Source: Acidimicrobiales bacterium
GTDB lineage: Bacteria > Actinomycetota > Acidimicrobiia > Acidimicrobiales > RAAP-2
Length of the DNA: 38,026 nt
NCBI GenBank assembly: GCA_017883025.1
Contig: JADGOH010000009.1
Location: forward strand, 1 to 38,026
Direction: 5' to 3'
The position numbers and the translations under genes were made by a program. The notes under the pieces were generated by a model that was given only the letters and a program-made list of their open reading frames with translations, made no database searches and was not told the origin of the DNA. This document shows, one piece after another, positions 1 to 38,026 of the stretch (its first letter is position 1; every line of letters starts with the position of its first letter).

Positions 1-146
1 ATTGGCGTGCCGAGGAAGATGATGCGCTCTCTCAGCAGTCGGGAGAACAGGTCGTAGTTGCGCTCCCCCCGGCTGGTGGACTCCACGACCCACGGCACGC
101 TGTAGCCCTGCGCGTCGATCGACCTGCTTGCCTCTGTGAAACTCAC
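1..146 (-). CDS. clpP: ATP-dependent Clp protease proteolytic subunit ClpP, N-terminal part (truncated by window edge)
   Basis: Reverse-strand translation from GTG at 146 gives [48 protein letters not shown], the typical ClpP N-terminus. GTGA overlap with the tig stop. Confidence 0.9.
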
Positions 147-1489
147 TCCGAGTCCTCCTCGCCCTGATTCACCGTGAGGTCGTCCCGTGACACGGGCGCC
201 ACGTTCTCGTCGACCAATTCGACGGAATCCACGAGCCATCGCATCGCTTTGGCCTTGCGTCGGTCCGAGCGTACCGCCGAGAGCCTGCCGGCCTGTTCCA
301 GTTGACTCCGCACCTGGTCGGCGTCCATGTCCAGGCGGCTGCCCATGGCGGCCAACTCCTCGTCGAGCTCCCCGTCGGTGACCTCGACGGCCTCCGCCTC
401 GACCAGGGCCCGCAGGGCCAGGTCGGCCTTCACGCTCTGCAGCGACTGGGCGCGGAGCTCCTCGAGGAACTCCTCCTCGCTCCGGCCGGTGACGCCGAGG
501 AATTGGGCCAGGCTCATCCCCTGGCCCTCGAGCCGGTGGTTGAGGTCGTGGATCCGCTCGCGCAACTCCTGGAGGACCAACTGCTCGGGGATCTCCTCGG
601 TCACCAGCTCGCAGAGAGCCTCCACCGTCTTCTGCTGGAGCGCCATCTGGGCCTCGACGATCCGCCGCTGACCGAGGCGCTCGGCGATGTCCGTCCGGAG
701 CTCCTCCATCGTGGCGAACTCGGAGGCCTCGACCGCCCACTCGTCGTCGGCGTCAGGGAGCGTCAGCTCCTTGACCTCCTTCACGGCGACCGTGAAGGAG
801 ACGGTCTGCTCGAGCGCCTCGAGCTCGGCGTCGAAGGTGACCGTGTCACCGGCCTTGGTGCCGAGGAGCTGGTCGTCGAGGCCGGGGATCACGCCGTCGG
901 AGCCCACCTCGTAGAGGAAGTCGTCGGCCGTCAGGTCCGAGTCGTCGCCGTCGGCGTCCGCCTCGGGACGGGTGCCGCGAATGTCGATCGTGACCTGGTC
1001 ACCGGTCAGCACCGGGCGGGTGACCTCGACCAATTCGCCTGACGTCGCCCGCAGCCGGTCGACCTGTGCGGTGACCTCCTCGTCGGTGACCTCGAGGGCC
1101 GGCAGGGTGACCACCAGGCCGCCGTAGCCGGGGATGGCCACGGTGGGGCGGACCTCGACGACCGCCTCGAACGACAGCGGCCCCGACTCCTCGCCGGCGG
1201 TGATGTCGATGTCGGGCTGGTCGATCGGGTCGACCTCCGTCTCGTCGACGGCCCTCGAGTAGAACTCGGGTAGCGCCTCGCGGATGGCCTCGCCCCGCAG
1301 GGCCACCCTCCCGCCCATGCGCGACTCGAGAACCTTGCGGGGCACCTTCCCCGGCCGGAACCCGGGCACCCGGACTTCACGCGACAGACGTTGGAGCACG
1401 TCGTCGAGGGCTTCGTCCATCTCCGCTTCGTCGATCTCGACGGTGAGACGGACCTTGTTGCCCTCCTCGGGCGCTGCTGTGGCTCGCAT
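143..1489 (-). CDS. tig: Trigger factor (ribosome-associated chaperone / PPIase)
   Basis: ORF with trigger-factor N-terminal signature ([47 protein letters not shown]), PPIase and C-terminal regions; adjacent to clpP. Start set to internal [13 protein letters not shown] rather than the ORF maximum. Confidence 0.95.
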
Positions 1490-1570
1490 ACGAATAGATG
1501 AGTGTACCGGCCCCTGGGGCCCCCACTTCCCGCACCGTCGCGGGCGCACCCGGGAAGCGGGTCGCCGCCC

Positions 1571-2401
1571 TCAGACCATGAAGGCCATCGACTCGAGCAC
1601 CCGGTGACCCAGGGCCACGTCGCCCTCGACGAGCACCTCCCCCGATGCGAGCACCCGGGTGGGGTGCACCCGTCCGAACCCGAGCCGCCAGAACGTCTCC
1701 TGGTCCATGGTCAGCGTCGCCGTCGGCTCGTCCGGGCCCCTGCCTGGCACCGCGACGGCACGCCCGTCGACCATGACTACCGGCACCCACCGGCCGAGCA
1801 CGCCGGTCACGACGAAACGCACCGAGGTGCCGTCGGGCGGGGCGACCCTCCTCCCGACCACGTAGCCCATCGTCGAGGCGCAGCGGTCCAGCACGGCCGA
1901 CTCGCCGGCGCCGTTGCGACCGCCCGGCTGCCCGAGCGCCCGGCGCACGTCCTGCTCGTGGGCCCAGCCGTCGAGGACACGGGTCACCAGGAAGTCCCGA
2001 AAGGGCACCTCCCCCACGGGGCTCCAACCGACGACGTCGAACCGTTCGGCAGGGAGCGCGCGCAGCTCGGCGATCCGACGTTCGGTGACTCCCACGAATT
2101 CGGCGAGCACGTCGGGGCCGGGCACCGTGCGCCGCGCCTCGATCCACGGCTCGTTGAGCTCGGCGAACTCGTTGCGCACGTGGTCGGGCACGTCGGCGAG
2201 CGGCGGCGGTGACTCGTCGCCCATGACCATGCGCTCGACCCCGATGATGTGGGCGAGCTGGTCCTTGACGGTCCAGCCCGGGCAGTCCGTCGGCAGATCC
2301 CATTGGGTCGCGCGGACGCCGTCGCACGCCGCGGCGAACGACGACCACACCTCGTCGAGCTCGTCGACGACCGGCTCGTGGTGGGCGGACCCGACGGTCA
2401 T
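1571..2401 (-). CDS. Maleylpyruvate isomerase family / mycothiol-dependent (DinB-like) protein
   Basis: N-terminus with LPTDCPGWTVKDQLAHIIGVERMVMGD resembles the mycothiol-dependent maleylpyruvate isomerase N-terminal domain. Confidence 0.8.
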   Translation of the reverse strand: MTVGSAHHEPVVDELDEVWSSFAAACDGVRATQWDLPTDCPGWTVKDQLAHIIGVERMVMGDESPPPLADVPDHVRNEFAELNEPWIEARRTVPGPDVLAEFVGVTERRIAELRALPAERFDVVGWSPVGEVPFRDFLVTRVLDGWAHEQDVRRALGQPGGRNGAGESAVLDRCASTMGYVVGRRVAPPDGTSVRFVVTGVLGRWVPVVMVDGRAVAVPGRGPDEPTATLTMDQETFWRLGFGRVHPTRVLASGEVLVEGDVALGHRVLESMAFMV

Positions 2402-2416
2402 CAGGTTCGGGCCGGG

Positions 2417-2905
2417 TCAGCCCGGCAGGTTGGCCTCGATGGCGTCGACTACCTCCGGCGCCTCGGGATCGACCATCGGACGGAAGCGCTGGAGAATCGT
2501 GCCGTCGGGCCCCACGAGGAACTTCTCGAAGTTCCACTGGATGTCCCCGGCCTCACCGTCGGAATCGGGGAAGGCCGTCAGCTCCTCGTAGACCGGATGC
2601 CGGTCGTCACCGTTCACGTCGACCTTCTCGAACATCGGGAACGTCACGCCGTAGGTGGCCGAGCAGAACGTGGCGATCTCCTCGGAGGTACCGGGCTCCT
2701 GGGCGCCGAACTGGTTGCACGGGAACCCGAGGACCGAGAAGCCCTTGTCGCCGTAGGTCTTCTGGAGCCGCTCGAGACCCTCGTACTGGGGCGTGAGCCC
2801 GCACTTCGACGCCACGTTGACCACGAGGATGGTCGTACCGCTGTAGTCGCCGAGCGAGGCCTGCTCGCCCTGGAGGGTGTGGAGGGACACGTCGTGGATG
2901 GTCAT
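2417..2905 (-). CDS. Glutathione peroxidase family protein (Cys type)
   Basis: NVASKCGLTPQYEGLERLQKTYGDKGFSVLGFPCNQFGAQEPGTSEEI and WNFEKFLVGPDG motifs of the GPx family. Confidence 0.93.
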   Translation of the reverse strand: MTIHDVSLHTLQGEQASLGDYSGTTILVVNVASKCGLTPQYEGLERLQKTYGDKGFSVLGFPCNQFGAQEPGTSEEIATFCSATYGVTFPMFEKVDVNGDDRHPVYEELTAFPDSDGEAGDIQWNFEKFLVGPDGTILQRFRPMVDPEAPEVVDAIEANLPG

Positions 2906-3086
2906 GCCGCGAGTCTAGGGCCGGTCGCTGTCGGCGACACCGGCCGGTGAGAGGTCCCGTGACGGTGGCCGTGGCCGGGGAATCGCCGGTGCGCCCCTCC
3001 ACGTCCGGCGCGACGCGGACGCTCCCGCCGATCGGACGGATCTGTACCCGGAGCTAAAGCACAGGGGGGCGCAGGACGAAGAACAA

Positions 3087-6000
3087 GTGAGCACCGGTCG
3101 CCGTCTCGCGGCGTCGGGTACCGCAACAGATCGGATGGAGAGCATGGCGTTCGAGGTCGACGACGTGGAGCACGCCGGAGCGTCGCTGCCCGGTGTGTCG
3201 GGATCCGTCGTCCAGACACTGGTGGCCATCGTCCGTGCCGAGACCGGCGATGCCGGCCTCGCCCAGGCGCTCGCCCTGGCCGCTGAGGAGCGGTCGTTCC
3301 CCGATCTGGGCGACACCGACCGACTGGCCCCCCTCGACGAGGCCGTGGCGTTGTTCGCCGCGGCGGGCCTCGTCACCGGCGACGGTGCCATCGCCCTCCA
3401 CGTCGGCCAGGAGCTGCTGTGGACAGGCGACGGTGCCGAGCTGGCTGACCGGATCCGCTCGCTCGATACGATCGAAGACGCCTTCCGGCACGTCGGCGCC
3501 CTGGTGGGCCGGTTCGAGCCGGCGACCGACGCCGTCGCCCTCGAGGTCGGACCCGGACGGGCCCTGATCGAGGTCACCCCGGTCGAGGGTGGCGGCCGCC
3601 ACGCCCACCTGTGCGAGCTCACCCGGGGGTTCCTCGGCGAACTGCCGGCGCTCTTCGACTTCGAGCCGGCCACGGTCTCGGAGCACGAGTGCGCGGCGCG
3701 GGGCGGGCGGTCGTGCCGCTACGAGCTCCACTGGGACGAGCGGCCGGCCGCGACCGATCGGCCGTCGGCAACCGGGCGCGTCAAGGACGAGGTCGACACG
3801 TGGCCCGTCTTCGCCGTCGAGCGGCCGACCCTCGGGCGCGGCTCCGGAGGCAACGGGGCCCGTGACATTGGGACGCCCGGCAACGGGGCCCGAGCCAACG
3901 GGCTGGCCGACAGCGGCGCAGCCCACGGGAACGGCAGCTGGACCCGCGCCCGTGTCGACGCCGCCGAGGCGCCGGTCGGCGGGACGGAGCAGGCAATGGA
4001 GGTCGAGGTCCTGGCCGAGCAGCTGATCGCGGCCCGGGCCGCACTGGTCGAGTCCGTCGCCGAGGCGGCCCACTGGGAGGCCGAGGCCTCCCGCGAACAG
4101 GCCGGACGCGCCGCCGACAGCGCCCGCGAACAGGCCGAGGCCGAGGCGGAGGCCGATCGAGCCCGACGCGAAGTCGTGCGCCTCGAGCAGCTCCTCGAGG
4201 GGACGACCGCGGCCATGCTCGACTTCTTCGACCTCGATCTGGTGACCCTCCTTTCCGAGCTGGCGTCGCGGGCCGAGCAGGTGGTGTCGACCGAGCGCTT
4301 CCTCCTGATGGTCCGGGTGGAGCCGGGCCTGCCCATCGAGCTCCACAACCGCGGCATGGGCGACGACGAGGTCCGGGCGCTGACCGCCGAGCTGTGGAGC
4401 ACGGGCACTGACGACGACCCCGGCCGACGGGTGCTCGACATCGCCTCGCCGCGCCGCCGCTACGGCCGCCTGGCCGTCTTCGTCGACCCTGGCGCCGAAC
4501 ACACCGCCACCGATGATCTCGTGCTGCGCCTGTTCACCCACTACGCCGCCAACGTCCTCGACGTGTTCACCGTCCTGTCCGACGCCCGGCGGAGCGACTC
4601 CACGGCTCGGACGATCCTGTCCTTCTCGGAACAGCTGTCCGGGCTCACCAACCTGGCCCAGGCGCTCCAGATCCTGGCCGACACCGTCCCCGACGTCACC
4701 GGATGCGCCCAGTCGACCGTCTACCTGTGGGACAAGGAGCACTCGCGCCTGGTGCTCGGCGCCTACACCGCCGGCATGACCCCGCCGGACGCCCACCTCG
4801 GCCAGATCGCCCCCCAGTGGGCGGCCGCAGGGTCGACGACCCACATCCGGGCGCTGCGCCCGGGTGAGCGTGCAGAGGGCACCGCCGCAGGGGGCGACAA
4901 CGGCGGGCCCCTGTCGGTCGAGATCGACAATCCCCTGATCCAGCGCATGATCAGCGGTCGCGAGGTCATGGTCCTCGACGCCTCGACGGTGGACGACGCT
5001 CTGCTCCGCAAGCTGATGGAGGAGTCCGGGGTCCCCGCCTCCGTCGTCGCCCCGCTGTTCGCGGCGGGCGAGTTCCTCGGAGTGATCGCCGCCAACTTCG
5101 CCAAGGACGCGGCGTCGGCCACCATCCACGACGCCGACCTGCACGAGCGCCTGTCCGGCCTGGCCGACCAGGCCGCAACGGCCATCCAGAACCTGGAGCT
5201 CCTCGAGAAGGTCTCCCACATGGCGTGGCACGACGCCCTCACGGGCCTCCCCAACCGGCGGCTCTTCGAGGACCGCGTGGAGCAGGAGCTGGTGCGGTCA
5301 CGACGGGTCGGCGAGCCCGTCTGCATGTTCTTCGTGGATCTCGACAACTTCAAGACCGTCAACGACACCTACGGTCACGCCACCGGCGACGAGCTCATCC
5401 AGCAGGTGGCCCAGCGACTGTTGGACACGGTCCGCAGCCAGGACACGGTGGCCCGGGTGGGGGGCGACGAGTTCGCCATCCTGCTGCCCGGCCTGGTCGA
5501 CCAGCTCTCCATCAACCAGCTGGCCGAGCGCACGCTCGACGCCATGCACACCCCGTTCCCCATCTTCGGTGATGAGGTCTCCACCTCGGCATCGGTGGGC
5601 ATCGCCATCGCCCCCGAGCACGGCGACACCTATGACGACCTGCTCAACCGGGCCGACGAGGCCATGTACCGGGCGAAGGACCACGGCCGTGACGCCTTCG
5701 AGATGTTCCGGGACTCCACCGACCCGAGCAATCCCGGACGGCGGGCCCTCGACGACCGGCAGCTGCACGCCGACCTGATCAGCGCCCTCGACGGCAACCA
5801 GTTCTTCCTCGTCTACCAGCCCTACATCGACCTGCGGACGGCCGAGATCGTCGGTGTCGAGGCCCTCATCCGGTGGCAGCACCCCACCTTCGGCGTCCTC
5901 GACCCGCCCCAGTTCATCCCGATGGCCGAGCGCAGCGACCTCATCGTTGCCCTCGACAACTGGGTGCTGTGGCAGGCGTGCCGGCAGCTCCGCTCCTGGC

Positions 6001-6590
6001 GTGACCACGGCATGGACCCGCTGCGCCTGTCGGTCAACCTGGCCTCACGAGACCTGTCCAGCCCGGACTTCTTCGACAGCGTGGAGCGCACGCTGACCGA
6101 CACCGGCATCGACCCCTCGCTCCTCGAGCTCGAGATCACCGAGCGGGTCGTCCTCGACAAGAGTGGACCGGCCGTCGGCAACATCGACCGACTCCGCAAG
6201 CTGGGGGTCCGGTTCACGGTCGACAACTTCGGATCGGGCAACTCGTCGCTGGACCGGATCGGCTCCTTCCCGGTGAACACGCTCAAGATCGACCAGTCCT
6301 TCGTCCAGGTCCTCGGGCCCGAGGACGAGGAGAACAGCCTCGTGTCGGCCATCATCGCCATGGCCGGCAATCTCGGGCTGTCCTGTGTGGCCGAGGGAGT
6401 CGAGACGCTCCTGCAGAGCCGGGTCCTCCTCCAGCGGGGCTGCACCACCGCCCAGGGCTACTACTTCAGTCCGCCGCTGCCTCCCGAGGGCATCGAGGCC
6501 ATGCTGAACTCGCTGACCCCCGCCGAGGTCCCCGACTCGTTCGGCGAGCCTCCCTCGGGCGGGGCCCCGCCCGCTCCGGACGACGACTGA
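3087..6590 (+). CDS. Multidomain diguanylate cyclase/phosphodiesterase: N-terminal V4R-like sensor, coiled coil, GAF, GGDEF, EAL
   Basis: CAARGGRSCRYELHW (V4R-like), GAF-like region, RSQDTVARVGGDEFAILL (GGDEF with RxxD I-site), EALIRWQHP, AEGVET, AQGYYFS (EAL). Start uncertain: GTG 3087 or ATG 3144, the latter preceded by GGAGAGC. Confidence 0.92.
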   Translation: MSTGRRLAASGTATDRMESMAFEVDDVEHAGASLPGVSGSVVQTLVAIVRAETGDAGLAQALALAAEERSFPDLGDTDRLAPLDEAVALFAAAGLVTGDGAIALHVGQELLWTGDGAELADRIRSLDTIEDAFRHVGALVGRFEPATDAVALEVGPGRALIEVTPVEGGGRHAHLCELTRGFLGELPALFDFEPATVSEHECAARGGRSCRYELHWDERPAATDRPSATGRVKDEVDTWPVFAVERPTLGRGSGGNGARDIGTPGNGARANGLADSGAAHGNGSWTRARVDAAEAPVGGTEQAMEVEVLAEQLIAARAALVESVAEAAHWEAEASREQAGRAADSAREQAEAEAEADRARREVVRLEQLLEGTTAAMLDFFDLDLVTLLSELASRAEQVVSTERFLLMVRVEPGLPIELHNRGMGDDEVRALTAELWSTGTDDDPGRRVLDIASPRRRYGRLAVFVDPGAEHTATDDLVLRLFTHYAANVLDVFTVLSDARRSDSTARTILSFSEQLSGLTNLAQALQILADTVPDVTGCAQSTVYLWDKEHSRLVLGAYTAGMTPPDAHLGQIAPQWAAAGSTTHIRALRPGERAEGTAAGGDNGGPLSVEIDNPLIQRMISGREVMVLDASTVDDALLRKLMEESGVPASVVAPLFAAGEFLGVIAANFAKDAASATIHDADLHERLSGLADQAATAIQNLELLEKVSHMAWHDALTGLPNRRLFEDRVEQELVRSRRVGEPVCMFFVDLDNFKTVNDTYGHATGDELIQQVAQRLLDTVRSQDTVARVGGDEFAILLPGLVDQLSINQLAERTLDAMHTPFPIFGDEVSTSASVGIAIAPEHGDTYDDLLNRADEAMYRAKDHGRDAFEMFRDSTDPSNPGRRALDDRQLHADLISALDGNQFFLVYQPYIDLRTAEIVGVEALIRWQHPTFGVLDPPQFIPMAERSDLIVALDNWVLWQACRQLRSWRDHGMDPLRLSVNLASRDLSSPDFFDSVERTLTDTGIDPSLLELEITERVVLDKSGPAVGNIDRLRKLGVRFTVDNFGSGNSSLDRIGSFPVNTLKIDQSFVQVLGPEDEENSLVSAIIAMAGNLGLSCVAEGVETLLQSRVLLQRGCTTAQGYYFSPPLPPEGIEAMLNSLTPAEVPDSFGEPPSGGAPPAPDDD

Positions 6591-6591
6591 C

Positions 6592-6620
6592 CGGCCGCCC
6601 GGCCGCTCCCCGGGCGGCCG
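6592..6620 (+). terminator. Candidate transcription terminator hairpin after the GGDEF-EAL gene
   Basis: Perfect inverted repeat CGGCCGCCCGG-(7 nt)-CCGGGCGGCCG immediately after the stop codon; no U tract. Confidence 0.55.
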
Positions 6621-6629
6621 ACAGGCCGC

Positions 6630-6704
6630 GAGCGACTGCTAACTCCTGCAAGCGGATCAGGCTCCCATCCCCCGTTCGCCGGAAGGGGGCCGATACCGTC
6701 GCTC
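6630..6704 (+). ncRNA. Candidate structured RNA / 5' leader upstream of the small zinc-ribbon gene (unassigned)
   Basis: Outer 7-bp perfect stem GAGCGAC (6630-6636)/GTCGCTC (6698-6704) encloses CCTG/CAGG (6645-6648/6658-6661) and CCCCC/GGGGG (6669-6673/6685-6689) hairpins, in a 159-bp intergenic region. Confidence 0.3.
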
Positions 6705-6749
6705 CATCGGCAGTCCGCACGGGCGCCGCTCGGAGCAGGAGGAGGAACC

Positions 6750-6902
6750 ATGGCTATGTACGAGGGCTACTGCGTCAAGTGCCGGGAGAAGCGGGAGTTC
6801 GACGGCGAGGTGGTCGAGATGGCCAACGGCCGTCGATCGGCCAAGGGCAAGTGCCCCGTCTGCGGCACCGGCATGAACAGGATCCTGGGCAAGGACGCCT
6901 AG
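6750..6902 (+). CDS. 50-aa zinc-ribbon protein, DUF5679-like
   Basis: MAMYEGYCVKCREKREFDGEVVEMANGRRSAKGKCPVCGTGMNRILGKDA; CxxC...CxxC; strong RBS GGAGGAGGAAC just upstream. Below the ORF-track length cutoff. Confidence 0.88.
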   Translation: MAMYEGYCVKCREKREFDGEVVEMANGRRSAKGKCPVCGTGMNRILGKDA

Positions 6903-6977
6903 TTCGGGGGACTCGGCGGCGGACACCGGTCCGCCGCCCCTCCCCACCCCGGTCGTCGGCGGCTGACGGCGGACCGG

Positions 6978-7949
6978 TCAGTGGGCGAAGGCGGGCAGCG
7001 ACAGGCTGTCGAGCACGGCGCCCTCACGGAGCCCCCACTCGCTCACCACGAGGCCCCGCAGTCCCAGGTGCTCGACGAGCGTCGAGAACACCACGGCGCC
7101 GATCGGCAGGAGCGGGGCACGGCGGGCCTGGATCCCCGGGAGCGCCATCCGGGCGTCGAGGTCCAGCGTGGACAGGCGGTCGGCCAGCTCGTGGATCTGT
7201 CCCGCCGGGAGCTCCACCTGGTTGACCGACGGGGTGCCCGAGGAGCCCGACCGGGGCGGTGGTCGGTGGATGCCCATGGCCAGGCGGGCCAGGGCCCGGA
7301 CGGTCCCGCCGCTGGCGATCACCCGGTCGGCCGCCCGCGGGCAGGTCCCGAGCATGGCGGCAATGGGCGCCGAACGTTCGACAGCCAGGTCGCGGATCGC
7401 CTGGCGCTCCCCTGCCGACAGGCGGTCCCCGGTGTCGAGCTCACCCCGGATGCGGGCTGTGCCCAGGGCCACACTGGCCACGGAGGCGACGTCGTCCACG
7501 GTGCCGATGCCTGCTTCCAGGCTGCCACCGCCGAGGTCCAGTCCGAGCACCGGGACGTCCCCGACCCACACGCCCGCCCGCTGGCCGAGGAAGCACAGGC
7601 GGGCCTCCTCCTCGCCGGACAGCAGGTTGATGGAGCTGCCGAGGATCCGTTCCAGGCGGGCGAGGAGCCGATCCCCGTTGTCGGCGTCCCGCAGGGCGGC
7701 GGTGGCCATGGCCACCACCACGTCGGCCCCGGCGTCCTCCGCGGCAGCGTGCAGCCGTCGCACCGTCCGGACGGCCAGCGCGGAGCGGTCCCCCGGCACC
7801 CCGCCGGTGCGGGCCACCTCCGTTCCGAGGTGGAGGAACGAGCGGCGCCGCAGGACGGGGTCCAGTCGGCCGTCGCGGGAGGCGTCGACCACCATGAGGT
7901 GGAACGAGCTGCTGCCCAGGTCGAAGACGGCTACGCGCACGGTGGGCAT
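6978..7949 (-). CDS. Ppx/GppA family phosphatase (exopolyphosphatase-like)
   Basis: MPTVRVAVFDLGSSSFHLMVVD, LSGEEEARLCFLGQRAG and GLDLGGGSLE motifs. Start trimmed from 8258 because the upstream part overlaps the tRNA-Pro gene. Confidence 0.92.
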   Translation of the reverse strand: MPTVRVAVFDLGSSSFHLMVVDASRDGRLDPVLRRRSFLHLGTEVARTGGVPGDRSALAVRTVRRLHAAAEDAGADVVVAMATAALRDADNGDRLLARLERILGSSINLLSGEEEARLCFLGQRAGVWVGDVPVLGLDLGGGSLEAGIGTVDDVASVASVALGTARIRGELDTGDRLSAGERQAIRDLAVERSAPIAAMLGTCPRAADRVIASGGTVRALARLAMGIHRPPPRSGSSGTPSVNQVELPAGQIHELADRLSTLDLDARMALPGIQARRAPLLPIGAVVFSTLVEHLGLRGLVVSEWGLREGAVLDSLSLPAFAH

Positions 7950-8049
7950 CGGCGCGACGCTATCCCGTGGCCGCCGGGTCGGGGGACACGTGGCGCCATG
8001 CCGTACGCTGGTCGGCGCAGCACCGGCGGTGGGGCACCGCGGGAATGCA

Positions 8050-8123
8050 CGGGACGTAGCGCAGCTTGGTAGCGCGCCTGCTTTGGGAGCAGGAGGTCGC
8101 AGGTTCAAATCCTGTCGTCCCGA
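8050..8123 (+). tRNA. tRNA-Pro (anticodon UGG)
   Basis: Cloverleaf CGGGACG...CGTCCCG+A; anticodon arm CCTGC-TTTGGGA-GCAGG; T-arm GCAGGTTCAAATCCTGT. Confidence 0.95.
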
Positions 8124-8134
8124 CCGAAGGGGGC

Positions 8135-8163
8135 CCGGCCCGATGATGGTCGGACTGGGCCGG
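8135..8163. terminator. Candidate bidirectional terminator between tRNA-Pro and the convergent GGDEF-EAL gene
   Basis: Inverted repeat CCGGCCC-(15 nt)-GGGCCGG. Confidence 0.4.
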
Positions 8164-8164
8164 C

Positions 8165-9955
8165 TCAGGCCGTGGGGCTGAGCTGGAGACCGAACAGCGC
8201 TCGCAGCTCGGCGGCCGGCACCGGCCGCGAGAAGAGGAAGCCCTGGGCGAAGTCGCACTCGAGCGACCGCAGCACGTCGAGCTGCTGCTCGGTCTCGACG
8301 CCCTCGGCCACGACCTGGAGGCCCAGCGCGTGGGCCAGCTGGACCACGGCCGACACGATCTCGTCCCCGCCGGAGCGCATGCCGAGCTCCTCGACGAACA
8401 TCCGGTCGACCTTCAGGACGTCGAGCGGGAACCGCTGGAGATAGCTGAGTGACGAGTACCCCGTGCCGAAGTCGTCGATGGCGAGGAGCACGCCGAGCTC
8501 CTTCAGCGCGGTGAGCACCACCAGGGCCGAGGCGGCATCGCGCATCAGAGCGCTCTCGGTGATCTCGAGGGTCAGTTGCTCGGGGGGCAGGCCCGTGCGG
8601 GCGAGGATCTCCTCGACGGTGCGGACGATCTCGGGGTCGTCGATCTGGCGGGCGGACAGGTTGACCTCGACCGAACCCTGCGGGCCCACCGACCCCGACG
8701 GCCCGAACGGGCCGCGGTGGTTCCAGTCACGCAGCTGGCTGCACGCCTGCTCGAGGACCCAGGCGCCGATCGGGATGATCAGCCCACTCTCCTCGGCCAC
8801 GGGGATGAACCGGCTGGGTGCCACCATGCCCTGGTCCGGGTGCTGCCACCGGATCAGCGCCTCGACGCCGACCGTCGTTGCCCCCTGGACCTCGACGACC
8901 GGCTGGTAGTGCAGCGTCAGCTCGCTGCGCTCGAGCGCCCGATGGAGCGAATGCTCGGTGGCCATCCGGTCGAGCACCTCGATCCGGAGCGACTCGCCGA
9001 ACGTCTCGACGCCGAAGCCACCCCGGCGCTTGGCCTGGTACATGGCCGCCTCGGCATGGGCAAGCAGGTCGGCGGGATCGTCCACTCCGAACGTGTTGAG
9101 CGACAGCCCCACCGAGGCGTCGAGGAAGACCTCCGCCCCCTCGACCGGGAACGGCGCGGACAGCGCCGCCTGCACCCGGCCCACGAATGCCGTCGCCTTC
9201 CACTCGGCGTCGCCCGACGCGTCCGTGACCAACGCCAGGAACTCGTCGCCGCCGAAGCGGGCCACCAGATCGACGTCGCCGGCCGCGTCCTCGATGCGCC
9301 GGGCCACCGCGGCCAGCACGCCGTCGCCCAGGGCGTGCCCCATCGAGTTGTTGATCGCCTTGAACCGGTCCAGATCGAGCAGGACCACGGCCACACTTCC
9401 CGACGTGCCCGCGTGGGCGGCCGCCGCACCGGCCAGGCGCACCAGGTACGTGGACCGGTCGGCAAGTCCGGTCAGCGGGTCCCGGACGACAGTCAGGTCG
9501 GTGCCCGGGCCCGACGACCCGGCGTCGGCCGACGGGCGCAGGAATCCGGCCACCGACCTGTCCCGGCCGTGTCCGATCACGACGAGCCGGCCGGCGGTCC
9601 GCACCCGGTGCCCCGAGCGGTGGCGCAGGTCCAGCACGAGGTCGAGGGTGCCCCCGGTGACGGAGCCGGTGACCGGTCCGGTCGAGGCGCCCGTCGTGTC
9701 CGCCATGAGGAGCCCGAACGGCGACCGGGCGAAGGGCCCCGTCAGCACGGTGTCGGTCACGAAGGTCCCGACCACCTCGTCGCGAGTCCATCCGAAGGCT
9801 GCCTCGGCCACGGCGTTCCACTCGATCACGACTCCGCCACGGTCGATCTCGAGGAAGGCGTCGGGGCAGCCTGCGATGAGCCGGTCGAGGCGATGGTCCG
9901 CTCCGGTGGCGGCAGCGGTCGTGCCGCTCCCCCGGGACTGCGAGGACGGTGTCAC
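8165..9955 (-). CDS. PAS-GGDEF-EAL protein (diguanylate cyclase/phosphodiesterase)
   Basis: PAS-like N-terminus (DRGGVVIEWNAVAEAAFGWTRDEVVG), VARFGGDEFLAL, EALIRWQHPDQG, IDDFGTGYSSLSYL, AEGVETEQQ, AQGFLFSRP. Confidence 0.95.
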   Translation of the reverse strand: MTPSSQSRGSGTTAAATGADHRLDRLIAGCPDAFLEIDRGGVVIEWNAVAEAAFGWTRDEVVGTFVTDTVLTGPFARSPFGLLMADTTGASTGPVTGSVTGGTLDLVLDLRHRSGHRVRTAGRLVVIGHGRDRSVAGFLRPSADAGSSGPGTDLTVVRDPLTGLADRSTYLVRLAGAAAAHAGTSGSVAVVLLDLDRFKAINNSMGHALGDGVLAAVARRIEDAAGDVDLVARFGGDEFLALVTDASGDAEWKATAFVGRVQAALSAPFPVEGAEVFLDASVGLSLNTFGVDDPADLLAHAEAAMYQAKRRGGFGVETFGESLRIEVLDRMATEHSLHRALERSELTLHYQPVVEVQGATTVGVEALIRWQHPDQGMVAPSRFIPVAEESGLIIPIGAWVLEQACSQLRDWNHRGPFGPSGSVGPQGSVEVNLSARQIDDPEIVRTVEEILARTGLPPEQLTLEITESALMRDAASALVVLTALKELGVLLAIDDFGTGYSSLSYLQRFPLDVLKVDRMFVEELGMRSGGDEIVSAVVQLAHALGLQVVAEGVETEQQLDVLRSLECDFAQGFLFSRPVPAAELRALFGLQLSPTA

Positions 9956-10164
9956 GAAGCCCGTCTACGCGGGAGCCGCCACTGCAACCGTCCGAGATCG
10001 TCGACCATGGGTTTGCGCTCCAACCGGCTTCCGTTGCAGAACCCCGCACACGAGTAGGGGGTTTCGGGTCAATCTAGGCACCAGGACCCCTCGGTACAAG
10101 GATTTCGCCGCGCGGTCGTCGTGCCACGCCTTGGTCGACCGTCGCCCACGGGGCGCCGTGTACC

Positions 10165-11223
10165 GTGCCGGGCGTGGTCGTCGTCACCGGAACCGTTCAG
10201 AAGCAGGCGTGGGAGGACAAGGTCCTCCCCCCTGTCGAACAGGTTCGCCCGGGCCTGTGGTCCATCCCGGTCCCGATCCCCGACAACCCGCTCCGCTACG
10301 TGCTGGTGTACGCCCTCGAGCTCGACGGCGGCGGCGTGGCCCTGGTCGACGCCGGGTGGGACACCGACGAGGCGTGGGACGCCCTGACCTCGGGGATCGC
10401 CACCGCCGGCGGGAGCATCTCGGACGTCGAGGCCGTGCTGGTCACCCACATCCACCCGGACCACTACGGCCTGGCCGGCCGGGTCCGCGAAGCTTCAGGG
10501 GCGTGGATCGGCCTCCATCCGGACGACGCCGTGATGCTCGAGTCCCGCTATGGCGACACCGACGCCCTGCTCGACGCCATGTTCCACTTCCTGGCCGATG
10601 CCGGCGTGCCGGAGGAGAAGTTGCCCGACCTGGCCTTCGCCTCGATGGTGATGAAGTCCATGGTGACGATGGCCGAGCCCGACGTCCTGTTCGAGGACCA
10701 GAAGGCGATCGAGCTGCGGGGTTGGAACCTGCGCACCATCTGGACCCCCGGGCACTCGCCGGGCCACGTCTGCTTCTACAGCGAGGACCGGCGGCTCCTG
10801 CTCTCGGGCGACCACATCCTTCCCCGTATCACCCCGAACATCTCGGTCCACGCCCAGCAGTTCCCGAATCCGTTGGGCGACTACCTCGAGTCGCTGGCCA
10901 AGGTGCGCGACCTGGGCACCGACGAGGTGCTGCCGGCCCACGAGTACCGGTTCGCCGACCTGCCCGGCCGGATCGACGAGATCACCGCACACCACGCCGA
11001 CCGGCTCGAGGAGATCGTCCAGGTCATCGGGGCCCACCCGGGCTGCACGGCGTGGGAGATCACCCTCCGGCTCCACTGGTCGCGGCCGTGGGACCAGATC
11101 GAGCCCTTCATGCAGCGCCAGGCCAACGGCGAGACCCTGGCCCACTGCGTCCTGCTCGAGTTGCACGGGAGGGTGCACCGGGAGGGGGACTCCCCCGCCC
11201 TATTCTTCGTGTCCGAGCACTAG
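10165..11223 (+). CDS. MBL-fold metallo-hydrolase
   Basis: VLVTHIHPDHYGLAG, IWTPGHSPGHVCFY and LLSGDHILP metallo-beta-lactamase-fold motifs. Confidence 0.93.
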   Translation: MPGVVVVTGTVQKQAWEDKVLPPVEQVRPGLWSIPVPIPDNPLRYVLVYALELDGGGVALVDAGWDTDEAWDALTSGIATAGGSISDVEAVLVTHIHPDHYGLAGRVREASGAWIGLHPDDAVMLESRYGDTDALLDAMFHFLADAGVPEEKLPDLAFASMVMKSMVTMAEPDVLFEDQKAIELRGWNLRTIWTPGHSPGHVCFYSEDRRLLLSGDHILPRITPNISVHAQQFPNPLGDYLESLAKVRDLGTDEVLPAHEYRFADLPGRIDEITAHHADRLEEIVQVIGAHPGCTAWEITLRLHWSRPWDQIEPFMQRQANGETLAHCVLLELHGRVHREGDSPALFFVSEH

Positions 11224-11232
11224 GAGCGTTTC

Positions 11233-13347
11233 GTGGACCGACGGGAACAGCGGGAACGGCGTCAGCGTCTGCAGCGGCGCCGGGCCGGGACACTGGCGGT
11301 CGCCGCCGTCCTGGTCGTGGTCGTGGTCGTCGTCGTCTCGATGTCGAGCGGCGGGTCCAAGGTCTCGTCCTCCTCGTCCACGACGACGACCGCCCACGCG
11401 GGGACCGGTGGTGCCAAGGCCGCAGTTGTCACCTCCGGGCCGGTGGCACTCGAGGCAGGCGTCGAGCCGTGGTTGCTGCCCGCACCCGTCTCCCGGCCCT
11501 CCGTCGTGGCGAACGGGTCCGGGTTCACCGTGCTCGGCGGGCTGGCCACGTCCCAGGCCTCGGTGGCCACCGTCTACTCGGTCAATGCAGCGGGCGGGCT
11601 CGTGACCCAGACCGGGACCCTGCCTGCCGCCGTCCACGACGCGGCGGCGACCGCCCTCGGCCGGTCCACGTACGTGCTCGGGGGCGGTTCCCCCGACACC
11701 GTGGCCACCGTCCAGTCGGTGCCCACGCCCGCCGTGCCACTGGTGGCCGCCGCCCCGCTGACCTCACCGGGTACCGTCGCCGGCAAGCTGCCCGCCCCCC
11801 GCTCCGACCTCGCCACCACGACGATCGGGTCCACCGCCTACGTGGTCGGCGGGTATGACGGCACGACCTATGAGCCCCAGGTGCTCGCCACCACCGACGG
11901 CACCCACTACTCCACGGTGGCCAACCTGACCGTGCCCGTGCGGTACCCGGCCGTCGTGGCCAGGGACGGGCTGCTCTACGTCTTCGGCGGCCAGACGGCG
12001 TCGACGGGGTCGGCCACGACCGCCACCGACGACATCCAGGTCGTGGACCCCGCAGCGCACACCGCCAAGGTGGTGGCCCACCTGCCCCAGCCGCTCTACG
12101 GTGCCGCCGCGTTCGTCCTGAACGGGTCCCTCTACGTCGCCGGCGGCCAGGTCCCCGGCGGCGTGACCCTCACCACGGTCGACGCCTTCGTGCCCTCGAC
12201 CCGCAAGGTGCTGAACGCCGGGCTGCTCCCCCAGGCCGAGGCCTTCGGCGGCTACACGACCGTGGGGACGGGAAAGTCCGCTGTCGGGTACATCGCCGGT
12301 GGCGAGGTGGCCGCCCAGTCCGGCCCCGACCAGGCCGGCGTGGCCTCCGGCACGCTGCAGACCGTCCTCTCCCTTCGACCGAGCACCTGGGGCGGGGCCG
12401 CCGGGTCCCCGGGCGCCGGAGCACCCTACGTGGGCACCCTGCTGATCGCCGACCGAGGGAATGACCGCATCATCGCCCTCGACACGAGCCGGAACCAGAC
12501 GTGGGTCTACCCGTCGCCGACGATGCCCGCCCCGCCGGGCGGGTTCTACTTCCCCGACGACTCCTTCTTCATCCACGGCGGCACCGGAATCATCTCCAAC
12601 CAGGAGGACAACCACACCATCGTCGAGATCGGCTACCCGTCGGGCAAGCTCCTGTTCCAGTACGGGCACCCGCTCAAGTCCGGATCGGCCCCGGGGTACC
12701 TCAACCAACCCGACGATGCCTTCCTGCTCAAGGACGGGACGATCACGGTGGCCGACGCGTCGAACAACCGGATCCTGTTCATTTCGCCGGCGGGTCAGCC
12801 CACCGGGCAGATCGGCAACGGGGCGGCCGCCCACAACCCGCCGACCTCGATCGACTACCCGAACGGCGACACCCCGCTGGCCAACGGGGACCTGCTCGTC
12901 TCCGAGATCAACGGGTCGTGGATCGACGAGTACACCATGGCCGGCAAGCTGGTCTGGCAGGTGCACATGGCGTCGGTCAACTACCCGTCCGACCCCCAGC
13001 AGCTCGGCAGCGACCTCTATCTGATGACCGACTACAACCCGCCCGGCGAAGGCAAGGTCCTCACGTTCACCCGGTCGGGCTCGACCCCGTGGGTCTACGA
13101 CGTGGCCGCCGGCGACCCCATGTTGAAGAAGCCCTCGCTGGCCGAGCGCCTGCCGAACGGGCTCGTCATGGTCAACGACGACTACCGCAACCGCATCGTG
13201 GTCATCGACCCGGCCACGGACAACATCGTGTGGCAGTACGGGATCACCGACCAGTCGGGCACCACGCCCGGGATGCTCTCGATTCCCGACGGCTTCGACA
13301 ACCTGCTCGCCGACGGGACCACGCCCACCCATCCCCAGACCGGATGA
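11233..13347 (+). CDS. Membrane-anchored/secreted beta-propeller protein with Kelch repeats plus NHL/PQQ-like repeats
   Basis: Basic N-terminus then LAVAAVLVVVVVVVVSM TM segment; repeated YVxGG Kelch blades; later LIADRGNDRIIALDTSRNQTWVYPS and ADASNNRILFISPAGQ blades. Confidence 0.8.
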   Translation: MDRREQRERRQRLQRRRAGTLAVAAVLVVVVVVVVSMSSGGSKVSSSSSTTTTAHAGTGGAKAAVVTSGPVALEAGVEPWLLPAPVSRPSVVANGSGFTVLGGLATSQASVATVYSVNAAGGLVTQTGTLPAAVHDAAATALGRSTYVLGGGSPDTVATVQSVPTPAVPLVAAAPLTSPGTVAGKLPAPRSDLATTTIGSTAYVVGGYDGTTYEPQVLATTDGTHYSTVANLTVPVRYPAVVARDGLLYVFGGQTASTGSATTATDDIQVVDPAAHTAKVVAHLPQPLYGAAAFVLNGSLYVAGGQVPGGVTLTTVDAFVPSTRKVLNAGLLPQAEAFGGYTTVGTGKSAVGYIAGGEVAAQSGPDQAGVASGTLQTVLSLRPSTWGGAAGSPGAGAPYVGTLLIADRGNDRIIALDTSRNQTWVYPSPTMPAPPGGFYFPDDSFFIHGGTGIISNQEDNHTIVEIGYPSGKLLFQYGHPLKSGSAPGYLNQPDDAFLLKDGTITVADASNNRILFISPAGQPTGQIGNGAAAHNPPTSIDYPNGDTPLANGDLLVSEINGSWIDEYTMAGKLVWQVHMASVNYPSDPQQLGSDLYLMTDYNPPGEGKVLTFTRSGSTPWVYDVAAGDPMLKKPSLAERLPNGLVMVNDDYRNRIVVIDPATDNIVWQYGITDQSGTTPGMLSIPDGFDNLLADGTTPTHPQTG

Positions 13348-13383
13348 GGCGCTGACCCGCCGAGCTGGTGACTGCCGGGTCGG

Positions 13384-14193
13384 TCAGCTCCCGGTGTCGG
13401 GCCCCGGCGCCGGCACGTCCACCCCGCTCCTGTCGGCGCCATCGGCGCCTCCCTGGCCGGCGTGGCCGGACGACGACGGGTCGGGGTGCTCCATGCCCGC
13501 CAGCTCGAGCTCGATGCGCCGACGCTCCTTGCGCCGGCGTCGCATCTCGAACATGACCACCCCGGCGATCAGGACGGCCACCACGGCCAGGGACCACAGC
13601 CCGATCTGGCTGAGGACGTGCTCGAAGGAGACGCCGACCACGTAGCCGAGCAACGTGTACCCGATCCCCCAGCAGAGCCCGCCGAGGACGTTCCAGAACA
13701 GGAAGGTCCGGTAGCGCAGCCCGCTCATGCCGGCGAGTCCCGGGACGACCACCCGTGCGAAGGCGATGAACCGGCCCAGGAAGACGGCAGGGCCGCCATA
13801 GCGCTCGAGGAGGCCCAGTGTGTACTTGACCGCCGTGGTGTCCTCGAGCTTCGGGCGCTCCTCCCGCCAGAAGACGGGTGGTCGGCGCTGCAGCAGCCAC
13901 GGACCGGCCTTCTTCCCGACCTCGTAGCCCACGGAGTCGCCGATCACGGCGGACAGCACGACGACGACGATCATGACGCCCAGGTTGACCCTCCCGAGCC
14001 CGGCGAGGACACCGCCGACGACGACGGCGGTCTCCCCCGGGAAGAAGAATCCGACCATGAACGCTGCCTCGGCGAACGCGAGGAAGCCGACGATGACATA
14101 GGCCCAGGTGCCGTTGAAGTGGAGTAGCCAGCCGGTGATGCCACCGGGGTTCGACGAGTTCGATGTCGTGGCCAGGAGGAGTGTCGCCGTCAC
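13384..14193 (-). CDS. DedA family membrane protein
   Basis: FFFPGETAVVVGGVLAG, GDSVGYEVGKKAGPWLL and FLGRFIAFARVVVPGLAGMSGLRYRTFLFWNVLGGLCWG are DedA signatures. GTG start at 14193 overlaps the upstream stop. Confidence 0.93.
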   Translation of the reverse strand: MTATLLLATTSNSSNPGGITGWLLHFNGTWAYVIVGFLAFAEAAFMVGFFFPGETAVVVGGVLAGLGRVNLGVMIVVVVLSAVIGDSVGYEVGKKAGPWLLQRRPPVFWREERPKLEDTTAVKYTLGLLERYGGPAVFLGRFIAFARVVVPGLAGMSGLRYRTFLFWNVLGGLCWGIGYTLLGYVVGVSFEHVLSQIGLWSLAVVAVLIAGVVMFEMRRRRKERRRIELELAGMEHPDPSSSGHAGQGGADGADRSGVDVPAPGPDTGS

Positions 14194-14615
14194 CGGGCGA
14201 GTGTCACGCTGGTCCAGGTGCGCCGGCGGCAGGCCGGGCAGGTCATCCACCGGTCGAACTCGCGTCGGGGGATCCAGGCCCCGAAGGGGAGTTGCAGCAC
14301 CAGGAACTCGAGTACGCCGACCCGCGTGACGGACCCGCAGGTGGAGCACGCCACCACCAACGCGCCCGTCCGTGGGAGCGGGTCGTCGGCGGTGACCGTC
14401 GCCCGGGCCCGTTCCGGCTCGTCGACGGGTCTGGCGTCGGAGAAGAGTGCGTGCTTGCCGGCGGGCCGGGCGTGCCGGACCCGTCCGGTGGCCGAGTGGG
14501 CAGTGTCGACCCGCTGACCAGCTCCTTCGTCCTCCGCCGCCGACCCGTCGGCCTCGGCCTCCACCGGCATCCAGTACAGGGCCCGCTTGCCGAGCGGGTC
14601 GGGTCCGTCGGGCAT
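14190..14615 (-). CDS. Small protein with C-terminal zinc-ribbon-like motif, unknown function
   Basis: CSTCGS...CPACRRRTW. Tight stop/start overlaps with parA upstream (TGATG) and dedA downstream (GTGA). Low-complexity N-terminal half. Confidence 0.75.
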   Translation of the reverse strand: MPDGPDPLGKRALYWMPVEAEADGSAAEDEGAGQRVDTAHSATGRVRHARPAGKHALFSDARPVDEPERARATVTADDPLPRTGALVVACSTCGSVTRVGVLEFLVLQLPFGAWIPRREFDRWMTCPACRRRTWTSVTLAR

Positions 14616-15481
14616 CAGGTCGGCGTGCCGGCCGCCACGCCCGGTCCCGGGACGTCGGCCACGGGGGCCGGATCCGGGACGTCATCGACAGGGGTGGACT
14701 TCGGCGCGTCGGCGACCGGAGCAGGTTCGAGCAGTGACGCGGCGAGCGCCCGGTAGGCCGCGGCCCCCGGCGAATTGGGGGCGTGCTGCAGGATCGACTT
14801 GCCCCGGGCGGGCGCTTCGGCGAAGCGGATCGACTTGCGCACCGGGGGCTGGAGGACCGGGATCCCGTAGCGGGCCTGCACCTCTTCGAAGATGTGGCGG
14901 GAATGCTTGGTGCGGTCGTCATACATCGTGGCGATCACGCCCCGCACGGTGAGCTCGCTGTTGGCGAACGCACGCACGTCCTCGATGGTCTCGAGCAGCT
15001 GGCCGACCCCACGGTGGGACAGAGCCTCGCACTGGAGCGGGATCAGCACCGACCGGGCCGCGGTCAGCCCGTTAATGGTCAGCACGCCCAGCGACGGCGG
15101 GCAGTCGATCAGGATCAGGTCGTAGTTGTCGAGCACGGGCTCCAGCGCCCGGGCCAGCACGTGCTCGCGCCCGGTGCGGGTGAGCAGGTGCACCTCGGAG
15201 CCCGCCAGGTCGATGGTGGCGGGCAGCACGTCGAGGCCGTCGACTCCGGGTACGGGCAGCGCCACCTCGGCCACGCCGGCACGGCGGACGAACACGTCGT
15301 GCAGCGAGCTGTCGAGCCGGTCGGGGTCGAAACCGAGGGAGAAGGTGAGGCACGCCTGCGGGTCGAGGTCGACCACGAGCGTCCGGCGGCCCAGCTCGGC
15401 CGACGCCACCCCGAGGGAGTGGACGGTCGTGGTCTTCGCCACGCCGCCCTTCTGGTTGGCCACGGCCAGGACGTCGGTCAC
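14615..15481 (-). CDS. ParA/Soj family ATPase (orphan, no adjacent parB)
   Basis: Deviant Walker A NQKGGVAKTTT, LVVDLDPQACLTFSLG, LILIDCPPSLGVLTINGL, ALSHRGVGQLLETI. C-terminal Pro/Ala/Val/Asp-rich tail. Confidence 0.93.
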   Translation of the reverse strand: MTDVLAVANQKGGVAKTTTVHSLGVASAELGRRTLVVDLDPQACLTFSLGFDPDRLDSSLHDVFVRRAGVAEVALPVPGVDGLDVLPATIDLAGSEVHLLTRTGREHVLARALEPVLDNYDLILIDCPPSLGVLTINGLTAARSVLIPLQCEALSHRGVGQLLETIEDVRAFANSELTVRGVIATMYDDRTKHSRHIFEEVQARYGIPVLQPPVRKSIRFAEAPARGKSILQHAPNSPGAAAYRALAASLLEPAPVADAPKSTPVDDVPDPAPVADVPGPGVAAGTPT

Positions 15482-15556
15482 GGGAGGAGTCTACGTGGTC
15501 GGCCCGGGTCGGTCCCCGGCGCCGCATCCCGCCCGAAGACGCCCGACGACGGTCGC

Positions 15557-17881
15557 TCAGTAGCCGGACGTGCCGGTGACGGGAGCGAGCAGGCCCCCTG
15601 CCGACGCCGATCCGAGGAACGGTGCGCCGAAGCTGAACACCCCGCCGTCCGCCGCCGCGAACCGGTACCCGGAACCGTTGGTCGTTGCGGCCATGCCCCG
15701 CACGGGGGCGGCCAGCACCTGCGCCCCGGTCGAGCCGAGGAACGGGGCGCCACCATAGGAGAAGAGCCCGCCGTCCGCAGCGACGAGCCAGTACCCGCCC
15801 GAGTTCGGATCCCGGGCGATCCCGACGATGGGCCTGGCGATCCGATGGCCGCCGAGCGAACCCTCGAATCGGGCGTCGCCGAAGGCGAAGATGCCGCCGT
15901 CGGTGGCGACCAGCCAGTACCCGCCGCCGTCCGCGGTGGCGGCCATGCCGACGATGGGCGCGTTGAGTCGGCTGCCCCCCATCGAGCCGAGGAAGGCGGC
16001 GTCGCCGAAGGCGAAGATGCCGCCGTCGGAGGCGACCAGCCAGTACCCGCCGCCGTCCGCGGTGGCGGCCATGCCGACGATTGGCTCGTTGAGTCGGCTG
16101 CCCCCCATCGACCCGCGGTAGGCCGCCCCCCCGTAGGCGAAGATGCCGCCGTCCGAGCCGACCAGCCAGTACCCGCCCGAGGCTGGGGCCATCGTCATGC
16201 CGACCACCGGCCGGTTGAGATGACCGCCGCCGGCCGACCCGCAGAAGGGCTGACCTGGGCTCGGGTAGGTCGCAACACCCCCGTCGGCCGCCACCAGGTC
16301 GTAGCCCGTGAAGGCGGCGCTCGGCACGGAGCACACCGGGACCGAGCCCGGCACGGGCGTCCCGCCGGCGTCACCGGTGAGCTGCGGATCGTGGTGGAAC
16401 ATCGGCCACGCCCGGTGGCTGAGCGCCGCGGCGCCGTCAGAACCGGCGATCTCGAAGTGGTCGACCCGGCCCGAGTTGCTCGGCCCGATGTATCCGGCCA
16501 GTGTGATGCCGACGGTGCCGTTCGGGTCGTCGGTGACCAGCGGCGCGTTCTGCATGCCGAGGTCGCCGTTGCCCTGGCCGTCGAGCGACGTCACCACCGC
16601 CCCCGTCCGACCGTCCAGGATCGTCAGCCCGTCCGTGGTCGGGACCAGTACGTCGTCGTACCCGGTGCCGAACAGGTCGGCGGCCACCACCGACCCGATG
16701 ACCCGTCCGCTGGCCACCGACCACACCCGAGCCCCCGTGGCCCCGTCGAGCACGGTGACCGAGCCGCCGGTGCCGTTGTCCGTCCCCTCCACCACCTGGA
16801 GGTGCCCGTTGCCCAGCACGTCGGCGAGCGCCGGCGAGGAGAAGGTGCTGCCGTCGAGCCTGGCCGACCAGGCGGGCCGGCATCGGGTGTCGTACGCCTT
16901 GACGGTGTCGGTGTCGGCGGCCCCGAGGAAGTACCTGCCGGTCCCGACCGCGATGCCGGTGGCCCCGCCGGCCAGGAAGCCGCCCACGGCCGGCGAGGAG
17001 TCGAGCACCTGGTCGGTGGAGGTCCGGCAGATGACGTTGCCCGTGCCGGACAGGATGCGCAGCGTGCCCCCGTCGTGGTAGGTCTGCCCGGCGGCGAGTC
17101 CGGTGGACTGGTCGGAGGCCTCCACCACCTCGGCGCGCCCGGTGCCGTACAGGTCGGCGATCGCCACGGTGCCGTGGGTGCTGTCGGTGTTCAGGAAGGG
17201 CCAGCCCGGGAGCGGCGTTCCCGAGGTGGGGTCGAGCGCGTAGGCGACCTGTCCGAGTGAACCGGCCACGGCGGACGGACCGGACGTGGCAGCGCCCTGC
17301 AGGGTCCCGACGGCGATGCCGGCGATGACGCCGCCGGACGGCGCGGTGTCCGACGGCGGGTTGGCGACCGAGGTGATCCAGCGCAGCGACCCGTCGGCGC
17401 CGTACGCCTGGTACCCGCCACCCTGGGGCAGGGCGTCGTCGCCCGATCCGACGAGGACGTTCGTTCCGCCGGCCGCCGGCGCCACCGACGGCGTCGAGTC
17501 GATCGGGGCGTTGGCGTGGGTGCCGGACCACCCGGTGGGGACGGCCGGCGACGGCGGCGACCCCGGGGCGGCACCGTCCAGCTGGAACGCGTAGAGGTGC
17601 CCGCCCCGATCCCCCACCACCACAGACGGCCGGCCTCCGAGCGTCGCCGGGATCGGAGACGACTGGGCGATCGGGGTTCCCGCGTCAGCCAGCGGGCCGG
17701 TCGACCACGTCTCGGTGATCGTCGGGAGGGTGGCGGGCACGACGGCCGCCGAGGAGCCGGATGCGCCGGCGACGGCGGGCGTCAGGGCCGGGACGAGGCA
17801 GGTGGCGACGGCCGCCGACGCCCCGGCAAGGGCGGCGAGTGCGGCGCGTCGGCACGGGCGGGACATCGGTTCGGTGCGCAT
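15557..17881 (-). CDS. Secreted protein: FG-GAP/VCBS-like beta-propeller followed by C-terminal GGYWLVxxDGGIFxFGDAxFxGS tandem repeats
   Basis: Signal-peptide-like N-terminus (RRAALAALAGASAAVATCLVPALTPAVAGA); repeated YWLV...DGGIF units. Start chosen at ATG 17881 (alternative 17866). Confidence 0.82.
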   Translation of the reverse strand: MRTEPMSRPCRRAALAALAGASAAVATCLVPALTPAVAGASGSSAAVVPATLPTITETWSTGPLADAGTPIAQSSPIPATLGGRPSVVVGDRGGHLYAFQLDGAAPGSPPSPAVPTGWSGTHANAPIDSTPSVAPAAGGTNVLVGSGDDALPQGGGYQAYGADGSLRWITSVANPPSDTAPSGGVIAGIAVGTLQGAATSGPSAVAGSLGQVAYALDPTSGTPLPGWPFLNTDSTHGTVAIADLYGTGRAEVVEASDQSTGLAAGQTYHDGGTLRILSGTGNVICRTSTDQVLDSSPAVGGFLAGGATGIAVGTGRYFLGAADTDTVKAYDTRCRPAWSARLDGSTFSSPALADVLGNGHLQVVEGTDNGTGGSVTVLDGATGARVWSVASGRVIGSVVAADLFGTGYDDVLVPTTDGLTILDGRTGAVVTSLDGQGNGDLGMQNAPLVTDDPNGTVGITLAGYIGPSNSGRVDHFEIAGSDGAAALSHRAWPMFHHDPQLTGDAGGTPVPGSVPVCSVPSAAFTGYDLVAADGGVATYPSPGQPFCGSAGGGHLNRPVVGMTMAPASGGYWLVGSDGGIFAYGGAAYRGSMGGSRLNEPIVGMAATADGGGYWLVASDGGIFAFGDAAFLGSMGGSRLNAPIVGMAATADGGGYWLVATDGGIFAFGDARFEGSLGGHRIARPIVGIARDPNSGGYWLVAADGGLFSYGGAPFLGSTGAQVLAAPVRGMAATTNGSGYRFAAADGGVFSFGAPFLGSASAGGLLAPVTGTSGY
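15580..16300. repeat. In-frame tandem coding repeat, 126-bp (42-aa) unit, about five to six imperfect copies
   Basis: Unit GGYWLVASDGGIFAFGDAAFLGSMGGSRLNAPIVGMAATADG. Copies near 15911 and 16037 are almost identical at DNA level and offset by 126 bp. Confidence 0.8.
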
Positions 17882-17970
17882 GCGGTCCTCCCAGCCTACG
17901 GGGTCGTGCCCGGCGACACCGAGGCCGGGGGTAGGTCGGGCCGCCCATGGCCGGCGCGACAATCCCTTCG

Positions 17971-18044
17971 TGCCCCCGGCAGGAGTCGAACCCGCAACCT
18001 GATGGGTAGAAACCACCTGCTCTATCCAGTTGAGCTACAGGGGC
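17971..18044 (-). tRNA. tRNA-Arg (anticodon UCU)
   Basis: Reverse strand GCCCCTGTAGCTCAACTGGATAGAGCAGGTGGTTTCTACCCATC...GCGGGTTCGACTCCTGCCGGGGGCA; anticodon loop TTTCTAC. Confidence 0.93.
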
Positions 18045-18108
18045 GGAGCACACACGAGTCGGACCGTGTCCGGGCCGCCATCGGCTTGTGCCACACTAGA
18101 GGCTCCTT

Positions 18109-18183
18109 GGTGGCCGTAGCTCAGCTGGTCAGAGCGCCGGGTTGTGATCCCGGAGGTCGCGGGTTCGAACCCCGTCGGTCACC
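18109..18183 (+). tRNA. tRNA-His (anticodon GUG)
   Basis: GGTGGCCGTAGCTCAGCTGGTCAGAGC...GGGTTGTGATCCC...GCGGGTTCGAACCCCGTCGGTCACC; G-1 and C73 typical of tRNA-His. Confidence 0.94.
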
Positions 18184-18251
18184 CTCAGTCCCTCGAGACA
18201 TGGGACTCGCGACCGTGCCACCCGGGGCAGTACCGTAGGTCCCAGGCACAG

Positions 18252-18326
18252 GCGCCTCTAGCTCAACGGCAGAGCAACGGACTCTTAATCCGCAGGTTCC
18301 CGGTTCGAATCCGGGGGGGCGCACCA
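18252..18326 (+). tRNA. tRNA-Lys (anticodon CUU), 3' CCA encoded
   Basis: GCGCCTCTAGCTCAACGGCAGAGCAACGGACTCTTAATCCGC...CCCGGTTCGAATCCGGGGGGGCGCACCA. Confidence 0.94.
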
Positions 18327-18462
18327 CATCCGCCGGCCCGTGGAGTCGCACGGCTCCGGGACGCACGGCTCCGGGACGCCCGGCGCAACACACCGATCGG
18401 CGCCGGCCGTGGAGGACCGGCTGCCGATCCCTGGCCGGGGCGGTGCGCCCTCCCGTCCGCCT

Positions 18463-18489
18463 CCCTCCGGAACGACGGCGAACGGAGGG
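18463..18489. terminator. Candidate terminator between tRNA-Lys and the convergent aldose epimerase gene
   Basis: Perfect inverted repeat CCCTCCG-(13 nt)-CGGAGGG. Confidence 0.35.
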
Positions 18490-18501
18490 CATCGTCCCTG
18501 G

Positions 18502-19455
18502 TCAGCGAGGTGTGATCCCCCAGGACCCCGTCCAGCGGGCGCCGGGCCGGAGGACGGTGAGATCGGTGCCCGACCGGAAGGCGTCCGGTGGGCACGTCAT
18601 GGGCTCGACGGCCAGCCCGGTGCGGCGTGACCCGGGGTCCAGGGTGTCGCCCGTGAACAGCATCAGGTGGCCGAACCGTTCGTCGGCCCACAGGGTCACC
18701 CCGGCGTCACCGTCGGGGTGGTCGAGATCCACCCGGGCCCGGCCGTCGCCGTCGCGGGTGAGGTCGCAGTACGCGGTGTCGAGCCGGGTGACCCCGATGG
18801 GGCGGTCGGTCGTGAAGTCGTACTCGGACCCGGCGACGCCCACCGAGCCGGTCGGCAGGCCGCGATCGTCGGCGACGAGACGCCGGTGGGCCGGGACACG
18901 GAGCCGGGCCTGGTCGATCGAGCCGGTGCCCACCGTGAGGTACGGGTGGAATCCGAGCCCGAACGGAAGGTCGGCGGTCCCGAGGTTCTGGGCATCGGTC
19001 GACACGGTGAGGCCCTCGCGTCCGAGCCGGTACTCGATCTCGAGGCGGAGGGCGAACGGGTAGGCCGGTGACGGGTACAGCTCGCAGCTCAACCCCACCC
19101 GGTTCTGGGCGCGACCTGTCAGGCGCCACGGCAACCACCGGACCAGGCCGTGGATGGCCGTACGCCGGTCGACCTCGTTCAGCGGGGCCTGGGCCGTGAT
19201 GTCCTCGAAGGTGTAGGCGCCGTCGCCGAGCCGGTTTGGCCACGGGGCGAGGACCTGGCCGCGGCCACCGTGGCTCCACTCCTCCGGCCCGAACCCGTCG
19301 ACGACGGGTCGCTCGCCAACGGTGAACGCCCGCAGCGTGGCCCCCACCTCGGTGACGACGGCACGCTGATGGCCGTGCCCGATGACCCACTGATCGCCGG
19401 TGGCGGCGGTGGACTGGGCGGGATGCTGGTCGGAGGGGGGCGTGGGAGCGGTCAT
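18502..19455 (-). CDS. Aldose 1-epimerase family protein
   Basis: VVTEVGATLRAFTVGERPVVDGF, LAPWPNRLGDGAYTFE, AIHGLVRW, LGFHPYLTV, LFTGDT motifs. Confidence 0.9.
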   Translation of the reverse strand: MTAPTPPSDQHPAQSTAATGDQWVIGHGHQRAVVTEVGATLRAFTVGERPVVDGFGPEEWSHGGRGQVLAPWPNRLGDGAYTFEDITAQAPLNEVDRRTAIHGLVRWLPWRLTGRAQNRVGLSCELYPSPAYPFALRLEIEYRLGREGLTVSTDAQNLGTADLPFGLGFHPYLTVGTGSIDQARLRVPAHRRLVADDRGLPTGSVGVAGSEYDFTTDRPIGVTRLDTAYCDLTRDGDGRARVDLDHPDGDAGVTLWADERFGHLMLFTGDTLDPGSRRTGLAVEPMTCPPDAFRSGTDLTVLRPGARWTGSWGITPR

Positions 19456-19706
19456 GGGGTGGGGTCTGGTTTCCTCGTGGCGGAGTGGGCGCCGGTGCCG
19501 CTGCGTCGGTCGCGGCGCCCGGCGGGGCCGCGGAGCGGCCCGGTGGGGACGGAGGGCGACGGTCGTGGCGCACCGTCCGGTTGCCGATGTCGCCCGGTAT
19601 GGTAGGCGACGAGGCCGCACCGGCCCGCCGAGACCCTGTCGCGACGAGCCCACACGCCCCGGCGGCGCCGGCGTCACGCGACGGCCGACGAACGGAATCC
19701 CCCGCC

Positions 19707-20555
19707 ATGCGCATCCTGATCACCAACGACGACGGCGTGTTCGCACCCGGGATCGCCGCACTGGCGCGGGGCCTGCATGCCGCCTTCGGGGACGAGCACG
19801 ACCTGGTCGTCGTCGCCCCGCTCACCGACCACAGCGGGGCGGGTGCCGCGGTGGGTCCCGTCTACGAGCGGGAGTCCATCCCCTACGAGCACGTCGACAT
19901 CCCCGGCCTGGCCGACGTCCCGACCTTCGGCGTCGACGGCTCGCCGGCCCTTTCGGTGATCCTGGGCTGCATCGAGGGGTTCGGCCCGCGGCCCGACATG
20001 ATCGTGTCCGGCATCAACCACGGGATCAACGCCGGCCGGTCGGCCATGCACTCCGGCACGGTGGGTGCGGCGTTGACCGGCGCCCAGTTCGGCGTGCGGG
20101 GCCTGGCGGTCAGCATCGCCTGGGCCTCCGAGCCTGACTTCTGGGAGACGGCCGTGGGCCTGGCCTGCGGCATCGTCCCCGAGCTGGCCGGGTCGGAGCC
20201 GGGCACCGTGCTCAACCTCAATGTGCCGGCCGTCCGCCCCCACGAGCTCAAGGGGCTGCGCCACGGCAAGCTCGGGCGGGTGGGGCTCATCCGGTCGGTC
20301 CGGCCCGAACACACGCCGATGCCCGTCGAAGGTCCCGCCGTCGACCGCACCGGGGGCGCCATCGTGCTCTCCATGCGGGGGATGTCCGAGGACGCCGACC
20401 GCCTGAAGGAGCGCGCCGAGCTCGAGCCCGAGTCGGACGCCGCCCTCGTCGAGGAGGGGTGGGCCTCGTTGACCCCGTTGGTCGGCGTGCGCGAGGACGT
20501 CACCGGTGGTGGCGTGGCGGCGCTGACTGCGGCACTGGCCACTCGATCGGCCTGA
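19707..20555 (+). CDS. surE: 5'/3'-nucleotidase SurE family
   Basis: MRILITNDDGVFAPGIAALARGL, SGINHGINAGRSAMHSGTVGAA. Confidence 0.93.
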   Translation: MRILITNDDGVFAPGIAALARGLHAAFGDEHDLVVVAPLTDHSGAGAAVGPVYERESIPYEHVDIPGLADVPTFGVDGSPALSVILGCIEGFGPRPDMIVSGINHGINAGRSAMHSGTVGAALTGAQFGVRGLAVSIAWASEPDFWETAVGLACGIVPELAGSEPGTVLNLNVPAVRPHELKGLRHGKLGRVGLIRSVRPEHTPMPVEGPAVDRTGGAIVLSMRGMSEDADRLKERAELEPESDAALVEEGWASLTPLVGVREDVTGGGVAALTAALATRSA

Positions 20556-20607
20556 GCACTTCCCGTGGGGTCCGAGGCCCCGGGGCGCCGGTCCCGACCG
20601 GCAGCGG

Positions 20608-21837
20608 TCAACCCAGCTGGGCGTCGAGCCAGTCGTAGGTGACCTGCGCGGACAGGCGCAGATTGTCGGACTGGCAGTGGGCCGAGGCGCCGTCGGCCGG
20701 TCGGAACACCCGTGCGGTGACCGGACCGGCGACACCGGCGACCAACGCGTCGAACTGGGCCCGCGGCTCGTCCCCCTCCCGCTCCCCCACGAGGGCGAGC
20801 ACCGGGCAGGCGATCTCGGCGATCCGCCCGTCGAGCCGGTAGGACGCCATGGCGTCGCGCCAGGCATGGAACGACGGGACCCCGAACCGGGTGCAGATGG
20901 CCTCGATGCCCCACTGCATCTGGCGCGGCATCAGGTCCTCGGGTACGCCGGTCACGTCCTCGGGACGGATGTCCCGGATCATCCGGTAGACGTCGGTCCC
21001 CACCCAGGCCTCCATGTAGCGGCCCATGTCCACGACGGGCGGATTGGCCACCAGCGCCCGGACCCGGGGGTCGGTGGCCGCGGCGCGCGCCGCGAAGTAG
21101 GAGCCGAAGCTCTGCCCGCAGAGGACCACGCGCCCGGAGTCGACCCCGGGCAGGCCGACGACCGCGTCGAGCACCGCGGCGATCGGCACCTCGTAGTCGG
21201 GCCGGAACGTCATGGCCGGCTCGGTGCGCATGCACCCGAGCTGGCCGGGACCGTCGAAGACCACGACGTTCCACCCCCGCTCGGCGCCGGGCGCGCCGAG
21301 CTGGAAGTAGAGCTCTTCGGCGCTCGAGTCGAACCCGCCCACGGCCACCACCGTCGGACGTGGGGTGTCACCCGATGTGCCGGCCGGCGGTCGCACCAGG
21401 TAGCCGGGCAGGGACCCGCCGGCGAACGGGATGGTGAGCGGCTCGACGGGCGGGTCGACCAGCGCGGCCGCCTCAGAGAAACAGGCCTGGCTGCGGGCCC
21501 CGGCCCCGTCGGCGCCCGAGCCGCCGCCGTAGTATTCGGCGGTCCGATAGTAGGTGGAGGCCCGCAGGAGGTGGTCGCGGCCACTCACCCTGCGACCGGC
21601 GGCCAGGCACTCCCGTCCCTGCGCCTCCACCCGCTGGGCCAGTCGCTCGAAGGCCCGGGTCCAGCTCTGCGGGCTCCCGTCGGTGATCTCCGCCACCACG
21701 GCCAGGCACTCACCCACCGAGGAGCCCGCGTAGTCGGCCATCCCGAGGGCCCGGATCAGCTGGTAGTTGAACTCGTCGTCCCGGAACCCCTCCACTCGGA
21801 CGGCACTGCGGACGACATCGGAGTCTTCGAAGGACAC
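20608..21837 (-). CDS. Alpha/beta hydrolase (FrsA / dihydroxypseudooxynicotine hydrolase-like, with N-terminal helical cap)
   Basis: VVAVGGFDSSAEELYF, VVVFDGPGQL, VLCGQSFGSYFAARAAATDPRVRALVANPP. GTG start at 21837. Confidence 0.82.
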   Translation of the reverse strand: MSFEDSDVVRSAVRVEGFRDDEFNYQLIRALGMADYAGSSVGECLAVVAEITDGSPQSWTRAFERLAQRVEAQGRECLAAGRRVSGRDHLLRASTYYRTAEYYGGGSGADGAGARSQACFSEAAALVDPPVEPLTIPFAGGSLPGYLVRPPAGTSGDTPRPTVVAVGGFDSSAEELYFQLGAPGAERGWNVVVFDGPGQLGCMRTEPAMTFRPDYEVPIAAVLDAVVGLPGVDSGRVVLCGQSFGSYFAARAAATDPRVRALVANPPVVDMGRYMEAWVGTDVYRMIRDIRPEDVTGVPEDLMPRQMQWGIEAICTRFGVPSFHAWRDAMASYRLDGRIAEIACPVLALVGEREGDEPRAQFDALVAGVAGPVTARVFRPADGASAHCQSDNLRLSAQVTYDWLDAQLG

Positions 21838-21922
21838 GGCGCTCTCTTCCTCGGGGCGGGGTGGACCGGTCGGGTCCCCACGCCGTGGGTCATTGTGCCC
21901 GATCCCCGGCCTACCCTGTGAC

Positions 21923-22780
21923 ATGCGCGCTGCCGCCATCCAGACGACGGCCGGCGACGACCGTGCCGCCAACCTGATGGCGGCGGGCGCCCTCGTCGAG
22001 GAGGCGGCCGGCGCCGGCGCTGACCTGGTGGTCCTGCCCGAGTACTTCTCGGTGGCCGGGACCCCCGAGGTGCTCCGGGCCGGCGCCGAGGCGCTGGACG
22101 GCCCCACGGTCACCTGGGCCTCGACCCTGGCCGCCCGCCTCGGGATCCACCTGGTGGCCGGGAGCTTCCCCGAGGTGGCCCGGGCGGGCGACGGGCGCCT
22201 GTCCAACACCAGCTGTCTGCTCGGCCCCGACGGCACCGTCCTCGGCGTGTACCGGAAGATCCACCTGTTCGACGTGGCGCTGCGGGGTGTGGCCTCCCGG
22301 GAGTCCGACACCATCGCCCCGGGCGGCGACACCTGCGTGGTGCCACTGAGCACGACCCCCGGGGCCGTGCTCGGGATGACGCTCTGTTACGACGTCCGCT
22401 TCCCCGAGCTCTACCGGATGCTCGCCCTCGACGGGGCGACCGTGGTGACGGTGCCGGCCGCCTTTACCGCCGCGACCGGGCCGGCCCACTGGGAGCTGCT
22501 CCTGCGGGCACGGGCCGTCGAGGACCAGGTGTTCATCATCGGAGCGGGCCAGGTGGGCGAGCTCCCCGTCGGCATGCCCCGGTGCCACGGCCACTCGATG
22601 ATCGTCGACCCGTGGGGGGAGGTTCTGGCCGAGCGCACCGACCCGACCCCCGGTGTCGTGGTGGCCGACCTCGATCTCGACGGCCTCGCCGACGTGCGCG
22701 AACGCCTGCCGGTGCTGGCGAACCGCCAGCCCGCGGCGTACCGTGGGCTGCATGGCGACTCAAGGGGCACCACGGACTGA
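21923..22780 (+). CDS. Carbon-nitrogen hydrolase (nitrilase/omega-amidase-like)
   Basis: Catalytic triad regions LVVLPEYFS (Glu), YRKIHLFD (Lys), LCYDVRFPELYR (Cys). Confidence 0.93.
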   Translation: MRAAAIQTTAGDDRAANLMAAGALVEEAAGAGADLVVLPEYFSVAGTPEVLRAGAEALDGPTVTWASTLAARLGIHLVAGSFPEVARAGDGRLSNTSCLLGPDGTVLGVYRKIHLFDVALRGVASRESDTIAPGGDTCVVPLSTTPGAVLGMTLCYDVRFPELYRMLALDGATVVTVPAAFTAATGPAHWELLLRARAVEDQVFIIGAGQVGELPVGMPRCHGHSMIVDPWGEVLAERTDPTPGVVVADLDLDGLADVRERLPVLANRQPAAYRGLHGDSRGTTD

Positions 22781-23690
22781 CCGGCCGAGGGCGGCACCGT
22801 CACGGGTGCTCCGCGCCCCGAAGGATCTGCCGGACGACAATCCGGGGTCGGCGGCCCCCTACGAGGTCGGCCAATTCGTCCACGACAACCTCGAGCTCTA
22901 CTACGAGGTCCACGGCCAGGGCCCCCGGGTGCTGATCTTCCTGCACGGCATCCTGATGGACGCCAACATGAACCGCCGGCTCGCCTCGGATCTGGCCGCC
23001 AAGGGCAACCGGGTCATCCTCCTCGACCTCCCTGGCCACGGGCTGTCCGCCCGGCCCCCGCGGGCATCGTTCCACCGGATGGACACCTACGCCGGCCACG
23101 TGATCGCCCTGATGGACCACCTCGGCATCGACCAGGCCGTCGTCGGCGGCGTGTCACTCGGCGGCAACGTCAGCCTGCTGGTGGCTGCCCAGGCGCCGGA
23201 GCGCGTGCGGGGCCTCGTGGTCGAGATGCCGGTCCTCGAGTGGGCACTGCCGGCCGCCGCCATCACCTTCATCCCCATGCTGCTCGCCTCCCACTACGCC
23301 CGGCCGATCGTCGGGCGGTTGGCCAAGGTGTTCCGCGCCCTGCCCCGCACCGGCAACGGGGCGCTCGACAGCGCGATGAACATGCTGTCGGCGGAGCCCC
23401 GGGAGACGGCAGCCGTCCTGCACGGGATCCTGGCGGGGCCCATCGCCCCGACCGTGGACCAGCGGGCGGCCATGGACGTCCCCGCACTCGTGATCGGCCA
23501 CAAGGTCGACCACGTCCATCCGTTCCACGACGCCCAGCAGCTGGCGCGCCGGCTGCCCCAGGGCCAACTCATCCAGGCCAGCTCGGTCCTCGAGCTCCGG
23601 GTCCATCCCGAGCGCCTCACCGCGGAGATCAACAGGCTGCTCGACACGGCCTGGGCCACGCCTGTGCGCCGGGCCCGAAAGGCCGGCTGA
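22752..23690 (+). CDS. Alpha/beta hydrolase
   Basis: VLIFLHGILMD, LLDLPGHGLS, VVGGVSLGGNVSLLVA, ALVIGHKVDHVHPF; overlaps the end of the nitrilase gene by 29 bp. Confidence 0.9.
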   Translation: MATQGAPRTDRPRAAPSRVLRAPKDLPDDNPGSAAPYEVGQFVHDNLELYYEVHGQGPRVLIFLHGILMDANMNRRLASDLAAKGNRVILLDLPGHGLSARPPRASFHRMDTYAGHVIALMDHLGIDQAVVGGVSLGGNVSLLVAAQAPERVRGLVVEMPVLEWALPAAAITFIPMLLASHYARPIVGRLAKVFRALPRTGNGALDSAMNMLSAEPRETAAVLHGILAGPIAPTVDQRAAMDVPALVIGHKVDHVHPFHDAQQLARRLPQGQLIQASSVLELRVHPERLTAEINRLLDTAWATPVRRARKAG

Positions 23691-23734
23691 ACTCCGCCAG
23701 GGGACGCGGGGCCTCAGGCCGCATGCATCACCTG

Positions 23735-24178
23735 CTAGTCGTCGTGGTCGGGCCGCCGAGCCCGCTTCCGCTCCGACAGCCGACGCTTGTCGGCCAGTCG
23801 CCGCTCCTTGGCCCCCTTGGACGGCCGGGTCGGTCGGCGGGCCTTCTCGACCCGTAGCGCGGCGGCGAGCCGCTCCCGGAGCCGCTCGACGGCCAGCTGC
23901 CGGTTCCGCAGCTGCGACCGCTCGTCGTCGGCCACCACCCGCACCTCGGGGCCGAGTCGCTCGAGGAGCCGCGCCCGCTGGTGCGGCCCGAGCGACGGCG
24001 ACGCGGACACGTCGAAGCGGAGCTCCACCCGTGTGGCCACCTTGTTGGCGTGCTGGCCGCCGGGACCACCGCTCGGGCTGAACCGGAACTGCAGCTCGGA
24101 CATCGGGATCCGCAACGACGAGGTGACGCGGACCACCTCGGGACCCGAGCCGGTCGCCGGGTCGGGCACCGGGCTCAT
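23735..24178 (-). CDS. arfB: Peptidyl-tRNA hydrolase ArfB / YaeJ-like (class I release factor GGQ domain)
   Basis: FSPSGGPGGQHANKVATRVELRFDV followed by a basic C-terminal tail; ATGA overlap with the upstream FAH gene. Confidence 0.9.
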   Translation of the reverse strand: MSPVPDPATGSGPEVVRVTSSLRIPMSELQFRFSPSGGPGGQHANKVATRVELRFDVSASPSLGPHQRARLLERLGPEVRVVADDERSQLRNRQLAVERLRERLAAALRVEKARRPTRPSKGAKERRLADKRRLSERKRARRPDHDD

Positions 24179-25056
24179 CGGACGGCCGGGCCGACGGCGA
24201 CCCGTTCCTCCACCACCGGGTTGGTGAGGACGCCGACTCCCTCGACCTCCACCGACACCGTGTCCCCCGCCGCCAGCCAACGCGGCGGGTCGGAGGCCGC
24301 CCCCACCCCGGCGGGCGTGCCGGTGGCCAGCACCGTACCGGGCTCCAGCGTCGCCACCCGAGACAGGTGGGCGATCATGTCGGCCACGGTGAAGATCATG
24401 TCGGCCGTCGTGCCGTCCTGGCGGAGCTCGCCGTCGACCCAGGTCCGCACCGATAGCGCCTGGGGGTCGGGGACCTCGTCCGCCGTCACGATCCAGGGGC
24501 CGGTCGGCCCGTGGGTGTCGAAGCCCTTTCCGAGCAGCATGGTGGGCGTGGCACGTTGCCAGTCACGCACGCTGACGTCGTTGACGACGGTGTACCCGGC
24601 CACGACCTCGAGGGCGCGCTCGAGCGGTACGTGTCGGCAGCACCGGCCGATCACCACGCCGAGCTCGCCCTCGTAGTCGACCTGCACCGAGGCGGCGGGC
24701 ACCTCGACGGCATCGCCCGGTCCCACGACGCACGTCGACAGCTTGGCGAACCATGTCTGCTGCGTCGGTCGGTCGACGCCCATCTCGGCGATGTGGTCCC
24801 CGTAGTTGCGGGCGATCCCCAGGAACGCCGGGGGACGGGGCACCGGGGCACCCAGGCGCGCTCCCGCCAGCGGCACCCGCCTGGCCCCCGACCGGGCGGC
24901 CCGCCGCAGTGCCGGGCGTGCGTCGTCGCCGAGTGCGAGCACGTCGACCAGCACGGCCGGCAGGCCGACGGCCGGGTCCGTCAGGTCGACCACTTCGTCA
25001 CCCACCACGAGCCCGCTGACGGGTCGGCCGTCCTCGAGCAGGGTCACCAGGCGCAC
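24175..25056 (-). CDS. Fumarylacetoacetate hydrolase (FAH) family protein
   Basis: FLGIARNYGDHIAEMG, VDYEGELGVVIGR, YTVVNDVSVRDWQ, LGKGFDTHGPTGPWIVTADEV, VLATGTPAGVG. Confidence 0.94.
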   Translation of the reverse strand: MRLVTLLEDGRPVSGLVVGDEVVDLTDPAVGLPAVLVDVLALGDDARPALRRAARSGARRVPLAGARLGAPVPRPPAFLGIARNYGDHIAEMGVDRPTQQTWFAKLSTCVVGPGDAVEVPAASVQVDYEGELGVVIGRCCRHVPLERALEVVAGYTVVNDVSVRDWQRATPTMLLGKGFDTHGPTGPWIVTADEVPDPQALSVRTWVDGELRQDGTTADMIFTVADMIAHLSRVATLEPGTVLATGTPAGVGAASDPPRWLAAGDTVSVEVEGVGVLTNPVVEERVAVGPAVR

Positions 25057-25102
25057 GCCGCGAACCTACCGGCCCACGGGACACCGGTCCTACACTCCGG
25101 GC

Positions 25103-25870
25103 ATGACCCCATCACCTGCAACCCCCCACGCCACCGACGACCGGTTCGCCGGGCAGGTCGTCCTCGTCACCGGCTCCTCCTCGGGCATCGGCGCCGAGGC
25201 GGCCCGGCGGTTCGGAGCCTCGGGCGCCACCGTGGTCGTGAACTCGATGACGTCGGTCGACGCCGGCCGTGCGCTGGCCGCAGAACTGCCCGATGCCACC
25301 TATGTCCAGGCCGACGTGGCCGACGAGGCCGACGCCACCCGGCTGATCGCGGAGGTGGTCGCCACCCACGGCCGACTCGACGTCCTGGTGAACAACGCCG
25401 GCACCACCGCGGTGATCCCCCACGACGATCTCGAGGCCGCCAGCCCCGACGTGTGGCGCCGGATCTACGACACCAACGTGATCGGCACCTGGCAGGTCAC
25501 GGTGGCCGCCGTGCCCCATCTGCGGGCCTCCGGCAACGGGCAGGTGGTCAACGTCTCGTCGCTGGCCGGCGAGCGACCGGTCGGCAGCTCCATCCCCTAC
25601 GCCTGCTCGAAGGCGGCCATGAGCCATATGACCCGCCTGCTGGCCAACACCCTCGGACCCGACATCCGGGTCAACGCCGTGGCCCCTGGGCTGGTCGACA
25701 CCCCGTGGACCGCCGACTGGGACGTGGTGCGCGAGTTCGTGCGGGCCCAGGCCCCGCTGCAGCGGTCGGCCACCCCCGACGACGTGGCCGAGGTGATCAT
25801 CGGGCTCGCCCGCTCGACCTACGTGACGGGCCAGGTGGTCCTGGTCGACGGCGGGCTCAGCCTTCGTTGA
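25103..25870 (+). CDS. Short-chain dehydrogenase/reductase (SDR)
   Basis: VVLVTGSSSGIGAEAARRF, LDVLVNNAGTT, YACSKAAMSHMTR, GQVVLVDGGLSL. Confidence 0.94.
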   Translation: MTPSPATPHATDDRFAGQVVLVTGSSSGIGAEAARRFGASGATVVVNSMTSVDAGRALAAELPDATYVQADVADEADATRLIAEVVATHGRLDVLVNNAGTTAVIPHDDLEAASPDVWRRIYDTNVIGTWQVTVAAVPHLRASGNGQVVNVSSLAGERPVGSSIPYACSKAAMSHMTRLLANTLGPDIRVNAVAPGLVDTPWTADWDVVREFVRAQAPLQRSATPDDVAEVIIGLARSTYVTGQVVLVDGGLSLR

Positions 25871-26411
25871 CCCGTTCGTCCCAGGTGCCGCGGTCGAGGC
25901 GCCAGATGCAGTGGGCCGCCGAGGGGAAGTGGGGCAGCACCCGCTCCTCCCACGGGGTGAACCCGAGGCGGGCGGCCACCGCCTCGGACCGGGTGTTGCC
26001 GGGCAGGATCACGCTGTGGAGCACGTCCTCGCCCAGCTCCTCGAACCCGTAGCGCACCGATCGCGCGCCGGCCTCCGTGGCGTACCCGAGGCCCCAGGCG
26101 CCGGGGTCCAGCATCCAGCCGACCTCGACGCCCGGCCATTCGGGCTCCGGCCGCCAGTAGAGCCCGGCCCGGCCCACGAAGCGGCCGCTCCCCCGCTCCT
26201 CGAGCGCCCACTGCCCGAGGCCGAGCAGCTCCCACAGCCCGGCGAGGGAGGTGAGCGATCCCCATGTCTGGGTCCGGGTGAAGTCGTCGGGCACGTGCAG
26301 CGCCGCCCGGACCTCGTCGCTCGCCATGATGGCGAAGAGCGGGTCGAGGTCTTCGGCACGGAAGGGCCGAAGGGTGAGCCGCTCGGTGGTCAGGGTCGGG
26401 CAGGCGGGCAC
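25857..26411 (-). CDS. GNAT family N-acetyltransferase (RimJ/RimL-like)
   Basis: LTTERLTLRPFRAEDLDPLFAI, GWMLDPGAWGLGYATEAGARSVRYGF. Confidence 0.88.
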   Translation of the reverse strand: MPACPTLTTERLTLRPFRAEDLDPLFAIMASDEVRAALHVPDDFTRTQTWGSLTSLAGLWELLGLGQWALEERGSGRFVGRAGLYWRPEPEWPGVEVGWMLDPGAWGLGYATEAGARSVRYGFEELGEDVLHSVILPGNTRSEAVAARLGFTPWEERVLPHFPSAAHCIWRLDRGTWDERVNEG

Positions 26412-26464
26412 GGGAGCCAGTCAACCACCGGTCCACCGGCCGCGGCCACCGGTACGCTGCGGGC

Positions 26465-27247
26465 GTGCCCGCAACCCCGTCCGGCGGCCAGACGGAGGCC
26501 CCCGTCCCCCCGCGTCGAGCCGGCGGGCCGTGGACGTGGAGGGTGCCCGGGGTGCCGGCGGAGCGGCTGCCTCTCCTGCTCCACCTCGCCCAGCGCCCGC
26601 TTCCCGTCGGTGCGGCGGTCGACCTCGAGGTCCGGTGGCCCGGCGAATCCGACCGACTCGACGCCCTCCTGGTCGGCGGCGGGTTCACGGTCCGGTCGGT
26701 TTCGCGGTCCGGGGCTGCGGGCGCCGTCCGGGCCCGGGTGGTGCGCGAGCGCACGCTGGCCGACACCGTCGGGCCGGGGATGCGGCTGCTCGTCTGCGGC
26801 GTCAATCCGTCGATCTACTCTGCCGACGCCGGCGTCGGGTACGCCCGCCCGGGCAACCGGTTCTGGCCGGCCGCCCTCGCCGCCGGACTGGTCGATGCCG
26901 ACCGGGACCCGGTGGCCGCCCTGGCCGCCGGCATGGGGATGACCGACTTCGCCAAACGGGCGACGCGGACGGCCGCCGAGGTCACCCGTGAGGAGCACGA
27001 GGTCGGGTTCGCCCGGGTCTCGGCGTTGGTCGGATGGCTCCGCCCGGGTGCCGTGTGCTTCGTCGGCCTGTCGGGCTGGCGCACCGTCGTGGACCGCCGT
27101 GCGGTGCCGGGCGTGCAGCCGGCGACCATCGCCGGCCGGCCCGCCTACGTCATGCCGTCCACGAGCGGGCTCAACGCCCGGACGCCGCCCGCCGAGCTGG
27201 CCCGACACCTGTCGGCGGCCGCAGCGCTCGCAGCGACGATCGACTGA
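26465..27247 (+). CDS. mug: Mismatch-specific uracil/thymine-DNA glycosylase (MUG/TDG-like) with N-terminal extension
   Basis: LLVCGVNPSIYSADAGVGYARPGNRFWPAA, MGMTDFAKRATRTAAEVT, VMPSTSGLNARTP. Confidence 0.85.
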   Translation: MPATPSGGQTEAPVPPRRAGGPWTWRVPGVPAERLPLLLHLAQRPLPVGAAVDLEVRWPGESDRLDALLVGGGFTVRSVSRSGAAGAVRARVVRERTLADTVGPGMRLLVCGVNPSIYSADAGVGYARPGNRFWPAALAAGLVDADRDPVAALAAGMGMTDFAKRATRTAAEVTREEHEVGFARVSALVGWLRPGAVCFVGLSGWRTVVDRRAVPGVQPATIAGRPAYVMPSTSGLNARTPPAELARHLSAAAALAATID

Positions 27248-27338
27248 CGGCCCGGTACACGGGGCCTGGCCATCGGGTGGGTTCGTCGGGACGCGGGCCG
27301 GACACCGGGCCCGGCGGAATGGTCCCGCCAACCCCGGC

Positions 27339-27638
27339 TCAGGACAGGCCGGGCAGCGGGTCGTAGTGGTCGACCTCGGGCTGGCCCTCGAAGAACGGCT
27401 GGATGTGGGACCGCCACTCGGCGAAGGCCGGGGACTCCCGGAAGCCGGGGACGTGGTCCTCGAGCGTCTCCCAGCCCACGAGCAGGAGGTACCGGTCAGG
27501 GGACTCGATCCCCCGTCGGAGGGCGAAGGAGCGGAAGCCCGGTGCGGCCGAGATGACCTCCCGGGCCCGGGTGACGGCCGCCTGGAACTCCTCGTGGGAG
27601 TCCGGGCGGACGGTGATCAATGCGTGCTCGAGGACCAT
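27339..27638 (-). CDS. Antibiotic biosynthesis monooxygenase (ABM) domain protein
   Basis: ALITVRPDSHEEFQAAVTRAREVISAAPGFRSFALRRGIESPDRYLLLVGWETLEDH. Confidence 0.85.
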   Translation of the reverse strand: MVLEHALITVRPDSHEEFQAAVTRAREVISAAPGFRSFALRRGIESPDRYLLLVGWETLEDHVPGFRESPAFAEWRSHIQPFFEGQPEVDHYDPLPGLS

Positions 27639-27718
27639 GCCCCGACGCTACCGTCGCCGGCGTCCGGGTAGCGTCGCAGGTACGCGCGCACGGGTGCCGC
27701 GGACCGTGAGGAGCCACC

Positions 27719-28381
27719 GTGAAGATCGAGATCTGGTCGGACGTCGTCTGCCCCTGGTGCTACGTCGGGAAGCGGAACCTCGAGGTGGCGCTGGCCGGAT
27801 TCCCCCACGCCGACCACGTCACCGTCGAGTGGCGCAGCTTCGAACTGGACCCGACGACGCCGAACCGGGTGGAGCTGTCCATGGACGAGGTGCTCGAGCG
27901 CAAGTACGGGATGAGCCCCGACCAGGCGTCGACGGCCAACCGCCAGATGACCGAGCTGGCCGCCACGGTCGGCCTCGAGTACCACCTCGACCGGGTGCAG
28001 ATCGGGAACACCTTCGTCGCCCACCGCCTCATCCACCTCGCCGCTGACGAGGGACTCGGCGGCGCCATGAAGGAGCGGCTCCTGCGGGCCTACTTCACCG
28101 AGGGACGGGCGGTCTCGGACCCCGCCACCCTGGCCGAACTGGCGGCCGAGGTCGGGCTCGACACCGACCGCGTGGCCGAGGTCCTGTCCACCGACGTGTA
28201 CGCCGACGAGGTCCGCGCCGACGAGGCCCGGGCGGTCGAGCTGGGCTCGACCGGCGTGCCCTTCTTCGTGCTCGACGGCCGCTTCGGGATCCCCGGAGCC
28301 CAGCCCCCCGACGTACTGCTGCGCCTGCTGCACCGCGCCTGGGACTCGTCGGAGGAGGCCGCCGCCGCCCCGGCGGACTGA
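27719..28381 (+). CDS. DsbA family oxidoreductase, FrnE-like
   Basis: MKIEIWSDVVCPWCYVGKRNLE (CPWC), FVAHRLIHLA, GSTGVPFFVLDGRFGIPGAQPPDVL. GTG start. Confidence 0.93.
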   Translation: MKIEIWSDVVCPWCYVGKRNLEVALAGFPHADHVTVEWRSFELDPTTPNRVELSMDEVLERKYGMSPDQASTANRQMTELAATVGLEYHLDRVQIGNTFVAHRLIHLAADEGLGGAMKERLLRAYFTEGRAVSDPATLAELAAEVGLDTDRVAEVLSTDVYADEVRADEARAVELGSTGVPFFVLDGRFGIPGAQPPDVLLRLLHRAWDSSEEAAAAPAD

Positions 28382-28431
28382 CGGGGGACACGACCTGTCC
28401 CGGGGGTCGGGTCCGCCGCTACCATCGGCAG

Positions 28432-28914
28432 ATGTCCGACATGCTGGCCCGCACGGCCCATCTGCCCGAGGTCGACTTCGCGCCCGGCGATCCGGTCGTG
28501 ACCGAAGGCGGTGCGAGTGGGGAGATCTGGATCCTCGTGTCCGGCGTGCTGACCGTCCGCAAGGGCGCAGAACTGGTGAACTCGATCTCGCATCCGGGGG
28601 CGGTCGTGGGCGAGATCTCGGTCCTCCTGGGCACCGACCACGGGGCCACGGTCGAAGCCGCCGAGGCCAGCCGCCTCCGGGTGGCTCGGGACGGACGGGC
28701 CTTCCTCGGCGAGGACCCCGACCTGTTGCGATCCGTGGCCGTCGGGCTCGCCGAGCGCCTCAACTTCGTGACGACCTACCTGGCCGACCTCAAGCACCAG
28801 TACGGCGACGCCCCCGGACTGTCGATGGTGTCGGAGGTGCTGAGCCGGCTGGCGGCCCAGCAGCAGCCATCGGCCCGGCCCGGGTCGGCACGGGACCCCG
28901 ACCCCGAGTACTGA
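28432..28914 (+). CDS. Single-domain cyclic nucleotide-binding-like (CRP/PKA-fold) protein
   Basis: FAPGDPVVTEGGASGEIWILVSGVLTVRK...PGAVVGEISVLLGTDHGATVEAAEAS; no HTH after the sensor fold. Confidence 0.82.
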   Translation: MSDMLARTAHLPEVDFAPGDPVVTEGGASGEIWILVSGVLTVRKGAELVNSISHPGAVVGEISVLLGTDHGATVEAAEASRLRVARDGRAFLGEDPDLLRSVAVGLAERLNFVTTYLADLKHQYGDAPGLSMVSEVLSRLAAQQQPSARPGSARDPDPEY

Positions 28915-28931
28915 GCCGGACCGACGGCCCG

Positions 28932-28947
28932 GGGCTGCCAGCAGCCC
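28932..28947. terminator. Candidate bidirectional terminator hairpin between convergent genes
   Basis: Perfect GGGCTG-CCAG-CAGCCC hairpin between stops at 28914 (+) and 28949 (-). Confidence 0.45.
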
Positions 28948-28948
28948 G

Positions 28949-29698
28949 TCAAAAGACCGTGCGGGCGGGTGGGGCGTCGTCGGTGAGCGCACAGGTCTCG
29001 CTGCCCATGATCGACACCCACCGGGCATGCCCTGTCGTCAGGTCGACCTCGACCCTGGCCGGGGTCTTGCCGATCTGCGTGCCGGCGTTGAACACCCAGG
29101 TGTCGCCGATCCGGTCGGCCCACGAGCCGGCCTCGGTGGACGGCGCCTGGTGGACGTGGCCGGTCAGGACGACGTCGGGCCGGTACTCGCCGATCCATGC
29201 CAGGACGTCGGGGTCCCCGTAGTCCTTGCGGCCGGTCCAGCACGTGGGCGAACCGAGCGGCGGCCAGTGGTACACCCAGACCCAGCGTGCGGGCCGACGG
29301 GCGGCGTCACGCTCGAACCGCGCGACCGCCTCCTCCCGGCCCACCGGACCGTCCCACCACGGGCAGATGGTCACGAGCGTGTCGTCCAGGAGCAGCGAGT
29401 CCCCGTCGGTCGGGATGCCCGCCGCCCGCGCCTCGGCCAGCCACAGCGCGGACTGCTCTCCCGCGGCGTCGGGCCCGGTCAGGTCGTGGTTTCCCGAGCT
29501 GACGGCCACCGTGGTCGCCCCGTCGAGCAGGGCCAGGTAGTTCAGGATCACGACGGACTGGGCGTCGAGCGGCACCGGTGAGGCGATGTTGAGGCTGTCG
29601 CCGGCCACCACGACGAGGTCGAATTCCGGGCCTGCCCCGACCACCCAATCGAGCTGGGGCAAGTTGTAGTGGAGGTCGGAGACGAGGAGGATGCGCAT
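28949..29698 (-). CDS. Metallophosphoesterase
   Basis: MRILLVSDLHYNLPQLDW, VVAGDSLN, SSGNHDLTG, VVLTGHVHQAP. Confidence 0.92.
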   Translation of the reverse strand: MRILLVSDLHYNLPQLDWVVGAGPEFDLVVVAGDSLNIASPVPLDAQSVVILNYLALLDGATTVAVSSGNHDLTGPDAAGEQSALWLAEARAAGIPTDGDSLLLDDTLVTICPWWDGPVGREEAVARFERDAARRPARWVWVYHWPPLGSPTCWTGRKDYGDPDVLAWIGEYRPDVVLTGHVHQAPSTEAGSWADRIGDTWVFNAGTQIGKTPARVEVDLTTGHARWVSIMGSETCALTDDAPPARTVF

Positions 29699-29832
29699 GG
29701 GCCGGGTCGCCCGGTGCGGGAGGTACGGGCGCCCCGGAGCCTAGGCGGAGGACGCCGTGCCTCCGGACATGCCACGCCGTCCGGGTCCGTCGTCCGACGC
29801 CTACAGTCGGGGCGGACGCGATCGGAGGCCTC

Positions 29833-30558
29833 GTGGACGACAGCGAACTGGCCCGCCGGTCAGCGACGAACTTCGGCGAGATGCTGGCGACCATCGGTCG
29901 GTACGGCGTCGGCCCCGATGCAGAGATCCGCCGTCCGGACGCGGTGGGCGCGGCCATCGACGCGCTGGGCGACAACCCGTGGTTCAACGCGGTCGTCGTG
30001 CCGGCGGACGCTGCCCCCCCAGCCGACGATCCGCTCCTCCCCTACTGCCTGTGGACCTTCGTCGACCATGCCGAGGGGAGGATCGAGGACCCCCAGATCG
30101 CGACACCGTGCATGGGCCTCGCACTTGAGGACGCGCCCCGGACGGCGGGTGGCGGCCCGGTCGAGGTGGTGTCCCCGTCGTTGGGCGTGGTGGGCGCCAT
30201 GAACGACCGTGCCTACGACAGCGGGCCGGCGTTCGGTCCGTTGGCCGTGCGCCTCGCCGACGACCGTGTCCGCACCCACGGGCTGCTCGCCGACGGGCGA
30301 CCCGTCTGCGTGGCCATGACGTTGACGCTCGGCGACGACCTCGGGATCCACTACGTGGCCACCGAGGCCGGTCACCGGCGGCGGGGGCTCGCCACGACGC
30401 TGCTCACCGAGGTCATGGAGCGGGCGCGGTCCGATGGGTTGCGCACCGCCACCCTCCAGGCCAGTCCGGACGGCCGACCCGTCTATCGGAGGATGGGGTT
30501 CCGGGAGGTCGGCCTGATGCGCGGATTCGTCCGGACCGGCACGGCACCGGGGCCCTGA
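29833..30558 (+). CDS. GNAT family N-acetyltransferase with N-terminal extension
   Basis: IHYVATEAGHRRRGLATTLLTEVMERARSDGLRTATLQASPDGRPVYRRMGFREVG. GTG start. Confidence 0.86.
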   Translation: MDDSELARRSATNFGEMLATIGRYGVGPDAEIRRPDAVGAAIDALGDNPWFNAVVVPADAAPPADDPLLPYCLWTFVDHAEGRIEDPQIATPCMGLALEDAPRTAGGGPVEVVSPSLGVVGAMNDRAYDSGPAFGPLAVRLADDRVRTHGLLADGRPVCVAMTLTLGDDLGIHYVATEAGHRRRGLATTLLTEVMERARSDGLRTATLQASPDGRPVYRRMGFREVGLMRGFVRTGTAPGP

Positions 30559-30634
30559 GTCCCGAGGAGTGCACCGCCGACCCGGGAGCGGGTGCTCCGG
30601 TGTTCGCCTCCGCGTCGCCCGCTGCCCCAGCGGC

Positions 30635-31537
30635 TCAGACCCCGGCGACCGCCGGCGACAGCGCCCGCCACTCGTCCATGGGGACCTGGCCGAGGTCGCT
30701 GCCCAGGACCTGGAGGAGGACGTGGTCGGCCCCGGCGTCGAGGTGCTCGCGCACCCGGGCCACGACGGCAGCCTCGTCCCCCTGGACGACGAGCGCGTCG
30801 GCCAGCTTCTCGGACCCGCCGCGGACGAAGTCGTCCTCGGTGAATCCCTGGCGCAGCCAGCTGTTCCGGTAGTTGGGCAGGCCCGTGTAGATGTCGAGGT
30901 GGTCGTGGGCCCGGCGCAGTCCCTCGGTGCGGTCCTGTCCAAGCACCGCCGCCTGCTCCACGACGAGCAGTGGGTAGGGCCCGAGGGTCTGTCGGGCCGA
31001 GGCCGTGTGCTCGGGGGTCACCAGGTACGGGTGGGCCCCGGCGGTCCGGTCGCGGGCCAGCTCGAGCATCTTCGGTCCCAGGGCGGCGAGCACGATCGGC
31101 GGGCGCACGGCGTCGGCGCCGAAGTAGGGGGCCGAGTCGAGGTCGTCGAGGTACTCGGACATGGCCTGGAGCGGCGGGCGGTAGGTGACCTTGCGGTCAC
31201 GCTCGAGCGGACGCTGATGGCTCACCCCCAACCCGACAACGAACCGGCGCGGCGCCAACGACTCGATGAGTCGGATGGCTCCGTTGGCCGCCATCGCACC
31301 CCGGGCGTAGATGTTGGCGATCCCGGTTCCCACCACCAGCCGGCTGGTGGCGGCCAGGTATGCCTGGGCGGCCGAGAACGACTCGCGTCCGTAGGCCTCG
31401 CCGTACCAGAGCGAACCGTACCCGAGGGATTCGATTTCGGCGGCGGCGTCCTGTGCGGCTGGGCCGGGCAGGGCCTCGAGTGCGGGGGTCCAGAGTCCGG
31501 TGCGGTTGGCTCGGAGGGCGTCGACAGCGCTGGTCAT
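30635..31537 (-). CDS. LLM-class (F420-dependent-type) oxidoreductase
   Basis: IESLGYGSLWYGEAYGRESFSAAQAYLAATSRLVVGTGIANIYARG, LAPRRFVVGLGVSH. Confidence 0.9.
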   Translation of the reverse strand: MTSAVDALRANRTGLWTPALEALPGPAAQDAAAEIESLGYGSLWYGEAYGRESFSAAQAYLAATSRLVVGTGIANIYARGAMAANGAIRLIESLAPRRFVVGLGVSHQRPLERDRKVTYRPPLQAMSEYLDDLDSAPYFGADAVRPPIVLAALGPKMLELARDRTAGAHPYLVTPEHTASARQTLGPYPLLVVEQAAVLGQDRTEGLRRAHDHLDIYTGLPNYRNSWLRQGFTEDDFVRGGSEKLADALVVQGDEAAVVARVREHLDAGADHVLLQVLGSDLGQVPMDEWRALSPAVAGV

Positions 31538-31898
31538 CGCGCCACTGTAGGGGTCCGGCCCCGGGGCATGGTCCGGGACCGCTACCCCACCGGGCACACC
31601 GTCACCGTCACCGTCCTCGTGGCTCGGCCTGGATGGCCGTCCTGGGGTCCGGAAGGAATCCGCCCTCCGTGGTGGCTGGGGGACGGGAGCGCACCGGAGT
31701 CTGTGGGGTGGACGGAGTGCGCTGCGACCCGGACGGTACGACGCGCCGCTCGCGCAGGTGCCGGAAGTCATCGCGCACGGGACCGGCAGGGACAGCCGCG
31801 ACAACAGCATGCAGTGCCGTCGGTGCGTTGACGAGTGCTCCGACGAGGCGTCGTCGGCCAGCCGGGCCTGCTGAGCGTCATACGACGCCGGTCCCGGG

Positions 31899-33365
31899 TC
31901 AGATCGGAGCGAACGCCCCCGAGGCGATGCGCACCCGCGTGCCGATGAGCTCTTCGGCACAGGCCGATGCCGCCAACGCCGGGTCGTCACCGATCGACAC
32001 GCACCGCCGGCCGTCGTCGGTGTCGCACACCGCCACCACCCGCACCGGGTCCAACCCGTCGAACGTCACCGTGTACGTGGTCACGGTGCCGGCCCCGTCG
32101 TACCCGTCGATCGTCCCGACCGCGTCGACCACGTCGGTCACCGACGCCACCTCGTAGGCCAGGTCGGCCAGGAGCGGCGGGCGGGCATCGGGTCGGGCCG
32201 ACCAGACGCCCAGTCCGGGCTTGGTCAGCAGCCCGCTGACGGTGCTCACCATGCCCAGCCGGTCCGGAGCGTCGCGCAGTCGCGTGACGACGGCGGCCAT
32301 CGCCTGGAGCACGAAGTTGTTGAACGGCCCGCCGGCGAAGGCCATGCCGCCGGTGACCGTCGGCGTTCCGGCCGGATCGAGGCCGAGGGCCCGCTGCTGG
32401 ACCCGGACCGCCGCCGGAAAGCAGCTGTAGACCTCGGTGACCTCGACGTCTGCAATGGGGAGCCCGAGCCACGCCGCGGCAGTTTCGCCGAGGACCTCCA
32501 TGGCCGGCCAGGTGTCGATACGGGCCCGACAGAGCACCGACACCGCATGGCTGGACTCCAGCCCGACCCGGGGGAACACCCACCGGTCGGCCGGCACCCC
32601 GAGGCGCTCGGCCGCTCCGACCGAGCACAGCACCAGGGCCGCGGCCTGGTTGACCGTCCACTGGGTCGAGTGCCACTTGTTGTAGGGGAAGGCGAGCGGC
32701 CGATTCCCGGGCGACGGGGTGTCGAGCCACGCGGCGTCCACCGTACGACGGAAGGCGGCGTCGGGGTTCTGCACGGAGACCTGGGCGAACCGGGCCCACA
32801 GCTCCGAGATCTCGGAGCGGTGCTCGGCGACCGTCCGGCCGTCGGCGGCCCGGAGGGCGTTCTCGATCATGGCGTACTGCTGGACCGGTTCCCACAGTCG
32901 GTGGGCGACCTCGACGGGCTCGAGGATGGGTCCCGTCCGGGCGCGCACGACGTCGGGCACCGCGCCCGGTTGGTCCGTCTCGGTCGGTCGCCGCCCGGCC
33001 CGCTCCTGGTCCCGGGCCCACCGTTTCGCCTCGCCGCCGACCACGACCGCCACCTCGGAGGCGCCCGACAGGATGGCGGCCAGCGCGTCGTTCACCAGGC
33101 TCTGCTGGGGGATCCCGAGCTCCGCCAGGTGGGTCGTGGCCCCTGTCGCGCCGATGCGCTCCGCCACCAGGCGCGCCGGGTCCGGATACGCCCAGCTCCC
33201 CTGGGGCACGGCCACCCGGTCCACGGCGGCCGCAAGTCCCCGACCGCCGGCGTCGGCCAGTGCGGCCGCAGTCGCTCCGGCCATGAGCTCGCACGCCTCG
33301 GCGTCGTCGGAGGCGGTGCCCACGCCGACCAGGACGGGCATGCGCGGGTCGAGTGCGCCGGTCAC
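31899..33365 (-). CDS. Thiolase-like protein type 1 (TLP1/SCP2-thiolase-like) with C-terminal additional domain
   Basis: Thiolase-fold protein (MPVLVGVGTASDD..., LVNDALAAILSGASEVAVVVGGEAKR, EVTEVYSCFPAAVRVQQRALGLDP) with extra C-terminal beta-rich domain. GTG start 33365 overlaps the upstream stop (GTGA). Confidence 0.85.
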   Translation of the reverse strand: MTGALDPRMPVLVGVGTASDDAEACELMAGATAAALADAGGRGLAAAVDRVAVPQGSWAYPDPARLVAERIGATGATTHLAELGIPQQSLVNDALAAILSGASEVAVVVGGEAKRWARDQERAGRRPTETDQPGAVPDVVRARTGPILEPVEVAHRLWEPVQQYAMIENALRAADGRTVAEHRSEISELWARFAQVSVQNPDAAFRRTVDAAWLDTPSPGNRPLAFPYNKWHSTQWTVNQAAALVLCSVGAAERLGVPADRWVFPRVGLESSHAVSVLCRARIDTWPAMEVLGETAAAWLGLPIADVEVTEVYSCFPAAVRVQQRALGLDPAGTPTVTGGMAFAGGPFNNFVLQAMAAVVTRLRDAPDRLGMVSTVSGLLTKPGLGVWSARPDARPPLLADLAYEVASVTDVVDAVGTIDGYDGAGTVTTYTVTFDGLDPVRVVAVCDTDDGRRCVSIGDDPALAASACAEELIGTRVRIASGAFAPI

Positions 33366-33697
33366 GTGGCGACCGGATCGTCGGCGGTGGTGGCGGCTTC
33401 GGTGGTGGCGACTGCCGGGCCGGCGACGACGCGGCGCCGACGCAGCATCCGACCCAGCTCGCGCCACGTAAGCTCGACGGCGCCGTTGGCGACGGCCTCC
33501 GCCCGGGCACGCTCCGGCAGGTCGTAGTGGGCATGGTGGGGCCGTCCGGGCTTGTCCTGGAACCACGCCCGACGCATCCCCATGCGGTCGGCGAAGTCGT
33601 GGAGCTCCTCATCGGTGTCGGCCACCAGGTGGGACCAGCGGTCGTCGACCGGGCCGAGGTGCGCCGGCTGCCGCCAGTCGTCCAGATAGACCGTCAT
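33362..33697 (-). CDS. DUF4031 domain protein
   Basis: MTVYLDDWRQPAHLGPVDDRWSHLVADTDEELHDFADRMGMRRAWFQDKPGRPHHAHYDLPERAR resembles DUF4031. Confidence 0.85.
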   Translation of the reverse strand: MTVYLDDWRQPAHLGPVDDRWSHLVADTDEELHDFADRMGMRRAWFQDKPGRPHHAHYDLPERARAEAVANGAVELTWRELGRMLRRRRVVAGPAVATTEAATTADDPVAT

Positions 33698-33722
33698 CGC
33701 CGCCGGCCCGGTGCCGCCGCGC

Positions 33723-34091
33723 TCAGACGACCCGGCCCGGGCCGCCCGAGCCGTCCACGACGGGCAGCTCGGCGGCAGCCCATGCCACCATGCCGCCGGC
33801 CACGTTGCGCACGTCATACCCGGCGCCAGCCAGGTGGTGGGCGACCGAACCCGACCGCCCGCCCACCCGGCACATGCAGACGATCGTCCGGTCGGTCGGG
33901 AGCTCACCCATGCGGTCCACGATCTGGCCCATGGGCAGGTGGACGGCGACCGTGGCGTGACCGGCGGTCCACTCGTCGTCCTCACGGACGTCGAGCATCA
34001 GCGCGCCGGCGGCCACGAGGCGGTCGGCCTCGGTGACGTCGACGTCGGTCACGGTCGCTGGCACGGAGGCATCGGAGGCAGGAGCAGGCAC
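33723..34091 (-). CDS. Rhodanese-like domain protein
   Basis: LMLDVREDDEWTAGHATVAVHLPMG, IVCMCRVGGRSGSVAHHLAGAGYDVRNVAGGMVAW. Confidence 0.93.
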   Translation of the reverse strand: MPAPASDASVPATVTDVDVTEADRLVAAGALMLDVREDDEWTAGHATVAVHLPMGQIVDRMGELPTDRTIVCMCRVGGRSGSVAHHLAGAGYDVRNVAGGMVAWAAAELPVVDGSGGPGRVV

Positions 34092-34160
34092 GGCCTCACG
34101 GTAGCGGAGCTGACTCCGTCCACCGCGCGACCACCGGAGGGCCCAGGCGGCACGTCGGGG

Positions 34161-34601
34161 TCAGCTCCCGAGGTCCATGAGTTCGATCCGGACCCCGTCC
34201 GGATCGGTGCAGTAGACGAAGTCGAGGGTGACGTCACCGAGCGGCAGCGCCGTCCGGGTCGACCGGACGACCGTGCCCCCGAGCGTCTCGATGGTGGCGG
34301 CGGTCGCCCCGACGTCGTCGACCCGAAGGCTCAGGTGGGTCAGTCCGAGGGCGTTCATCGGCCGCCGGGACCCGTCACCCGTGACCCCCGGGGCGTCGAA
34401 CCCGAGCAGCTCGACCGTGACCCCGTCCTTGGCGATCATGCGCGATCGCAGCCGGACCCCCTCGACCTCCATCAGGGCGGCGAACTCCTCCCCCACCTCG
34501 TGGGCGGCCACCTCGGCGAATCCCAGGCCCTCGCAGTAGAAGCGGAGGGACGCGTCGACGTCCGAGACGCAGATCCCGAGATGGGAGAACGAGACGCTCA
34601 C
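34161..34601 (-). CDS. VOC family (glyoxalase/epimerase-like) protein
   Basis: FSHLGICVSDVDASLRFYCEGLGF, LTHLSLRVDDVGA, FVYCTDPDGVRIELMDL. Confidence 0.9.
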   Translation of the reverse strand: MSVSFSHLGICVSDVDASLRFYCEGLGFAEVAAHEVGEEFAALMEVEGVRLRSRMIAKDGVTVELLGFDAPGVTGDGSRRPMNALGLTHLSLRVDDVGATAATIETLGGTVVRSTRTALPLGDVTLDFVYCTDPDGVRIELMDLGS

Positions 34602-34650
34602 CGTGGCCGCCCGGTCATGCCGCTGTCACGGCCCGACACCAGGATCGCGC

Positions 34651-35778
34651 TCAGGCCGGCTCGGCGGCGAGGGTCGCCCCGAGCCGGAGCAGCTGGTCGG
34701 TGGCGCCGCCCAGGGTGAGCTCGATGTGCTTGGTGTTCAGGAAGAACCGGTGGAGCGGGTACTCGCGGTCCACGCCGACGCCGCCGTGGAGGTGCACGGC
34801 GGCGTGCACGACCCGCTGCCCGCCGTCGGCGGCCCAGAACTTGGCCACGGCGACCTCCTTGTCGGCGGGCAGGCCCTCGGCGATGCGCCAGGCGGCCTGC
34901 CATGCGGTCAGCCGGATGGCCTCGGCGTCGACGTAGGCGTCGGCGGCCCGCTGGCCCACGGCCTGGAACGTGGCGATCGGCTTGCCGAACTGCTCCCGGT
35001 TCTTCGTGTACTCGGCCACGAGGGCGAGCGACGCGGCGGCGGCACCGGCCTGCTCGAGGGCCAGTGCGGTCGTGCTGCGCTGGACCAGCCAGTCGACGAT
35101 GGCCGGGCCGTCCTCGACGGCCCCGAGTACGGCATCGGCACCCACGGCGACGGTGGCCAGGGTGACGAGGCCCTCGTGCTGGCCGTTGTTGGCCGTCATC
35201 GTCTCGACGGTGACGCCGGCGGCCGACGTCGGGACCACGAACACGGCCACGCCGTCGGGCTCGATCCGGGCGCTCACCAGGACGGCGTCGGCAAACGTCC
35301 CCGAAGGCACGCACGCCTTCACGCCGGTGAGGGTCCAGCCGTCACCGGCCGACTCGGCCACGACGGCCGGGGCCGCTGGCGTGCCACCGAGCTCGACGAG
35401 GGCGGTGGTGAGCACGGTCGCGCCGGCCACGACCCCGGGAAGCCACCGCTGCTGCTGGGCCGCGGAGCCGAACCGGGCGATGGCCGGTGCGGCGGCGGCC
35501 AGGCACTCCACCACCGGCACGTAGGCGGCCGTCCGGCCGGCGGCCTCGGCCAGCAGGCCCGTCTCGAGGAAGCCGAGCCCGGCGCCCCCGACGTCCTCGG
35601 GCAGCGCGATGCCGAGCAGCCCGGCGCCGGCCAGTTCCGACCAGAGCTTGCGGTCGAAGCGGTCGTTCGTCGGGTCGGTCTCCATGTCGCGGAGCCGCTC
35701 CTGGGTCGACAGGTCGGTGAAGATGCGGTCGGCCAGTTCGCGGACGGCCTCCTGCTCCTCGCTGAATGAGAAGTCCAT
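34651..35778 (-). CDS. Acyl-CoA dehydrogenase family protein (second gene of a pair)
   Basis: MDFSFSEEQEAVRELADRIF, GIALPEDVGGAGLGFLETGLLAEAAGR, NREQFGKPIATFQAVGQRAADAY, HLHGGVGVDREYPLHRFFLNTKHIELTLGG. Confidence 0.92.
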   Translation of the reverse strand: MDFSFSEEQEAVRELADRIFTDLSTQERLRDMETDPTNDRFDRKLWSELAGAGLLGIALPEDVGGAGLGFLETGLLAEAAGRTAAYVPVVECLAAAAPAIARFGSAAQQQRWLPGVVAGATVLTTALVELGGTPAAPAVVAESAGDGWTLTGVKACVPSGTFADAVLVSARIEPDGVAVFVVPTSAAGVTVETMTANNGQHEGLVTLATVAVGADAVLGAVEDGPAIVDWLVQRSTTALALEQAGAAAASLALVAEYTKNREQFGKPIATFQAVGQRAADAYVDAEAIRLTAWQAAWRIAEGLPADKEVAVAKFWAADGGQRVVHAAVHLHGGVGVDREYPLHRFFLNTKHIELTLGGATDQLLRLGATLAAEPA

Positions 35779-35831
35779 GGTGTGTCCTCTTTCGTCGTCT
35801 GGGGCGTGGTGTGGGGTCGTCGGTGGCCGGA

Positions 35832-37007
35832 TCAGCGCAGCGACCGGGGCATGCCCAGGCCGAAGATCGCGATCAGGTCCCGCTGGATCTCGTTGGTGCC
35901 ACCGCCGAAGGTCAGGATGACCAGGCTGCGGGCGTACATCTCGAGCCGCCCGGCCAGCACGGCCTCGGGCGAGCCCTTCGAGAGGTAGCCGGCCTGGCCG
36001 ACGATCTCCATCATCAGCTTGAAGGCCTCGAGGTAGAACTCGGTGCCGAACACCTTGATGGTCGAGGCGTCGGCCACGTCGAGGTGGCCCTGGGTCGCGG
36101 TCCACGCCACCTTCCAGTTGATGAGCTTCAGGAACTCGAGCCGGGCGTAGATGCGGGCCAGGTGGACCTGCACCCACTCCTGGTCGATGACCCGGCGGCC
36201 GTCGGCCAGCTTGGTCGCCTGTGCCCACGCCCGGACGTCGGTCATGGCCCGCTCGATGATCCCCGACGAGCACAGGGTCACCCGCTCGTGGTTGAGCTGG
36301 TTGGTGATGAGCGACCAGCCCTGGTTCTCCCCGCCGACCAGGTTGGCCGCCGGCACCCGGACGTCCTCGTAGAACGTGTAGTTGATGTTGTGGTCGCCCA
36401 GCAGGTGCATCGGGACGACCTTGATGCCCGGGGTGTCCATCGGCACCACGAACATCGAGATCCCCTTGTGCTTGGCCACGTCCGGGTCGGTCCGGGTGGC
36501 CAGCCAGATGTAGTCGGCGTCGCCTGCCAACGACGTGTAGATCTTCTGGCCGTTGATGACGTACTCGTCGCCGTCACGGACGGCCCGGGTCTGCAGCGAG
36601 GCGAGGTCGGTGCCCGACTCGGGCTCGGTGTAGCCGATGCAGAAGTGGATGTCGCCGGCGAGGATCTTCGGGAGGAAGAACTCCTTCTGCTCCTGGGTGC
36701 CGTAGTCCATGAGGGTCGGACCGACCGTGTTGATCGTCAACATCGGGACCGGTGCCCCGGCCCGCATCGACTCGTCGAAGAAGATGAACTGCTCGATCGG
36801 GCCCTTGCCCTGGCCGCCCCACTCCTCCGGCCAGCCGATGCCGAGCCAGCCGTCGGTCGCCATCTGCTTGACCACCCGCCGCATGTCGGCACCGATGCCA
36901 TGGCTGGCGGCGAGCTGCGCCTCCACCTCGGGGGTCAGGAGCTTGGCGTAGTACTCCCGCAGCTCGTTGCGGAGCGCCTGGTGCTCCTCGGTGTAGCCGA
37001 TCTCCAT
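35832..37007 (-). CDS. Acyl-CoA dehydrogenase family protein (first gene of a pair)
   Basis: MEIGYTEEHQALRNELREYYAKLLTP, GIGWPEEWGGQGKGPIEQFIFFDE, CIGYTEPESGTDLASLQTRAVRDGDEYVINGQKIYTS, LTFGGGTNEIQRDLIA. Confidence 0.94.
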   Translation of the reverse strand: MEIGYTEEHQALRNELREYYAKLLTPEVEAQLAASHGIGADMRRVVKQMATDGWLGIGWPEEWGGQGKGPIEQFIFFDESMRAGAPVPMLTINTVGPTLMDYGTQEQKEFFLPKILAGDIHFCIGYTEPESGTDLASLQTRAVRDGDEYVINGQKIYTSLAGDADYIWLATRTDPDVAKHKGISMFVVPMDTPGIKVVPMHLLGDHNINYTFYEDVRVPAANLVGGENQGWSLITNQLNHERVTLCSSGIIERAMTDVRAWAQATKLADGRRVIDQEWVQVHLARIYARLEFLKLINWKVAWTATQGHLDVADASTIKVFGTEFYLEAFKLMMEIVGQAGYLSKGSPEAVLAGRLEMYARSLVILTFGGGTNEIQRDLIAIFGLGMPRSLR

Positions 37008-37058
37008 GGGGTCCTCCCGGTCAGGTGCCGACCGCCACGAAGGGCGGTCCGTCACGAC

Positions 37059-37072
37059 TAGAACACGTTACA
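37059..37072. promoter_or_regulatory. KstR-type operator (TetR family) candidate
   Basis: TAGAACACGTTACA matches the KstR consensus TnnAACnnGTTnnA at all specified positions; located 52 bp upstream of the acyl-CoA dehydrogenase start in a divergent intergenic region. Confidence 0.65.
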
Positions 37073-37146
37073 TTCGCCCGTGCGGGGACGCCACCGTCCA
37101 CACCGGCAGCGTAGGGTGCGTCCACCCCCGCCCGGGGCCGCTAGGG

Positions 37147-37160
37147 TTACCATCCGGTAA
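37147..37160. promoter_or_regulatory. Second TetR-type palindrome candidate upstream of the thiolase gene
   Basis: TTACC-ATCC-GGTAA perfect inverted repeat in the same divergent intergenic region. Confidence 0.4.
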
Positions 37161-37292
37161 GTTCCGGGGGGATCCGGATGGGGGCCGCGGAGGCGCCCGT
37201 CGACGGGTCCCGGCCGACACTGTCCGAACGTACGCAGGAACGTCATCACAGCACGCTGCGGTCCCGAGCCGCCCGTCACCGAGGAGCACCAC

Positions 37293-38026
37293 ATGCCCGA
37301 AGCTGTCATCGTCGCCACCGGCCGGACCCCCATCGGCCGGGCCAACAAGGGATCGCTCGTCGAGTGCCGTCCCGACGACCTGTCGGCCCTCGTCATACGC
37401 GAGGTACTGGCCAAGGTCCCCCAACTCGACCCGCACACGGTCGAGGACGTCATCTGGGGCTGCGGCCAGCCCGCCGGTGAGGCCGGCTACAACCTGGGCC
37501 GCGTGGCCGCGGTCCTGGCCGGCCTGGCCGAGGTGCCCGGCGTGACCGTGAACCGCTACTGCTCGTCGTCGCTGCAGACGATCCGCATGGCCGCCCACGC
37601 CATCAAGGCCGGCGAGGGCGACGTCTTCGTGGCCGGGGGTGTCGAGACCGTCAGCCGCTACCTGCACGGCGCCTCCGACGTCGGGCCCCACAACGCGGAG
37701 TTCGCCGCGGCCGAGGCCCGGACCGCCGAGCGCACCGCCACCTCGACCGGGTCGTGGACCCCGCTCGAGGGCGTCTTCCCGGACGTCTACATCGCCATGG
37801 GCCAGACCGCCGAGAACGTCGTCGACCTGACCGGGGTGACCCGCGAGGAGCAGGACGAGTTCGGCCTGCAGTCGCAGCTCCGCGCCGTGGCCGCCCAGGA
37901 GCGTGGCTTCTTCGACCGCGAGATCATCCCGGTGACCCTGGCCGACGGCACCGTCGTCACCAAGGACGACGGCCCCCGGCCCGGCACCACCTTGGAGAAG
38001 CTGGCCAGCCTCAACCCCGTGTTCCG
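37293..38026 (+). CDS. Acetyl-CoA acetyltransferase (thiolase), partial at window end
   Basis: MPEAVIVATGRTPIGRANKGSLVECRPDDL, VTVNRYCSSSLQTIRMAAHAIKAGEGDVFVAGGVETVS; active-site Cys present; open at 38026. Confidence 0.94.
   Translation, partial: MPEAVIVATGRTPIGRANKGSLVECRPDDLSALVIREVLAKVPQLDPHTVEDVIWGCGQPAGEAGYNLGRVAAVLAGLAEVPGVTVNRYCSSSLQTIRMAAHAIKAGEGDVFVAGGVETVSRYLHGASDVGPHNAEFAAAEARTAERTATSTGSWTPLEGVFPDVYIAMGQTAENVVDLTGVTREEQDEFGLQSQLRAVAAQERGFFDREIIPVTLADGTVVTKDDGPRPGTTLEKLASLNPVF

Follow-up and report, generated by a model that had tools for sequence, protein, structure and literature searches.

The 38,026-nucleotide stretch of Acidimicrobiales DNA analysed here (the window) carries, between divergent acyl-CoA dehydrogenase and thiolase genes, a palindrome resembling the operator of KstR, the repressor of cholesterol catabolism in mycobacteria. 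The locus raises the question of whether a KstR-type switch operates in this lineage and, if so, which genes it controls, through which regulator and for which substrate. The preliminary description had left open whether the lineage lies outside Mycobacteriales; it does, belonging to the class Acidimicrobiia, as judged from relatives at 91-95% protein identity, which are Acidimicrobiaceae and Acidimicrobiales MAGs, many from peat, permafrost and lakes by their isolate names. The site and the genes leftward of it are the following.

37057..37074, no strand assigned: KstR-type operator, 18-mer ACTAGAACACGTTACATT (14-bp core 37059-37072), assessed by uniqueness, matrix score and conservation.
35832..37007, minus strand: FadE26/ChsE4-type acyl-CoA dehydrogenase, 391 aa, at the head of the presumed operon, from PDB search.
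34651..35778, minus strand: FadE27/ChsE5-type acyl-CoA dehydrogenase, 375 aa, presumably the partner subunit, from PDB search.

The core TAGAACACGTTACA at 37059-37072 agrees with the consensus TnnAACnnGTTnnA at all eight fixed bases, exactly as first described, and is its single match in the window, where 0.00 matches are expected from 100 dinucleotide-preserving shuffles. An 18-position matrix was built from the 47 published KstR sites of M. smegmatis and M. tuberculosis (PMC1995591, Table 3). On this matrix ACTAGAACACGTTACATT scores 28.0, the flanks fitting too, which places it inside the range of the published sites scored on their own matrix (18.9-34.0), and the runner-up in the window reaches 5.2. 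The operator is intergenic, with its core 51 bp upstream of the start codon at 37007 of the leftward acyl-CoA dehydrogenase gene and 220 bp from the rightward thiolase start.

Conservation was assessed in orthologous regions, namely those upstream of the best 80 FadE26 homologues. The strict consensus was present within 300 bp upstream of 45 of the 80, compared with 1/80 for the reversed pattern, and a matrix score of at least 15 was reached upstream of 55/80, compared with 0/80 equal-length in-gene control stretches; the conservation between orthologous genes on which the preliminary description had made its proposal depend was thus found. In the 11 closest genomes (the window included), the 19 bases over the site, GAATGTAACGTGTTCTAGT, are invariant, while the flanks have diverged. 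A FadE27 homologue directly follows FadE26 in 77/80 loci. KstR-type sites (23.6-28.7) were also seen upstream of FadE26-like genes at three loci (L100, L118 and L135) whose MAGs are labelled Deltaproteobacteria, Myxococcales and uncultured proteobacterium, on contigs that are possibly mis-binned. That the window's site arose by chance and lacks function deserves practically no credence: the bare 14-base consensus does have some genome-wide chance matches (4 for the reversed pattern), but against the score of 28.0 stand 0 occurrences of at least 25 in a 39.9 Mb order-3 Markov simulation of window-type DNA, the site is kept in orthologous regions, and the footprint already refutes the chance reading. 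On comparative grounds, a real, conserved KstR-type operator at 37057-37074 is confirmed.

The genes that follow the operator were identified through their structural homologues. The product of 35832-37007 matched PDB 4x28_A (M. tuberculosis FadE26) with 472 bits and Tcur3483 with 412, the next, unrelated ACAD scoring 144; that of 34651-35778 matched 6wy8_A (Tcur3481) with 284 bits and 4x28_D (FadE27) with 252, followed by a match of 120. Chains A and D of PDB 4x28 are what we take to be FadE26 and FadE27. The gene naming in PMC7807495 also backs the assignment of FadE26/27 as ChsE4-5, and ChsE4/ChsE5 is an alpha2beta2 dehydrogenase acting on the cholesterol side chain (PMC8399759). The operator precedes a known type of KstR target, since the M. 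tuberculosis counterpart of these genes carries a proven site, ACTAGAACGTGTTACAACCG, which lies between Rv3503c and Rv3504 and was positive in EMSA (PMC1995591). The same genome encodes a second FadE26-like dehydrogenase (C117:14944-16083), 63% identical to that of the window and with no KstR-type site nearby.

Two further features lie rightward of the operator, one intergenic and one the thiolase gene itself.

37293..38026, plus strand: divergent thiolase of the PRK07851 family, truncated by the contig end, from a profile match.
37147..37160, no strand assigned: second inverted repeat, TTACCATCCGGTAA, from an alignment of close relatives.

The thiolase scored 358 bits over 244 aa with the PRK07851-type profile NF005890 (cut-off 580, for full length) and only 110 bits with the steroid thiolase PRK07850, as which it was rejected. 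Roughly six of the 11 close relatives keep the repeat TTACCATCCGGTAA with small changes. It occurs once in the genome, where the reversed pattern has no match, which rules out a genome-wide regulon built on this TTACC repeat; it is possibly a local operator or a piece of the thiolase promoter. The divergent thiolase is present at 33/80 FadE26 loci, chiefly in near relatives, and KstR-type sites remain at FadE26 loci without it (e.g., L097, L100 and L121). In the KstR2 system, repression accompanies motif-to-start distances of 22-82 bp, and none is seen at 285 bp (PMC3068626). Because of the 220-bp spacing, the patchy conservation of the thiolase, its own repeat and the KstR2 distances, the operator most likely controls the dehydrogenase operon alone, with the thiolase probably outside its reach. 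The setting originally proposed, paired dehydrogenases with a divergent thiolase, therefore stands for the dehydrogenases, which are of the FadE26/27 type, but the thiolase is probably not a target.

Sites elsewhere in the genome, which is 72% complete, were sought by pattern searches followed by matrix scoring of the matched loci. Over the whole genome, the bare 14-base consensus gave a weak signal (14 matches versus 4 for the reversed pattern), about half of the matches lying inside genes with low matrix scores. The 18-base pattern with up to 3 mismatches showed no genome-wide enrichment (12 matches versus 18 in its own control) and was discarded as useless for that comparison. Given that the bare patterns were weak or unenriched, our argument relies exclusively on matrix-scored sites. 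Further matrix-strong sites in the genome score 18.7-30.6; in the order-3 simulation, 0.25 sites scoring 18.7 are expected per genome of equal size. The loci concerned are listed by contig.

C111: CYP125-like P450 with two KstR-type sites upstream; best PDB match CYP125MRCA, 328 bits.
C58: FadA5 equivalog (677 bits, cut-off 515) with a KstR-type site upstream.
C58: SDR/FadD4-like divergent pair with a KstR-type site upstream.
C58:8413: EchA19-like hydratase (367 bits, cut-off 400); its site has ATT for GTT in the second half-site.
C49: PRK07814 SDR with a matrix-strong KstR-type site upstream.
C173: lumazine synthase-like gene (PRK12419, 241 bits, cut-off 160) with the site TCTAGAACACGTTCTAGT upstream, score 30.6.
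C174:18256: matrix-strong site inside a called gene.

Thus, the preliminary suggestion that sites should precede other steroid or beta-oxidation genes was borne out at CYP125-, FadA5-, EchA19- and FadD-like and SDR genes. A FadD19 gene (677 bits, cut-off 543) lies near the CYP125 gene and has no KstR-type site directly upstream. The side-chain genes for CYP125, FadD19, ChsE4-5, EchA19 and FadA5 are all recognised in the genome, EchA19 below its cut-off. The lumazine synthase-like gene, preceded by a near-perfect TCTAGAACACGTTCTAGT (L054:2770-2787), was an unexpected target.

A regulator that could read these sites is encoded on another contig, so that the proposal does not founder on the lack of a KstR-like TetR protein. 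Among 30 TetR-domain matches in the genome, the protein from contig C93 (L018) is the best KstR candidate: the NCBIfam KstR profile NF033703 is its best family at 159 bits, whereas the next of the ten TetR candidates scanned, L023, reached only 38 bits and was rejected as an alternative KstR. Its top PDB matches are M. tuberculosis KstR (121 bits, 5.6e-34), followed by an uncharacterised TetR protein at 84. Identity to M. tuberculosis KstR is 72/183 overall (39%), 27/33 in the recognition-helix region (GGYEAVQM to HLL) and 36/129 in the ligand-binding part. Because the C93 protein misses the equivalog cut-off of NF033703 (280), which was passed in 0 of 119 Acidimicrobiia genomes and missed by all 38 homologue-bearing ones, we refer to it as a KstR-family homologue and not as KstR itself. 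In a phylogenetic tree, the Acidimicrobiia homologues formed two clades, the first with SKDHLL and the second with SKERLL; the C93 protein fell in the former and M. tuberculosis KstR in the latter (split support 0.975). Of the two clades (L149-L178), one has the operator before its own gene and the other is often linked to fadE26, and several Acidimicrobiia genomes hold two or more copies of the homologue.

The regulator, its site and its presumed target go together across the class. Among the 119 genomes searched, with FadE26 counted at E<1e-120, a KstR homologue was found in 38, FadE26 in 38 and both in 34 (4 and 4 apart; Fisher 7e-21, a p-value that ignores phylogeny). At the 30 FadE26 loci compared, an upstream site was present in 21/26 from genomes with the homologue versus 0/4 from genomes without it (p = 0.005). 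The motif excess over the reversed pattern also differed between genomes with and without the homologue (p = 0.005), a difference confounded by base composition, calculated without the tiny g28 genomes and given little weight. In 7 genomes the homologue lies 5-10 kb from fadE26, and many homologues in the class are preceded by an operator of their own, 50-75 bp upstream of the gene. In G044 (L214 / L190), one of the four site-less cases with FadE26 and no detected KstR homologue, a decayed operator, TCTGTAACGTGTCTCACG, was observed, which suggests that operator decay followed regulator loss.

It is improbable that one of the other TetR regulators of the genome, rather than the KstR homologue, uses the operator. 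In its favour, there are 29 further TetR-domain matches, and the gene of the C93 homologue has no KstR-type operator nearby and is flanked by transporters and a decarboxylase; but none of the other TetR genes has an operator nearby either (no locus scores above 12), the gap in KstR-family scores between the two best candidates is wide, and the genomes with a single KstR homologue of the first clade, G035, G048, G072 and G092, keep the site before fadE26. The exception among first-clade-only genomes is G047, the nearest same-family relative with both KstR and FadE26, which has no site before fadE26.

Control of the fadE26-fadE27 operon by a KstR-family repressor, released by a side-chain acyl-CoA, is therefore the reading we hold with considerable confidence. 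Computation showed the site and its conservation, the identity of the target, the presence of the homologue and, within the class, co-occurrence and physical linkage, and regulator class, operator and target agree, in that all three resemble those of M. tuberculosis; from these we infer binding, repression, ligand and substrate, the evidence on operator binding being comparative throughout. A dimer of the C93 homologue would bind the palindrome ACTAGAACACGTTACATT about 50 bp before the fadE26-fadE27 start codon, where it would overlap and block the fadE26 promoter. As a side-chain acyl-CoA intermediate builds up, the repressor would come off the DNA, allowing production of the alpha2beta2 acyl-CoA dehydrogenase that serves side-chain beta-oxidation, presumably along with a small co-regulated set comprising CYP125-like, FadA5-like, EchA19-like and FadD-like proteins and SDRs. 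The ligand of mycobacterial KstR is 3-oxo-cholest-4-en-26-oic acid or its CoA ester. A passage of PMC8399759 that cites others gives 3-oxo-4-cholestenoic acid as the KstR inducer. Several observations weigh against KstR-family control: the homologue falls below the NCBIfam cut-off (159 versus 280), groups separately from M. tuberculosis KstR in the tree and has no operator at its own gene, G047 lacks the fadE26 site, and phylogeny is ignored in the co-occurrence p-value.

The nature of the substrate is less certain, with sterol side chains and a different isoprenoid lipid as the candidates. A serious alternative, with somewhat less than even chances, is that the switch is of the KstR type but the regulon serves only side-chain trimming or acts on a different isoprenoid lipid, polycyclic or branched, with an acyl-CoA similar to a sterol side chain. 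HsaC was over the cut-off in 0/119 Acidimicrobiia genomes and reached E<1e-50 in 8/119, five of them with the KstR homologue (5/38), and the KstR2 motif had no match in this 72% complete genome. None of the four strongest PF00890 matches was over the cut-off as KstD, these being L-aspartate oxidases, fumarate reductase or PRK07121-type proteins, and the sole BphC-type extradiol dioxygenase in the genome is closer to BphC than to HsaC. Against this alternative, the CYP125-like, FadD19 and FadA5 genes are of the steroid type, a distant KshA-like oxygenase is present (150 bits), and the negative results for ring genes are weakened by the incompleteness of the genome and by curated cut-offs that were built from other classes and may be too strict for this one. 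The conserved steroid-type regulon suggested for a less studied group thus holds as a conserved KstR-type regulon, with 'steroid' unproven because no HsaC-type enzyme was over the cut-off and the KstR2 motif was missing. We tentatively propose, at odds somewhat lower still, that Acidimicrobiia possess an ancient KstR-type regulon for side-chain-type beta-oxidation without the ring-cleavage module or KstR2, such that the switch predates, or is separable from, full sterol degradation and may respond to a different isoprenoid acyl-CoA.

How does this system compare with those already known? In the literature searched, no paper named both KstR and Acidimicrobiia. KstR2 (AnCAAGnnCTTGnT) is likewise a TetR repressor with a 14-bp palindrome and a response to steroid CoA, but its motif is a different one, unmatched in this genome. 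In Nocardioides simplex VKM Ac-2033D, likewise outside Mycobacteriales, the KstR regulon predicted in PMC7807495 shares cyp125, fadD19, chsE4-5 and echA19; that strain has KstR2 sites and the full 9,10-seco pathway in addition, whereas the genes recognised in the present genome are of the side-chain type only. The closest parallel is the KstR (Rv3574) regulon of M. tuberculosis and M. smegmatis, with which the present one shares the operator (ACTAGAAC..GTTACA identical), the fadE26-27 target with its Rv3503c/Rv3504 site, targets of the CYP125, EchA19 and FadA5 types, two sites in front of one gene pair and a TetR homologue identical at 27/33 positions near the recognition helix. It differs in that the host is of the class Acidimicrobiia, the divergent gene encodes a PRK07851 thiolase and not Rv3503c, the regulator is only 39% identical, falls in a different clade, is not linked to the regulon and has no operator at its gene, and ring-cleavage genes and the KstR2 motif were not found in the 72% complete genome. 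The kind of switch is known; what is new is its occurrence in this lineage, together with a regulator of a separate clade and a missing ring module. The finding extends to a mostly uncultured class, common in peat, permafrost and lakes, a regulon so far described mainly in mycobacteria, rhodococci and their relatives, and operator, target pair and regulator are conserved there as a set. With side-chain genes present and ring-cleavage genes unrecognised, the class lends itself naturally to asking what the original signal of KstR was and whether Acidimicrobiia use sterols in part, completely or not at all.
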